Under the pieces are notes generated by a model that was not told the DNA's origin, did no database searches, and saw only the letters and a list, made by a program, of their open reading frames with translations. The position numbers and the translations under genes are program-made. Positions 1 to 64,000 of a stretch of 64,000 nt of DNA are shown here, piece by piece (within the stretch, counting starts at the first letter, position 1; the number at the start of each line of letters is the position of its first letter). Location of the stretch: the NCBI GenBank assembly GCA_903860975.1, contig CAIOSI010000045.1, positions 1 to 64,000 on the forward strand. Direction: 5' to 3'. This DNA comes from an uncultured Alphaproteobacteria bacterium. GTDB lineage: Bacteria > Pseudomonadota > Alphaproteobacteria > Caulobacterales > Caulobacteraceae.

Positions 1-73
1 CCTGCGCCGTCAGGACATCAACCTGCCGCAGCTTGGCGACGATCTCTTCGGGCTTGTGGTGCTTCCTTGCCAT
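1..73 (-). CDS. IS3-family transposase OrfA, N-terminal part (cut by window edge)
   Basis: The 24 visible residues start MARKHHKPEEIVAKLRQVDV, matching the N-terminus of the OrfA helix-turn-helix protein of IS3 elements that begin M(K/S)RKxxxPEEIVAKLRQ. OrfA binds the element ends and is normally joined to the OrfB integrase by a -1 frameshift. The start is the ATG at 73-71. Only the first fragment is visible, so intactness is unknown. The orfB fragment at 53.8-54.5 kb is of a type that pairs with this OrfA group, but identity of the two elements cannot be shown here. Confidence 0.75.
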   Translation of the reverse strand, partial: MARKHHKPEEIVAKLRQVDVLTAQ

Positions 74-135
74 CGTTCCATCCATCCAAATGGTCCTCGG
101 ACCAACATAAGGGATGGATCACTTCAAGGGGGTCA
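1..135 (-). mobile_element. IS3-family insertion sequence, left end (continues beyond window)
   Basis: The minus strand begins at 135 with TGACCCCCTTGAAGTGATCC, which has the TGA-type terminus of IS3-family elements, and the start of an OrfA-type transposase lies 62 bp inside. The outer boundary is set by the flagellin reading frame, which runs up to this point and then stops. The rest of the element is outside the window, so the second inverted repeat and any target duplication cannot be checked. Family assignment rests on the OrfA N-terminus and the TGA end. Confidence 0.72.
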
Positions 136-594
136 GGCCAGCGCCTGGTTGGCGATGGACAGCGCCTGGGTCGCGAGTTGCTGCTGCACCTGCAAGGCCT
201 GAAGGCGGGCGCTTTCCTTCGCAAGCTCAGCCTCAACAAGATTTCCAACCCCGCTCGTTGGCTGATCTGCCAACTTCTGCACAAAGGTGTTGTCATTAGA
301 AATCGCCTTTGACTGCGACCCCAGATTTCCTGGCGCTTGGTTGGTGGTCGAAATCGAGGACGTCAGCTGATTTAGCATGGCGGTGGAGAGCGCAACCGAA
401 GTCAACGCCGCCGTCGAGGGGATCGTGATGACCGCCCTGCCAAGGCTCAGATTATGGCTGCTCGAGGTGATCGTAGCGGACGCGTTGGCGTTCGCGATGA
501 ACCCGATTTGAGCGACGCCGCCGTTCAGCATATCGGCACCATCGAAATTGGCGTTCGCGACGATTAGGGTGATCTGCGTGAGCTCAGACTTAAA
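133..594 (-). pseudogene. Flagellin remnant, truncated at both ends
   Basis: About 153 residues match the C-terminal half of Caulobacter-type flagellins: an FKSELTQITxIVANANFDG segment of the D1 helix, a low-complexity Ala/Ser/Thr outer domain, and the C-terminal helix ending LAKESARLQALQVQQQLA...ALSIANQA. The conserved N-terminal D0/D1 region is absent: similarity begins abruptly near 594, and the sequence upstream is unrelated. At the other end the last residues of D0 are lost, because the TGA stop at 135-133 is the first three bases of the IS3 element. No functional filament subunit could be made. Confidence 0.82.
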
Positions 595-1027
595 CACAGC
601 TTTACCAACATCACTCTGCTTAAAGGCGAAGAGTGCGCTGCGCGGGCAAGGCAAGTCTGGACCTGACCCTGACGTCCCGGCGGAAAGTTGCGCGGCCAGC
701 CGCGGACACCGGACGAAATAGCGAGTATAAGTCGCCGTAGCGGGTACGAGTAGGAAGAGGGTTCCCGATGGGGCCGGGAATTGCGTCGTTTCGCCAGCCT
801 CTCCGTCGCAACATCAGGCCCTCCTGACCAAGATGTCACGCGATCACAGATCTGATTTTCGGAAACCGGGTCGCTCAGATTTAGGGTTTTCCGCCCCGGC
901 CTCCTGGGCAGGCAGGAGCGGACAACCAGGAAGGCCGCGAAGTTTTCAGACGCCCGGAAGTCATTCCTCTCAAACTGGGAAATGCGGGATGAATTAAGGC
1001 CTCTCCGCGCAGGGTCGTCAAACGAGA
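595..1027. other. 433 bp without a recognisable gene
   Basis: This stretch lies between the broken flagellin and the hairpin after lon. Open frames cross it on the minus strand, but they have no recognisable similarity, no good ribosome binding site, and run into the flagellin in a different frame. In relatives an HU gene or tRNA genes may follow lon; neither is visible here. It is probably decayed or rearranged DNA. Confidence 0.5.
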
Positions 1028-1054
1028 GCGGCGCGGGAAGGACTCCCGCGCCGC
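1028..1054 (-). terminator. GC-rich hairpin after lon
   Basis: An 11-bp perfect stem (GCGGCGCGGGA paired with TCCCGCGCCGC, loop AGGAC) lies 27 bp past the lon stop. On the minus strand it is followed by TCTCGTTT, a weak T-tract; on the plus strand by CTTTCTTC. Position suggests a lon transcription terminator that might act in both directions. Confidence 0.6.
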
Positions 1055-1080
1055 CTTTCTTCACAATCTGAGATCGGTTC

Positions 1081-3477
<2,397 letters not shown>

Positions 3478-3601
3478 ATGCCTCTAACTCCTGACCGGCC
3501 ACATCGCGCTGCAGCCCGGCCTACCGGATCTTGGTCACTCAGACGATGCGCCTGAGTCGAACGATCCGTCCGTCCCCGCAGGCGACGGCCTTCGGTGATT
3601 T

Positions 3602-3629
3602 ATGTGGACCATTTGGCCCTTGGTTCAAG
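3602..3629 (-). promoter_or_regulatory. Candidate heat-shock (sigma-32) promoter of lon
   Basis: On the minus strand CTTGAA (3629-3624), 16 bases, then CCACAT (3607-3602) resembles the sigma-32 pattern CTTGAA - spacer - CCCATnT. Transcription would begin near 3595, giving a leader of about 118 bases before the lon ATG. Lon is a heat-shock gene in many proteobacteria, which makes the match plausible, but this is pattern matching only. Confidence 0.45.
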
Positions 3630-3760
3630 CGGAGCAAAAAACTTGGGCGACACAAAATCCCATCGCGGTTCACGAGCCGATAGCTCGGTGAAGGCGAGGT
3701 CGTGTGCGCAAACCCTTGTTCCGACCCTTGGAGCCTATGTGGGCAATGGCGCCTAAATTC

Positions 3761-4357
3761 TCAAGATGGCGACAGTTCGAGCGCCTCTTCGACGAAATCC
3801 ATCCGGTCCTGGCCAAAGAACATCTCTTCACCAACGAAAAAAGTGGGTGCCCCGAAAACGCCGCGAGCTACCGCGGCCTCGGTCGTGACCTTGAGACGAT
3901 CTTTTACGTCCTCCCGCTCAATGAGGTCGCGAAATTCGTCGAACTCCAAGCCCGCGCGACCAACCACCGGAGTAAGCTCGGCGAGGTCTCCCAAATTCTT
4001 GGGCTCGCGCCACATCGCCTCGAAAACCAGGTCGCAATAAGCCATGAAGCGCGCATCACCGATCAAGCCGGTGGCCCCGCGCATCAAAAGCAGAGTGTTG
4101 ATCGGGAAATAGGGGTTAAAGCTGAATGCTGTGCCGTGACGCTCGGCCCAGCGGCGAAAATCGATGCTCGTCCAGCGCCCCTTCGCGGGAACGGAAGCCG
4201 GAGAGGCATTGCCAGTCGCCTTGAAGACCCCGCCCAACAGGATCGGGACGTAATCGATCTGGGCGCCCGTTCGCGCCACCAACTCAGGCAATCGCTTGTA
4301 GGCTAGGTAACTTGCCGGACTTCCGAAATCGAAGAGAAACTCAACGGTCTTGGGCAT
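3761..4357 (-). CDS. 2-hydroxychromene-2-carboxylate isomerase / DsbA-family protein
   Basis: 198-residue thioredoxin-fold protein of the HCCA isomerase/GST-kappa type. The N-terminus reads VEFLFDFGSPASYLAYKRL, in which the Ser of FGSPxxYLA is at the position of the active serine of this family; there is no CxxC. The late GVFGAPTFFVG segment carries the cis-proline loop. I chose ATG 4357 because it sits 2 bp after the stop of the upstream SDR gene and starts just before strand 1; a longer frame to 4435 would lie inside that gene. Family members isomerise aromatic degradation intermediates with glutathione; the actual substrate is unknown. It forms a two-gene unit with the SDR. Confidence 0.85.
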   Translation of the reverse strand: MPKTVEFLFDFGSPASYLAYKRLPELVARTGAQIDYVPILLGGVFKATGNASPASVPAKGRWTSIDFRRWAERHGTAFSFNPYFPINTLLLMRGATGLIGDARFMAYCDLVFEAMWREPKNLGDLAELTPVVGRAGLEFDEFRDLIEREDVKDRLKVTTEAAVARGVFGAPTFFVGEEMFFGQDRMDFVEEALELSPS

Positions 4358-4359
4358 TG

Positions 4360-5085
4360 TCACCAAACCTCCATCCATGGCCGAAGATCGATTTCGTGGG
4401 TCCAGGCGTCGCGCGGCTGTACATGCAGGGCCCAATAGGCGTCTGCGATATGCTCGGGATTGAGAATCCCGTCGTTGGCTTTCTGTGCATAACGATCGGG
4501 GAAATTTTCCGCGATCCAGGCGGTGTCGATCGCCCCGTCAATAATCGTGTGGGCCACGTGCACACCCTGGGGTCCAAGCTCGCGCGCCATACTCTGGGCG
4601 AGCGCACGCAGGCCATGCTTAGCCGAGGCAAAAGCCGCAAAGCCATCGCGACCACGAACGCTGGCGGTGGCACCTGTGAAAATGATTGTGCCCTGGGCGC
4701 GAGGCGTCATGCGCTTGGCAGCTTCACGGCCGGCTAGAAATCCGGAAAAGCAAGCCATCTCCCACACCTTCAGGAAGACGCGACTGGTGGTCTCGGCAAT
4801 CGGAAAGCGCACGTTTGCGCCGATATTGAAGACGCAGACATCCACGGGAGCGATCTGTGCTTCAACCTTTTCGAACAGGGCGACAATCTGGTCCTCCTGC
4901 CGAGCGTCGACGCCGAAGGGGTGGGCCTCACCGCCTGCAGCGCGAATCGCCGCAGCGAGCGGTTCGAGTTGCTCAAGGTGGCGGCGGACAATGACGGCCG
5001 CAAAACCTTCCCTCGCAAAACGACGCGCGATTGCGCCGCCCAGCGCATCGCCCGCTCCAATAACAACGATCGCTTTATCCGCCAT
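4360..5085 (-). CDS. Short-chain dehydrogenase/reductase, catalytic Tyr replaced by Phe
   Basis: 241-residue Rossmann protein. The dinucleotide loop is IGAGDALGGAIARRF (residues 9-23), a variant of TGxxxGxG. The NIGAN-type motif and the Ser/Thr region (IIFTGATASVRG) are present. At the active site the usual YxxxK reads FASAK (in GFAAFASAKHGL), so Tyr is Phe while Lys is kept. An SDR subgroup carries FASAK, so this is not necessarily a dead enzyme, but classical Tyr acid/base chemistry is unlikely. It is translated just ahead of the HCCA-type gene, 2 bp apart. Substrate unknown. Confidence 0.88.
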   Translation of the reverse strand: MADKAIVVIGAGDALGGAIARRFAREGFAAVIVRRHLEQLEPLAAAIRAAGGEAHPFGVDARQEDQIVALFEKVEAQIAPVDVCVFNIGANVRFPIAETTSRVFLKVWEMACFSGFLAGREAAKRMTPRAQGTIIFTGATASVRGRDGFAAFASAKHGLRALAQSMARELGPQGVHVAHTIIDGAIDTAWIAENFPDRYAQKANDGILNPEHIADAYWALHVQPRDAWTHEIDLRPWMEVW

Positions 5086-5250
5086 AGCGCATTTATATGA
5101 TCAGCGTCATATTCATAGCAAGACGGCTCCTGAACGCGGGCCTGCCTTCCACCTGAATTCATCTCGCCGAGATGCAAAGCCGGTGCCCCAGCGCTAACAC
5201 GTTCTGCCTAGGGGAGCCCCTTTACAGAAGCCAAAGGCCTTAACTCCCGA

Positions 5251-5631
5251 TCAAACCGCTTTCGGCTCCCGGCAGTTCAACTCGATTGTCACACCGTTCA
5301 GCTCGGTTACGAACATCTGCCGGATACCGCCATTGGGTGCAACGAAGGCCTCATAGGCTAGGCCCGCGGCGTCCAATTTGCGTTTGGCCTCGTCATAATC
5401 ATCAATGGCGAAGGCAAAGTGATCGAGCGATGAACCCCGGCTGGCGACGGCGGCTTGGCGGACCTCGACCAGATGCACGACGTCCTTGTCACCGACATAG
5501 AGCCACGTTCCTGCGAACGCGAACTCTGGGCGCCAGCCTATCGTCAGGCCCAGGATCTCGGTAAAAAATGCCCGGGTCTTGGCCAAGTCCGTCGTGCGGA
5601 TATTGATATGATCCAGCCCGGTTATCGCCAC
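5251..5631 (-). CDS. VOC-family (glyoxalase/dioxygenase superfamily) protein
   Basis: A 126-residue single vicinal-oxygen-chelate unit. It starts ITGLDHINIRTTDL, the first beta strand with the metal-ligand His of LDHI, and continues with YVGDKDVVHLVE, SLDHFAFAIDD and a late VTIELN strand whose Glu is the usual last ligand. I chose GTG 5631 because GGAG lies 7 bases upstream; a longer frame to 5658 adds only a charged tail. Monocistronic, between the SDR pair and the clpX hairpin. VOC proteins include glyoxalases, dioxygenases and resistance proteins; the reaction is not predictable. Confidence 0.85.
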   Translation of the reverse strand: MAITGLDHINIRTTDLAKTRAFFTEILGLTIGWRPEFAFAGTWLYVGDKDVVHLVEVRQAAVASRGSSLDHFAFAIDDYDEAKRKLDAAGLAYEAFVAPNGGIRQMFVTELNGVTIELNCREPKAV

Positions 5632-5672
5632 GTATCTACTCCGCTTATTCCGACGCATTATCGCGCACGAAT

Positions 5673-5698
5673 AAGCCCCGCAGTCACCTGCGAGGCTT
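5673..5698 (-). terminator. Rho-independent-type hairpin after clpX
   Basis: On the minus strand AAGCCTCGCAG - GTGA - CTGCGGGGCTT forms an 11-bp stem with one G-T pair, 28 bp beyond the clpX stop and followed by ATTCGT. The tetraloop and position fit termination of clpX before the VOC gene; the T-tract is short. Confidence 0.65.
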
Positions 5699-5725
5699 GA
5701 ACGTTTCGACCCAGAGATCTCGCTC

Positions 5726-6988
5726 TTAAGCTGCGCCGCCCTTGTCCCGACGCTCCGCGTAAATGATCAAGGGCTGAGCGCGGCCTTCGACCACCTCGGC
5801 GTTGACCACAACCTCCTCGACGCCGTCGTAGGTCGGCAGCTCGTACATCGTGTCGAGCAAAATGGCCTCAAGGATCGAGCGCAGGCCACGCGCCCCGGTC
5901 TTGCGGGTGATCGCTTTGCGGGCCACCGCGTTCAGCGCATCGTCGGTAAAAGTCAGACCGACGTTCTCCATATCAAAGAGACGGACGTACTGCTTGACGA
6001 ACGCGTTCTTCGGCTCGGTCAGGATCTTCACCAAGGCCTTTTCGTCGAGATCATCCAGCGTGGCGATGACCGGAAGACGTCCAACAAATTCTGGGATCAA
6101 GCCGAAACGAAGCAGATCGTCCGGCTCCACCTGGCGGAAAATCTCGCCGGTTCGGCGGTCATCCGGATCAGAGACCTTGGCTCCGAAGCCGATCGAGGCA
6201 CCTTGGCCGCGCGCGGAGATGATCTTCTCCAGGCCCGCAAAGGCGCCACCACAAATGAACAGGATATTGGTGGTGTCGACCTGCAGGAATTCCTGCTGCG
6301 GATGTTTTCTCCCACCTTGCGGCGGCACAGAGGCCACAGTGCCTTCCATGATCTTCAAAAGCGCCTGCTGAACGCCTTCGCCCGACACGTCTCGGGTGAT
6401 CGAGGGATTGTCAGATTTCCGGCTGATCTTATCGACTTCGTCGATGTAGACGATGCCGCGCTGGGCCCGTTCGACATTGTAGTCAGCCGCCTGCAGCAAT
6501 TTCAGAATGATATTTTCGACATCCTCACCCACATACCCCGCCTCGGTCAGGGTCGTGGCGTCGGCGACGGTGAACGGGACATCGATGATTCGGGCCAGGG
6601 TCTGGGCCAGCAAGGTCTTGCCGGTGCCTGTCGGGCCAATCAGCAGGATGTTCGCCTTACCCAGCTCAACATCGTTATTCTTCGTCGCATGGTTCAGCCG
6701 CTTGTAGTGATTGTGAACAGCAACGGAGAGGACTTTCTTGGCGTGATCTTGCCCAATCACGTAATCATCAAGTACTTCGCGGATTTCTTTCGGCGTCGGG
6801 ACGCCATCCTTCGACTTAACAAAGGAGATCTTGTGTTCTTCGCGGATGATATCCATGCACAGCTCAACGCATTCGTCACAGATGAACACGGTTGGGCCCG
6901 CGATAAGCTTGCGGACCTCATGCTGGCTCTTGCCGCAGAAAGAGCAATAAAGTGTGCTCTTGGAGTCCCCGCTTGCGGCCTTGGTCAT
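5726..6988 (-). CDS. clpX: ClpX, ATPase subunit of ClpXP protease
   Basis: AAA+ unfoldase that feeds substrates to ClpP; in Caulobacter it degrades cell-cycle regulators. At 420 residues it has normal length. N-terminal zinc-binding domain with C15, C18, C37, C40; Walker A GPTGTGKT at 118-125; Walker B YIDEVDKI with D183/E184; ClpP-docking loop IGF at 266-268. I chose ATG 6988 ([20 protein letters not shown]), as in Caulobacter, over the in-frame codon at 7000; a purine-rich GAGAGTGAG lies upstream. A convincing terminator follows at 5673-5698. Confidence 0.98.
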
Positions 6989-7211
6989 GTCTATTCTCAC
7001 TCTCTAGGCGATCCTAACCGGCTCCATAGCCCGGAATCGCCCCACGGACGTCACCGCCCTATCATTGCAGAATACGCGCCGTGGGTTGTCTAAGTCTTGA
7101 CATTCCTCGATCCCGACAAGGATCACAACCCTTGCCGCACGAACGCGGTGTTCTACGGTGCAACGTCCGCTTTGTAGGCGACCCGCAATACGAGATGGGA
7201 TTTTGGTCGAA

Positions 7212-7859
7212 ATGGCACAAGACCAGCCGGCCGTCGAGGGGGATCAGAAGGCTTCCGATAGCGCGCCCATCGTGGCGTTCGATTTTGACGGTACACTGAC
7301 AGTCCGCGACAGCTTCTTGGCGTTCCTGAAGTGGCGCCAAGGGCCGCGACGATACGTCCTAGGTCTCGGACGCCTCATACCGGCCGCGCTGGCCTATCTG
7401 GTCCACCGCGACCGCGGGCGGATCAAGGCTGCGGCTGTGCGAGAATTCCTGCGGGGCGTTTCGCGAGAGCGGCTCGTAGCTGACGCCCAGGCTTTCGCTG
7501 AGCTATTTTCGGGCAGCCTTCTGCGACCGGACGCTTTAGAAACCTGGAACAGGTGGCGTAGCGAGCCCGTTCGCCTGGTGATCGTTACGGCGTCCCCAGA
7601 CCTGACTGTCGCCCCTTTCGCCCAAAGCCTCGGCGCTGATGCGCTTTTGGGCACGCAGCTCGCCTTCGATATCCACGATAGGGTCGCAGGCGGCCTCGCC
7701 AGTCCCAACTGTCGTGGTCAAGAGAAGGTTCGGCGGATGGAGGGGGCGTTTGGACCCGATTTCGAGCTCAAAGCCGCTTATGGCGACACGCGCGGCGATC
7801 TTGAGATGCTGGCAAGGGCGCAAACGTCTGGATATCGGATCTTCAAGCGCTCTGCGTGA
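7212..7859 (+). CDS. cicA: HAD-IB family phosphatase, CicA type
   Basis: 215-residue HAD-superfamily subfamily IB protein. Motif I is FDFDGTLT with the nucleophile D24 and D26; motif II is VTASP; motif III/IV is YGDTRGDLEML. It lies between clpP and clpX, transcribed opposite to both. In Caulobacter crescentus that position is held by cicA, a HAD-family gene whose dosage affects growth and cell shape, so the symbol rests on family plus synteny. I chose ATG 7212 (MAQDQPAVEG); an upstream in-frame start at 7158 adds an uncharacteristic Arg/Pro-rich tail. Phosphatase substrate unknown. Confidence 0.85.
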   Translation: MAQDQPAVEGDQKASDSAPIVAFDFDGTLTVRDSFLAFLKWRQGPRRYVLGLGRLIPAALAYLVHRDRGRIKAAAVREFLRGVSRERLVADAQAFAELFSGSLLRPDALETWNRWRSEPVRLVIVTASPDLTVAPFAQSLGADALLGTQLAFDIHDRVAGGLASPNCRGQEKVRRMEGAFGPDFELKAAYGDTRGDLEMLARAQTSGYRIFKRSA

Positions 7860-8087
7860 GCCCGGCAAGAGTTTGCGCACCCGACCGTCCACAGGATTTG
7901 CTGCCAAAATTGGCTCGATTTCTGGGCTCAAGCCTAAAATAGCCGGTGGGTTCTATCGAGACTTGCAAGGGATCCTGAGTTTGCAATCGGCACCTTCGCA
8001 GCCTTACGGCGGAACTGGGGCCCACCCCCGCCGCCAACCGATGCCAGGGCGAGCGCACTGGTCTCAAGGCCGCGTTTGGTCCCGGGA

Positions 8088-8705
8088 CTACTCGTCCTTC
8101 TCGCGCTTTTCCCAAACGTGATCGACGATTCCCCAGTCCTTGGCTTCTTCGGCGGTCATGAAGCTGTCGCGGTCCAGAACGCTTTCCACGGTCTCGACCG
8201 TTTGGCCTGTATGCTTGGCGTAGAGTTCGTTCAGACGCTGCTTGGTTTTGATGATGTCTTCGGCGTGACGCTCAATGTCAGACGCCTTGCCGGAGAAACC
8301 GCCCGAGGGCTGGTGCACCATGATCCGCGAGTTTGGCAGCGCGATCCGCTGTCCCTTCTCGCCGGCCATCAGCAGGAACGATCCCATGGAGGCCGCCATG
8401 CCGAGGCAAAGCGTGATCACCGGGCTCTTGATGTATTGCATCGTGTCGTAGATCGCCAGGCCAGAGGTCACCACCCCGCCTGGCGAGTTGATATACATCT
8501 GGATTTCCTTCTTCGGATTCTCCGCCTCCAGGTGCAGCAGCTGGGCGCAGATCAGCGCAGCCATGCCGTCCTCCACCGGTCCCGCCAGGAAGATGATCCG
8601 GTCCTTCAGGAGCCGGGAGAAGATATCATAGGCGCGCTCGCCTCGGCTCGTCTGTTCGACGACCATCGGCACGAGGCCAAGCGCGGTGGTGACGGGGTCA
8701 CGCAT
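8088..8705 (-). CDS. clpP: ClpP, proteolytic subunit of Clp protease
   Basis: 205-residue serine peptidase forming the tetradecameric chamber used by ClpX and ClpA. The triad is S106 (GMAASMGS), H131 (MVHQPSGG) and D180 (LDRDSF). The N-terminus [24 protein letters not shown] matches Caulobacter ClpP with its short propeptide. The reading frame stays open far upstream (to 9245), but that part lies antisense to the peptidase gene and is not coding; ATG 8705 is the start, with AAGGA upstream. A promoter of Caulobacter sigma-70 type is proposed at 8763-8791. Confidence 0.98.
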
Positions 8706-8762
8706 GAGGGAAAGTCCTTCTTGGAATCTTTGACGAGCCTGTCTCCGACCCGTTCTTGTAGG

Positions 8763-8791
8763 GATATTGCGTGCCACGGACGCCGGCGCAA
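8763..8791 (-). promoter_or_regulatory. Candidate housekeeping promoter of clpP
   Basis: On the minus strand TTGCGCC (8791-8785), 14 bases, then GCAATATC (8770-8763). The Caulobacter housekeeping consensus is TTGACGS - 10 to 14 bases - GCTANAWC; the -10 matches at 7 of 8 positions, the -35 only at TTG and the final S. The leader to the clpP ATG would be about 50 bases. Confidence 0.4.
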
Positions 8792-8874
8792 GGTGACGTG
8801 AACACGTCGTGCGTTTCAGTCTTGCGTTCAATCTTCGTCGGGCCATGTTGGAACCCGCCTGACCGGGAGATTCC

Positions 8875-10128
8875 ATGAGCTTCAAATTCATCGCACTTGC
8901 GGGCGCTGCAGCCCTCTTGAGCCTGCCCGCGCAAGCTGCGCCCATTTCGCCCGCCAAAGACACAAAAGTCTGGGCCGCGGCCGAGGCTGCCAAGCCCGCG
9001 GAACTCAAGCTCCTCGAACAGGTCGTCAACGTTGATTCCGGGACAGGCGACATCGAAGGCGGACGAAAAATCGCCGGCATCCTCTCCGAGCGCCTCAAGG
9101 CGATGGGTTTCTCGGTCAAGAGCATAAAGGCCGAGGCTGACGGACTCCCGGAAAATACGCTCGCCACTCTGACGGGAACAGGCAAAGGCCGCATTCTGTT
9201 GATCGGCCACATAGACACCGTCTTCGAGGCCGGCACCGCCGCCAAACGGCCCTTTCGGATGGATGCTGAAAAAGCCTATGGGCCAGGCGTCTCCGACGAA
9301 AAGGCGGGCGTGATCGAAGGCGTCTACGCCCTTCAGCTGCTCCATGATCTGGACTTCAAAGACTTCAAGCAGATCGACTTCCTGATCGAGACCTCCGAAG
9401 AACGCGGCTCACTGGGAACCCATCAGCTGATCGCCCAATTGCTTGCAAACACCGACGTGGAGCTAAATCTTGAGCCGGGAGACCTGCCAGACGTCCTGAC
9501 GGTTTGGCGCAAGGGCGGCAGGACCTTCCACATCGACGTTCAAGGCCGCGCCGCTCATGCCGGCATCGCGCCGCAGGACGGGCGTAACGCCATCAGCGAG
9601 TTGATGCACCAACTGCAAGTCGACGACGTTTTTCCGAAATCTGGCGATGGATTGACCGCCAACGTGACCGTCATCGAGGGCGGCACCCGGGGCAACATCA
9701 TTCCCGACCACGCATCAGCTCTCATCAACGTGCGCGTGCGTGACAAGGCCGATTATGCCCGGGTCCAGACCATCCTGGAAAAGAATGCCCAGACCACGGT
9801 GGTGCCCGATACCAAAGTCATCGTCTCGGGCGAATCATCCTACGGGCCGTTGGCCAACAATTCCGGCACCGATGCCTTGGCTGACATGGCCGAGCGGATC
9901 TACACAGGCCTAGGCCTCAAAATCACCCGGGGCGGCAATGGAGGTTCATCGGAATCTGCCGTGGCGTTCGAGGCCGGGGTCCCGGCGCTCGATGGGTTGG
10001 GCCCGGCCGCTGGCGGCTTCCATGCACCGACAGAGTACCTGCTACTGGGCACCGTGACGCCGAGGCTCTACCTGTTGACGAAGCTCATTCAGGAGCTAGG
10101 CCATCAGCCGCCGCCCCGGCTCAAATAG
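8875..10128 (+). CDS. Secreted M20 metallopeptidase, carboxypeptidase G2-like
   Basis: 417-residue di-zinc exopeptidase with a signal peptide (residues 1-22, [21 protein letters not shown]). Metal and catalytic residues fall almost exactly at carboxypeptidase G2 positions: H112 and D114 (GHIDTVF), D141 (GVSDEKAG), E175/E176 (ETSEERG), E200 (NLEPG) and H383 (GFHAPTEY). A dimerisation-domain insert follows ([15 protein letters not shown]). Glutamate carboxypeptidases release C-terminal Glu from folates or peptides, so a periplasmic role in peptide or folate scavenging is inferred. It diverges from clpP; its TAG stop directly abuts the stop of the convergent DsbA-family gene (TAGCTA at 10126-10131). 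Confidence 0.93.
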
Positions 10129-10767
10129 CTAGGCGGCGATCCGGTCCATCCACGCCTTCAGGATCGACACCACCTGATCGGGCGGCGCATAGCCACGGGT
10201 GACGACGCCATAGACCCCTTCATCGTTCGGACCTGCGACCAGGGTCGGAAAACCGGTGACGCCGGCGCGCTGGGATATGGCGTAGTCGCGCCAAGTCTCT
10301 TGCTTCGCCGCCTCGCTGGCCCAGGCCTCCAAAAAAGGCTCGTGGTCAATCCCCATTTCCTCCGCCAAGTCAGCGAGTACGGCCTGGGTGGTAATGTCGC
10401 GGCCCTCTGCATAAAACGCCTGCTGGGTGCGCAGCAGGAAGGCCGCAGCCAATTCCTCGCTGTCGCGCCGGGCCACGATCACGGCGCGAGCGGCGGGATC
10501 GGTATCATAGACGAAACCAGGCGCGGACATGCCCGAGCCATTGAACGGCAGACCAGTGGCCTCATGGACGCGTGTCCAGTGGTCGACGATCTCAAGCTTG
10601 GCCTCCTCCGTCATCGGTTTTTCCGTGCCAGGACGAAGGCCTCCCATCACGACGCGCACAGGCAGCGTCTGGCCGAAAGTTCTGCGAATTTCATCGATGA
10701 CCGGGAAGAACCCGTAGCACCATGAGCACATCGGGTCCGAGAAGTAGATGAGATGTGGCATGGTCAT
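10129..10767 (-). CDS. DsbA-family oxidoreductase, FrnE/PA2821-like
   Basis: 212-residue cytoplasmic thioredoxin-fold protein without signal peptide. The active site is CSWC at residues 14-17 in [12 protein letters not shown], typical of FrnE-like DsbA proteins. A helical insertion follows, and VTGFPTLV carries the cis-proline near the C-terminus. M1 and M3 are both possible starts. It converges on the peptidase gene and diverges from the nitrile hydratase operon, with about 100 bp between starts. Redox substrate unknown; because nitrile hydratase carries oxidised cysteines, a link to its maturation is imaginable but unsupported. Confidence 0.88.
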
Positions 10768-10865
10768 GGCCTATTGAGCCTCCAAACCTGGCAACCATAG
10801 CAGGAGACCGCTCAACGGCCGCTTCCCGGGCTTCACCTTTGCGCACTTCTCAGCCAATTTGGGGT

Positions 10866-11489
10866 ATGGCGCAACATCACCACGATCATCTCCACAGTCA
10901 CGTCCATGGCCACGGCCAAGAACCGCCCTGCGACATGGTCCTGCGGGTCAAGGCGCTGGAATCCCTGATGGTTGAGAAGGGCCTCGTCGATTTAGCGGCG
11001 CTTGACGCGATTGTAGATCTCTTTGAACATAAGGTCGGGCCCCGGAATGGGGCCCGTGTCGTGGCCCGCGCCTGGAGCGACCCCGCCTACAAGGCTCGAT
11101 TGTTAGCAGATGCCACTGACGCGGTCGCCGAGTTGGGTTACGCCGGCGGCCAGGGCGAGCATATGGTCGTCGTGGAAAACACAGCCCAAGTCCACAATCT
11201 GGTCGTTTGCACGCTGTGCTCCTGTTACCCGTGGCCAGTTCTAGGGTTGCCCCCGGTTTGGTACAAATCCGCTCCCTATCGCTCCCGGGCCGTTATTGAT
11301 CCGAGGGGCATCGTTGCGGAGTTCGGAACGTACCTGCCGGTTGATATCGAAGTTCGGGTTTGGGATTCGACCGCCGAAATCCGCTATCTCGTCTTGCCTG
11401 AGCGGCCCGCCGGGACCGACGGTCTAGATGAACAGGCTTTGGCTGCCCTCGTCACAAGAGACGGTATGATCGGGACAGCCAGACTATGA
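10866..11489 (+). CDS. nthA: Nitrile hydratase, alpha subunit (cobalt type)
   Basis: 207-residue metal-binding subunit that hydrates nitriles to amides. The claw motif is C115-T-L-C118-S-C120 followed by YPWPVLG; Thr after the first Cys marks the Co(III) type (Fe enzymes have Ser). C118 and C120 are the residues oxidised to sulfinate and sulfenate in characterised enzymes. Unusually, residues 4-16 hold eight histidines ([17 protein letters not shown]), suggesting metal capture. ATG 10866 is chosen because family similarity and the His tract start there. Its stop overlaps the beta-subunit start by 4 bp (ATGA). No amidase gene is adjacent. Confidence 0.95.
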
Positions 11490-12136
11490 ACGGCGTTCAC
11501 GACATGGGCGGCATGGTCAATCTCGGTCCGCTGATCCCCGAGCCAGAAGGCGTTGTGTTTCATCATGCGTGGGAAGGTCGTGTGCACGCCCTGAGCCTCG
11601 CCTCCCCGACACGAGCGAATATCGATGCGGGACGCCATCAGCGAGAACTGATCCCTGGGCCGGAATACCTGGCGATGAGCTACTATGAGAAATGGTTCCG
11701 GGGACTCACTGAACGGCTCGTCGCGCTGGGCTTGTGCACTTGGGAAGAGATCGACAGCGGTGAAGTCGCACCGGGCACGGCCAAGGCGACGCCGTTGCTG
11801 GAAGCCAACCAGGTGACCGCGCGGTTCACGCGGCGCGGTTCATATATCCGCGAGGGCGCCCCCAGCCTGTTCGCTGAAGGTGACCGCGTGCGTGCTCGCA
11901 ACATCAATCCGGCGGGACATACGCGCTTGCCACGCTACGCACGCGGACATCTGGGCCTCGTTGTCGCTCTGAAAGGCGTGCACGTCTTCCCAGATTCCAA
12001 CGCCCACGGACACGGCGAGGAGCCGCGAGCGCTCTACACGGTGCGTTTCACCGCTCATGAGTTATGGGGGGATGAAGCCAATCCCCGCGACAGTGTCTGC
12101 CTGGACCTGTGGGAGCCCTACCTTGAACGCGCCTGA
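11486..12136 (+). CDS. nthB: Nitrile hydratase, beta subunit
   Basis: 216 residues. It begins [10 protein letters not shown], the hallmark N-terminus of nitrile hydratase beta subunits, then has LSYYEKW-type ([15 protein letters not shown]) helices and a C-terminal SH3-like barrel ([26 protein letters not shown]) ending with a GDEANP...DLWEPYLE motif. It wraps around alpha to form the active site. Translation is coupled to alpha by the ATGA overlap, and the activator gene follows within 20 bp of coding overlap or less, depending on its start. Confidence 0.95.
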
Positions 12137-12473
12137 TCCGCTCGCGCTGCCATTTTTGCCGCGCGATGAGATCGGGCCTGTCTTTGCTGAACCTTGGCAG
12201 GCGCAGGCCTTTGCGCTCGCCTTGCAGCTTCACGCTGCGGGAGCCTTCAGCTGGACCGAATGGGCCGAGGCGCTCTCAGAGCGCCTGAAAACCGCCGGCG
12301 CTGACGACGACGGCTCTCGATACTACGAGCATTGGCTTGAGACGCTTGAAGGCTTGGTCAAGACCAAAGCCTTGCTCACAGCAAAAGCGCTCGCGGATCG
12401 TAAAGACGCCTGGGCAGATGCTTATATGCGCACCCCCCACGGTCGGCCGGTAGAGCTTCACGCCGAGGACTAG
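12123..12473 (+). CDS. Nitrile hydratase accessory/activator protein
   Basis: 116-residue protein with the family signature FAEPWQAQAFALALQLHAAG, then FSWTEWAEALSERL and DDGSRYYEHWLETLEGLV. These small proteins resemble the beta N-terminal part and deliver cobalt to the alpha subunit by subunit exchange. The proposed start is TTG 12123, with GGGAG about 8 bases upstream; it overlaps the beta gene by 14 bp. The frame is open back to 12057, but the extra residues overlap beta coding sequence. The stop overlaps the convergent DUF6481 gene by 4 bp. Confidence 0.88.
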   Translation: MNAPDPLALPFLPRDEIGPVFAEPWQAQAFALALQLHAAGAFSWTEWAEALSERLKTAGADDDGSRYYEHWLETLEGLVKTKALLTAKALADRKDAWADAYMRTPHGRPVELHAED

Positions 12474-12823
12474 CCTCGGCGCATGGCCGACTTGGCTTCG
12501 CGCTTGGCGCGCGCTTCGGCCTTGGCGGCCGACTTGCGGTCCTTGCGTTCCTGGCGCTTCAGCTCGAGCTGCGCCTCTTCGTTGTTGGCTAAGGCCAGAC
12601 GCGCCTCTTCGGCGGCAGCTTCAGCCTTCAAGCGCGCGGCTTCCTTATCGGCAACCCGCTTTGCGCGGACTTCCTCGATCTCGCGCTCTTTTCGCTGGGC
12701 GCGGGTTTCGAAGACCTCAGGCTGAACGGTGGGCTTCGGCTTGAACTTCTCGAGCAGGGCTCTGCGGGCTTCAGCCTGTGATTCCAGGCGTTCGTTGAAG
12801 CCCCCGATCTTGGACTCTCTCAT
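12470..12823 (-). CDS. DUF6481-family charged coiled-coil protein
   Basis: 117 residues, almost entirely Lys/Arg/Glu/Ala: after MRESKIGGFNERLESQAEAR comes a continuous predicted helix, ending KREAKSAMRRG. Proteins of this kind in alphaproteobacteria start with a short FNERL-type motif and have no assigned function. No signal peptide or membrane segment. It sits alone between the nitrile hydratase operon (convergent) and ndk. The strong charge suggests RNA or ribosome association, but that is a guess. Confidence 0.75.
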   Translation of the reverse strand: MRESKIGGFNERLESQAEARRALLEKFKPKPTVQPEVFETRAQRKEREIEEVRAKRVADKEAARLKAEAAAEEARLALANNEEAQLELKRQERKDRKSAAKAEARAKREAKSAMRRG

Positions 12824-12889
12824 CGCAACTTTCGTAAGGGATTGGACGTCAGGCGAGGAAACCCCGCCGAGCGAAGGTCTTGGGGACTA

Positions 12890-13309
12890 TCAGCCTACGA
12901 TATCGCTTTCGTTAAAGAACTGAACGATCTCGAGGGCTGCGTTCTCCTGGCTATCGGAGCCATGGACAGAGTTCTCGCCAACGCTCTCGGCGAAGAGCGC
13001 GCGGATGGTGCCCGGTGCCGCATCGGCAGGATTGGTCGCACCCATGACTTCGCGATATTTCGCCACAGCGTTCGGGCCTTCCAGCACCTGAACCACGACC
13101 GGCGCAGACATCATGAACTCAACCAGCTCACCATAGAACGGACGGGCGGCGTGCACTTCGTAGAACGTCTTGGCCTGCGCTTCGGTCATGTGGATGCGGC
13201 GCTGCGCTACGATACGCAGGCCCGCGTCCTCGATCACGGCGTTGATCTTACCGGTGAGGTTTCGCTTGGTGGCGTCCGGCTTGATGATCGAGAAGGTGCG
13301 TTCGGTCAT
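12890..13309 (-). CDS. ndk: Nucleoside diphosphate kinase
   Basis: 139-residue enzyme balancing NTP and dNTP pools by ping-pong phosphotransfer. It starts [13 protein letters not shown] with the conserved KPD motif (K10), and carries the phosphorylated histidine H116 in the signature ENSVHGSDS. Length and motifs are standard. It is divergent from the ABC-F gene, with about 250 bp between the starts, and 66 bp upstream of the DUF6481 gene start on the same strand. Confidence 0.98.
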
Positions 13310-13558
13310 GGGTCTCTTTACGTTGCAGGGCGAACAGGACAGGCCGCGGCACGCCGCGGAGTGGCGGGCTCTATACCCGCATGGCCGCCACTCGCCAAGG
13401 CGCAGGGTTGCAACACTGTCGAGTCGATCGGCATGACGCCAGCGCGCCGGTCTGCTATGGAGCCGCCCGGTCAGGTGCCGGCGCGGCTTTTCATCCCTGA
13501 CCTTCCCATCCCCCGCTGGTCCGGCGTCGCTGGTCCGCGCCCCGATTCGCGATGTTCA

Positions 13559-15442
13559 ATGCTTCAGATTAAAGACCTCACCTTTGACGCTTGGGGCCGC
13601 CGGTTCTTCGATCAGGCGACCGTCAGCCTGCCAAAGGATGCCAAAGTCGGCCTTGTGGGGCGCAATGGCGTTGGCAAATCAACCCTTTTCAAGCTGATCT
13701 TGAACCAGCTCGTGCTCGGGGCAGGCGAAATCGGCCTGCCCAAAACGGCACGCATCGGCTCCGTTGATCAGGAACATCCTGCGACCCCGATCCCACTCTT
13801 GGAGACCGTGCTGGCCGCAGACGTCGAGCGCGCCAGACTATTGTCTAGCCTCGATACCGCTGAACCTGAAGACCTGGGTGATATCTACAGTCGTTTAATC
13901 GAGATCGATGCGGACCGCGCGCCAAGCCGGGCTGCCGAAATTCTCGCAGGCCTTGGCTTTTCCAACGCCGACCTGGCGCGACCGATGGCAGAATTTTCTG
14001 GTGGCTGGCGGATGCGCGTGGCCCTGGCGGCCTCATTATTTGCGGCGCCAGACCTTCTGCTACTCGACGAACCCACCAACTATCTCGACTTGGAAGGGGC
14101 GCTGTGGCTCGAGGCGCGACTTCAAAAATATCCACATACCGCCATGGTCATCAGTCACGACCGTGAACTGCTGGATAATTCGATGGATCACATTCTCCAC
14201 CTGAAGGATGGCAAACTCGACCTCTACAGCGGCGGATACGACAGCTTCGAACGTCAGGTGACCGAAAAACTGCGCCTTCAGGAGGCCATGCGGACCAAGA
14301 TCGAGGCCAAGCGGGCTCACATGCAGTCGTTCGTTGACCGGTTCGGCGCCAAGGCCTCGAAAGCCACCCAAGCCCAGTCACGCCTGAAGATGATCGCCAA
14401 ACTGCCCCCGGTCTCGAACATCATCGAAGACCGGGTCGCCCCCTTCTCGCTGCCTTCACCTGAACGGCCTTTGCCCCCACCGTTGATCCGACTTGAAGTG
14501 GCGAACGTCGGCTATGGAGGGCCGCCAATACTACGCAAGCTGAACCTACGGCTCGACATCGACGATCGCATCGGCCTGCTGGGCGTCAACGGCGCGGGTA
14601 AATCGACCTTCGCGAAGCTTGTGGCCGGCGCATTGGACGTGGAAACAGGAACCTTATTGCGGTCGTCGCGCCTGAAGGTTGGCTGGTTTCACCAACACCA
14701 AATTGAGGCGATGGACCCAACCGATACGCCCCTGGAGATTATTCGCCGGGCTATGCCGCAGGCCCCTGAATCCCAGAGACGCTCAAAGCTGGCCCAGTTT
14801 GGTCTCGGCTACGAGAAGGTGGAAACCACGGTCGCCAATCTCTCCGGTGGCGAGCGCGCACGCCTGTTGCTCAACATGGTCGCGATGGAAGCGCCGCATC
14901 TACTGATCCTCGACGAGCCGACGAACCACCTGGACATTGATAGTCGGCGCGCTCTGCTCGACGCTCTCAATGACTACGAAGGTGCGGTGATCTTGATTAC
15001 CCACGACCGTTCGCTGATGGAACTCGTCGCAGACCGCCTTTGGCTCGCCGCCGATGGAGGTATCGAGCCCTTCGATGGCGACATGGAAGACTACGCCAAA
15101 TTCGTTCTCGACCGCGCCCGCGTGGCGGCCCGAGCACCAACCCAGGTCGCAGCAGCGCCGGTCGTAGCGCCGCCCGCTGCGCCACCCGTCGCTCGGACCA
15201 AGGTTCCCACCGGAACAGCCCGTCGCAGGGCAGAAGCGGCTGAGGCCGCTTTGGGCCGCGCGACGTCGGCTCTGGCGGAGATTGACGCCAAGCTCACAGA
15301 TCCGGCGGTGTTTGTGAAAGAACCGGCCAAGGCCGCCGAGCTGGGGCGGCGACGTGACACGGCACAAGCGACGATCGAGGCCGCTGAACAGGAATGGCTG
15401 GCAGCCCAGGAGGCCTACGAAGCCCTCACTGCGGACTCTTGA
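13559..15442 (+). CDS. ABC-F family ATPase (Uup/EttA-like translation factor)
   Basis: 627 residues, two fused ABC domains and no membrane segments. Domain 1: Walker A GRNGVGKST at about 34-42, signature FSGGWRMR near 145, Walker B LLLLDEPTNYLD near 166. Domain 2: GVNGAGKST near 342, LSGGERARL near 427, LLILDEPTNHLD near 450. Between them is the interdomain arm (about 240-300) used by ABC-F proteins at the ribosomal E site; the C-terminus is a coiled coil (about 545-627), as in Uup/YheS types. ATG 13559 begins the first strand; the frame is open far upstream but overlaps ndk antisense. The end overlaps the channel gene by 28 bp. Confidence 0.93.
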   Translation: MLQIKDLTFDAWGRRFFDQATVSLPKDAKVGLVGRNGVGKSTLFKLILNQLVLGAGEIGLPKTARIGSVDQEHPATPIPLLETVLAADVERARLLSSLDTAEPEDLGDIYSRLIEIDADRAPSRAAEILAGLGFSNADLARPMAEFSGGWRMRVALAASLFAAPDLLLLDEPTNYLDLEGALWLEARLQKYPHTAMVISHDRELLDNSMDHILHLKDGKLDLYSGGYDSFERQVTEKLRLQEAMRTKIEAKRAHMQSFVDRFGAKASKATQAQSRLKMIAKLPPVSNIIEDRVAPFSLPSPERPLPPPLIRLEVANVGYGGPPILRKLNLRLDIDDRIGLLGVNGAGKSTFAKLVAGALDVETGTLLRSSRLKVGWFHQHQIEAMDPTDTPLEIIRRAMPQAPESQRRSKLAQFGLGYEKVETTVANLSGGERARLLLNMVAMEAPHLLILDEPTNHLDIDSRRALLDALNDYEGAVILITHDRSLMELVADRLWLAADGGIEPFDGDMEDYAKFVLDRARVAARAPTQVAAAPVVAPPAAPPVARTKVPTGTARRRAEAAEAALGRATSALAEIDAKLTDPAVFVKEPAKAAELGRRRDTAQATIEAAEQEWLAAQEAYEALTADS

Positions 15443-16310
15443 AGGTCCGCCTCCAACGGCGAGGTGTCATGAATTCGGGTGATGTCGAGTTCGATGAAGC
15501 CGCCGGGCAACTCGCGCAAGATGTCGTCGAAGACATGCCCCAGGCGTATGTCGTCTGGCGTGTAGGATCGACGATCATGAATTGTAGATGAAATTGCCTC
15601 GTCGAACCCCGAGATCGAAACCAGTACCGTAGGTGCCTCGGCCAACAGGCGCGCATCGGTCATGCCGAACAAGGGGCTTTCCTCATCGATGGGATGGATG
15701 AGCGTCCAGGACAAGCTGAGAACCGGCATGTTGTCTCGAGCAAGCTTCAATTCGCTGAAACGTCTGAAGCGCGTTAAACCGACGGGCTCGTCGCGCAGGT
15801 AGACCATTCTGGCCTTGGCCTCGCTGATGCCTTGCATCCTACGGCTGGCGACCCGCACCATCAGGGCCCGACGGCCTTCATAGGGTGTGACGACCGCGGT
15901 TTCGCTGAAGACCAGGCGCGCGTGCGGCCGAGCGAACCTGGCGAAAAACGCACCGGTCACCAAAGCCGTTAGAAACATGCCAACGAAGATCTCGGCCGTC
16001 GCCACCACGTGGCCGTAGGTCGTATTGGGCGTCATTACGCCATAGCCCACCGTCGCCAGGGTCTCGACGCTGAAAAAAAAGCGTCGCCAAACATGCCTGG
16101 CCGGACGTTGTTCACAGAACCGGGGCCTAGCCAGAAGAGCGTCGCAAAGATCAGGTTGGTGGCGAGGAAGGCCAGCAAGACCGAACAGAAGAACGTGGGC
16201 CATCGCATGGCCAGGACCAGATAGTACGGGTCTTCTAGGCTGAACCGACGCACGCCGACCTTTACGGCGATCATGCCTCTGAGGTTGATGCGAGGTGGCG
16301 GCACTTTCAC
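15415..16310 (-). pseudogene. KirBac-type inward-rectifier K+ channel, disrupted by one-base frameshift
   Basis: The two parts together give about 298 residues, normal for KirBac. Frame 1 from GTG 16310 encodes the slide helix (RRFSLEDPYY), TM1 and turret up to GMFGDAFF. Frame 2 continues with FSVETLATVGYG (filter TVGYG, about 87-91), TM2 and the immunoglobulin-like cytoplasmic domain to the stop at 15415. The break is at a run of eight A (16073-16080; T on the coding strand); nine would restore the frame. The in-frame T TTT TTT is also a possible -1 slippery site. So it could be a recent mutation, a base-call error in a homopolymer, or slippage expression. Confidence 0.85.
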
Positions 16311-16769
16311 GCTCGAGGTTTAGCACAAGTGGCCGGGGGCGTCGAAGAATTGACCCGCCCCTTTATCGTGGAGCCAGCGGCTTGGGGCCGACGGGCGCGC
16401 TGCCCTTGCAGGCGTCTCCGATCGCGCTGTCCGACCGCGCGCGGTCTGAGGTTTTTTCAGGGGCTGGCCTGGGGTCGCGTTCCCGCTTTCAGCGGCCAGA
16501 CCCCGCCAGAGTGCAGGATTTCGGTGGGATGGTCCTCATCGATCAGAGCGACCTCGACAGCCAAGCCGGCATTTGCGCCGCCGGAGACGTAAGCGGACGC
16601 GCATCTGGCGATATTTTCGGTTACGTTGGTGCACAGGCCGCAATCGCTCTTATCGATACCCGAGGGGCGAAAAACCCAATGCTGGGGCGTTCGGGTACCG
16701 ATTTCGCCGAAACCCAAAACGACGACGCTCTCAATCTTCTGCCCGACTCAACAGACAACTGACCACACT
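16311..16769. other. Intergenic 459 bp with competing weak ORFs
   Basis: This lies between the divergent channel and LPG-synthase-like genes. A plus frame ending at 16762 contains an ICAAGDVSG stretch that recalls the C-terminal FAD-binding motif of thioredoxin-reductase-like flavoproteins. An opposing minus frame (16717-16457) has better third-position GC. Neither has a credible ribosome binding site or full-length similarity that I can recognise. It may be a decayed gene or simply the regulatory gap. Confidence 0.35.
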
Positions 16770-17780
16770 GTGACCACGCCCCAAGCCCCTCGCCCCGCAG
16801 AGCCAATGCCCGTTGGAGTGGAGCTGGCGCAGGCCGTCTCCACGCATCAACATCGCCTCACCCGTTGGACCACATTTGCGGTGCGCATTGTGCCACCCGT
16901 CATGTTGTTGGCCGCGGTTTGGGTCCTTTGGCGAGAGTTCCATAAGCTCAGCTTTGCCGCCGTGAGCCATCACATGGCCGCCTGGGGCCCCAACGCGATC
17001 GCTTTGGCCCTCGTGTTGTCCTTCGTCAGCTTCCTGTTGATGGGCGCCATCGAATGGGTTGGACTACGCTGGACAGGCGCGCGCGTGCCATTTGTCGCCA
17101 CCCAAGTCGGTTCATTCCTCGCCAACGCAATCGCCCATGCGATCGGGGCCAACCTGCTGACCTCCAGCGCCGTTCGGGCGCGGCTCTATAATCGATACAG
17201 CGTCAGCCTGGCTCAAGTTGCAGGTACGACGATATTTTCAGCACTGGCGTTCGGAGTTGGGCTGGGGACCCTATCTGGAGTGGGCTTGCTGCTTGCTTCC
17301 CATGCCGATCTCGCACGCACCGCAATTCCGCCGATCATCGGCAGGGCGTTGGGTATCACCTTGGTGGCGCTTTCGATCGGGTATGTCACCCTTTGCGCTC
17401 TACGCCGGCGACCGATCAACGGGTTCGGACATAGCCTGACCCTCCCCAAGGGCAGCGACGCGCTTTGCCAGCTGGTTCTTGGGGTGGTGGACAACGGTAT
17501 CGCTGCGGCGATCCTTTGGATCCTGCTGCCCTCGGGGGGGACGAGCTATGTGACCTTTGTCGGGGCTTACGCCATATCCTGTATCGTTGGCCTCGCCTCA
17601 TCGGTGCCGGGTGGTGCGGGCGTTTTCGAGAGCGCTATGGCGGCCCTTCTGCCAGGCGTCGAGCCCGCAGCGCTCGCAGCTGCGTTCCTGGGGTATCGGC
17701 TGGCCTATTACATCTTGCCGCTAATCCTGGCGGTCATCGCGTTGAGTTTTGAAACCCTACGCAATCCTCAGCGAAGCTGA
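16770..17780 (+). CDS. UPF0104 / lysylphosphatidylglycerol synthase-like integral membrane protein
   Basis: 336 residues with about seven to eight hydrophobic segments, starting RIVPPVMLLAAVWVLW. It corresponds to the N-terminal flippase-like region of MprF (UPF0104) without the C-terminal synthase. Typical motifs are NAIAHAIGANLLTSSAVRARLY and GLASSVPGGAGVFESAM. Standalone members are thought to move lipids or act near hopanoid and phospholipid genes; substrate unknown. Start uncertain: GTG 16770 is chosen (then TTPQAPRPAEP), with ATG 16806 the alternative; neither has a strong Shine-Dalgarno. It ends 12 bp past the stop position of the convergent sufA. Confidence 0.82.
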   Translation: MTTPQAPRPAEPMPVGVELAQAVSTHQHRLTRWTTFAVRIVPPVMLLAAVWVLWREFHKLSFAAVSHHMAAWGPNAIALALVLSFVSFLLMGAIEWVGLRWTGARVPFVATQVGSFLANAIAHAIGANLLTSSAVRARLYNRYSVSLAQVAGTTIFSALAFGVGLGTLSGVGLLLASHADLARTAIPPIIGRALGITLVALSIGYVTLCALRRRPINGFGHSLTLPKGSDALCQLVLGVVDNGIAAAILWILLPSGGTSYVTFVGAYAISCIVGLASSVPGGAGVFESAMAALLPGVEPAALAAAFLGYRLAYYILPLILAVIALSFETLRNPQRS

Positions 17781-18172
17781 TCCGGCTCGGCCGGCTGAAT
17801 AGTGACACTTTCGCCGCAACCGCAGGCGTCAGTTTCGTTGGGATTGCGGAACGTGAACTTCGACGAAAGCCGCGTCACGTCGTAGTCAATCACGGTGCCA
17901 ACGAGAAACAGCACCGCCTTGGGCTCGACGAGAATCGTGACGCCCTTGTCGTTAACAACCTCATCGAGCGGTCCGGCCACATCGGCATATTCAAGAATAT
18001 ATTCTTGGCCCGCGCAGCCGCCGTTCTTCACACCCACGCGTAGCCCTGCGTAGGGCCTTTCCGCCTTGCCCATGATTTCGCGTACGCGGTCAGCGGCGGC
18101 ATCCGTCAAGCTGACCACCTTGGGTCGCTCGCGCCGCACGCGAGGCGTGGAGGTAAGGCTCACGTCATTCAT
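17768..18172 (-). CDS. sufA: SufA, A-type iron-sulfur carrier protein
   Basis: 134-residue HesB/IscA-family carrier that receives clusters from the SufBCD scaffold and passes them to apoproteins. The three cluster ligands are C53 (KNGGCAGQEY) and C117/C119 (ACGCGES), in the C-x63-C-x-C spacing of the family. Last gene of the suf operon; its ATG follows the sufT stop by 2 bp. Its end overlaps the convergent membrane-protein gene by 13 bp. Confidence 0.96.
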   Translation of the reverse strand: MNDVSLTSTPRVRRERPKVVSLTDAAADRVREIMGKAERPYAGLRVGVKNGGCAGQEYILEYADVAGPLDEVVNDKGVTILVEPKAVLFLVGTVIDYDVTRLSSKFTFRNPNETDACGCGESVTIQPAEPDQLR

Positions 18173-18174
18173 TG

Positions 18175-18546
18175 TCAGAACATATTCAGCTGAAGCTTGG
18201 CTTCATCGGACATCCGCGAAGGATCCCACGGCGGATCGAACACAAGCTCAACTTTACAGGACTTCACCTCGGGGATCGCGCGGATCGCGTCCTCAACCCA
18301 GCCAGGCATTTCGCCGGCCACCGGGCAGCCAGGTGCGGTCAGCGTCATATCGATGACCACGTCCTTGTCGTCAGAGACGTCGACTTTGTAGATCAAGCCA
18401 AGTTCGTAGATATCGACCGGGATTTCCGGATCGAAAACGGTCTTGAGTTGCTCGATGAGCTTATCCGTCAACCGGTCTAGCTCCGCTTGCGAAAGCGCAG
18501 TCTTGGTCGGGTTGTCGATATGGCCTGCATCATCCATTGGGGTCAT
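18175..18546 (-). CDS. sufT: SufT, MIP18/DUF59-family Fe-S maturation factor
   Basis: 123-residue protein with a DUF59 core: LIEQLKTVFDPEIPVDIYELGLIY, then LTAPGCPVAGEMPGWV with the conserved Cys (C74), and a C-terminal VELVFDPPW motif. SufT proteins help load Fe-S clusters under high demand. The start ATG 18546 lies 1 bp after the sufS stop (TAAGATG); an in-frame ATG three codons later is possible. Located between sufS and sufA in an apparently co-transcribed set. Confidence 0.94.
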   Translation of the reverse strand: MTPMDDAGHIDNPTKTALSQAELDRLTDKLIEQLKTVFDPEIPVDIYELGLIYKVDVSDDKDVVIDMTLTAPGCPVAGEMPGWVEDAIRAIPEVKSCKVELVFDPPWDPSRMSDEAKLQLNMF

Positions 18547-18547
18547 C

Positions 18548-19762
18548 TTACGCGAAGAAAGCCTGGGTTTTGTAAAGCGCATCCACGAAGGCATCTGCCT
18601 CTTCGCGGGTGTTATATAGCGCGAAAGAGGCGCGCGCGCTCGAGGTCACGCCGAAACGCCGCATCAGGGGCTCGGCGCAATGCGCTCCGGCGCGGACCGC
18701 AATCCCGTATCCGTCGAGAATCTGTGCCACATCGTGGGCATGTGCGCCATCGACCAGGAAGCTGAGAATCGCACCCTTGCCCGGCGCCTCTCCCAGTACG
18801 CGCAGCCAATTTGCGCCGGCCAGGCGCTGACGGACGTGGTCGTAGAGGGCGTGCTCGTGCTGGGCGACAGCTGCGCGGTCGAGACCGGCGAGCCAGTCAA
18901 TCGCCGCGCCAAGACCAATGGCTTCTAGGATAGGTGGTGTGCCGGCCTCGAAACGCCGTGGCGGTTCGGCATAGGTTATGGCCTCAAGGGTGACGGTCTC
19001 GATCATCTCGCCACCCCCCTGGTAGGGTGGCAACGCCGCCAAGCGCTCGGCCTTGCCATAAAGCGCACCGATGCCAGTGGGCCCGTAAAGTTTGTGCCCG
19101 GAGAAGACGTAAAAATCCACGTCGAGGGCTTTCACATCAACAGGCTCATGGACGATGGCCTGGCACCCGTCGAGCAGGGCCAGCGCGCCGGCGTCATGGG
19201 CAAGACCCACGAGCTTGGCGACAGGATTCACCGTACCCAAGACATTGGACATGTGGGTCAGCGCCACGATTTTCGTTCGCTCGGTCAAAAGCGCCTTGAA
19301 AGCTTCAACATCCAGACGACCATCATCTGTGACTGGTGTGAATTTTAAGACCACTCCCAGCCGCTCGCGCAGAAAATGCCAAGGCACGATGTTGGCGTGG
19401 TGCTCCATTTCGGAAAGCAGGATTTCGTCGCCTGGTCTGAGACCCGCCGCGAGCCCGGAGGCGACCAAGTTTATCGCCTCGGTCGCGCCTTTGGTGAAAA
19501 CGATCTCGGTCGGTTGTGCACCAATGAAGGTGGCGACCTTCTTGCGGGCGCTCTCGTAGGCCTCCGTGGTTTCGTTTGCCAAGGTGTGTAGCCCGCGATG
19601 CACGTTGGCGTAGCTATGCTCCATGGCGTGGACCATAGCCTCTATGACAGCACGAGGCTTTTGCGCCGACGCGGCGCTGTCGAGGTAGACGAGCGGCTTT
19701 CCATTCACCCGTCGGGCCAGGATCGGGAATTCCGCGCGGATGGCATCAGCGTCAAACGCCAC
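18548..19762 (-). CDS. sufS: SufS, group II cysteine desulfurase
   Basis: 404-residue PLP enzyme that takes sulfur from cysteine for Fe-S assembly. The PLP lysine is K224 in VFSGHKLYGPTG; the persulfide cysteine C362 is in RAGAHCAEPLM, the short active-site loop of group II. The start is GTG 19762, followed by MAFDADAIRAEFP-like sequence. No SufE gene is in the window, so the partner transpersulfurase must lie elsewhere. The operon also holds a second desulfurase at 23412-24578. Confidence 0.97.
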   Translation of the reverse strand: MAFDADAIRAEFPILARRVNGKPLVYLDSAASAQKPRAVIEAMVHAMEHSYANVHRGLHTLANETTEAYESARKKVATFIGAQPTEIVFTKGATEAINLVASGLAAGLRPGDEILLSEMEHHANIVPWHFLRERLGVVLKFTPVTDDGRLDVEAFKALLTERTKIVALTHMSNVLGTVNPVAKLVGLAHDAGALALLDGCQAIVHEPVDVKALDVDFYVFSGHKLYGPTGIGALYGKAERLAALPPYQGGGEMIETVTLEAITYAEPPRRFEAGTPPILEAIGLGAAIDWLAGLDRAAVAQHEHALYDHVRQRLAGANWLRVLGEAPGKGAILSFLVDGAHAHDVAQILDGYGIAVRAGAHCAEPLMRRFGVTSSARASFALYNTREEADAFVDALYKTQAFFA

Positions 19763-19764
19763 GG

Positions 19765-20787
19765 TCAGCCCCTCAACCGTTCAGCGACCCAGGCGCAGAC
19801 AACTTCCCGCGCGCCATCGTGGCCGATATGGTCGACCACTTCGCCGATGAAGGCCTCAGTCAGCAGCGAGCGGGCCTCTGCTTGCGACATGCCACGCTGG
19901 CGGGCATAGAACAGGGCATCCTCGTCGAGCGCACCGACGGTATTGCCGTGGGCACAGGCCACGTCGTCGGCGTAAATTTCCAGCTCCGGCTTGGCATCCA
20001 CCTCGGCGCGGTCGGACAAGATCAACGCGTGATGCCCCATCCGCGCATCCGTTCGGTCGGCCCCTTCGTCGACGACGATCTTACCCTGGAACACGCCGCG
20101 AGCCTGATCGCGAACGACGCCCTTGGTGAGTTGGACCGTCAGACCATCGGTCCCCGTATGGGTGACGACCGTGGTCTGATCAGAGTGCGCCTTGTTTGCC
20201 AGCAGATAAACACCATCGAGACGCAGCTCTGCGCCACCACCGGGGTGCAAGACGCGGGTTTCGAGCCGCTGACGGCGGGCACCGCAGGCTACGATCGTTT
20301 GGTGAAATTTCGCCGAGGGGCCGAGCACGACCTGCGCGTAGCTGACGCAGACGGCCTCAGCATCATCTTGCGCCAGCACGATCCGCTCAACAATCGCGCC
20401 CGACGCCAGCGTGATCGCCAACGAAACTTGGGCGACCGAAGCCTCATCGCTCTCATAGCTTTCCAGCAGGACCAGACGCGCACCGGCACCGACGGTGACG
20501 TCGACGGCCGCGAGGTGGGCCCCCGCGCCTCGCGAGACGAAGCGTAAGGCGACAGCTGCGGTTTCGCCGGCGGCGATGACCACCGGCGTCACGGTCCCCC
20601 CATTGGTCGAGACACGCACATCCCCAGCCAGTGCGTCGAAGGGGCCTGCTGAAGATGGATTGGCCGGCCGCGACGGCTCGGGCAGCACGCGCACAAGGCC
20701 CCGCAAATCCGTCCAGCGCCAGTCTTCGTCCCGCTTGCTCGGGAGTTCAGCGACGTCACGATCGCGTATGGCTGAGGCGAGGCTCAA
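19765..20787 (-). CDS. sufD: SufD, Fe-S cluster assembly scaffold subunit
   Basis: 340-residue SufBD-family protein that forms SufBC2D. The beta-helix core ends with the family signature region: KPELEIYADDVACAHGNTVG, followed by LDEDALFYARQRGMSQAEA. The N-terminus (RDEDWRWTDLR) is a typical SufD segment. The likely start is TTG 20787, overlapping the sufC stop by 4 bp (TTGA), which implies translational coupling. Confidence 0.96.
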   Translation of the reverse strand: MSLASAIRDRDVAELPSKRDEDWRWTDLRGLVRVLPEPSRPANPSSAGPFDALAGDVRVSTNGGTVTPVVIAAGETAAVALRFVSRGAGAHLAAVDVTVGAGARLVLLESYESDEASVAQVSLAITLASGAIVERIVLAQDDAEAVCVSYAQVVLGPSAKFHQTIVACGARRQRLETRVLHPGGGAELRLDGVYLLANKAHSDQTTVVTHTGTDGLTVQLTKGVVRDQARGVFQGKIVVDEGADRTDARMGHHALILSDRAEVDAKPELEIYADDVACAHGNTVGALDEDALFYARQRGMSQAEARSLLTEAFIGEVVDHIGHDGAREVVCAWVAERLRG

Positions 20788-21530
20788 GCGGCCTGCTCGT
20801 AGCGCTCGTACCCGTTGGCCTCGAGTTCATGCGCCAGTTCCGGACCACCGGATGCAACGATACGACCGCCTGCCAGCACGTGCACGCGGTCGGGCTTGAT
20901 GTAATCGAGAAGCCGCTGATAGTGGGTGATCACCAGCATGGCGCGCTCGGGGCTACGAAGCGCATTTACGCCGTCAGATACGATGCGGAGCGCATCGATA
21001 TCGAGCCCGCTATCGGTCTCATCCAGGATGAGGAACCGCGGTGAAAGCATCGCCATTTGAAGAATTTCCATCCGCTTCTTCTCACCGCCGGAGAATCCGA
21101 CGTTGAGCGCGCGCTTCAGCATCTCGAAATCGATCTTGAGATCGGCGGATTTGACTCGAGCAAGCTTCAGAAATTCCGGCGCGGTGATCTCGGCCTCGCC
21201 CCGCGCGCGGCGCTGGGCGTTGAGCGCCGTGCGTATAAAGGTCAGCGCAGGAACGCCCGGAATCTCAAGCGGGTACTGGAAGGATAAGAAAACACCTCGC
21301 GCCGCGCGCTGGTCCGGCGCGAGCGCCAGCAGGTCCTCCCCATCCAGGCTCGCAGAGCCACCTGTCACCTCATAGCCATCCCGGCCCGTGAGCACATAAG
21401 ACAGCGTCGACTTTCCAGCACCATTTGGGCCCATGATGGCGTGGACTTCGCCCGCTGGAACGTCGAGCGAAAGTCCCTTCAGGATCGCCTTGCCATCGAC
21501 CGAGGCATGAAGGTTCGAAACGCTCAACAT
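20784..21530 (-). CDS. sufC: SufC, ABC-type ATPase of the SufBCD complex
   Basis: 248-residue soluble ABC ATPase. Walker A GPNGAGKST is at 34-42, the signature FSGGEKKRMEILQ in the second half, and Walker B FLILDETDSGLDIDAL carries the SufC-specific DETDSGLD. ATG 21530 is preferred over the TTG three bases earlier because it overlaps the preceding stop as TGATG. The ATPase drives conformational changes in SufB-SufD for cluster building. Confidence 0.97.
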   Translation of the reverse strand: MLSVSNLHASVDGKAILKGLSLDVPAGEVHAIMGPNGAGKSTLSYVLTGRDGYEVTGGSASLDGEDLLALAPDQRAARGVFLSFQYPLEIPGVPALTFIRTALNAQRRARGEAEITAPEFLKLARVKSADLKIDFEMLKRALNVGFSGGEKKRMEILQMAMLSPRFLILDETDSGLDIDALRIVSDGVNALRSPERAMLVITHYQRLLDYIKPDRVHVLAGGRIVASGGPELAHELEANGYERYEQAA

Positions 21531-21946
21531 CAATTGATCTCGTCCGCCAGAAATTGGGCCACCAGCCGCAAGGCTTCGGCGACGCTGTCGACTTCTTCGC
21601 GCTTCAAGGGGGCGGCCGTCGCGCTGGCACCAGCGCCCTGGCGTTTATTGCCAATCGCGACGCTCGCTTTTCCGGCTTCGAAATAGGCGCGGATAAGGAA
21701 GGCGTCGCTCTCGATCATCACCGTGTAGCGGCGCCAATCCACCGCGAGGCCATGGGCGGCTAGAAAAGCTGGATCGCCGATCACAGCGTCATAAAGCTGC
21801 TCGGCGCGAAAGAGATCTTCTTCTTGCTGCCGGCGCTCGGCCTCTTCCCGGGCGAAACGCTCAGCTTCCCGACGCGCCTGCTCAACCTCAAAGGCATGAC
21901 GCAGCGATAATTTGTTGGGCGGCGAATGGCGCTTGGGAAGGCTCAC
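21530..21946 (-). CDS. Unnamed protein encoded between sufB and sufC
   Basis: 138 residues, no recognised family. The first 50 residues are highly charged ([20 protein letters not shown]), probably helical, followed by a compact domain: [16 protein letters not shown], then [33 protein letters not shown], ending in a helix. No cysteine, signal peptide or membrane segment. It overlaps sufB by GTGA and sufC by TGATG, so it is translated as part of the operon. The tight coupling suggests an accessory role in SufBCD assembly or regulation; that is inference from context only. Confidence 0.8.
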
Positions 21947-23412
21947 CCAACGCTCCCTTCAAGGCTGATGGCAACGAGCTTCTGTGCCTCGACGGCAAAC
22001 TCCATCGGGAGTTCCTGCAGCACGTCCTTGACGAAGCCGTTGACCAGTAGCTGCACCGCCTCTTCCTGACTTAGGCCCCGCTGCATCACATAAAACAGCT
22101 GGTCTTCAGACAGCCGCGTGGTGGTCGCCTCGTGCTCAAATTTCGCCTGGCCGTTTCGAGCCTCGATATAAGGCACCGTATGGGCAGCGCAGTGCTTGCC
22201 GATCAGCAGGCTGTCGCACTGGGTGAAATTTCTCGCACCCTTCGCTTTTGGGTGGGCTGAAACCAGACCGCGATAGGTGTTGGACGAGCGCCCCGCACTG
22301 ATCCCCTTTGAGATGATCCGCGAGCGGGTGTTCGCCCCCAGGTGAATCATCTTGGTGCCCGTATCAGCCTGCTGGCGACCATTGGTGATCGCGATCGAAT
22401 AAAATTCGCCGGATGAACCCTCGCCGCGCAGGATGCAGGATGGGTACTTCCAGGTAATCGCCGAGCCCGTTTCGACCTGAGTCCAAGAGACCTTGGAGCG
22501 GTCGCCGCGGCAGTCGGCTCGCTTGGTGACGAAGTTGTAGATGCCGCCTTTGCCAGTCTGCGGATCACCCGGATACCAGTTTTGGACCGTCGAATATTTG
22601 ATCTCCGCGTCGTCCATCGTCACCAGTTCGACGACGGCGGCGTGGAGCTGGTTTTCGTCACGCATGGGGGCGGTGCAACCCTCCAGATACGAGACGTAAG
22701 ACCCCTTATCGGCGATAATCAGAGTGCGCTCGAATTGACCGGAGTTCTCTGCGTTGATCCGGAAATAGGTGGAAAGCTCCATCGGACACCGCACGCCGGG
22801 CGGCACATAGACAAAGCTACCATCGGAGAAGACGGCTGCGTTCAGACAGGCAAAATAGTTGTCGCTGACGGGCACGACCGAGCCCAGATATTTCTGGACA
22901 AGTTCCGGGTGCTCGCGGATCGCCTCACTCATCGAGCAGAAAATTACCCCGACCTGCGCCAACTCCTTTTTGAAGGTCGTGACCACACTGACGCTGTCAA
23001 AGACGGCGTCCACAGCGTAGCGCGGCGCACCGATGACGCCGGCCAAAACCTCTTGCTCACGAAGCGGGATGCCGAGCTTCTTGTAGGTCTCAAGGATGTC
23101 CGGATCGACCTCATCGAGACTATTTAGGCCGACCTTTTCCTTGGGTGCGGCGTAATAATAGCTGTCTTGGTAGTCGATTTTCGGGAAACTGACCTTCGCC
23201 CAGTCAGGCTCGTCCATAGCTTGCCAGCGCTCAAAGGCATCCAGGCGCCAAGCCAGCATCCATTCCGGCTCTTTTTTCTTTGCCGAAATGAACCGGACGA
23301 TGTCGGCGTTTAGGCCCTTCGGCGCGAAGTCCTGCTCAATGTCTGTGACAAAGCCGTGCTTGTATTTTTCCAGGTTCTCGACGTGTTCAACGGTCTGACG
23401 AACGGCGACCAT
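21943..23412 (-). CDS. sufB: SufB, Fe-S cluster assembly scaffold
   Basis: 489-residue core scaffold of SufBC2D. Characteristic stretches are [16 protein letters not shown] near the N-terminus, the [13 protein letters not shown] segment with its conserved Cys, [15 protein letters not shown], and the late [23 protein letters not shown] with the cluster-related Cys. ATG 23412 overlaps the upstream desulfurase stop (TGATG); a longer frame to 23604 lies inside that gene and is rejected. The downstream stop overlaps the unnamed gene by GTGA. Confidence 0.97.
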
Positions 23413-24578
23413 CAGACGGCTCCCACGGGTTGGCGGTGACGCGCGGCATGGCGGGCATGGGCCGCGCTCCAAGCTTCGACGAAATGGATCCAGTCGCCTT
23501 CGGTTGTCGACCAGCCGCCACTGACGCGGATGGCGCAGGCGGCCAGTTCGCCCTGCCCCATCGCTTCCAGCACAGGCGAGGCCTTCACCTTGCCCGATGA
23601 GCAAGCTGACCCTGCGCTGACCATAACGCCCGCAAGGTCCAGCCCCATGACCTGCACGTCAGAAGTGAAGCCCGGCGTCGCGACGCAAAGGGTGTTGGCC
23701 AGGCGCGGCGCAGCCTCGCCCATCACCACCGCACCTAAGGCCTTGAATTGCGAGGCTGCGGCATCGCGCCACGCCGCGCGGCGGGCAAATTCTTCCAATC
23801 CTAGCCGCGCTTCCGCAGCCGCGGCGCCAAAAGACGAAATGCCAGGGACATTCTCAGTGCCGCCGCGGCGACCCCGTTCCTGCCCACCGCCGTGCTGACG
23901 GCGCGAAAGCGTGGCGCGAGGGCCAAACGTCAAAGCGCCCACACCCTGCGGCCCGCCGATCTTGTGAGCTGAGACGGAAAGGGTGTCCGCACCCAGGGCT
24001 CGACTATCGACCGGGATCTTTCCGGCCGCTTGAATCGCGTCGACATGCAGCCACCCGTCGAGCGCCCGAACCAACCCAGCGACTTCGGTGACGGGCTGGA
24101 TGACGCCTGTTTCGTTGTTCGCCAGCATCAAGGCGACAAAGGGCTTACCCTCAGCGGCGTCCCAACCGGCGAGGCGCTTACGCAACCAGCCCACATCGGC
24201 CTGGCCGTCGCTGTCCACCGGCAGGACTTCGACGGCTACACCCTGGATACGGGCGGTCTCCTGTACGCTGTCGTGTTCGATGGCCGATACGATCAGACGC
24301 TTTGCGCCGGCAACAACGGCGCTTTCGAGGGCCAGGGCATTGGCTTCAGTGCCACCGCTCGTGAAGACAACGGTTGGGGCGGGCGCGCCGATCAGGGCCG
24401 CAACCTGTTCTCGGGCCGTTTCCAAAAGCGCACGCGCCGCACGCCCGGCTGCGTGGATCGACGATGGATTGCCCACGTGTTCCAGCGCATGCGCCATCGC
24501 TGATCGCGCACAAGAGCGTACGGCAGCCGTGGCGTTGTGATCGAGGTAGACGACATTTTTCTGGGTATTCGACGTCAT
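23412..24578 (-). CDS. IscS/NifS-like (group I) cysteine desulfurase in the suf operon
   Basis: 388-residue PLP enzyme. The PLP lysine is K206 in [12 protein letters not shown], and the catalytic C326 is in [17 protein letters not shown], the long mobile loop of group I. It starts [16 protein letters not shown]. Together with sufS, the operon encodes two desulfurases of different groups. The ATGA overlap with iscR and TGATG overlap with sufB mean it is translated in the same message. Either enzyme could supply SufB, or this one may serve other thiolation pathways. Confidence 0.95.
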
Positions 24579-25012
24579 GCGGCCTGCCTGTTTGCGCGCA
24601 GCCGTCCGGAGATCACGTCCGCCAGACTGACCGAGACCAGGTAGTCCTCAATGCGATCGCCCAGATGCTCCCAAAGATCGTGAGTGAGGCAACGTTCACC
24701 CTTCAGCATGCAACCCTTGCCGTGTTCCGTGCAGCGCGTGGCGCGCAAAGGCTCATCCACAGCATGAACGATGTCTGCGATGGTAGTCTCGCCCGCTGCC
24801 CGGCTCAGCCGATAGCCTCCCCCCGGTCCGCGAGCGCTCTTCACCAGACCTTTGCGACGCAGGCGCGCGAACAACTGCTCCAGGTACGACAGTGAGATTT
24901 CCTGGCGCGTGGCGATGTCAGCCAAGGCCACGGCGCGGCAGGGCTCATCCTGGCGACGAGCCAGATCAGCCATGGCCATTACGGCATAACGGCCTTTGGT
25001 GGAGAGACGCAT
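24575..25012 (-). CDS. iscR: Rrf2-family transcriptional regulator, IscR-type
   Basis: 145-residue winged-helix regulator, first gene of the suf operon. It starts MRLSTKGRYAVMAM; the recognition helix region reads ISLSYLEQLFARLRRKGLV. The cluster-binding region has C94, C101 and C108, spaced C-x6-C-x6-C instead of the C-x5-C-x5-C of E. coli IscR, followed by LTHDLWEHLGDRI as in IscR. It probably senses Fe-S status and represses this operon. ATG 25012 is chosen: the frame extends to 25192, but family similarity starts here. A palindrome lies 53-65 bp upstream. Confidence 0.92.
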   Translation of the reverse strand: MRLSTKGRYAVMAMADLARRQDEPCRAVALADIATRQEISLSYLEQLFARLRRKGLVKSARGPGGGYRLSRAAGETTIADIVHAVDEPLRATRCTEHGKGCMLKGERCLTHDLWEHLGDRIEDYLVSVSLADVISGRLRANRQAA

Positions 25013-25064
25013 GTGATGCGATCCCAATTTATCGATGCGCAGTTTTCTCGCGTTCTGCTGCGAC

Positions 25065-25077
25065 CCTATGTTATAGG
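25065..25077 (-). promoter_or_regulatory. Palindrome over a candidate -10 element of the suf operon
   Basis: CCTAT-AAC-ATAGG on the minus strand is a perfect 5-bp inverted repeat, 53-65 bp before the iscR start. Its CCTATAAC matches 7 of 8 positions of the Caulobacter -10 consensus GCTANAWC. A repressor bound here would block the promoter, which would suit autoregulation by the Rrf2 protein. No clear -35 sits at the expected distance, so the promoter assignment is weak. Confidence 0.35.
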
Positions 25078-25190
25078 CCGCCGCCTTGCGCGAAGCCGGT
25101 CGAGCCAGCGGGTGCGACTTAGGAAGACCGAGTGCAGTAGTCAAGTATTCTAGATCGTCTTGGTCGGCGGTCTGAGCTGAAAGGGTTCTC

Positions 25191-25841
25191 ATGCCAGAAG
25201 TCGTTCTGACCGGTGCCGTTGGGCGGATTGAAGGTCGCTATACGCAGGGCAAGACCGAGACGGCCCCCGTCGCCCTCATCTTGCACCCGCACCCTAAGGC
25301 GGGCGGTCAGATGAACAATCCCGTGACCGTTCAGCTCTTCCACCTTTTCATGAAACGCGGCTTTTCGGTGTTGCGGTTCAATTTCCGCGGCGTGGGACGC
25401 AGCCAAGGCGAATTCGATAGCGGTATCGGCGAACTGGCCGACGCCGCGACGGCGCTAGACTGGCTGCAGACCACCAACCCTGCCGCCTCGCAGTGCTGGG
25501 TCGCCGGCTATTCGTTCGGCGCGTGGGTCGGCATGCAGCTCCTGATGCGCCGTCCGGAGACGGACGGCTTTATTTCGGTCTCGCCTCCGACCAACGCTTA
25601 CGACTTCTCGTTCCTGGCGCCGTGCCCGGCCTCGGGTCTGATCCTGCATGGCGGAAACGACACCGTCGTGCCTCCCCTCGAGGTTGAGCGCGTCGTCTCT
25701 AAGCTGCGGACCCAAAAGGGCATTGTCATTGACTACAATGTGGTCGAAGGCGGCAGCCACTTCTGGATGGAAAATCTGCCAGAAGTCGAGCGCCGCGTCG
25801 GCGCCTACCTGGACAAGCGCCTGGAGGCCGACCCCGCGTAG
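25191..25841 (+). CDS. Alpha/beta hydrolase (COG2945 type)
   Basis: 216-residue cytoplasmic serine hydrolase. The oxyanion region is ILHPHPKAGGQMNNPV, strand/turn FNFRGVGRSQG, nucleophile elbow GYSFGAW with S108, acid in HGGNDTVVPP, and catalytic His in EGGSHFWM. This set is typical of COG2945 hydrolases, whose natural substrates are unknown. It diverges from iscR and is followed 6 bp later by the NTF2-like gene, so the two are likely co-transcribed. Confidence 0.9.
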   Translation: MPEVVLTGAVGRIEGRYTQGKTETAPVALILHPHPKAGGQMNNPVTVQLFHLFMKRGFSVLRFNFRGVGRSQGEFDSGIGELADAATALDWLQTTNPAASQCWVAGYSFGAWVGMQLLMRRPETDGFISVSPPTNAYDFSFLAPCPASGLILHGGNDTVVPPLEVERVVSKLRTQKGIVIDYNVVEGGSHFWMENLPEVERRVGAYLDKRLEADPA

Positions 25842-25847
25842 GACATC

Positions 25848-26213
25848 GTGACCGCCCCAGAAGACGCCATCCGGGCCCGTCGGCGGCTGACCAATAAGTT
25901 GATCGCCGGGCGCCAGGCCGCCAGGCTTCGGCCGTTCTTCGTAGCCGAGGCCCGACTGATCACGGGCGATGGCGGTTTGATCTTGGGCGCCAAGGCCATC
26001 GTCGAAGCTTTCTCGGCGCAATTCCGGGAGCCTGGGTTCGCGCCCTACGTGCGTACCCCTGAGGCGGTCATGCTGGACCAATTGGGCGACCGCGCCGCTG
26101 AGACAGGCCACTGGACGGGAAACGGCATGTCGGGCGCCTACATGGCCTGTTGGCGCAAGGTCACGGGCCAGTGGGCGATCGAGAGCGAGTTATTTGTCAC
26201 CCTGAGCGGCTAG
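25848..26213 (+). CDS. NTF2-like / SnoaL-DUF4440-type small protein
   Basis: 121 residues with the shape of an NTF2-like cone: N-terminal helix (ARRRLTNKLIAGRQAARL), FFVAEARLITGDGGLILGAKAIVEAF, then strands ETGHWTGNGMSGAYMACWRKVTGQWAIESELFVTLSG. The TGxGxMSGxYxAxWRKxxGxWxIxSE pattern resembles DUF4440 proteins. Start is GTG 25848, 6 bp after the hydrolase stop. Such proteins are enzymes or binding domains; function cannot be assigned. Confidence 0.75.
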   Translation: MTAPEDAIRARRRLTNKLIAGRQAARLRPFFVAEARLITGDGGLILGAKAIVEAFSAQFREPGFAPYVRTPEAVMLDQLGDRAAETGHWTGNGMSGAYMACWRKVTGQWAIESELFVTLSG

Positions 26214-26223
26214 AGCGCCCGGC

Positions 26224-26976
26224 CTAGCCTGCAATCAGAGTGGCGCGCTCGACATCACCCAATACCCGCCACTTGCCCTCGGCCAGGTCCCCAAGCTGCA
26301 ACGCGCCAATGCGGATCCGCACCAGATCCATGACATGCATCCCGACCAGCTCGCACATCCGGCGGATTTGGCGATTGCGGCCTTCCTTGAGGATGAAGCG
26401 CAGTTGCTGTCCTTCGACGACGCTGACGATCGCAGGTTTTAGCTGGCGACCGTCCATGCTCAGGCCGTGGCACAGGCGCGCGATCTTTTCCGGCGTAATC
26501 TTGCCCGTGACGCGGACCAGATATTCCTTCTCAAGGTTCGACTCCGGACCAATTATCGCCTTGGCCAGAACGCCGTCGTCCGAAAGCAGCAGCAAGCCAC
26601 GGCTGTCCATGTCTAAACGCCCCAGAGGGGCCAGTCGGGTGTCGCGGTCCGGAATTGAGGGACTGTCGCCAACCAGGGCCGCGCGGGTCAGCAATCGAGC
26701 AGCCGGCGTCTGGCCGGGCTCGGGCTGGGCAGAGACAATCCCCATGGGCTTATGAAGGACGACGCTGAGCGGCGCGGGGCCCGCACCGTCAGACAGAACC
26801 AGAGTTTGGCCCTGCAGGATCTTGCGGCCTGTGTCTGTGACGATTTCGCCGTCGATCGAGATTAAACCTTGCTCGATCAGGGCCTCGGCCTCCCGGCGAG
26901 AGCAGACGCCGCTTTGGCCGAGCCATTTGTTGATCCGCTGCGGCTCGGCCAGGTCGTAGAGGCGAGTCCAGGCCAT
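26224..26976 (-). CDS. rRNA pseudouridine synthase, RsuA family, RluF-like
   Basis: 250 residues: an S4 RNA-binding domain (INKWLGQSGVCSRREAEALI, about 14-34) and a pseudouridine synthase domain with catalytic D122 in LGRLDMDSRGLLLL, then EKEYLVRV and FILKEGRNRQIRRM. The SGVCSRREA and KPMGIVS segments look most like RluF, which modifies 23S rRNA near the decoding of helix 80s; RluB/RluE/RsuA remain possible. ATG 26976 overlaps the epmB stop as TGATG, so the longer frame to 27108 is rejected. It is the last gene of the epmA-epmB unit. Confidence 0.9.
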   Translation of the reverse strand: MAWTRLYDLAEPQRINKWLGQSGVCSRREAEALIEQGLISIDGEIVTDTGRKILQGQTLVLSDGAGPAPLSVVLHKPMGIVSAQPEPGQTPAARLLTRAALVGDSPSIPDRDTRLAPLGRLDMDSRGLLLLSDDGVLAKAIIGPESNLEKEYLVRVTGKITPEKIARLCHGLSMDGRQLKPAIVSVVEGQQLRFILKEGRNRQIRRMCELVGMHVMDLVRIRIGALQLGDLAEGKWRVLGDVERATLIAG

Positions 26977-28007
26977 CAGCAGGCTTTCGGGGGATAAGGG
27001 TGACGCCGACCAGCGGGATCTTCGATACCGCCATCGGTGATATAATCGGGGCCTATCGGGACCTTGCCGTAGCCGCCGGGGATGTCGAGGATATAGGTCG
27101 GCTGACAAAGGCCAGAGACGGTTCCACGCATGGCGCGCATCAAAATCTGGCCTTCTTCGATCGAGGTGCGCAGGTGTGATGTTCCAGGCGCCAAGTCCGC
27201 CTGATGCAGATAGTAGGGTTTGATCCGTGTCTCGACGAAGGCGCGCATCAGCGCCCCTAATGTCTGCGGATCGTCATTTATGCCCGCCAGCAGCACAGTC
27301 TGGCTCAGCATTGGAACACCCGCATCGACGATCTTCGCACAGGCGGCGCGTGCCGCGGGCGTCATCTCGCGCGCATGGTTGGCGTGGAGCGCCACATACA
27401 CCGCCTTGCCGGCAGCCTGGAGCGAGGCGACCAGTTGATCGGTGATCATCTCCGGTGCCACAGCCGGGACCCGGGTGTGAAACCGCACAACCTTCACATG
27501 AGCGATCGACGTTAATCGACCCATCACCTCGCGCAGTCGGCGTGGCGACAGGATAAACGGGTCGCCTCCCGTGATGATCACTTCCCAGATGTCCGTGTGC
27601 TGGGCGATGTAGGTCATCGCCGCGTCGAGTGCGTTTGATGACAACGGACGCAGGCCTTCGGGCCCGACCATCTCGCGCCGAAAACAAAACCGGCAATAGA
27701 CCGCGCAGGCGTGGTTCAGCTTCAGCAGGCAACGATCCGGATAGCGGTGGACGATCCCCTCCAGCGGCGAATGGATAAAGTCTCCGATGGGGTCGCCGGA
27801 CTCTTCAGGCCGAAGATTGAACTCGGCCTCTGTTGGCACGAACTGCCGTGCGATCGCATCGTCCGGCGCTTCGATCAACTCCAGCATGGCAGGCGTGATC
27901 GTCACCGCATATTGAGCCGCCACGCGTTCCAGCTCAGGCAGACGCTCGGCCGGCGCCAGGCCAGCGTCGACAAGGTCTCGCGCGGTACGCAGTGTTTTCG
28001 GGCTCAT
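26976..28007 (-). CDS. epmB: EpmB / lysine 2,3-aminomutase-family radical SAM protein
   Basis: 343 residues. The radical SAM cluster motif is C101-x3-C105-x2-C108 (HACAVYCRFCFRR). PLP-binding and substrate regions typical of KamA proteins follow (ITGGDPF, LHANH, YYLHQADLAPGTSH, IPGGYGKVP). Short length and the neighbours epmA and efp point to EpmB, which makes (R)-beta-lysine for EF-P modification, rather than a catabolic aminomutase. The gene is 64 bp after the beta-barrel gene and overlaps the pseudouridine synthase. Confidence 0.93.
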   Translation of the reverse strand: MSPKTLRTARDLVDAGLAPAERLPELERVAAQYAVTITPAMLELIEAPDDAIARQFVPTEAEFNLRPEESGDPIGDFIHSPLEGIVHRYPDRCLLKLNHACAVYCRFCFRREMVGPEGLRPLSSNALDAAMTYIAQHTDIWEVIITGGDPFILSPRRLREVMGRLTSIAHVKVVRFHTRVPAVAPEMITDQLVASLQAAGKAVYVALHANHAREMTPAARAACAKIVDAGVPMLSQTVLLAGINDDPQTLGALMRAFVETRIKPYYLHQADLAPGTSHLRTSIEEGQILMRAMRGTVSGLCQPTYILDIPGGYGKVPIGPDYITDGGIEDPAGRRHPYPPKAC

Positions 28008-28071
28008 CGCGCGGGCTTATGGGCCGCCCTGCCCGGTCCGTCAAAAATCGAAGCCGTAGCGCACCTCTGGA

Positions 28072-28719
28072 CTATCCCTTGGCGAGGCCAAGCAGCGGAT
28101 TAGGACTCGGCTCGGCGAGCTTTGTCAGCGTATTTCGATCACGATGCAGGAAGGGTTCGCGACGACCGCGCACCATCAAGGTCGTATCGGAGATATAGCT
28201 CCACGAGCCGTCCGGATTGAAGGTGATGTCCAACTCATAGGCGTCGGTGCGGAACGCGTGTTCGAGGAATGTTGTGGACGTGATGCCGTATTCGGTCTCG
28301 CCGCGGCGCGCGCTGACCACCAGGCCTGAACCGTCGGGTTTGGCATGCCCTCCAGCCAGCAGCGACTGACCTCGCGGAATGGCGAGGGTCTGCATAATCA
28401 GTCCGGTCGCCGGCTCCCAGAGCAAGTAGCCCACCTGGTCATGGAACGTTATCGCCTCGGGTGGAGCGTTGGCGTGGACGTGATAGCGCAGGCCGTAGAG
28501 AAGCTGGGGACCGTTGGCTTGAGGGTCGATCGGCTGAGCCTCGATCCGCTCGACATACTTCCGTTTTTCCGGCCCATCGGCCTTGGGATTGATATCCATC
28601 CCCTTTGTTCCCTGCCAAATCCCTGCGAGCCGGCGCAGGGGGCCGAGGTTGGCGAGCGTGTCGGGGTCCACGTCCTCAGGTTCGGTGAAGATGTCATCAA
28701 GAAACGGATTCATGCGCAT
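28072..28719 (-). CDS. Nitrobindin/FABP-like (heme-binding beta-barrel) protein
   Basis: 215 residues resembling the FABP-like, THAP4/nitrobindin-type barrel family: LGPLRRLAGIWQGTKG at the N-terminus (the family W-x-G entry), then alternating strands including HDQVGYLLWEPATGLIMQTLAIPRGQSLLAGG and a C-terminal SDTTLMVRGRREPFLHRDRNTL. The FLHRDRNTL segment contains a His in the region where nitrobindins bind heme. Starts at 28719 and 28713 are equally plausible. It lies between epmA and epmB on the same strand, 32 bp after epmA. No published role in EF-P modification is known to me. Confidence 0.78.
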   Translation of the reverse strand: MRMNPFLDDIFTEPEDVDPDTLANLGPLRRLAGIWQGTKGMDINPKADGPEKRKYVERIEAQPIDPQANGPQLLYGLRYHVHANAPPEAITFHDQVGYLLWEPATGLIMQTLAIPRGQSLLAGGHAKPDGSGLVVSARRGETEYGITSTTFLEHAFRTDAYELDITFNPDGSWSYISDTTLMVRGRREPFLHRDRNTLTKLAEPSPNPLLGLAKG

Positions 28720-28787
28720 CAGACCTCTTATCGACGCCGCAAATGGCGCTCGCACCAGACCCCGTCAAGGCGCGGGCGCCAGCGTCT

Positions 28788-29846
28788 TCAGCGTTCGCAG
28801 ACCGGCGTCCACAGAACCTGTTCGATCCGGCTTGCGCCGGTGGCTAGCATCACCAGACGATCAAGCCCCAGCGCGCCTCCACTGGCTTCCGGCATCGTTT
28901 GGAGGGCCGATAGAAAATCCTCGTCGATCGGATAGCGCTCGCCGTAAACCCGCGCCTTTTCCGCCATCTCGATCTCGAAGCGACGGCGCTGCTCGCGAGC
29001 ATCGGTGAGTTCGCCGAAGCAGTTGGCGAGTTCAACCCCGCACGCATAAAGCTCGAACCGTTCAGCCACACGCCGATCAGAGGCCTTGGGTCGGGCCAGT
29101 GCGGCTTCACTCAACGGATACTCGTAAAGGATCGTCGCGCGATCTCGCCCCAGGTACGGCTCGATCTTCTCGACGAGCACCCGACTGAAGACATCGGCCC
29201 AGGTATCGTCTGGCGCAACACGCACACCCTGGCCCTGAGCCGCCGCCGCAAGCGCATCACGGTCTGTAGCGCCATCCGCCTGGACGCTCGCCAACAGGTC
29301 AATGCTCGCGAAGCGATCAAAAGCCTCAGCCAAGGTCAACCGTTCCGGCTCGGCGAGCGGGTCAATCGAGACGCCGCGGAAGCTAAGGGTCTTGGTTCTC
29401 GCCGCCTCAGTTGCAAGCCCGATGAGGCTCCAGCAATCGGCCATCAGAGATTCATAGGACTCCCTCACCCTGTACCATTCCAAAAGGGTGAACTCTGGGT
29501 GGTGCAGCCGACCACGTTCGCGGTTTCTCCAGACCCGGGCGATTTCGAAGGTTCGCACCTCGCCGGCCGCCAGCAGCTTCTTGGCGGCAAACTCCGGCGA
29601 CGTGCGCAAATAAAGCGGCGCGCGTCCGCCCGCCAGATCGAGCGCCTCGGTCGCGAAGGCGTGCAGATGGGCCTCGTTTCCAGGCGAGATCTGCAGGGCG
29701 GATGTCTCAACCTCAACGAAGTCTTGAGCATCAAACCAAGCCCGCACGGCCGCGGTAATCCGATTGCGAGCCACAAGGAACGGCCGGCGATCGGCATGCT
29801 GGCTAGGCGTCCACCACGGCGAAAGAGTTTGATCAGACAAGGGCAC
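28788..29846 (-). CDS. epmA: EpmA, EF-P beta-lysyltransferase (GenX/PoxA/YjeA)
   Basis: 352-residue class II LysRS-like enzyme without the anticodon-binding domain; E. coli EpmA is 325 residues. Motif 2 is FEIARVWRNRERGRLHHPEFTLLEWYR; motif 3 region is GGALGLDRLVML. The start region QHADRRPFLVARNRITAAVRAWF is typical. It activates beta-lysine and attaches it to the conserved Lys of EF-P, relieving stalling at polyproline. It diverges from efp (115 bp between starts) and precedes the barrel gene and epmB. Confidence 0.95.
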   Translation of the reverse strand: MPLSDQTLSPWWTPSQHADRRPFLVARNRITAAVRAWFDAQDFVEVETSALQISPGNEAHLHAFATEALDLAGGRAPLYLRTSPEFAAKKLLAAGEVRTFEIARVWRNRERGRLHHPEFTLLEWYRVRESYESLMADCWSLIGLATEAARTKTLSFRGVSIDPLAEPERLTLAEAFDRFASIDLLASVQADGATDRDALAAAAQGQGVRVAPDDTWADVFSRVLVEKIEPYLGRDRATILYEYPLSEAALARPKASDRRVAERFELYACGVELANCFGELTDAREQRRRFEIEMAEKARVYGERYPIDEDFLSALQTMPEASGGALGLDRLVMLATGASRIEQVLWTPVCER

Positions 29847-29961
29847 GACCGGTAGGGGGCTGGTGAAATCAGCGCCAATCGCTATAGGGGCACGACGAGA
29901 ATTTCATCAGCGGAATTGTGCAGGGACAACCTGACGCCGCCGAACCGAGGGAAGATCGGAT

Positions 29962-30528
29962 TTGAAAGTAGCCGCCAGCTCGCTCCGTAAGGGTGCCGTC
30001 GTCGACATGGAGGGCAAACTCTATGTCGTGCTGACCGCCGAGAACATTCACCCCGGAAAAGGCACGCCCGTGACGCAACTGAACATGCGCCGCATCTCTG
30101 ATGGCGTGAAGGTTTCGGAGCGTTGGCGAACGACAGAGCAGGTCGAGCGCGCCTTCGTGGACGACCGCAACTTCACGTTCCTCTACGAGGATGCAGAGGG
30201 CCATCACTTCATGAATCCCGAGAACTACGACCAAGTCGTCTGTTCGAAGGAAGTGGTCGGAGATAGCGCTCCGTGGCTGCTGGACGGCATGACTGTGACC
30301 CTTTCCACCCACGACGGCGTCCCGATCGCGCTGGAGTTGCCGCGCACCGTCACCTTCGAGATCACGGAGACCGAGCCGGCTGTGAAGAACCAGACGGCCT
30401 CGTCCTCTTATAAGCCCGCCACGCTATCAAACGGTGCGCGTATAATGGTGCCGCCCTATATCGCCGCAGGCACCCGCGTTGTGATCCTGACCGAAGATGG
30501 GTCTTATCAGGAACGGGCGAAGGACTAG
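29962..30528 (+). CDS. efp: Elongation factor P
   Basis: 188-residue tRNA-shaped factor rescuing ribosomes at polyproline. The N-terminal KOW-like domain ends in the loop IHPGKGTP; K33 is the modification site, and the presence of epmA/epmB implies beta-lysylation. OB domains follow, ending with [31 protein letters not shown]. Start is TTG 29962 ([11 protein letters not shown]), with GAGGGA about 10 bases upstream. Divergent from epmA, an arrangement that would allow shared control. Confidence 0.97.
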
Positions 30529-30767
30529 GGTCGCCAAACCGCTCTTGGTGCGTGACCTGCCCGGGCCTCGCGACAAAAACCGAGTTGGACGCCTTCGCAC
30601 CAACAAGGTGGCGGATGCCGTGGACCGGCCTTGGGGCTTTAAGGCTTGTACCTTTGCGTCTTCGATCCGGTGACGCTGCAAGAGCTGCAGATGCCGACGG
30701 AGACAGCGGTGATTTTTGACGCCGCTAGGTTGGGCTCTCCCCGACAAATCGATAATTTACCGCTGAC

Positions 30768-32513
<1,746 letters not shown>

Positions 32514-32569
32514 TTGATCCCCCGATCTCGAAACATGTCCGACGCTCGCAAGCTTGCGATACGACCCAG

Positions 32570-33676
32570 CTAGGGTTTGACAATCTTCCCGCCCGTCATC
32601 GGCATAGCGACACCGGTGGTCTTCGGGAAGCTGATTGGCAGGCCGCGGGCTGTGCGAGCGCCCAGATAGGCGAAGGCTTCTGCCTCTATGAAATCGCCTC
32701 GCCAACCGAGGTCTTCGGCTGTTTTCACGGGAATAGGCAGGCGTTCGGCCAGTGCCTTCATGATCTCAGGGTTGTGACGGCCGCCACCTGTGACAACCAC
32801 CTGGCTTGGCGCGTGACCCATTAGGCCGAAGCCCGCGCGAACCGCTTCGGCAGTGAAGGCAACGAGGGTCGCGGCAGCGTCTTCGAGCGCCAGCGGCTCG
32901 AGCGGTTCGAGGGAGAAATCAAACCGGTCGAGCGATTTTGGCGGGGGTTCGCGAAAATACGGATGGCCAAGTAGGCCTAACAGCACCCCGGTGTTGACGC
33001 GGCCAACACTTGCATAGCGTCCCTGATCGTCGAAACGCCCTGCGCCTCTCGCCTGCACCAAGAGGTCGATCATGCCATTGCCTGGGCCGGTATCGAAGGC
33101 TGCGATCTCGTCGCCACCGGACCAAAAGGTGACGTTTGCGACGCCGCCGATGTTCAATACCGCCAATGGGGCCTCAAGGCCCGATGCCCGAGCCCTCGCC
33201 AAATGGTAGATCGGCGCTAATGGCGCGCCCTCGCCGCCGGCGGCTACGTCGCGCGTGCGAAAATCATAGGCGACCGGCACCCCAGTTTTTTGGGCCAGCC
33301 AGCCGGCATCGCCAAGCTGCACGGTCCGGCCCGAGCGACCTTCGCGCGGGCGCTCGTGAAAGACCGTCTGGCCGTGCATACCGATCAAGTCGATGTCGGA
33401 CCACGTGAGGCCATTCGCGGCGAGGAATTCATCAGCCGCGGCGAGATGTTCCTGCGCGCCAGCCTGACCCGCCTCAGCAAAGATCGCGGGGATTGGGGTA
33501 TCGCGTAACCATGCCAAGGCTGCTTTCGTCGCAAGTAGCATCACGTCTCGTGTTGCCTCGGAGAGCTTGCGTTCACCAGCCGGGCCGAAGCGGGAGATGG
33601 TCTCGCCATCGGTCTCCAGGATCGCCATATCGACGGCGTCGAGGGAGGTTCCGGTCATGAATCCGAGGACACGCAT
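32570..33676 (-). CDS. anmK: Anhydro-N-acetylmuramic acid kinase
   Basis: 368-residue sugar kinase of the acetate/sugar kinase fold. It recycles anhMurNAc from murein turnover to MurNAc-6-P. Motifs: FMTGTSLDAVDMAI at the N-terminus, IGMHGQTVFHERP, LNIGGVANVTF, FDTGPGNGMIDLL and VVTGGGRHNP. Length is standard. It is divergent from tyrS. With the M23 peptidase, AmiC and PBP1A nearby, the region is rich in murein genes, though they are not one operon. Confidence 0.97.
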   Translation of the reverse strand: MRVLGFMTGTSLDAVDMAILETDGETISRFGPAGERKLSEATRDVMLLATKAALAWLRDTPIPAIFAEAGQAGAQEHLAAADEFLAANGLTWSDIDLIGMHGQTVFHERPREGRSGRTVQLGDAGWLAQKTGVPVAYDFRTRDVAAGGEGAPLAPIYHLARARASGLEAPLAVLNIGGVANVTFWSGGDEIAAFDTGPGNGMIDLLVQARGAGRFDDQGRYASVGRVNTGVLLGLLGHPYFREPPPKSLDRFDFSLEPLEPLALEDAAATLVAFTAEAVRAGFGLMGHAPSQVVVTGGGRHNPEIMKALAERLPIPVKTAEDLGWRGDFIEAEAFAYLGARTARGLPISFPKTTGVAMPMTGGKIVKP

Positions 33677-33925
33677 GCCGCTTGACTGCCATGCCCCGCG
33701 CTTCTAGTCAGCCGCGATGTTCGGTAAAACCTCCCCCACTGGCCACGATAACGACCGAGCCTAGACCCAGGCCACCGATCCCGTACGTCTGCCCCATTCG
33801 GCCGTCGCATCGACTGAACATCATCCCCAAGCCAGCCTTCGGTCGTCTGGTTTGCTGTGATGACCCTCGATACCGCCAACAAGGCCGTGCTAGAGCCCAC
33901 CGGCTTGTTCCGAGAGAACCCCCGA

Positions 33926-35182
33926 ATGACTGACGTCGCCTTTAAGTCGAAGTTCCTTCAGGTGCTGCAAGCGCGCGGCTACATCCACCAGATCACTCAC
34001 ACGGAGGAACTGGACGCGGCGGCGACATCAGGCCCGATCGCCGCCTACATCGGCTTCGACGCAACTGCCCCTTCGCTACACGTCGGCTCGCTCATCCAGA
34101 TTATGCTGCTCCGTCGCCTGCAGCAGGCCGGGCACAGGCCTATCGTCGTCATGGGCGGCGGGACCACCAAGGTTGGCGACCCATCTGGCAAGGACGAGAG
34201 CCGAAAGCTCCTTTCCGACGCTGACATCCAGGCCAACATCGTCTCGATCCGCGCTGTGTTCGAGACGTTTCTGAAGTTCGGAAACGGCCCGACTGACGCA
34301 ATCATGGTCGATAATGACGAGTGGCTGTCGAAGCTCGGTTATATCGACTTCCTGCGAGAATACGGCGTCCACTTCACGATCAACCGCATGCTGGCCTTCG
34401 ATTCGGTGAAGTTGCGTCTAGAGCGTGAACAACCGCTGACCTTCATTGAATTCAACTACATGCTCATGCAGGCAACAGACTTCCTGGAGTTGAACCGACG
34501 CTACAGCTGCGGGCTACAAATGGGGGGGTCTGATCAATGGGGGAACATCGTCAATGGCGTGGAGTTGATCCGCCGTGTGGATCAGAAGCCTGCATTCGGC
34601 CTGACGACACCTCTCTTGGCGACCGCCTCCGGCGCCAAGATGGGCAAGACCGCGCAAGGCGCAGTGTGGCTGAACGCCGACCTGCGCAGCCCCTACGAAT
34701 ATTGGCAGTTCTGGCGAAACACCGAGGATGCTGATGTCGGCCGGTTCATGAGACTGTTCACCGACCTGCCGCTGGACGAGATCGCACGTCTTGAGGCCCT
34801 GCCGGGCGCGCAGATCAACGAAGCCAAGAAGGTGCTCGCCGATGCCGCGACGAGCCTGCTGCACGGTGCAGAGGAAGCCGAAAAGGCGGCAGCCGCGGCA
34901 GATGCAGCCTTCGTCCAGGGCAAGCTGTCCGATGATCTACCGACCCATGAAATTCCGGCTGATGAACTCCAAGCCGGTATCGTTTTGGCCGCCCTAACAG
35001 AGGCCGCCGGTCTGGCGGGATCGCGTGGCGAGGCCCGCAGGCTCGCTCAAGGTGGCGGGCTGCGGGTCAACGACAAGGCTGAACTGGACGCCAACCGTAT
35101 CGTCACGGCGCTCGACTTGATTGGCGGTGTGGTCAAGCTTGCTGCCGGCAAAAAGAAAATCGTCCTGGTGAAGCCGGTCTGA
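33926..35182 (+). CDS. tyrS: Tyrosyl-tRNA synthetase
   Basis: 418-residue class I synthetase. The HIGH-like motif is [13 protein letters not shown], the KMSKS-like loop [13 protein letters not shown], and the C-terminus holds an S4 domain ([18 protein letters not shown]). ATG 33926 is preferred because GAGAG lies 9 bases upstream and protein similarity begins there; an in-frame start at 33857 adds 23 unlike residues. bcp follows after 11 bp, so the two may be co-transcribed. Confidence 0.98.
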
Positions 35183-35193
35183 GGGGAGACGAA

Positions 35194-35655
35194 ATGAGCA
35201 ATGTGAGCATCGGCGCAACAGCGCCCAACTTCGAACTCGAATGCACGACGGGCCCGATCTGCGCATCGGACTTCAAAGGCAAGACGGTGGTCGTCTACTT
35301 CTACCCAAAGGACGACACCCCAGGCTGCACAAATGAAGCCAAGGATTTCAGCACTCTTGCCCCACAGTTCGCCAAGGTCGGCGTCGCCGTCGTCGGCGTC
35401 TCCAAGGACAGCCTCAAAAGTCATGAAAAATTCGCAGCCAAATACGGCATCTCGATTCCATTGGGCGCCGATCCCGAAGCGCAGGTGATTGGCGCGTTCG
35501 AAAGCTGGGTTGAGAAGAAACTGTACGGTCGTGAATATATGGGCATCGATCGCTCGACGTTCCTGATCCAGGACGGGGTGATCAAGGCGATCTGGCGCAA
35601 GGTGAAAGTGGGAGGTCATGCACAGGCGGTCTTGGATGCCGTCAACGCGCTCTGA
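35194..35655 (+). CDS. bcp: Thioredoxin-dependent peroxiredoxin, BCP/PrxQ family
   Basis: 153-residue peroxiredoxin reducing H2O2 and organic peroxides. The peroxidatic cysteine is in FYPKDDTPGCTNEA; the resolving cysteine found five residues later in E. coli Bcp is absent (KDF follows), so this is the one-Cys-like form or uses a partner thiol. The other active-site residues, Pro and Thr of TPGC and a late Arg (GIDRSTFLI), are present. Located 11 bp after tyrS. Confidence 0.95.
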   Translation: MSNVSIGATAPNFELECTTGPICASDFKGKTVVVYFYPKDDTPGCTNEAKDFSTLAPQFAKVGVAVVGVSKDSLKSHEKFAAKYGISIPLGADPEAQVIGAFESWVEKKLYGREYMGIDRSTFLIQDGVIKAIWRKVKVGGHAQAVLDAVNAL

Positions 35656-35917
35656 ACGCGCCGACACCTGAAGCCGCAGTCGGCCTCAGCCTATTTAGGC
35701 AATGTGGCTTCGATAGCGCATGCGAACGCTTCTTTGCGACAGGGCTGTATCCGGTCTGGACCGAATCGATATCGCCGTCCAAGTTCAGGCGCATAACCGC
35801 CTCTAGAGTTGCGGTACCTTGTCGTGCGCGCTCGCTGCGCATTAAGCGTCTTGCGCGCCCTGAGTTTCTCGTTGCATATCGCCGAAGTTCCGGGGGGTTG
35901 GGGACTTCAGCGACCGA

Positions 35918-37072
35918 ATGACACGTATCGCGCGCCTTCGCCGCTCTATGGTCGAGCTTTTTCCAGAACGCCATCTCTACGTCCGCTCGGGCAGCGAGAT
36001 GAAGGGCTACGTCCTGACGCCCCAATTCCAAATGATCGCCGCGGCGTGCGTTTCAGTGGCAGCTGTCTGGATGGGCGTTTGCAGCGCCGCAATGCTGCTC
36101 AACATGATGTCGGCTTCGTCGACCGATCGCGAGGTCGCCCGGACCCAGGCCAAGTACGAACGATGGATCGCTGACAGCCAGGCGAGACTGAACTCTGCCG
36201 TCGCTAAATTGAACGCGGGCGACGGCTCAAGTACGGCGCTCGTCACAACAATCGAAAAACGCCACGTGGCCCTGGCGATGCTGCTCACTGACATGAAGGG
36301 CACTCCGGGGGCAGCCGAAGCGTTGACGCCGGTGATCACCAAGGCCCTCACGTCCAAGGATCAAAGTCCGGAGCGCATTGTTGAAACGGTCCGCGTCAGT
36401 CAGGAACAGATTTTGGACGTCGCCGACACGTTCGCCAAAAGTCGGGCCGACCGTCTGCGACTTGCATTCCGGCTGGCCGGCCTAACACCGGCTTCGTACA
36501 TCCCCAAGGGCGGATCTCTGGGTGGTCCTCTGATCGAGTCCAAAGATCCGCGCGCACTTGCGGCGGTGTTAGACGTTGACCCCGCATTCGCCGACCGCAT
36601 CCAGCACGCTGTGTCAGATATGAGCGAGGCGCACGCGCTCGAACAGGCCGCAAAAAGCCTGCCGTTTGCTCAGCCGGCGCCTGGCGTCGACAGGTCGAGC
36701 GGCTTCGGCGTCCGCTACGATCCCTTCACAAGCCATCCGGCGTTCCATTCCGGCCTGGATTTCTCCGGTGGGAGAATGACGCCGATCCACGCGACAGCCC
36801 CTGGAGTCGTGTCCTTCACAGGCGCGCGTTCAGGCTACGGAAACACCGTCGAAATCGACCACGGCGGTGGGTTCAAGACCCGCTACGCACACCTCGCCTC
36901 GATTTCTGTCAGAGTCGGTCAGCAGGTTGGCATCGGTCAGCGCCTGGGCGGCATGGGCTCGACCGGCCGCTCCACCGGCACGCATCTACACTACGAAGTG
37001 TGGGAGAACGGCCGTGCCCAAAATCCGGATCGTTTCGTCAAGGCAGGCGCCTATGTTCAGCAAGCCGAATAA
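35918..37072 (+). CDS. Membrane-anchored M23 (LytM-type) endopeptidase
   Basis: 384 residues: a short cytoplasmic N-terminus, one membrane anchor (about 37-62, FQMIAAACVSVAAVWMGVCSAAMLL), a helical periplasmic linker, then a LytM domain (about 260-375). Zinc ligands appear as HSGLD (H and D) and the HLH of THLHYEVW; the supporting RYAHL motif is present. It likely cleaves peptidoglycan cross-bridges. Its 3' end overlaps the bactofilin start by 20 bp, an arrangement typical of alphaproteobacterial M23-bactofilin pairs, where the bactofilin localises the peptidase to shape the cell. Confidence 0.93.
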   Translation: MTRIARLRRSMVELFPERHLYVRSGSEMKGYVLTPQFQMIAAACVSVAAVWMGVCSAAMLLNMMSASSTDREVARTQAKYERWIADSQARLNSAVAKLNAGDGSSTALVTTIEKRHVALAMLLTDMKGTPGAAEALTPVITKALTSKDQSPERIVETVRVSQEQILDVADTFAKSRADRLRLAFRLAGLTPASYIPKGGSLGGPLIESKDPRALAAVLDVDPAFADRIQHAVSDMSEAHALEQAAKSLPFAQPAPGVDRSSGFGVRYDPFTSHPAFHSGLDFSGGRMTPIHATAPGVVSFTGARSGYGNTVEIDHGGGFKTRYAHLASISVRVGQQVGIGQRLGGMGSTGRSTGTHLHYEVWENGRAQNPDRFVKAGAYVQQAE

Positions 37073-37481
37073 GTCCGTCACCGCCAACATGCGCCCTGAA
37101 GGTCTTGAAGCTCCCGCACGAAAACCCATCCCGTTCTCGCTGATTGCCGAGACCGTCACGCTGGAGGGCGATCTTTCCAGCAACGGCGATGTTCAGATCG
37201 ATGGTGCCGTGCGTGGGGACCTGAAGGTTACGCACCTTTCGGTGGGTGAAACCGGTCAGATTGAAGGTTCGATAAGCGCAGAAACCGCCGAAATTCGCGG
37301 TCTCGTGGTTGGCGCGATCACGGCCAAAACGATAAGGCTCCACGCAAGCGCCAAGGTGGAGGGCGACCTCACTCATCTGCAGCTATCGATCGATTCCGGT
37401 GCCCAATTCATTGGCCGCAGCATCCAACTCACCCCATCAGCTCCCGCGGAAGGGAGCGTGGCACCTGCCGCCGCCGAATAG
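37053..37481 (+). CDS. Bactofilin (BacA-like cytoskeletal protein)
   Basis: 142 residues with a DUF583 right-handed beta-helix core (about 28-125): SLIAETVTLEGDLSSNGDVQIDG, GDLKVTHLSVGETGQIEG and further repeats with regular hydrophobic positions, flanked by a disordered N-terminus and an Ala/Pro C-terminus. Bactofilins polymerise without nucleotide; BacA in Caulobacter recruits PbpC for stalk growth. The gene starts inside the M23 gene, so the products are made together. Whether it is the BacA orthologue cannot be decided from sequence alone. Confidence 0.94.
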   Translation: MFSKPNKSVTANMRPEGLEAPARKPIPFSLIAETVTLEGDLSSNGDVQIDGAVRGDLKVTHLSVGETGQIEGSISAETAEIRGLVVGAITAKTIRLHASAKVEGDLTHLQLSIDSGAQFIGRSIQLTPSAPAEGSVAPAAAE

Positions 37482-37485
37482 TCCG

Positions 37486-38608
37486 TTAGCTGTCCTCTTT
37501 CTCGCGGGTCACGCCGACCCGCTGAGCCAAGGCCGCGCCCATGAAGCTGTCCAGATCACCATCTAGGACCCCTTGGGTATCTGACGTCTCCACATCGGTG
37601 CGCAGGTCCTTGACCATTTGATAGGGCTGCAAGACGTAACTGCGGATCTGATGTCCCCAACCGATGTCGGTCTTCTGGTCTTCCAGCGCCTGTTGGGCCG
37701 CTTCGCGCCTTTGCAACTCAGCCTCGTAAAGGCGAGCGCGCAGCATTTTCCAGGCTTCGTCGCGGTTCTGGTGCTGTGAGCGGCCAGCTTGGCAAGCGAC
37801 CGCGATACCGGTGGGAATGTGCGTCAGACGCACGGCGCTATCGGTCTTATTGATGTGCTGACCGCCAGAGCCTGACGCGCGATAGGTGTCGGTGCGTACA
37901 TCGGCCGGATTGATGTCGATAACGATGGTGTCGTCGACAACCGGATAAACCCAGATGGAGGCGAAGCTCGTGTGGCGCTTGGCAGCACTGTCGAAGGGCG
38001 AGATGCGAACAAGACGATGGACACCCGCCTCAGTCTTCAGCCACCCGTAGGCGTTGGCTCCCTTGATCTGCAGAGTCGCCGACTTGATCCCGGCCTGATC
38101 GCCGGAGGTCTCTTCCAGAAAATCAACCTCCATACCGTGGGTGTTGGCCCATCGGGTATACATGCGCAGCAGCATTCCCGCCCAATCACAGGACTCTGTT
38201 CCTCCCGCACCTGAGTTTATTTCCACGAAGGCGTCGTTGCCGTCCGCCTCGCCCGAAAGCAGGGCTTCCAGTTCGGCGCGACCTCCCCGCTCTTTGATCG
38301 AACGAAGCTGAGCCCGGGCTTCTTCGAGAGACGCTTCGTCACCCTCTTCGTCCGCCATTTCGGCGTAGCCAAGTGCGTCGACCAAATCGCGTTCGAGTGA
38401 TTTCACCGCTTCGATCTGGGCCGCAAGCCGCGTGCGCTCCCGCATCAGGGCCTGTGCGGCGCCAGCATCATCCCAAAGCGTTGGATCCTCGACCCGAGCG
38501 TTCAGCTCGTCGAGTTTTCTAAGCGCAGGCGCCCAGTCAAAGACGCCTCCTGAGCAGTTCGATCGACTGCTCGATGTCAGCCTTTGCGGCCTCGACATCC
38601 AATCTCAT
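37486..38608 (-). CDS. prfB: Peptide chain release factor 2, with programmed +1 frameshift
   Basis: About 373 residues after frameshifting. The gene starts at ATG 38608 ([23 protein letters not shown]), meets an in-frame TGA at 38539-38537, and continues in the +1 frame as [12 protein letters not shown]. The shift site reads AGGAGG CGT CTT TGA C: an internal Shine-Dalgarno, CTT slippery codon and weak TGAC stop, the classic autoregulatory RF2 site. Stop recognition tripeptide SPF (ISPFDSAA) and the catalytic GGQ (GSGGQHINK) confirm RF2. It follows mrcA by 45 bp on the same strand. Confidence 0.97.
38534..38552 (-). promoter_or_regulatory. RF2 programmed frameshift site
   Basis: On the minus strand AGGAGG, three bases, CTT, then TGAC. 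When RF2 is scarce, the TGA at codon 24 is read slowly, the CTT-decoding tRNA slips +1, and full-length RF2 is made. The AGGAGG-to-CTT spacing of three bases matches the known requirement. Confidence 0.93.
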
Positions 38609-38653
38609 GGGACAATTCCTGACAGGTTGGGCGCGCCAGTTAGGCTCTCCGCG

Positions 38654-41053
38654 CTAATCGTACAAGCCGTTCACGTCTTCCTTCTTCGCCGGCGGCTTCG
38701 GGGGTGAGGGTGGTGCGATAGCGGCGGCGGCGTTCGGCGCGCCGGTGACGCCGTTCTTGAAGACGGCCGTATAGGGCTGCGGGCCGATCGCTGTGTCGTC
38801 AATATCAGCGACCCTTGGCTCGGTGCCCGGCTTGAAGGCCTCACGAATGCCGCGGATCATGGCGAATTTGGCGTTGGATGGAGCTTTGAAATCGTCAGGA
38901 GCGTAGGACTTGTTCGCCTGCTGCATGAAGTCAATGAAGATCGGCAGGGCTGCGCGGGCCCCCTGCTCGCCCTCACCCAAACTACGATTGTCGTCAAAGC
39001 CAATGTAGGTGCCCACGACAATGTGTGGCGTAAAGCCGACGAACCATGCTGAGCGGAATTCGCTGGTGGTGCCGGTCTTTCCGCCTGTCGGACGGCCAAG
39101 CACCGAGGCAGCAGCCCCTGTCCCGCGCTGCACCACGCCTTGGAGCATTGAGGTAATCTGATAGGCCGTAATCGGGTCCCAGACCTGGGCGCCGGAAACC
39201 GGAATGCGCGGACTTTCATCGCCGTTAAAGCCTGTGGTGCAACGGTCGCACTCACGCTGATCGGCCCGGAAAATAGTCTTGCCCTCGCGGTCCTGCACCA
39301 GCTCGATCAGGTGCGGCTCGACTTTGCGACCGCCGTTTACAAAAGCCGCATAGGCACCTGTCAGACGAAAGACGGTCGTTTCCCCAGCACCCAGCGCCAT
39401 GGCGAGTACGTTTTCCATCTTGGTCACGACGCCTAGGCGGATCGCGGAGGCGCTGATCTTCGGCATGCCGACGCCTTGTGCCAGGCGTACGGTCATTGTG
39501 TTGAGAGACAGCTCCAGACCTTTGCGCAGCTGCAGCGGCCCCAGGTATTCGTGCTCGTAGTTCTCCGGCGTCCAGGCCTGGCCGTTCGCGCCTGGCAGAC
39601 TGATCGGAGCATCCATCACGACGCTGGCGGGGGTATAGCCATTCTCCAGGGCGGTGGCGTAGACGATCGGCTTGAACGCAGAGCCAGGCTGCCGGAACGC
39701 CTGGGTCGCGCGGTTGAAGCTGGACAGCGAGAACGAATAGCCGCCGACCATAGCCAGCACGCGTCCGGAGTCTGGATCCATGGCCACCAAGGCACCGTTC
39801 ACCGCCGGAACCTGCTTCAGTAGGAAGCCGCTACCTTTGTCATCAGGCGCGACGAACACGAGGTCGCCAGCGCCGATGCCGCGGCCCCGGCGCGCCCAAG
39901 CCAGGTCATCGGCAAGCAGCAGGCCAACCCGACCGTCCAGAGTCTTTACGTGGACGGAGCCACCGGCGACATCGGTCACCACGGCCTGCAGCCAAGTACG
40001 CCGCTCGGCCGGCTTGGCGGATCGTTTGGCCACATCTTCCCAGCCCGTAAGCGTGGTCACATGGCCCCATGCGCCGCGCCAACCGTGGCGACGGTCATAA
40101 CGCTCAAGCCCGTCCATCAAGGCCGTTCGGGCTGCGCTCTGTAGGCGCGGATCAAGTGTCGTACGCATGTAGAAGCCGCCCTCTGTCAGGCGGGGCCCAA
40201 GAGTGGCCAATCCGCGACGACGGACCTCTTCGACAAAATAGTCGGCATCGCGGTATTTCGCGCGCGTCGGCTCCGGCTGGACCTTCAGGTCCTGACGTTT
40301 GGCCGCGTTAGCTTGGGCGCGTGTCACCCAGCCGGCCTCGGCCATCTGGTCCAGCACCCAGTTGCGGCGCTGCATAGCCTGGGCCTTGTGGCGGATCGGA
40401 TGGTAATTATCCGGCCCCTTCGGCAGCGAGGCGAGATAAGCGCACTCTGCCAGATCAAGGTCGGTGATCGACTTGCCAAAATAATTGTAAGCGGCCGCGC
40501 CCACGCCGTATGAGCGATATCCCAGCCAGATTTCATTCAGATAAAGTTCGAGGATGCGCTCCTTGGACAGCGTCCCGTCCAACTGTTGAGCGATCAACGC
40601 TTCCTTGAACTTGCGTCCCAGGGTGGCGTCATTGGTGAGTAGGATATTCTTGGCCACCTGCTGGGTGATCGTCGAGCCGCTCTCCAGTCGCCGCCCCTGC
40701 GCCAAGTTGACGATGTCTTTAGCGCTCGCACGGATGATGCCGGTGTAATCAAGCCCGGAGTGCTTGAAGAAATTGCGATCTTCTGCGGCCAAAAAGGCCT
40801 GTGCCAGCTGGGGTGGAATGCTGTCATAGGGGACGAAGATCCGCCGCTCACGGGAGAACTCACCGATAAGGGTGCCGTCCCACGCATAGGCGCGGGTCGC
40901 GGTGGGCGGATGATAGTCAGCCAGATCGCTGGCGTCTGGCATGTCGTGGAACAGCCAGGCGGCCCAAATCGCCACAGCAAATCCCGCCAAAGCAACGAGG
41001 CCAAGGACAGTGACGCCAGCGATCGCGACCCATTTCTCGCGCGGAGAATTCAA
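38654..41053 (-). CDS. mrcA: Penicillin-binding protein 1A (bifunctional murein synthase)
   Basis: 799-residue class A PBP. N-terminal membrane anchor (about 9-34), GT51 glycosyltransferase with catalytic E91 in AAEDRNFFKHSG and SGSTITQQVAKN, then a transpeptidase with SxxK (GSAFKP, near 454), SxN (LSLNT) and KTG (GGKTGTTSEFRSAWF). A CDRC-type pair (ECDRCTTG) sits between motifs. The C-terminus is Pro/Ala-rich. It polymerises and cross-links peptidoglycan. Genomic order amiC-mrcA-prfB is conserved in related alphaproteobacteria. Confidence 0.97.
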   Translation of the reverse strand: MNSPREKWVAIAGVTVLGLVALAGFAVAIWAAWLFHDMPDASDLADYHPPTATRAYAWDGTLIGEFSRERRIFVPYDSIPPQLAQAFLAAEDRNFFKHSGLDYTGIIRASAKDIVNLAQGRRLESGSTITQQVAKNILLTNDATLGRKFKEALIAQQLDGTLSKERILELYLNEIWLGYRSYGVGAAAYNYFGKSITDLDLAECAYLASLPKGPDNYHPIRHKAQAMQRRNWVLDQMAEAGWVTRAQANAAKRQDLKVQPEPTRAKYRDADYFVEEVRRRGLATLGPRLTEGGFYMRTTLDPRLQSAARTALMDGLERYDRRHGWRGAWGHVTTLTGWEDVAKRSAKPAERRTWLQAVVTDVAGGSVHVKTLDGRVGLLLADDLAWARRGRGIGAGDLVFVAPDDKGSGFLLKQVPAVNGALVAMDPDSGRVLAMVGGYSFSLSSFNRATQAFRQPGSAFKPIVYATALENGYTPASVVMDAPISLPGANGQAWTPENYEHEYLGPLQLRKGLELSLNTMTVRLAQGVGMPKISASAIRLGVVTKMENVLAMALGAGETTVFRLTGAYAAFVNGGRKVEPHLIELVQDREGKTIFRADQRECDRCTTGFNGDESPRIPVSGAQVWDPITAYQITSMLQGVVQRGTGAAASVLGRPTGGKTGTTSEFRSAWFVGFTPHIVVGTYIGFDDNRSLGEGEQGARAALPIFIDFMQQANKSYAPDDFKAPSNAKFAMIRGIREAFKPGTEPRVADIDDTAIGPQPYTAVFKNGVTGAPNAAAAIAPPSPPKPPAKKEDVNGLYD

Positions 41054-41148
41054 CGGACTAACGGCCTCCAGAGGCGCCCCGCCCCATGTGCTGTCGGTCT
41101 AAACGGCTTCGGATGCGGCGCCAACGCCCGCGAGACGACGGGCTCGCC

Positions 41149-42417
41149 TCAGCGGGAGGCTAACCGCGTCGACTGGGCAAAATAGTCGTCGATGGAATCC
41201 CCGACGGCATTCATCAAACGCGTGCGCGTTGTCGCGTCGCGAAGGAACCGCTCATCGTTCGGGTTGGAGACGAATCCCATCTCCAAAAGCACGGCCGGGA
41301 CATCTGGGGCCAGCAGGACCATGAAGCCTGCGTCGCGCTGGCTGCGGCGCAACATGGGCGCCTTGCCTTCGATGCGGCTGACCAAGGTCTGGGCAAACGC
41401 CGCTGAGCGGTTCTTCGTGGCTCTCTGCGTGAGGTCGAAAAGAATATCCTGAACCCCGCGGTCGCTGGTCAACGAGGCCTTCATGAACCAGTCGTCTTGT
41501 TTCACGAAACGCGCGGCGCGGTTCGAAGCCTTGTCCGACAGAGTGTAGACGGAAGCGCCCCTCAGGTTCGAATCTGGACCGCTGTCGGAATGCAGAGAGA
41601 TAAAGAGGTCGGCGCCGGCTTTCTGGGCAATGCGCACGCGGTCTGCCAACGGCACGTAGGTATCGTCAGACCGGGTCAGAACGACACGATAGCGCGAGGC
41701 GTGCTCGAGACGCTCCTTTAAGGACAGCGCCGCGGAGAGATTTACGTCCTTCTCATAACCCTGCGCCCCGAGTGCGCCAGGGTCATGCCCTCCATGCCCC
41801 GGGTCGATCACAATAACCTTCTTCAGGGGGGCCAGAATGACGTGTGTGGGTTCTATTTGTGGCCGAAGCTTCAGGACCATAGCGCTCGCAGGCGGCTTGG
41901 CGCTGGTCATCCGCACCATACCCGGCTGAGAAACCACATCGACAACATAGCGGTAGTGGTCAATGCCGTCGGCCGGAGGCAGCAGAAAGCGACCTTTAAT
42001 CTTGGCGTCGGGTGCAAGTTCGAGATCAACTCGCGCGCCGCCGGATGTCTGATCGACCGTCCAGGCCTTGACCAGGCCCTGACCGGCACCCTGCAGTCCG
42101 CCGGTTGCAGACACGTTCGCCAGCAAGAGAACCACATGGCCGTCGCTCACGCCGTCCGAAACCAGCTTTCCACTGACTGCCTGATCTAGATCAATCACCA
42201 GGCGGGTCTGTTGCGCGTCACCGCCCAGGCGAACCTTTAGAAGGCCACCAATAGCGCCGGCCGCGTGAGAGCCCACGGAAGCGGCCAGGCCAACGCCAAG
42301 CGTGAGCGCAGCAGCCATTGCCACGCGCCCTCGATTTCGGCCAAAGACCCCCGCCCCAACCCACATTCGACCTCGCCTCCCGAAAGGGATTCGAAAATCA
42401 CCGATCGCAAAGTCCAT
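41149..42417 (-). CDS. amiC: N-acetylmuramoyl-L-alanine amidase, AmiC type (AMIN + Amidase_3)
   Basis: 422 residues. The N-terminus has an Arg-rich stretch then a hydrophobic segment (about 34-55) for export, followed by an AMIN domain (about 58-170) and a zinc-dependent Amidase_3 domain (about 200-415). Zinc and catalytic residues: IDPGHGGHDPGA (His), YEKDVNL (Glu), SLHSDS (His) and LLEMGFVSN (Glu). It cleaves the stem peptide from MurNAc and in relatives helps daughter-cell separation. ATG codons at 42417 and 42366 are both possible starts. Divergent from rne. Confidence 0.94.
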   Translation of the reverse strand: MDFAIGDFRIPFGRRGRMWVGAGVFGRNRGRVAMAAALTLGVGLAASVGSHAAGAIGGLLKVRLGGDAQQTRLVIDLDQAVSGKLVSDGVSDGHVVLLLANVSATGGLQGAGQGLVKAWTVDQTSGGARVDLELAPDAKIKGRFLLPPADGIDHYRYVVDVVSQPGMVRMTSAKPPASAMVLKLRPQIEPTHVILAPLKKVIVIDPGHGGHDPGALGAQGYEKDVNLSAALSLKERLEHASRYRVVLTRSDDTYVPLADRVRIAQKAGADLFISLHSDSGPDSNLRGASVYTLSDKASNRAARFVKQDDWFMKASLTSDRGVQDILFDLTQRATKNRSAAFAQTLVSRIEGKAPMLRRSQRDAGFMVLLAPDVPAVLLEMGFVSNPNDERFLRDATTRTRLMNAVGDSIDDYFAQSTRLASR

Positions 42418-42796
42418 ATACTCGGCAAGCGCGTGGACAAATGATTAACAAGGTCTTGCGTGAGGGTCATATCCGGTTCGGCTTTCCTTTTGTCGCCCAC
42501 TGTTGCAAACTCATGCCGCGCGCAAACCCGCCTCTCGCTCTCTGCGGGGCGAAGGGTCGCGCAAAACAAAGCCCGCGTCAGCTGACCGATCCCCGGCGAC
42601 CGACGCTCTATCCGATACGCGCCACCCGGTGCGCCTAGGAACACACACAAGATGGGCAGCGCTGCTCACGCCAGATATCGGCCTCAAGCCCCCGGAGACG
42701 CCATAGGCGCTTTCCCGGTTGGCGCGCGCGCCCGTCTCACAAACAGCCGGCTGCGCCTGGATCTCGCGTCCAGCGCGCGCCGCGGAGATAGTTCTA
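42418..42796. other. 379-bp gap between amiC and rne (likely rne leader)
   Basis: No convincing gene is present. An in-frame extension of rne to 42719 lacks similarity. Because rne is the gene on the right, most of this is probably its promoter and 5' leader, through which RNase E commonly regulates itself; I could not define a -35/-10 pair or a specific leader structure. Confidence 0.45.
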
Positions 42797-45436
42797 ATGT
42801 CCAAGAATATGTTGATCGACGCCGCTCACGCCGAAGAGACGCGTGTGGTGGTCGTCGACGGAACACGCGTTGAAGAATTCGATTTCGAAAGCGCCAACCG
42901 CAAGCAGCTCAGAGGGAATATCTATCTCGCCAAGGTGACGCGCGTTGAGCCGTCGCTGCAGGCGGCCTTCATTGAGTATGGCGGAAATCGCCACGGGTTC
43001 CTGGCTTTCAACGAAATCCACCCCGACTACTACCAGATCCCGGTTGCCGATCGCGAAGCGCTGATGCGCGACGAGGCCGAGGAGGAGGAGGACCACCACG
43101 AGCCTCGCGGCCGCCGCGGCAGTCAGGCCTCTGCGGAGCCTTCGGAAGACGCTGAAGACGACGAAGTCGAAGCCGCCTCCGAGGATGACGATGACGTCAT
43201 GGAAGAAGAAGTTGCGCGCCGCCGTCGGCGGCTGATGCGCAAGTACAAGATCCAGGAAGTGATCCGTCGCCGACAGATCATGCTGGTGCAGGTCGTCAAA
43301 GAAGAGCGCGGCAACAAGGGCGCAGCGCTCACGACCTACCTTTCGCTAGCCGGTCGCTATGGCGTGCTCATGCCCAACACCGCGCGTGGGGGCGGCATCA
43401 GCCGCAAGATTGAATTGGCCACCGATCGCCGCCGCTTGAAGGGCATCGTGCAGAGTCTAGACGTGCCGCAGGGCATGGGTCTGATCGTGCGTACCGCAGG
43501 CGCCAAGCGGACCAAGGTCGAGCTGAAGCGCGACTACGACTACCTTTTGCGCCTTTGGGAAAATATCCGCGAGACAACGCTGCACTCCATCGCCCCAGCG
43601 CTGATCTACGAGGAAGAAGACCTCGTGAAGCGGGCCATTCGCGACCTATATGACAAGGACATCGACGGCGTGTTCGTCGAGGGCGAGGCGGGCTTCAAGG
43701 AAGCGCGCGACTTCATGCGCATGCTGATGCCCAGCCAAGCCAAGAAGGTGCAACTCTACCGCGAACCAACACCACTCTTCGTCAAGCACCGGGTCGAAGA
43801 CCACCTCAGTCAGATCTATTCGCCGGTCGTACCCCTACGTTCAGGGGGCTATCTGGTGATAAACCAGACCGAAGCCCTGGTCGCTGTCGACGTGAATTCC
43901 GGCAAGTCTACGCGTGAGCGCAACATTGAGGCCACCGCGCTCAAAACCAACATGGAGGCCGCAGAAGAAGCCGCCCGACAGCTTCGCCTACGCGACCTCG
44001 CCGGCCTGATCGTCATCGATTTCATCGACATGGATGAGTCGAAGAACAATCGCGCGGTCGAAAAGAAGCTCAAAGACTGTCTGAAAGACGACCGCGCCCG
44101 CGTACAGATGGGCAAAATCTCAGCCTTCGGGCTGATGGAGATCAGCCGCCAACGCCGCCGCTCGGGCGTCTTGGAAGGAACGACCCATGTCTGCGAACAT
44201 TGCCAAGGAACCGGGCGCATTCGCTCGGTGGAATCCAGCGCCCTAGCTGCGTTGCGGACGCTTGAACTTGAGGCCCTCAAAGGCGGCGGCGAAGCGACCT
44301 TGAAGACGCCGCGCGCCGTCGGACTCTACATCCTCAATGAAAAGCGCGCGCATTTGGCGCGGCTACATAAAACCCTCGGGATCTTCGTCACCGTCCTTAT
44401 CGACGATGACATGGCCCATGCTGAGTACCTGATCGAACGCACCTCGATGGAGCAGCGGCCAGACCACGCCCTGGCGGCTGCGCCGATCGCCGCCTACGAG
44501 CCGATGGTCGACGACGGCTACGACGATGAGGCATTTGAAGACGAAGACGAGGACGAAGAAGAAGACGAGCACATCGAGCCCGAAGCCGAAGATAGCGACG
44601 ACGACCAGCCCCATGCCCGGGCCGATGAGCGCCCGCGTCGCGATGACGACAGCTCCGAAGATGGAGAAGGCACTCGCCGGGGTCGCCGACGTAGACGGCG
44701 GGGACGCCGAGATGGCGAACCGCGTGAAGCAGGCTCCGCCACGCCCGCGCCGCGTCCGGTCGACAGCCCCCGCGATGGCGATGATCAGGACGGCCAAGGC
44801 CGCCGCCGGCGTCGGGGTCGCAGAGGTGGACGTCGAATGCGCGATGATAGTCGCCCAACCGATGGATTCGCCTGGACCCGTCCATGGGTGCCATACGGCG
44901 ACGATCCTTTCGTATGGTACGATCCGTCCGAGGACATGAAGACGCTGCCCGTTGCGGCCAATGAGCTGCATGAAGCCCCCCGGATGGCCGCAGAGGCAGC
45001 CGCATCGGCTCCCAGTACGGCGGTGCGTGTGGCAAAGGCTCAGTCAGACGACGATATTTGGGTCGAACTGCCGGCCGCGGACGACAAGCCCAAACGCGCG
45101 CGTCGCGGTCGCAGCCGCGGTCGCAGTGTTGATGAGTCAACAGCACCGGTCGCCAGCGAAATCTTTACGCCATCGCCCGAACCGCAAGTCGTCCCTGCCT
45201 CAGAACCGGAGCCCGTCATCGAGCCCGTTGCCGTTGAGGTCGCGCCGCCCGCCAAAAAGCCCCGCGCTAGTCGAGCCAAGGCCAAGCCTGCGCAAGTTGA
45301 GATTGCGCCGCAGCCAGAGGCCGTAATCGTTGAGCCGCAGGTTGTTGCGACGGCAACGACGGCGCGGGAACCGGATCCAACGGAAATCTCCGCTGCGCCC
45401 GCCACGCCGCGCAAAGGCTGGTGGCGACGCGGGTGA
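42797..45436 (+). CDS. rne: Ribonuclease E
   Basis: 879-residue essential endonuclease and degradosome scaffold. ATG 42797 (MSKNMLIDAAHAEETRV) starts the RNase H-like/S1 region; the S1 domain is interrupted by an acidic insert of about 45 residues (near 94-140). Catalytic aspartates lie in VAVDVNSGKST (near 365) and IDFIDMDE (near 411); the zinc-link is CEHCQGTGR. The C-terminal half is disordered with alternating acidic and Arg-rich blocks and ends KGWWRRG; in Caulobacter the terminal GWW segment binds PNPase. Fully compatible with a working degradosome scaffold. Confidence 0.97.
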   Translation: MSKNMLIDAAHAEETRVVVVDGTRVEEFDFESANRKQLRGNIYLAKVTRVEPSLQAAFIEYGGNRHGFLAFNEIHPDYYQIPVADREALMRDEAEEEEDHHEPRGRRGSQASAEPSEDAEDDEVEAASEDDDDVMEEEVARRRRRLMRKYKIQEVIRRRQIMLVQVVKEERGNKGAALTTYLSLAGRYGVLMPNTARGGGISRKIELATDRRRLKGIVQSLDVPQGMGLIVRTAGAKRTKVELKRDYDYLLRLWENIRETTLHSIAPALIYEEEDLVKRAIRDLYDKDIDGVFVEGEAGFKEARDFMRMLMPSQAKKVQLYREPTPLFVKHRVEDHLSQIYSPVVPLRSGGYLVINQTEALVAVDVNSGKSTRERNIEATALKTNMEAAEEAARQLRLRDLAGLIVIDFIDMDESKNNRAVEKKLKDCLKDDRARVQMGKISAFGLMEISRQRRRSGVLEGTTHVCEHCQGTGRIRSVESSALAALRTLELEALKGGGEATLKTPRAVGLYILNEKRAHLARLHKTLGIFVTVLIDDDMAHAEYLIERTSMEQRPDHALAAAPIAAYEPMVDDGYDDEAFEDEDEDEEEDEHIEPEAEDSDDDQPHARADERPRRDDDSSEDGEGTRRGRRRRRRGRRDGEPREAGSATPAPRPVDSPRDGDDQDGQGRRRRRGRRGGRRMRDDSRPTDGFAWTRPWVPYGDDPFVWYDPSEDMKTLPVAANELHEAPRMAAEAAASAPSTAVRVAKAQSDDDIWVELPAADDKPKRARRGRSRGRSVDESTAPVASEIFTPSPEPQVVPASEPEPVIEPVAVEVAPPAKKPRASRAKAKPAQVEIAPQPEAVIVEPQVVATATTAREPDPTEISAAPATPRKGWWRRG

Positions 45437-45483
45437 CAGGTTAGAGTTTAGATCGCTTAGGGGCGCACAGTCAGGGATTTAAT

Positions 45484-46893
45484 ATGGCCTCGCCTGTCCG
45501 TTCGGTTCTCCGCAGCTCTCTTGCCGCAGCCCTGGCGATCAGCCTGGTGCTGCGGCCGGGGTTGGCGGTTGCGCAATTCACACCGGGCGATTCCTTAATC
45601 CGCGACACCGAGATCGAAGACATTCTCCACCGAGACGTCGCGCCGATCTTCTCGGCTGCGGGCATTGATCCCAAAGGCATTCAGATCGTGCTGGTTGGCT
45701 CGAAAGAGCCAAATGCGGCCGCAGCCCCCGGCGTGATGATGGTCACGACGGCGCTGATACTGGAGTCGGAAAATCCCAACGAGCTCCAGGGGGTTATGGC
45801 CCACGAAGTCGGCCACCTTTCTGGCGGTCACAGTTTCCGTTCTGGCGAGTACGCGCGCGCAGGCACGGTGCCGATGATCCTGACTATGGGCCTTGGGGTT
45901 CTTGCCGCCATCGCCGGGGCCGGCGACGCCGCAGCTGGCCTGATCGCAAGTGCGCCTATGTTTGGCGCCCTGGGGGCCGCTGGCTATGGCCGCGAACAGG
46001 AAAGCCGCGCCGACCAAGCCGGTGCCACCCTCCTGGAAAAGGCAGGGTTGTCGGCGCGGGGTCTGGCGGAATTCTTCGACAAATTCCGCTACCAGGAAGT
46101 CTTCGCCCAGTACCGCAGGTTCAAGTATTTCATCGACCACCCGCTGTCATCGGACCGAATCGAGGCCCTGCAAAACCGGGTCGCGGCCTTGCCCCACTAC
46201 AACGCCAAGGATCCGCCGGAAGCCCTTTCCGAACACGAAATCATGAAGGCCAAGCTGGATGGTTTCATCAATCCGCAGGTCAGCTTGGGCAAGTACGACG
46301 AGAAAGATATGTCCTACCCAGCACGTTATGCTCGGGCGATCGCCTACTACCAGCTCAAAGAGCCGGATAAGGCTTTAAAGCGCGTCGACGCGCTGCTCGC
46401 CGAACAACCCAACAATCCGTACCTGTGGGAGCTCAAAGGTCAGATTCTATTTGAGTTCGGACGTGTCGAGGAAGCCGAAGCGCCGCAGCGTAAATCGGTC
46501 GAATTGAAGCCAGATGGGCCGCTGCTGCGGGTCAATTTGGGCCAAACCCTGATTGCGCTCAGCAGTCGTTCGAAAACTGAAGAGGGTATCGCGGAGTTGA
46601 AAAAGGCGTTGACCCAAGAAGACGACAACGCCGTCGCCTGGCGGATTCTCGCCGAGGGCTACGATAAGCATGGCGACGAGGGACTGGCTCGCTTGGCCAC
46701 CGCTGAGTTCCAATACAATGTCGGCAACATGCGACAGGCTCGCGAATTCGCCATTCGCGCCCGGGAACGCCTTCCGAAGGATAGCCCAGGCTGGCGACGG
46801 GCCACCGACATCGTGCTCGTCTCCAAGCCCACGCCCGACGAAGTCAGGGCGATTGGACGCGAAGGCTCGCTCGCAAGTTCACCGGCGCATTAG
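45484..46893 (+). CDS. Periplasmic M48 metalloprotease with TPR region (BepA-like)
   Basis: 469 residues. Signal peptide about 1-30 (ending LAVAQ), M48 protease domain with zinc motif H107-E108-x2-H111 (MAHEVGHLSGGH) and third-ligand region EQESRADQAG, then TPR-like helices (about 290-460) including KALKRVDALLAEQPNNPYLWELKGQ. BepA in E. coli assists outer-membrane protein assembly and degrades stalled LptD/BamA; the same role is inferred. Followed 41 bp later by the DsbA-like lipoprotein gene, which suggests a shared envelope-quality task. Confidence 0.93.
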   Translation: MASPVRSVLRSSLAAALAISLVLRPGLAVAQFTPGDSLIRDTEIEDILHRDVAPIFSAAGIDPKGIQIVLVGSKEPNAAAAPGVMMVTTALILESENPNELQGVMAHEVGHLSGGHSFRSGEYARAGTVPMILTMGLGVLAAIAGAGDAAAGLIASAPMFGALGAAGYGREQESRADQAGATLLEKAGLSARGLAEFFDKFRYQEVFAQYRRFKYFIDHPLSSDRIEALQNRVAALPHYNAKDPPEALSEHEIMKAKLDGFINPQVSLGKYDEKDMSYPARYARAIAYYQLKEPDKALKRVDALLAEQPNNPYLWELKGQILFEFGRVEEAEAPQRKSVELKPDGPLLRVNLGQTLIALSSRSKTEEGIAELKKALTQEDDNAVAWRILAEGYDKHGDEGLARLATAEFQYNVGNMRQAREFAIRARERLPKDSPGWRRATDIVLVSKPTPDEVRAIGREGSLASSPAH

Positions 46894-46934
46894 CTCGCCT
46901 CGCAAAAACCGACAATTCGTCCTATCTGGCTCAC

Positions 46935-47669
46935 ATGAAAATTCACCTCCGCGCCTTGACGGCGCTCGCCGCCGCCCTTTCGCTTTCCGCATGCCAGAAG
47001 GCTGATGACGCCGTCTTCGGCCAAAAGGTCCACGCCTATCTGATGGCCCATCCTGAGGTCGTTCGCGAAGCCGCCGAGAAGCTCAGCGAGAAAGAAAGGC
47101 TAGCGGCGGTCAAAGCCTCAACCGATGCTATTGATAAGTATCGCGGCCAGCTTGAGCGCGATCCGCGAGACTTCGTTGCCAATCCCGACGGAAAATTCAC
47201 TGTCGTCGAATTCTTCGACTACCGCTGTGGCTACTGCAAACTCGCCGCTCCGGAAGTGGTGAAATTGATCGCCCAGAACCCTGACGTAAGGTTCGTTTTC
47301 AAAGAATTCCCAATCTTTGGTGAAGTCTCCGATACCGCGGCCAAAATCGCGCTGACCCGCCAGGCCAAGGCCAAAGGGGTTCAGCTTTATCAGTCGCTAA
47401 TGGGTGAGAAGGCGTTGGATGAGGCGGCCTTGGATCGCCATATGGCCGAGCTGGGTATAAATTCCGCCGAAGCCCGCAAGGATGCGCAGCAGCCCATGAT
47501 CGATCGCCAGATCCTGGACACCCATGCGCTCGCCCAGTTCCTGAAGATCGACGGTACCCCCTCCTTCATCATCGGCAATACGATGATCCCTGGTGCAGAC
47601 ATGGCGGCCCTTCGCGCCGCCATCTCAGCGGCCCGCACCAGCGGCACGGCCGGACAAAACAAAAGCTAG
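46935..47669 (+). CDS. DsbA-family thiol oxidoreductase, lipoprotein (Com1-like)
   Basis: 244 residues. Lipoprotein signal with lipobox LSAC and C20 as first mature residue. A helical N-terminal extension (about 25-75) resembles ScsC/Com1-type trimerisation regions. The catalytic motif is C98-G-Y-C101 in FFDYRCGYCKLAAPE, with cis-proline loop DGTPSFIIG. It probably oxidises or isomerises disulfides at a membrane face of the periplasm. It follows the M48 protease on the same strand. Confidence 0.92.
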   Translation: MKIHLRALTALAAALSLSACQKADDAVFGQKVHAYLMAHPEVVREAAEKLSEKERLAAVKASTDAIDKYRGQLERDPRDFVANPDGKFTVVEFFDYRCGYCKLAAPEVVKLIAQNPDVRFVFKEFPIFGEVSDTAAKIALTRQAKAKGVQLYQSLMGEKALDEAALDRHMAELGINSAEARKDAQQPMIDRQILDTHALAQFLKIDGTPSFIIGNTMIPGADMAALRAAISAARTSGTAGQNKS

Positions 47670-47755
47670 CCCTGGCCTGGCTTGACCTTGGGGCAGGTCG
47701 ACATTTGGGTAGGGTGATGGCGATCCCTCAGGCGAACAGTCGTGGAGCAGTTGCA

Positions 47756-49267
47756 ATGGGAGAACGCGTGCTGGTGGTCGGCGCTGGAATGGCCGGGCTC
47801 TGGACAGCACTGGCGTTAGCGCCCACTGGCCGTCAGATCATCCTTCTTGAACGCGATCCGCCACCGCCCGATGGCGGTACGGATGAGGCGTTCGAAAGCT
47901 GGGCCCGACGCGGCGTGGGACACCTGCGCCATAGCCATGCTTTTCTTGCTCGCCTGCGCATCCTGATCCGCGATCAGCATCCGCAGTTGCTGGCAGATTT
48001 GTTGGCCGCAGGCTGCAGGGACCTGGGCTTTGAGGGCGGCCTGACAGAGATCCACAAGAGGACCTACACCCCAGCGCCCGTGGATCGTGACCTCGCCGTC
48101 ATGACAAGCCGGCGCACGACGCTGGAGCTGATCCTGCGTCGCTATGTGGCAGCGCAGCCAAACGTCACCATCAGATCCAACGTCTTCGTTAAAGAACTGC
48201 GGATCTCGCCGGGCGCGACGCCTGTCGTGACGGGCGTCGTAATCGAAGACGCCACGGGTCGCCAAGAGCTGGCCGCCGACCTGGTCGTAGATGCGGCGGG
48301 AAGAGGCTCCTCGGCGGCCGAGCAGCTTCGCCAGGCCGGAGCCACGATCCCAGAGGAGGCCGAGGATTGCGGTATCCTATATTTCACCCGCCACTATCGC
48401 CTTAACCCCGGGATTGCAGAACCAGAGCGTGGAACGGCGCCGCAGGCCGGCGATCTGGAGTATCTGAAATTCGGTGTCTTCCCGGGTGATAACGGCTGCT
48501 TTTCGATCACCCTTTGTGTTCCCGAGCTCGAGGAAGAGCTTCGCAAAAAAATCATCGATCCGGTGATCTTTGACGCCGCCTGCGCAAGGTTGCCCGGCCT
48601 TGCCCCATGGGTCCATCCTATGACGTCGACGCCGATCAGTCGGGTCTTTGGCATGGGTAACCTACAAAGCCGATGGCGTAACCTAGCCCCAGAAGGCCAT
48701 GGCGCCGTCATGGGCTTCTTTCCCGTCGGTGACAGTCTGGTGAGATCAAACCCGCTGTATGGCCGCGGTTGTTCCTTTGCCGCCGTCAGCGCGCACCTGC
48801 TTCGCGACGCCGTACAGCTTTTTGCCGACCCGGCAGCCCGCATAGAGGCCTATCAGCGGCGGATCACCGTCGAGCTGAGGCCCTACTACAAGACAATGCG
48901 AGATGCCGATCGCAGCGCCATCCGCCGCGCGCGTCAAGCTCTCACACCCGGCTCTCAGCCCGGCCTCAAGACCCAGCTTGCCAAACGATTCCTGGAAGAT
49001 GGCGTCGCGGTCGCCGTGCGCTCCGATGTCGATCTTTTTCGAGATGCCCTACGAGGCTTTCATATGCTGGAAGATCCCCAGGCCTGGCTAAGACGACCCA
49101 GGAACATCGCGAAGATCATGGTCTATTGGTCAAGGGGACGGGCGCGCAACGCCGAGGCCTATAGCCCTAAGGGCGGACCAGCTCGCGACGAGATGCTGCT
49201 CGGATTAGGCCTGTCTCCAGAGCTCGACCCTCAGCGAATCCTGGAGCTGGCCGCCTGCCGCTCCTAA
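47756..49267 (+). CDS. FAD-dependent oxidoreductase/monooxygenase (halogenase-like)
   Basis: About 503 residues. The GxGxxG motif (LVVGAGMAGLWTAL) is at the very N-terminus with Glu at the end of strand 2 (LLERD). Later come HLRHSHAFLARLR, a VDAAGRGS segment and the second FAD motif FFPVGDSLVRSNPLYGRG, as in PHBH-fold monooxygenases and geranylgeranyl-reductase-like proteins. ATG 47756 is chosen because GGAG lies 8 bases upstream; ATG 47717 is an alternative. Reaction unknown. A small cytochrome c gene follows 32 bp later. Confidence 0.85.
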   Translation: MGERVLVVGAGMAGLWTALALAPTGRQIILLERDPPPPDGGTDEAFESWARRGVGHLRHSHAFLARLRILIRDQHPQLLADLLAAGCRDLGFEGGLTEIHKRTYTPAPVDRDLAVMTSRRTTLELILRRYVAAQPNVTIRSNVFVKELRISPGATPVVTGVVIEDATGRQELAADLVVDAAGRGSSAAEQLRQAGATIPEEAEDCGILYFTRHYRLNPGIAEPERGTAPQAGDLEYLKFGVFPGDNGCFSITLCVPELEEELRKKIIDPVIFDAACARLPGLAPWVHPMTSTPISRVFGMGNLQSRWRNLAPEGHGAVMGFFPVGDSLVRSNPLYGRGCSFAAVSAHLLRDAVQLFADPAARIEAYQRRITVELRPYYKTMRDADRSAIRRARQALTPGSQPGLKTQLAKRFLEDGVAVAVRSDVDLFRDALRGFHMLEDPQAWLRRPRNIAKIMVYWSRGRARNAEAYSPKGGPARDEMLLGLGLSPELDPQRILELAACRS

Positions 49268-49299
49268 GTTCGTTGGCATTTACAAGAAAGGTCTCACAG

Positions 49300-49719
49300 A
49301 TGCGTCAAGTGTTCCTTGCCTTCGCGATCAGCTTGGCGCTCGCAGGCGCCGTGTCGGCTGGCGCCATGAGCGTGAAGGATGAGATGAAGACCGTGGTCGA
49401 TCCGGCCACAAACACGATCTTCGCTGTAGGCGGCGAGGTTGACCCAGCTAACGGCCCTGACGCCGCCAAGGTCCCCGCTGCGCGCTGGGCAGAGGCGCTC
49501 AAGGCCTCCCAAACCTTAAGGAGCGCCGCAGCCCACCTGACGGGGCCGCAAAAGCAGCCAGGTGATGTCTGGGCCAAGTCCGCTGCCGACTTCGCCTCGC
49601 TGGCCCAGGCCGCCGAGAAAGCGGCTGCCGTAAACGACGGTGGTGGGTTCTCAAAAGCCGCCAATGATCTTGGCGATACCTGCACGGCCTGCCACTCCCA
49701 GTACAAGAAGCAGAACTAG
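49300..49719 (+). CDS. Periplasmic cytochrome c (cytochrome c'-like, C-terminal heme)
   Basis: 139 residues: signal peptide about 1-20 (ending GAVSAG), then a four-helix-like segment ([33 protein letters not shown]) and the heme motif C128-T-A-C131-H132 near the C-terminus, the layout of class II cytochrome c'. The sequence is divergent from well-known c', so electron transfer or NO/gas binding are both possible. It directly follows the flavoprotein. Its stop overlaps the convergent thiG by 4 bp. Confidence 0.85.
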
Positions 49720-50504
49720 ATCAGTCCTGCCCGTGGCGAAGACGGATCACCATAGGTCCGCTTGTCCATTCGGCCTGCCAGATAGGCCTCGCGCCCGGCT
49801 ATGACGGCGTGCTTCATCGCTGTCGCCATGCGCAGTGGCTCACGCGCTTCGGCGATCGCTGTGTTCATCAGGACCGCGTCGCAGCCAGCTTCCATCGCCA
49901 GAACAGCGTCTGATGCGGTGCCAACACCGGCATCGACAAGGACCGGCACCTTCGACTGCTCAATAATCAGACCCAGGTTGAGGAAGTTCTGAATTCCGCG
50001 TCCCGAACCGATCGGAGCCGCGGCCGGCATGATCGCAGCCGCACCCGCTTCCTCCAGCTTGAGCGCGTAAACCGGATCATCACTGCAATAGACCATCACC
50101 TGGAACCCATCAGAGATCAGCAATTTCAGAGCCCGAAGGGTTTCTTCCATGTCGGGCAACAGGTGCTTGGTGTTTGACAGCACCTCGAGCTTCACCAGAT
50201 CCCAGCCGCCGGCCTCCCGGGCCAACCGCAGGGTCCGAACCGCATCTTCGCCCGTGAAACAGCCCGCGGTATTCGGCAGGAACGTGAAGCGGTCAGGTTT
50301 TACGTAATCGACGAGCAGCGGCTGTGTCGGGTCTGACAGGTTCACCCGGCGCAGAGCGACTGTGACAATCTCGGCGCCTGCGGCCTCTGCGGCAGCGGCA
50401 TTCTGGGCATAGTCTTTGTACTTTCCGGTGCCGACGATCAGGCGTGAGCGGAAGGTACGTCCAGCGACACTCCAGGTGTCATCAACCCGTTGGGCCCCGT
50501 CCAT
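49716..50504 (-). CDS. thiG: ThiG, thiazole synthase
   Basis: 262-residue TIM-barrel enzyme making the thiazole phosphate of thiamin from DXP, dehydroglycine and ThiS thiocarboxylate. The Schiff-base lysine is K105 in DLVKLEVL; the phosphate-binding region is [11 protein letters not shown] and [11 protein letters not shown]. It starts 1 bp after the thiS stop (TGACATG) with GGAGG upstream. No thiO, thiE or thiF is adjacent. Confidence 0.97.
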
Positions 50505-50505
50505 G

Positions 50506-50706
50506 TCAGCCGCCTCCTATGAAGTGCACGATCTCAATCCGGTCGCCGTCCGAGAGCCTCGTCTTCCCGTAGGCCGAGTGCGGCACGATCTCCAGGTTGC
50601 GCTCGATCGCCACCTTGCGCCCATCGAGGCCGAGTTGCGAGATCAACGCCGCTAAGTCCGCGAGGGGCGGAAAGACGTGAGCCTCTCCGTTGAGCGTCAA
50701 GTTCAT
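50506..50706 (-). CDS. thiS: ThiS, sulfur carrier protein
   Basis: 66-residue ubiquitin-fold protein ending in the required Gly-Gly (IVHFIGGG). It starts [14 protein letters not shown] and contains [28 protein letters not shown]. The thiocarboxylated C-terminus donates sulfur to ThiG. ATG 50706 is preferred over a longer frame to 50730. The promoter must lie in the 80 bp shared with the divergent aroQ; I see no TPP riboswitch in this short space. Confidence 0.95.
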
Positions 50707-50786
50707 GCAAAAGCCTCTTGAAGTCGCCACGCTTGTGACCTGCAGCCCTGACCGTTACAAGAAAGCGGAATCGACGGCGGAGCCGA

Positions 50787-51230
50787 ATGTCGAAACCGAT
50801 CTATGTGCTGAGCGGCCCGAATCTCAACCTCCTGGGCACCCGCGAGCCGGAAATTTATGGATATCAGACCTTGGACGACGTGAAGCGCCTTTGTGAGGCG
50901 CGCGCGGCGGCCTTGGGGCGAACGATCGTGTTCCGTCAATCAAACCATGAGGGTGAGTTGATCGACTGGATCCAGGAGGCCCGCATCGAGAGCTCGGCAG
51001 TGGTCATCAACCCGGCCGGCTACGGTCATACCTCGGTCGCGATTCTCGACGCCCTAAAGGCGGTTGGTGTTCCTGTGATCGAATGCCATCTCTCAAATCC
51101 CGCTACACGCGAAGCGTTTCGTCACCAGACTTACGTCTCTCTTGCGGCGACCGGGATGGTGTGCGGTTTCGGCGCTGCGAGTTATGAATTGGCTATCGAG
51201 GCCGCAGCGGGCCTTTCCCGCTCAGCCTAA
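50787..51230 (+). CDS. aroQ: Type II 3-dehydroquinate dehydratase
   Basis: 147-residue shikimate-pathway enzyme. It starts [25 protein letters not shown] with the catalytic Tyr (Y24) and Arg (R19) of the lid loop, and has [16 protein letters not shown] and IECHLSN (active His). It is followed after 23 bp by accB-accC, the usual alphaproteobacterial order aroQ-accB-accC. Confidence 0.97.
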
Positions 51231-51253
51231 AGATAAAAAGCGAAAGTAATTTC

Positions 51254-51772
51254 ATGGCTAACTCTCCCAAGGCCCCTCCCGCTGACCCGATTGATGTGCG
51301 CTTGGTGCGCAGATTAGCCGATATACTGACGGAGACCGGGCTGTCGGAGATCGAGGTCGAACATTCAGGCCTCAAGATCCGCGTCGCTAAAACACTGACG
51401 GCGGGGCCAACACAGCTAACCTATGCGCCCTCACCTATCGCAGCCGCCCCCGCAGCCGCAGCCGCAGCCGCAGCCGCAGCCGCGACGTCTTCGTCCGCGC
51501 CGGCCGCTTCTGTGGACTCTGCGCCGGCTCGCGAGGCGGGCGATCTCGTGAAGTCGCCGATGGTCGGCAGCGTCTATCTCCAACCCGAACCCGGCGCAGA
51601 GCCCTTCGTGAAGGTGGGCGACACCGTGGCCGCTGGCCAGACATTGATGATCATTGAAGCCATGAAGACCATGAACCCGATCCCGGCTCCCAGGGCCGGC
51701 AGGATCGTAGAAATCCTGGTGGAGGATAGCCAACCCGTGGAGTTCGGCGAGCCGCTCGCGGTCATCGGCTAG
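51254..51772 (+). CDS. accB: AccB, biotin carboxyl carrier protein
   Basis: 172 residues. A helical N-terminus ([22 protein letters not shown]), an Ala/Pro linker coded by GCAGCC repeats, and a biotinyl domain with the biotinylated K138 in [12 protein letters not shown]. Thr replaces the usual second-position spacing of AMKM: the motif reads AMKTMN, a variant common among proteobacterial BCCPs of the EAMK(T/M)MN form. Carries the carboxyl group for malonyl-CoA synthesis. accC begins 4 bp later. Confidence 0.97.
51452..51481 (+). repeat. GCAGCC hexanucleotide repeat, five units, inside accB
   Basis: Five perfect tandem GCAGCC units encode an Ala tract in the flexible linker between the N-terminal part and the biotinyl domain. 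The period of six keeps the frame whatever the copy number, so length variation would alter linker length only. Confidence 0.9.
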
Positions 51773-51776
51773 AGCC

Positions 51777-53129
51777 ATGTTCGAAAAGATCCTCATCGCC
51801 AATCGCGGCGAAATCGCCCTTCGCGTGCACCGTGCGTGCAAGGAAATGGGTATTTCTACCGTCGCCGTGCATTCTGAGGCCGACTCGGGCGCGATGTGGG
51901 TGCGACTGGCCGACGAGAGCGTCTGTATTGGACCGCCCGCCTCAGCCAAGAGTTACCTGAACATCCCTTCAATCATTGCCGCAGCCGAGATCACCGGGGC
52001 TCAGGCAATCCATCCCGGTTACGGATTTCTTTCGGAAAACGCTCGGTTCGCCGAGATCGTTGGCGCGCACGGCTTCACCTTCATCGGCCCCAAGCCTGAG
52101 CACATCAAGATGATGGGCGACAAGATCACGGCCAAACAGGCGGTGAAAGCGGCAGGCATTCCGGTTGTGCCGGGCTCAGACGGGGCCGTGACGACGGAAG
52201 AAGAAGCATTCGCCGCCGCCAACAAAATCGGCTTTCCGGTCCTGATCAAGGCAGCGGCCGGTGGCGGTGGCCGCGGCATGAAGGTCGCCCAGACCCAGGA
52301 AGACCTCTACCAAGCGGTTTCGACCGCGAGGTCAGAGGCAAAGGCGGCCTTTGGCGATGATGCGGTCTATATGGAGCGATATCTCCAGACGCCACGGCAT
52401 ATCGAGCTTCAGGTGATCGCCGACAGCTTCGGTAATGTCTGCCACCTTGGGGAACGCGATTGTTCTTTGCAGCGGCGCCACCAGAAGGTCCTGGAAGAAG
52501 CGCCCTCACCGGCAATCGACGCTGAGACCCGCGCTAAAATTGGCAGGGTGGTGGTCGATGCCGTCAAAGCCATTGGCTACCTGGGCGTCGGCACAATTGA
52601 ATTCCTATACGAGAACGGTGAATTCTTCTTCATAGAGATGAATACCCGCCTGCAAGTGGAACATCCCGTCACCGAAGCCATTACGGGCATCGATTTGGTG
52701 CGCGAACAGATCCGCATTGCAGCCGGACTGCCGCTTTCCTTCACACAGAAAGACGTGGTCTTTGAGGGTCACGCGATTGAGTGTCGGATCAACGCCGAAA
52801 ATCCCAAGACCTTCGCCCCTTCGCCTGGCCTGGTCACAGAGTTTCATGCGCCAGGCGGCCTTGGTGTGCGCCTCGATAGCGCGCTCTATGCCGGCTATAC
52901 GATCCCGCCCTACTATGACTCTCTGATCGGCAAATTGATCGTCCATGGCCGAGACCGTGCCGAATGCATCGCGCGTCTAAATCGATGTCTCGGCGAAATC
53001 GTCGTGGCCGGTATAGAGACCAACATCCCTCTCTTCCAGGAACTGCTGGTCCAGCCCGATATCCTGACCGGGAACTACAACATCCACTGGTTGGAAAACT
53101 GGATGAAGGCCCAGACTGCTCCCACCTGA
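51777..53129 (+). CDS. accC: AccC, biotin carboxylase
   Basis: 450-residue ATP-grasp enzyme that carboxylates biotin on AccB. It starts [20 protein letters not shown]; the ATP-binding glycine loop is [12 protein letters not shown], the bicarbonate/metal site region [17 protein letters not shown], with R in the VECRINAE-type IECRINAEN. Length standard. Co-transcribed with aroQ and accB. In relatives aat follows directly; here about 1.7 kb of gene fragments separate them. Confidence 0.98.
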
Positions 53130-53140
53130 GGCCGTCACTG

Positions 53141-53170
53141 AGCCGTTCGGAGGGCTTCTTTTAGACTTTT
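53141..53170 (+). terminator. Weak terminator after accC
   Basis: A short AGCC...GGCT stem with an eight-base loop, followed by TTCTTTTAGACTTTT, starts 12 bp past the accC stop. The stem is short but the T-rich tail is the clearest in the window. Confidence 0.45.
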
Positions 53171-53450
53171 AAAGCGGCGGCCGTTGGCGAGATGAAATCA
53201 AGGTTTGCGGGGCTCGCATCTGCAAGCCTAAGGCTATGGGCTCCAGATCTGACCGCGGCTTCGCAACGCGCCAAGCCGCCCTGTGTCGCCCAAACCCTTG
53301 AGCGCCGCTATTCATCGCCCTGGAAGTCATGTTCCCCATGCGTGGCCGAACACCGATTGAGACCGTGACCACGTCTTTGAAATTGGCCACAGGACTAGGG
53401 TCCAGGTTGTCAATTCGCACCCAAACTTGTCCCCTCTTTCGGCCATCAGC
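53171..53450. other. 280 bp of unassigned DNA after accC
   Basis: No gene recognised. A minus-strand frame (83 codons from GTG 53420) has no similarity I can name. The minus strand from 53450 abruptly leaves the FAD-oxidoreductase frame with GGGGACAAGTTTGGGTGCGA, so this boundary is a deletion or rearrangement junction. Confidence 0.4.
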
Positions 53451-53776
53451 AGGTTGTCGATGTTGGCTGAGTAGAGACAGCGGAAGGGGATGCCGTAGGG
53501 CTGCTGGTCGCGCAGGTCCATGATCCAGTCCTTCAGACGGAAGTCGTACTTTCCTTCCCCGGGTGCCCAGGCGCAGTGGATGCAGAAGAAGCCGTCGTTG
53601 GCGACTAGCAGATCGTTGTAGCGGGTGTGCTCGCGGATGTCGTTTTCGGTCAGGACGTGGTCAACCTTGTAGAGACGGAACTCGCCCTGCGCCGCCGCGG
53701 CAGCTTCGACATCGGAGATTTGGCGCGGCCACAACAGGCCTTGGGAAAGGCAATTCCGGGCACGCCCGTCGCCCGT
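53451..53776 (-). pseudogene. FAD-dependent oxidoreductase (PF12831-like) fragment
   Basis: About 105 residues resemble the late part of large FAD-dependent oxidoreductases: LLWPRQISDVEAAAAAQGEF, RLYKVDHVLTENDIREHTRY, NDGFFCIHCAWAPGEGKYDF, then PYGIPFRCLYSANIDNLLMA. In intact proteins the last stretch continues into a GRCISVTH-like FAD-contact motif; here it breaks off after LLMA. Upstream there is an in-frame TAG at 53779-53777 and then the end of an IS3 element. Both ends are therefore missing. The start and end are set by loss of recognisable similarity. Confidence 0.72.
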
Positions 53777-53799
53777 CTATCCCTCGTCGGATCGACGGG

Positions 53800-54526
53800 T
53801 GACCTGCCCCTGATCTTTCATCCAGCTCGGACCAGAGTCTCGGCCGTGGTTACGCCTTGTGGCGCGCGGTGAGCAACAGGCCGAGCCGTGGAGCTTCCAC
53901 ATTGCGCAGCGGGTCGGCCTGTTGCGTTCAGGTGCGCGGCATAGGCCGCAGGGGTCTGGTAGCCGATCGACGAGTGCGGACGCTGAGTGTTGTCGTCGGC
54001 GGTCCAGGCAGCCAGCTTCTGGCGAGCGTGGTCGAGATTGAAGAACAGGCTCTCGTTCAGCAGCTCGTCGCGCATCCGGCCGTTGAAACTCTCCACGAAG
54101 CCGTTCTGGGTGGGCTTGCCCGGCGCGATGTAATGCCAGGCGACGCGGTGATCCTCGGCCCAAGCCAGGATGGCCGTGGAGGTGAACTCCGTGCCGTTGT
54201 CGCTGACGATCATCCCGGGTCGCCCGCGTCGCGCGATCAGCGCCGACAGCTCTCGCGCCACCCGTCGCCCGGAGATCGAGGTGTCGGGGATTGCCGCCAG
54301 GCACTCGCAGGTCACGTCGTCGACCACGTTGAGAATCCGGAACCGCCGCCCGCCCGCAAACTGGTCGTGCACGAAGTCCAGCGACCAACGGGCGTTGGTC
54401 TTGGCCTTAACCAGGGTCAGGGCCCGCGTGCCGATGGCGCGGCGGCGTGAGCGTCGCTTGCGCACGGTCAGCCCCTCCTCGCGGTAAAGCCGGTAGATGC
54501 GGTTCTTGCCCGACGGCTCGCCCTCC
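53800..54526 (-). mobile_element. IS3-family element remnant, 5' part deleted
   Basis: One terminus is intact at 53800: the plus strand there reads TGACCTGCCCCTGATCTTTC, the TG..CA type end of IS3 elements, 18 bp outside the orfB stop. The element holds only the C-terminal two thirds of orfB. orfA, the start of orfB and the other terminus are missing, so it cannot transpose. Confidence 0.8.
53818..54526 (-). pseudogene. IS3-family transposase OrfB, C-terminal fragment
   Basis: About 235 residues of the integrase-like transposase: it begins within [20 protein letters not shown] and runs through [20 protein letters not shown] (first catalytic Asp), [11 protein letters not shown] (second Asp), [17 protein letters not shown] (catalytic Glu, the DDE set) and [15 protein letters not shown] to a normal C-terminus. 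The N-terminal HTH part is missing; the frame upstream to 54687 has unrelated sequence. DDE residues are intact but the protein is not full length. Confidence 0.88.
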
Positions 54527-54796
54527 GAATATGAACGCGGTAACGACGATTGCTTCGTCGGTCGGACACATCCAGGGGTTCTCACAGTCCAGGTTCTGTC
54601 GACTTGGTTTGCGCTGATCGTACGTGATCGGCAAAGTTTCAGGCTTAGCATCTCGGCCGACAAGGCCTCCGAGTTCGTCGTCGCCACCCGGACGGGTTAT
54701 GCCGCGCCAAATTCGGCTTTAGACAGAGTTCTACTGATCGTGCCGGTAGGCCTCTTGCGCTCTTCGCAACGGCGCAAACCGCTATACGATTGCAGG
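54527..54796. other. 270 bp between the IS remnant and aat
   Basis: No gene recognised. It contains a 5'-extension of the aat frame with no similarity and a broken upstream tail of the orfB frame. It may hold the aat promoter and another rearrangement junction near 54527. Confidence 0.4.
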
Positions 54797-55447
54797 ATGG
54801 CGCTATTGGACGCTGATGGCCTTCTGTCCTGCTACGCACGTGGCGTCTTTCCGATGGCGGACGCGCGAGAGGACGAACGCGTCTTCCTGATTGATCCAGA
54901 GCGGCGAGGCGTGATCCCGCTCGATGCGTTTCATGTTTCGCGTCGGCTCGCGCGGACCGTTCGCGCCGAACCTTTCGAAATTCGCACCGACACCGCCTTT
55001 CGTTTGGTCGTTCAAGCCTGCGCCGAGGCCAGCGATGGTCGGAACGAGACCTGGATTAATCATCCGATCGAAGAACTCTACGTCCGCCTTCACGAGCTTG
55101 GGCACGCGCACTCGGTGGAATGCTGGAAGGACGGACAACTCGTGGGCGGCCTCTATGGCGTCTCACTGCATGGCGCGTTCTTTGGCGAGAGCATGTTCTC
55201 GCGGCGGCGTGAGGCGTCAAAGGTGGCGCTGGTTCACTTGGTCGGGCGTTTGATCGCTGGAGGCTACCAACTGCTCGACACCCAATTCCTGACCGGGCAC
55301 CTGACCCAGTTCGGAGCCATCGAAATCTCACGGCTCGACTATCGGCGTCGACTGGCGGTGGCGATCTCAGTCGAGGGTGAGTTTCAGCGCGCCGCTGGCG
55401 CAGCGGCAGGCGCTGCGGTTCTGCAGGTGATTAGCCAAGCGTCGTAA
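54797..55447 (+). CDS. aat: Leucyl/phenylalanyl-tRNA-protein transferase
   Basis: 216-residue N-end-rule enzyme that adds Leu or Phe to N-terminal Arg/Lys, making substrates for ClpS-ClpAP. Motifs: [62 protein letters not shown] and [19 protein letters not shown] 54797 is chosen because similarity starts there; the frame is open to 54497 across scar DNA. The 3' end overlaps the convergent DUF2155 gene by 64 bp. Confidence 0.95.
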
Positions 55448-56016
55448 ACCGGATGTTCCAACGGATGGAGGCCCGGCGAGGAAGCATACATCCATCCCTT
55501 GAAGGTCTGCCGAGGCGCAAGCGCTGGCCGACCCGGCTGCGCCCTGGGCTGGGAGTCCACCGTGACATAGGCGATGGAATCATCAACGGCCTCGTCCGGC
55601 GTCGACCGCTCGCAGGCCTTTACGGTAAAAACCAAACTCTTGTAGCGGATCGGACGTCCGACGGCGGCTTCAAACCGGAGGCTTTCTGCGGTGACCTTGT
55701 CGAGCGCCTCAATAACCGCGGCATCGTAACGGGTTCGCCTCACGGGCACCCCGACGAGCTTCGTTCCGTTTGTCGGTGACGGCGCCGCTGCGACTTCCTT
55801 ATCCGAAATCGCGGGCACAGCGATTGGTGCTGGCGTCGGAACCGTGACGGGCGGGGCTTCTTCACTCGGCCCCGATTTCGAGACGACCTCAGGTAGCGGG
55901 CTCGATGGTGCCGACGCGGGTTGCGCGCGAACAAGTCCCCCCGCGCCAAGGCCCACGGCCAGCGCCAGCCCGGTCAGGCTCCGCAAGCGCGATTTCGACA
56001 TCTGAGGTGGCGACAT
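55384..56016 (-). CDS. DUF2155-domain periplasmic protein
   Basis: 210 residues: an N-terminal signal-like segment ([20 protein letters not shown]), a Pro/Ala/Ser linker to about 80, then the DUF2155 domain with [58 protein letters not shown] and two cysteines. The function of this alphaproteobacterial family is unknown; it is regularly next to aat and the NDUFA12 gene. ATG 56016 lies 6 bp after the NDUFA12 stop; ATG 56001 is an alternative. Confidence 0.88.
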
Positions 56017-56024
56017 CGCGAGCC

Positions 56025-56429
56025 CTATTTCGGGGTCCAAGCCTCGTAGTCGGCCGTGGCTTTCTGACGCTCTCCCCCCCGAGACAGGGCCCCTTGCGGA
56101 CGATAGGCGTGGATCGTCCCCGTCATATTGGGCAGGTGATCCTTTTCCCACGACTTAATGAGGAACGGCTCGACGGTCGGCGGTTCGGCAAAGGTGTAGT
56201 GCAGCCAGCCATGCCACTCGGCCGCAACCTTCGAGGCGTCTGCGTAACCCCGATAGATCACCCAGCGGCGTTTGCGGCCGTCATAGCTATCGGAATTGTC
56301 TCGCGCCTCGAAGTAGCGATTGCCGCCTTCGTCCTGGCCCACAAAGACGCCACGACGGCCAATGTGGAAGCGCGCACCAATGGTTGCGCCGTTCCACCAC
56401 GTAAAGATCGACTTCAAAAAATTCAGCAC
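56025..56429 (-). CDS. NDUFA12-family accessory subunit of NADH:ubiquinone oxidoreductase
   Basis: 134 residues, the bacterial homologue of mitochondrial complex I subunit NDUFA12 (B17.2). Characteristic stretches are FFTWWNGATIG-like FTWWNGATIGARFHIGRRGVFVGQDEGGNRYFE, RRWVIYRGYADASKVAAEWHGWLHYTFAEPP and HLPNMTGTIHAYRPQGA (given in parts here: NRYFEARD, WHGWLHYTF, PNMTGT). It binds the peripheral arm of complex I. The complex I operon itself is not in the window. Followed by DUF2155 on the same strand. Confidence 0.94.
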   Translation of the reverse strand: MLNFLKSIFTWWNGATIGARFHIGRRGVFVGQDEGGNRYFEARDNSDSYDGRKRRWVIYRGYADASKVAAEWHGWLHYTFAEPPTVEPFLIKSWEKDHLPNMTGTIHAYRPQGALSRGGERQKATADYEAWTPK

Positions 56430-56612
56430 AGGGATTTTGTCTCTGGGAGAGGGAGAAGCGCGGCCGGACTATAAGCGGGTCGATTTGGAGCGTCCAGCGC
56501 TCCGACCCAATGCGCATTGAAGCAAGATGTTGGGGATGAACGTCACTCACACCACAACATCTATTGATTGAGGGCTTCGAGGCAGCCTAACCTGAGGCCA
56601 GGGAGTAGGCGA

Positions 56613-59069
56613 ATGGTGCGCGAAACGTCGCGGACAAGAATCGAAGCGCGAGCCGTTGAATTCGCCGGGCGCGTCTTGGATGTGCAGGCCCCGGCCCATT
56701 GGACGACGGCGCAACTTGACGCCTGGGTCGACTGGGCCGACGGCGACCCAGATATTGTTGGCGCCATCGAGGACTTCGTCGAAGACCTAACCACCCGGGC
56801 GCAGGCCAAAAGCCTCGTCAAGGATGTCGCTGCCCGGACACGCTTCCGCGACGAGCTTACCTTCGGCCTTTTGAACGGAGCTATCGCGATAGGATTGGCG
56901 CCCAACTTCACGGCTGGGGCGGTCGTCGAAACGGGTGCACCAGAGATCGCGCACGCGTTGGCGGCTCATAATGGCCAGGCCGCTGCCACGGCTGTCGCCC
57001 ATGAGCTTGGTCGGCGCATGCAGGCAGTCATGGATGCCGTCTTGCGATGCGAGGGCGACGACCAAGCTTGTTCAGATCCTATCACCAATCCAAGCCTTGC
57101 CCGCGCCGCAGCCGCAGCGCGCGCCGCCGGGGCTCCGGATTCGATGATCTTCGATGCCATTGCCCTGGCGCGTTCAGGCGATCGCGCCTGGGCGATCGAG
57201 GTTCCTCAGTCGAGGCAGGCTGACCCACCGCTACTGGTCGTAGGCCCACCGGACGAACAGCTCGCGCGCGCGGTTTGGGCCACCGGCTCGATCGTTTCGG
57301 TGCCCACGAGGGCTACGGCTGAACGGATCGCCGCTGCTGGCGAAAGCCTAAGGGGCGCGATCAACCTGATGGCCTTCTGGTCACACGACGGCTTTGACAT
57401 CGACAGCTTCGAGGCTGCCGCCAAGCTCCTGGCGAGCGCACTTACCGCGCGATCCGACCAGCGGGGCGTGGTGGGATTGGCTGGGCTCGGCGAATGGCTC
57501 GTGGCCAGCGGCCTGGACTATGATAGCGATGCGGCTCACGAGACCGCCCGCGAACTCTATCTCGCCGCAGACCGCGCAATGTCTGCAACCGAGGTGCGAC
57601 TGGGACTATTCCGAGATCCGGAACTGGAGCTTCGGCTCGGCGGCGGGCGGGTGTCGGGCGAGCCGTGGGCAGGACCGATTACCGTTGCCGAGAGCGCAGA
57701 CGGCGAGCCCGTTCGGGTGCTTAGCGAAGCGGCGATCCTAGGCCTAACCCTTTTTGGCGTCGATGGGGCGACCGCCCATGCCGAATTGCTTGGCCGAGCA
57801 GATCTCGCTGACGCGCCTGGGGTCAACCATGCCGCTCTGCTCTCTCGCGGCTTTACGAATCACGAAATCGCCGCGGTCGAAGCCGTCCTGCCATTTGTCA
57901 CCAGGCTCTCCGACGCCTTTGCGCCCTCGGTGATCGGCGAAGGTTTCCTTCGCGACGTGATGGGGGCGAGCGCCGAGGCGCTGGCAGATCCGCAGTTCGA
58001 TGCCCTGGTTTTGATGGGTTTTTCCGGCACCGATATCGCCGCTGCGGAGGTCTACGCGCTTGGCGCCGACAGTCTGGCGGAAGCCGACTTCCTGACTGCG
58101 CCTGCCCGCAGCGTCTTCCGAAGCCGCGACGACCGAGGTCTGGCGTCGCGCAGCGCCATGATCAAAGCCCTGGAGCCCGCGATCGCGGCTCCGCCCGTCC
58201 TGGAGCTAGAGCTTGCCTGGAACACGACACCGGCCGAAGTGCTGGCGACCCTCACCGAAGCGGCAGGTCCAGTCCGCATTCGCCGCGCCGCCGCGACTTC
58301 GGAAACAAGCCTAGAACTTCCTAACCTTCCCGAGGTGCGCGCGCCGCGGCAGCCCGAACCCGAGGAGCGCATTGTGGAGCGCGTCGTAGAGCGGGACCGC
58401 ACGCGTCGGAAGCTGCCGGACCGCCGCAAAGGCTACATCCAGAAGGCCGCTGTGGGAGGTCACAAAGTCTACCTCCACACAGGAGAGTACGATGATGGCG
58501 AGCTTGGTGAGATCTTCATCGACATGCACAAGGAAGGCGCTGCCTTCCGCTCGCTGATGAACAATTTCGCGATCGCGATCTCCATTGGCCTGCAATACGG
58601 TGTGCCTCTGGACGAATTCGTCGAGGCGTTTGTCTTCACCCGCTTCGAGCCGGCCGGACCGGTAACCGGCAACGACACCGTCAAATCTGCCACTTCGATC
58701 CTCGACTACATCTTCCGCGAACTTGGCGTCTCATACCTGGGGCGCAATGATCTTTCGAATGTCGATCCCGGTGAACTCAACGCCGACGGGCTTGGTCGCG
58801 GCAACGCCGAGGGCGCTGAGGCGATCTCGACAGAGGGAGAGCCGCAGCCGGCCTCGCGGTTTATCTCCCGTGGCTTTTCGCGGGGCGCAGCGCCTGACAA
58901 TCTGGTCTTCCTGCCCAGCGCCAATCGCTCGCGTGGTCCCACGAACCTGGAATCGGCCGACGTCTGCGCAGCCTGCGGCGATGTAGCCGTCGTGCACAAG
59001 GGCGCGGCACTGATCTGCGAGACGTGTGGCGCGCGCGCAGGCCGGTTGGGCGAAGACGTAGGCGGGTAA
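56613..59069 (+). CDS. NrdJ-like protein lacking ribonucleotide reductase cysteines (degenerate class II RNR paralogue)
   Basis: 818 residues. From about residue 600 it closely resembles the C-terminal region of B12-dependent ribonucleotide reductases: [57 protein letters not shown], ending in a CxxC...CxxC zinc-like tail (CAACG, CETCG). The first 550 residues keep traces of the catalytic barrel ([30 protein letters not shown]) but are shortened and divergent. Between about residue 155 and the tail there is no cysteine at all, so no thiyl-radical or reducing cysteines exist and RNR activity is excluded. ATG 56613 has GGGAG upstream. Role unknown. Confidence 0.85.
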
Positions 59070-59197
59070 GACCGCCGAACCGCACGTTTAGATTGCAGTT
59101 GACCTGCGCCAAGGCCCTAAAATTTACAGCGAATTAAGTGGCGCACTGCCAACCCGCGAGGGCAGATGGAACTCGTTGATCCAAGGATCCGCCCCGA

Positions 59198-60091
59198 GTG
59201 CCCACGAAGCCCCCATCCCTGATGATCGCTCTGTTGAGCCTGGCGCTCGTTTTGCCATTGGCTGCACGCGCCTCGAGCAGCGTTGGCGACAAGGAAGTGC
59301 CGAGGTCCAAAACGTTCGGCGGCGATTGTACCAAGTGCGAGCTTTCTGGCCGAATGATGCACGGCGCTCACTTTATGAATGCCAACTTTGCCGGTGCGAC
59401 CCTCGTCGGCTCTGACCTGAGAGAGGCCCATTTTATAGCTTCCAGCTTCGTCGGAGCTGACCTGACACACGCCAATCTGTCGGATTCACAGATTATCGCT
59501 GCCGACTTCACCGACGCGATCCTTGCCCACGCCAAACTACGCGACGCTCAAACTGTCGGCAGCAGATTCAACAACGCCACTCTATCGGGCGCTGATTTCA
59601 GCGACGCGACGGCCCAGGGCACCGACTTCAATCAAGCCCAGCTGATTGGCACACTCTTTCGTTCGACGGAGCTGAGCGGTGCACACTTCGAGCGTGTGAT
59701 CGCCCGCGATGCGGACTTCCGTAACGCCACCATGCATGCCGCTGTGCTCACGTATGGTCGCTTCGAAAGGGCCAGCTTCAGGGCTGCAGCGCTCGATGGG
59801 GCCGTCCTGATGGGAGCCGACTTCGAGGGCGCTGACTTCAGGGACGCGAGCCTGAAGCGAGCTTCGATCGCCGGCGCAGACCTCTCGCGGGCTCGCGGGC
59901 TCACGCAGCATCAGATCGACGAAGCTTGCGGCGACAGCCATACACGTCTGCCCCACGGGCTGACGGCGAGGCTGTGCTCTGGTCGTGAGGCGCACATCAT
60001 GACCTCACCGCACGTGCGGTTAATCCCAGCGATTCCGGCACCTCCAGGCCCGCCGGCACCCCCATATCGATATTGGGTTGCGCCTGTCTAG
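59198..60091 (+). CDS. Secreted pentapeptide-repeat protein
   Basis: 297 residues. A signal peptide (LMIALLSLALVLPLAARA) precedes a CTKC pair and about 35 A(D/N)LxX-type pentapeptide repeats (for example GADFSDATAQGTDFNQAQL), predicted to form a quadrilateral beta-helix from about 45 to 235. The C-terminus has two cysteines and a Pro-rich tail ending APPYRYWVAPV. Unlike Qnr-type DNA mimics it is exported, so a gyrase role is unlikely; a structural or binding role in the envelope is inferred. Start GTG 59198, or ATG 59222. Convergent with aspS, 6 bp apart. Confidence 0.87.
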   Translation: MPTKPPSLMIALLSLALVLPLAARASSSVGDKEVPRSKTFGGDCTKCELSGRMMHGAHFMNANFAGATLVGSDLREAHFIASSFVGADLTHANLSDSQIIAADFTDAILAHAKLRDAQTVGSRFNNATLSGADFSDATAQGTDFNQAQLIGTLFRSTELSGAHFERVIARDADFRNATMHAAVLTYGRFERASFRAAALDGAVLMGADFEGADFRDASLKRASIAGADLSRARGLTQHQIDEACGDSHTRLPHGLTARLCSGREAHIMTSPHVRLIPAIPAPPGPPAPPYRYWVAPV

Positions 60092-60097
60092 ACTGCG

Positions 60098-61876
60098 CTA
60101 GGATTTCAGCTGAGGAGCGAGGCGGATATGAAGTTCTTTCAATTGCTTATCAGACGCTTCTGATGGCGCATTCATCATCAGGTCCTGGCCCTGCTGATTC
60201 AACGGGAAGGCGATGACCTCTCGAATTGCCGTCTCACCAGCCAGCAGCATGACGATGCGGTCAATACCAGGCGCCAGCCCGCCGTGCGGCGGGGCACCAT
60301 GCCGGAAGGCGTTCAACATGCCGCCAAACTGCTCTTCAACCACGCTGGGACCGTAACCGGCGATCTCAAAGGCCTTGAGCATGATCTCGGGCAGATGGTT
60401 GCGGATCGCCCCTGAACACAGCTCATAGCCATTGCAGACGATGTCGTACTGGTAGGCCAGGATATCGAGCGGATCTTTGGTGTTCAGCGCCTCCAGTTCA
60501 CCTTGCGGCATCGAGAAGGGGTTGTGGCTGAAATCGATACGGTTGGTCTCCTCGTTCATCTCGAACATCGGGAAATCGACGATCCAGACGAATTCGAAGC
60601 GGTTCTCGTCCACCAATTTCAGGTCAGACCCCACCTTTGTGCGCGCCGTTCCAGCGAACTTGGCGAAGGTCTTGGGATCGCCAGCGATGAAGAAGGCGGC
60701 ATCGCCCTGGCCCATGCCGATCTGGGCCATAACCGCGCCCGTCAGATCCGCACCGAGGTTCTTGGCGATCGGGCCGCCCCAGCCCGCCTGATCCTCGCTC
60801 CAGAAAATGTAGCCAAGTCCTGGCTGCCCCTCGCCCTGCGCCCAGGAATTCATGCGGTCGCAGAAGGCGCGGCTGCCGCCCTTCGGCGCGGGAATAGCCC
60901 ACACCGCGTGCTTCTGGTCCTCAAGGATGCGCGCAAAGAGCCCGAAGCCTCCGCCACGGAAATGATCAGACACATCTTGCATGATCAGCGGGTTACGCAG
61001 GTCAGGCTTATCAGTGCCGTACTTCGTCATGCACTCGCGGTAAGGAATTCGCGGGAACGGATAGGGCGTCACCGACTTACCGTTGGCAAACTCCTCGAAG
61101 ACGCCGTGCATCACCGGCTCTATCGCTGCAAAGACGTCTTCTTGTGTGACAAAGCTCATCTCGACGTCGAGCTGGTAGAATTCGAGGCTCCGATCGGCCC
61201 GCAGGTCTTCATCTCGGAAACAAGGCGCGATCTGGAAATAGCGGTCGAAGCCTGAAACCATCAACAGCTGCTTGAACTGCTGCGGAGCCTGAGGGAGTGC
61301 ATAAAACTTGGTCGGGTGCAGACGCGATGGAACCAGAAAATCGCGGGCGCCTTCCGGACTGGAGGCCGTCAAAATCGGCGTCTGGTACTCTAGGAACCCC
61401 TGATCGATCATCCGGGTCCGGATTGAATGAATAGCTTTCGACCGCAGGACGATGTTTCGGTGCAGGGTCTCGCGACGCAGGTCCAAATGGCGATTTTTTA
61501 GGCGAATCTCTTCCGGATAGTCTGGCTCTCCGAACACCGGCAGCGGCAGCTCAGCAGCTGCCGACAAGACTTCCACTTGCTTCACCCGAATCTCGACCTC
61601 GCCGGTGGGCAGGTTCGAGTTCACGGTTTCGCCAGATCGGGCCACAACCTCGCCGTCGATCCGGATCACGCTCTCGGCCCGCAGGTGCTCAATGGTGGCA
61701 AAACCGGGCGTTTCTGGGCTCAACACCAGTTGCGTCAGACCATAGTGGTCGCGCAAATCTACGAACATCAGTCCGCCGTGGTCGCGCTTGCGATGGATCC
61801 AGCCGGAAAGCCGGACGGTCTGGCCGGTGTCGGCGGCGCGAAGCGCGCCGCAGGTGTGGGTGCGGTAGGCGTGCAT
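60098..61876 (-). CDS. aspS: Aspartyl-tRNA synthetase
   Basis: 592-residue class IIb synthetase of bacterial type. N-terminal OB anticodon-binding domain ([21 protein letters not shown]), motif 2 [20 protein letters not shown], a GAD insertion domain (about 280-410) and motif 3 [15 protein letters not shown]. It starts [19 protein letters not shown]. Whether it also charges tRNA-Asn cannot be decided here; many alphaproteobacteria use GatCAB with a non-discriminating AspRS. Confidence 0.98.
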
Positions 61877-61921
61877 TTACCTTGGAAATTCAGCTGTTTT
61901 ACGAGGCGCGGAAGGGCGCAT

Positions 61922-61954
61922 GTGGGGGGCGGAAAGTCAAGCATCGCCCCCCAC
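61922..61954 (-). terminator. Strong GC hairpin after the serine hydrolase gene
   Basis: A perfect 10-bp stem GTGGGGGGCG / CGCCCCCCAC with a 13-base loop lies 17 bp beyond the stop at 61972 and 45 bp before the aspS start. It has no T-tract, so it may be a Rho-assisted terminator, an mRNA 3'-end stabiliser, or an element in the aspS leader region. Confidence 0.5.
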
Positions 61955-61971
61955 CTCAGCCGGCGCGCTGA

Positions 61972-63345
61972 CTACTTCTCCGGATGCAACAACGCTTGAT
62001 ACGTCAGGGTCCGCGCCTGCGTCCCCAGGTCGTCGCCACCTGTACTCCCCATCCGCTGGATCATGCCGACGTAGAGGAGGTCATTGGTCGGGTCGATCCA
62101 AAACCAGGTGCCAGCCGCCCCGCCCCAGCTCATCGTGTTCTTACCCTCAAGGAAACCTGCCCTGCGCGGATCGTTATCGACTTGAAAGTCGAGACCAAAG
62201 CCCACCGCTTCGTTGAAGCGAATGCCACTGGTCCCATTGGTGGTGACCAGGACGTTGTGCGGGATGACGTTGGTGTCCATCAGCTCGATCGAGGCTGGCG
62301 ATAGGATCCGAACACCATCGAGCTGTCCCTTATTCAGCATCATCTGGCAGAAACGGGCGTAGTCCATCGTCGTCGAAACCAGGCCACCGCCGCCCGACTC
62401 CATGGCCGGTGGCTTGGAGTAATCCGGCATGCTGTTGCCGAACAGCTCTCCTGCCTCGACGATCTTGCCGGTCTCTTTGTCGTTCACGCGCTCGCCGACA
62501 TAGACTGCAGCCAACCGCTTGGCCTTGGCGGCACCGGTAGAAAACCCGGTGTCCTTCATCTTCAGAGGCGAAAAGACGTTTTCCTGCAGGAACTGGCCAA
62601 ACGGCTTTCCAGTGATCTTTTCGACAATGTAACCCTGGATGTCGACGGCGCTGGAATAAGACCAACTGGTTCCCGGCTGAAACATCAACGGGATCGTCGC
62701 CGTACGCTCGATCATGTCGTGCAGGCCATTGGCGGCCAGCACCTTCTTTTCGCGATAAAGCTTGTCCACGGGATGCTTGTCGCCGAGGCCATAACCGAAG
62801 CCCGCGGTGTGGCTCATGATCTCGCGCATCGTCGGCGCGCGCTTCATATCCTCGACGGCGGTGATCTTCCCGTCCTTGTCGGCGCTGACCATGACTTTGA
62901 GGTTCTTGAATTCCGGCACATAGCGGGTAACCGGATCATCGAGGCGCCACTTGCCCTGCTCGAATAAGATCATCATGGCCACGCCCGTCAGCGGCTTTGA
63001 CATCGAGTAAATTCGGAAGATCTCGTCCTTCGGCATGGCCTGGCCTGTGGCGAGGCTCGCTTTTCCGTAGGTCTTGAAATCCACGATCTTGCCATGCCGA
63101 GCGAGCAGCGTGGTCATTCCGGCGACCCGGCCATCGGCCACGACTTGCGCCATGTAATCATCCATCAGCTTCAGGCGTGCGCTATCGAAGCCCACCGCTT
63201 CAGGCGATGTCGACGCTGAAAGATCACGCGAAGCCGCCGCTGCGGGTTTGGCGCTAGCGGGTGTGTCGGCGGCGACGGCTGGCTGGACACTCGACACCAG
63301 CAAGGCTGCGGTCAGTGCGGCGGCGAAATAGGCGCGACGGTGCAT
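61972..63345 (-). CDS. Secreted serine hydrolase, beta-lactamase/class C-like
   Basis: 457 residues. Signal peptide about 1-26 (LVSSVQPAVAA), then a PF00144 serine beta-lactamase-like domain: S114-M-S-K117 (IYSMSKPLTGVAMM) gives the nucleophile and general base, WSYSSAVDIQG holds the Tyr of the YxN/S motif, and a late MSWGGAAGTWFWIDP replaces KTG with the HxG/WGG form usual in esterases of family VIII. Likely an esterase or D-aminopeptidase rather than a true beta-lactamase. ATG 63345 follows a good signal-peptide start. The gene is monocistronic. Confidence 0.92.
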   Translation of the reverse strand: MHRRAYFAAALTAALLVSSVQPAVAADTPASAKPAAAASRDLSASTSPEAVGFDSARLKLMDDYMAQVVADGRVAGMTTLLARHGKIVDFKTYGKASLATGQAMPKDEIFRIYSMSKPLTGVAMMILFEQGKWRLDDPVTRYVPEFKNLKVMVSADKDGKITAVEDMKRAPTMREIMSHTAGFGYGLGDKHPVDKLYREKKVLAANGLHDMIERTATIPLMFQPGTSWSYSSAVDIQGYIVEKITGKPFGQFLQENVFSPLKMKDTGFSTGAAKAKRLAAVYVGERVNDKETGKIVEAGELFGNSMPDYSKPPAMESGGGGLVSTTMDYARFCQMMLNKGQLDGVRILSPASIELMDTNVIPHNVLVTTNGTSGIRFNEAVGFGLDFQVDNDPRRAGFLEGKNTMSWGGAAGTWFWIDPTNDLLYVGMIQRMGSTGGDDLGTQARTLTYQALLHPEK

Positions 63346-63460
63346 TTTTGGAATCCCCCTTGAGCTTTCGGTAGAGCTTAGGGGTGCCGGACTTCCACGC
63401 AAGCCTCGGTCGGTTTCAGTGTGGAAATGGAGGCATCCAGCGATTTATTGTTGGATTGTT

Positions 63461-64000
63461 TTAGGCGACTTCAAGTGCGTCTTCCGCATCGGCCTCGCGC
63501 TCCAAGACGCACTGCGCGATCGCGCCATAGAGTTCGGCGATCACGATGGGTTTGCCGACGAAAGCGTCCATACCGGCCGCCATATAGGTCTCAACCTGGT
63601 GGCTCATGACGTTGGCAGTAAGCGCAATGATCGCTGCCCGTGGGCGGCTGGTTTCGACCTCGCGCCGGCGAATCGTGCGTGTGGCTTCAAGCCCGTCCAT
63701 TCGCGGCATCTGCACGTCCATCAAGATGAGGTCGAAGGTGTCTTCCTCCCAAGCGAGCGTTGCCTCGTAGCCGTCGCCGACGACTGTGGCTTCGACGCCG
63801 ATTTGGCTCAGCAGGGTCTTCAAAACGAGCTGGTTGACCGGATTGTCCTCGGCAGCAAGGACTCGCAGCGGTGCATCGTCACCCCGAAGACATATCGACG
63901 CAGGCTCGGCGGCCCGCACAGGCGCGTTGGCGACACTATGGGGCAAGGGCAAGTCTACGATGAAGTTCGCGCCCTGACTGGGACCGTTTTCAATGGTGAT
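63461..64000 (-). CDS. Hybrid histidine kinase, C-terminal part (cut by window edge)
   Basis: 180 visible residues. The first, ENGPSQGANFIVDLPLP, is the end of a HATPase_c domain (G-x-GxxF pattern); a linker follows, then a receiver domain: AAEDNPVNQLV (acidic pocket), LILMDVQMPRMDG with the phospho-acceptor Asp, ALTANVM and the conserved Lys in VGKPIVIAEL. The acidic tail ends EDALEVA. So it is a hybrid sensor kinase whose sensory and kinase domains lie to the right of the window. It should pass phosphate to an Hpt protein; the signal is unknown. Confidence 0.9.
   Translation of the reverse strand: MTIENGPSQGANFIVDLPLPHSVANAPVRAAEPASICLRGDDAPLRVLAAEDNPVNQLVLKTLLSQIGVEATVVGDGYEATLAWEEDTFDLILMDVQMPRMDGLEATRTIRRREVETSRPRAAIIALTANVMSHQVETYMAAGMDAFVGKPIVIAELYGAIAQCVLEREADAEDALEVA

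Follow-up and report, generated by a model that had tools for sequence, protein, structure and literature searches.

The NrdJ-derived gene and its neighbourhood

The window, by which we mean the whole 64,000-nucleotide stretch of DNA analysed here, carries genes in the order Aat, DUF2155, NDUFA12, an NrdJ-derived gene, a pentapeptide-repeat protein and AspS (Table 1). An identical order surrounds some of the intact class II ribonucleotide reductase (RNR) genes (NrdJ) of the same order, Caulobacterales, for example locus L116. NDUFA12 was found near 87 of 89 non-catalytic genes of the kind described below, compared with 40 of 82 intact nrdJ genes; among the intact loci it was present in 24 of the 29 fetched from the order and in 16 of the 53 fetched from elsewhere, and most Bradyrhizobium and Rhodobacterales-type loci had no NDUFA12 in the flank examined. 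The pentapeptide-repeat gene lay near 79/89 non-catalytic and 29/82 intact genes, although the flanks compared were of unequal length. As this neighbourhood is common to non-catalytic and intact loci, the gene has descended in place within the order. Beside aat, a reverse-strand frame (window 53818-54687) resembles a fragment of an IS3-type transposase, from a reading of its translation.

Table 1 Positions, in the window, of the NrdJ-derived gene, its parts, its promoter elements and its neighbours
Feature	Position	Strand	Evidence
NDUFA12, divergent neighbour	56025..56429	-	PF05071
First box of NrdR-type pair	56520..56535	.	Matrix from nrdA promoters
Second box of NrdR-type pair, 32 bases on	56552..56567	.	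Matrix; both elements visible in Phenylobacterium alignment
Shine-Dalgarno AGGGAG, 7 bases 5' of ATG 56613	56600..56605	+	Sequence
Non-catalytic NrdJ-derived protein, 818 aa	56613..59069	+	ORF and Shine-Dalgarno, TSCPD match, NF005736 378.8 bits, cysteine positions
Residues 1-562: degenerate RNR barrel lacking the phosphate-loop and finger-loop motifs, the first-half segments and the catalytic cysteines	56613..58298	+	
Residues 597-712: TSCPD domain, best-conserved part of the protein	58401..58748	+	PF12637; identity comparison
Residues 782-808: four-cysteine ribbon (C785, C788, C802, C805); other residues at both redox positions of active NrdJ	58956..59036	+	
Pentapeptide-repeat protein, downstream neighbour	59198..60091	+	PF00805

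An earlier note on this DNA, made from the sequence alone, had described the product as a full-length relative of NrdJ lacking the catalytic cysteines. This is confirmed: the protein has six cysteines in all, at positions 146, 153, 785, 788, 802 and 805. It matched the TSCPD family PF12637 at 39.5 bits (Pfam cut-off 22.8) and the NrdJ model NF005736 at 378.8 bits, in four stretches, against an NCBIfam cut-off of 1737. Its predicted fold agreed with that of an RNR barrel, so the remnant barrel that the earlier note expected is present in the prediction, and the fold seems to have been retained despite the loss of cysteines. Neither of the two findings that the note had named as counting against it, homologues with the active-site cysteines or first 550 residues with no fold relationship to RNR, was obtained.

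Searching the window's genome with the protein revealed no second copy. PF02867 identified there a single catalytic-type large subunit, NrdA, on contig C34 with NrdB adjoining it, plus a weak match to the gene studied here; class I NrdA and NrdB were the only RNR found in this genome, which showed no class II enzyme that could serve as a catalytic partner. The TSCPD region, lying before the zinc finger, we take to be the IscU-like domain that occupies the same place in the long C-termini of class II enzymes (Burnim 2022, PMC9669993), the identification being our own. A structure model of the TSCPD domain plus ribbon was poor (mean pLDDT 55.7) and gave no fold match (best Foldseek E 0.63), so the resemblance to IscU is not confirmed here.

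Loss of catalytic cysteines and of nucleotide-site motifs

We compared 82 intact NrdJ proteins with 90 non-catalytic ones, each 760 aa or longer and together drawn from four families of Caulobacterales; 88 of the 90 were distinct by their last 300 residues (two pairs being identical there). Left out of the 90 were shorter proteins, the window's own gene (L001 and L004) and L063, whose contig begins past the finger loop, hence its apparent sorting as non-catalytic. Two other loci proved to be contig-edge artefacts: L187, in which NPCSE is present, is an intact NrdJ truncated where its contig starts, and L190 is a cut C-terminus with an intact-type tail.

Not one of the 90 has any of the five catalytic or redox cysteines (first barrel, finger loop, second barrel and two tail redox positions), whereas all 82 intact proteins have these and the zinc cysteines, nine in total. 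Position by position, the finger-loop radical cysteine in NxCxE was present in 0/90 non-catalytic and 82/82 intact proteins, as were, at both positions, the two barrel cysteines that we take to be the active-site redox pair; both members of the C-terminal redox pair (C933/C945 of S. nassauensis NrdJd) were likewise absent from all 90. The same split was seen in a smaller first comparison of 50 non-catalytic and 53 intact proteins. All four zinc cysteines, by contrast, were kept in 89/90, and the exception, L042, ends at a contig edge. With C920, C923, C936 and C939 proposed as zinc ligands and C933 and C945 as the redox pair (Loderer 2017, PMC5704485), the zinc site has been retained and exactly the redox pair lost. 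Judged from these sequences, both thiyl-radical and re-reduction chemistry are impossible, the needed cysteines being gone, which bears out the earlier note as far as the radical chemistry is concerned.

The architecture is reminiscent of that of NrdJb. In the split class II RNR of Pseudomonas aeruginosa this small subunit is a chain of its own that provides disulfide exchange to NrdJa (Crona 2015, PMC4520616), and it places an IscU-like domain and a zinc finger apart from the catalytic barrel (domains as described in PMC9669993). This likeness is what speaks for an electron-delivery subunit serving another RNR, a role to which we give scarcely any credence: unlike NrdJb, the studied protein has lost the redox pair, both cysteines being absent in 90/90, and the window's genome yielded a class I enzyme alone. 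We rejected an NrdJb-like electron carrier on the missing pair.

Mean identity between non-catalytic and intact forms was 79.2% over the TSCPD domain and 24.2% over the barrel. First-half barrel segments are missing in the non-catalytic form, and three motifs that we take to be nucleotide sites of NrdJ (the PTGT phosphate loop, loop 2 and the GTGSNF segment) have few of their consensus residues left in the 90 proteins: the GTGSNF segment is gapped in at least 81, and the loop-2 and PTGT residues are mostly lost. Reuse of the nucleotide-binding part, which the earlier note had entertained, is therefore unlikely; what survives is the TSCPD domain and the zinc ribbon.

The two remaining cysteines, C146 and C153, form a C-EG-x4-C pattern at residues 146-153 (window 57048-57071). 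They are present in 70 and 66 of the 90 non-catalytic proteins, respectively, and each position is a cysteine in 40/82 intact NrdJ; they may be metal ligands or form a disulfide.

Distribution within Caulobacterales

Matches to the protein were found in all 35 other genomes searched from its own genus and in 57 of 60 relatives, its own genome included. No stop lay within any match listed among the relatives; in G011 the gene is split over two overlapping frames, and some other relatives' copies are in pieces at contig ends. Scoring of 150 Caulobacterales genomes with the NrdJ model separated 35 with an intact form (1622-1998 bits), 106 with a non-catalytic form (best 194-406 bits) and 9 with neither, in which the weaker matches found (E 6e-32 to 3e-15) are probably to other RNR large subunits. 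Among the matches listed for these 150 genomes, with mostly no more than four candidates scored per genome, none combined an intact with a non-catalytic NrdJ. Class I NrdB was present in 149/150, so the clade of cysteine-free homologues beside an intact RNR that had been predicted for Caulobacterales does exist. The one exception, G154, has an intact NrdJ, as does G043, where the NrdB match is weak; G177, with the non-catalytic form, shows an NrdB fragment only.

A tree of 81 proteins had one branch (SH-aLRT 100) that separated all 55 non-catalytic forms from the 26 intact ones. The TSCPD domain on its own required two changes within the order, with one clade not rejected (p 0.66). The non-catalytic form is kept over four families, and one family, f4, contains both forms.

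Two minor observations concern other RNR genes. The NrdJ at L140 (genome G108), intact in other respects, falls into two frames within its C-terminal part, by sequencing error or as a real split. Several Phenylobacterium genomes, the window's not among them, have a second RNR large subunit, and the one identified (L263:1501-2901) exceeds the cut-off of the class II family TIGR02504.

Selection on the TSCPD domain and the barrel

We estimated dN/dS in 14 disjoint non-catalytic pairs and 17 intact pairs. In the non-catalytic pairs the TSCPD domain gave 0-0.19 (median 0.06) and the barrel 0.06-1.01 (median 0.33; below 1 in 13/14); the intact medians were 0.10 for the barrel and 0.05 for the TSCPD domain. 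Synonymous sites look saturated beyond the five closest pairs, and distant pairs probably are; the three pairs with least synonymous difference gave barrel values of 0.158, 0.085 and 0.063, and the next two about 0.52. By these medians constraint on the TSCPD domain matches that in the active enzyme while constraint on the barrel is looser, and the estimates point to strong purifying selection on the former and weaker purifying selection on the latter. The earlier note had argued for a selected protein as opposed to a decaying gene; this stands clearly for the TSCPD domain and less firmly for the barrel.

It is very improbable that the frame is a decaying pseudogene, left over from an NrdJ made useless once a class I RNR had taken over. 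A barrel dN/dS roughly three times the intact value, and close to 1 in a single distant pair that is probably saturated, could be read that way, as could the nine genomes without the gene and the G011 copy in two overlapping frames, but the listed matches contain no stop, TSCPD dN/dS does not exceed 0.19, the zinc cysteines persist in 89/90, the promoter box pair described below is kept in Caulobacteraceae and conservation extends over the four families.

A promoter element shared with class I RNR genes

Sites of the repressor NrdR are, as a rule, two upstream 16-bp boxes with a spacing of 31-32 bp. Alignment of 20 Phenylobacterium regions upstream of the studied gene revealed two common elements about 32 bases apart, and a box pair was found in 39 of 40 nrdA upstream regions, with the consensus ACACTATATATAGTGT; as the nrdA boxes were chosen by a presumed NrdR core and fixed spacing, the consensus owes its core, and nrdA its high scores, partly to this choice, which does not affect the scores of the studied gene. 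We scored upstream regions with a matrix derived from 17 nrdA promoters from beyond the genus, with 114 control upstream regions for comparison. The window's pair scored 24.8, and the next best pair in the 64-kb window not using these boxes scored 8.7; of the controls, 99% scored 12.0 or less and the maximum was 14.7.

A pair above 99% of the controls preceded the gene in 50/50 Caulobacteraceae regions and in all three Caulobacterales records without a family. Elsewhere it was patchier (f2, 1/7; f3, 6/13; f4, 0/12; f102, 1/10; f13, 0/10; f31, 6/14). It also preceded 18/43 intact NrdJ genes, so the pair may be inherited. Because the boxes sit between two divergent genes, an effect on NDUFA12 is possible. 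A plain pattern search of 20 upstream regions revealed no LexA or CtrA sites. In Caulobacteraceae, synthesis of the protein probably follows that of class I RNR through putative NrdR control.

This promoter lends indirect support, within Caulobacteraceae, to the earlier suggestion that the protein regulates or pairs with the true RNR. One form of that idea, a dNTP-sensing regulator or inhibitor of class I RNR working through the old allosteric sites of the barrel, would agree with the pair shared with nrdA and with NrdB in 149/150 genomes. We nevertheless consider it quite improbable, as the old nucleotide-site motifs are missing or changed (GTGSNF gapped in at least 81/90) and there are TSCPD-only forms with no barrel at all, to which we now turn.

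Reduced forms in other alphaproteobacterial families

Across the class, the domain was found in 151 of 240 genomes surveyed; its absence from the other 89, and from nine of the 150 genomes of the order, indicates that the gene is dispensable in some lineages. Five other alphaproteobacterial families have NrdJ-derived forms without the NPCSE motif. The form in f102 is represented by 10 distinct proteins that have the TSCPD domain and no ribbon pattern; the short form was matched in 36/38 genomes, in frames of 273-294 aa, and these genomes are of 1.0-1.5 Mb and, we infer, SAR11-like. In f157, the sister family of f102 in the same order, 38/40 genomes gave a match, with a frame of 1180-1218 aa in 36, and the three loci that we read are intact NrdJ; DUF2155, NDUFA12, the gene itself and AspS are common to the surroundings in both families. 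In f13 (10 distinct proteins; matches in 27/32 genomes) the TSCPD domain and the four-cysteine ribbon are present and the redox pair is lost. The 13 distinct proteins of f31 (matches in 57/60 genomes) have no ribbon pattern in those checked. Single proteins represent f104, from a genome with 10% contamination, and f154, where a protein of 918 aa retains the ribbon. NrdB was present in 7/7 genomes searched from families with reduced forms.

A tree of 64 domains (120 columns) across the class gave six changes between intact and non-catalytic forms, with a single clade not rejected (p 0.14); we argue for independent losses outside the order from taxonomy and from the unlike remnants rather than from this tree.

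Nine basic residues of the domain (R598, R604, R605, K611, H617, K618, H639, K640 and R646) are invariant in 38 aligned proteins. Together with the NrdJ ribbon having been modelled on a tRNA-modifying enzyme (PMC5704485), they bring to mind a protein that binds RNA or DNA outside dNTP metabolism, through the basic TSCPD segment and the zinc ribbon. We regard this as unlikely, though not far-fetched: only 18 of 120 TSCPD columns are kept at 90% in every class, and of the nine basic residues only R598 and K611 are among them once f31 and f104 are added; the f102 and f31 forms have no ribbon pattern; and the domain, poorly modelled, had no structural match.

A probable non-catalytic role for the TSCPD domain

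Our preferred reading, which we hold to be probable though by no means secure, is that the gene encodes a conserved pseudoenzyme derived from NrdJ whose TSCPD domain, a binding module without catalytic activity, is the unit under selection; in Caulobacteraceae the protein would probably be made together with class I RNR. The domain is alike in the forms compared, and the f102 proteins consist of little else. Because it is kept almost unchanged here, and because other lineages have trimmed the gene towards it, the domain probably has a second, unrecognised job. A more general proposal, which we favour only slightly over its negation, is that alphaproteobacterial class II RNRs are bifunctional: the C-terminal TSCPD domain would have a cell-wide job unrelated to making dNTPs and, once a class I RNR renders the reductase redundant, lineages would discard or ruin the reductase portion while the domain stays at its locus, the extreme being a free-standing protein of some 275 aa in small, putatively SAR11-like genomes.

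Under the pseudoenzyme reading, the TSCPD domain would act without catalysis, by binding a partner that would be the same in species with and without an active NrdJ; since any partner should occur in both, a plain RNR-subunit role is unlikely. The barrel would be a holder under relaxed constraint, the function having apparently outlived its deletion elsewhere. In Caulobacteraceae, and there only, the repressor NrdR would couple synthesis to that of class I RNR, in which case the protein would be made when dNTPs run low and would probably serve dNTP supply or replication as an adaptor. As a guess, the ligand may be a nucleic acid, or a protein of replication or of the nucleotide pool, contacted via the conserved basic segment RRKGY..K..HKVYL.

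We know of no role assigned to the TSCPD domain. Non-catalytic uses of RNR proteins do have a precedent in betaherpesviruses, which have catalytically dead RNR large subunits; there too an RNR has turned non-catalytic and gained a new use, but the viral case concerns a class I R1, whereas here the protein is bacterial and of class II and its C-terminal domain is selectively retained. With alphaproteobacterial class II NrdJ (NF005736 / PRK07562) the studied protein shares the locus within the order, the predicted barrel fold, the TSCPD domain and the zinc ribbon; it differs from it in having no catalytic or redox cysteines, finger-loop motif or first-half barrel segments, and in the loss of most of the nucleotide motifs. 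Burnim 2022 (PMC9669993), where the IscU-like domain is described within class II RNRs, states that no role had been reported for it; here it has been retained after the reductase was lost. Nor did we find, in the open-licence literature, a description of an NrdJ that has lost catalysis and kept its TSCPD domain. Evolution would have separated a hidden function from a well-studied essential enzyme, by removing the reductase and leaving the TSCPD domain.

The corresponding place in Caulobacter crescentus may be bracketed by CC1887, a 105-aa protein shared with eukaryotes (PMC1182365), and CC_1892, the aspartyl-tRNA synthetase (PMC3073932), and CCNA_01966 would be situated there. The latter is drawn as NrdJ in a figure of the B12 pathway (PMC6538847); going by two other Caulobacter loci, L043 and L044, and by the C. 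vibrioides control genome, in which nothing matched over the NF005736 cut-off (a result that says little by itself), it is unlikely to depend on B12 as a reductase. As the NCBIfam NrdJ models match the non-catalytic proteins far under their cut-offs, naming these 'reductase' would overstate dependence on B12. The question of what the TSCPD domain does can be put to the test in a model bacterium.
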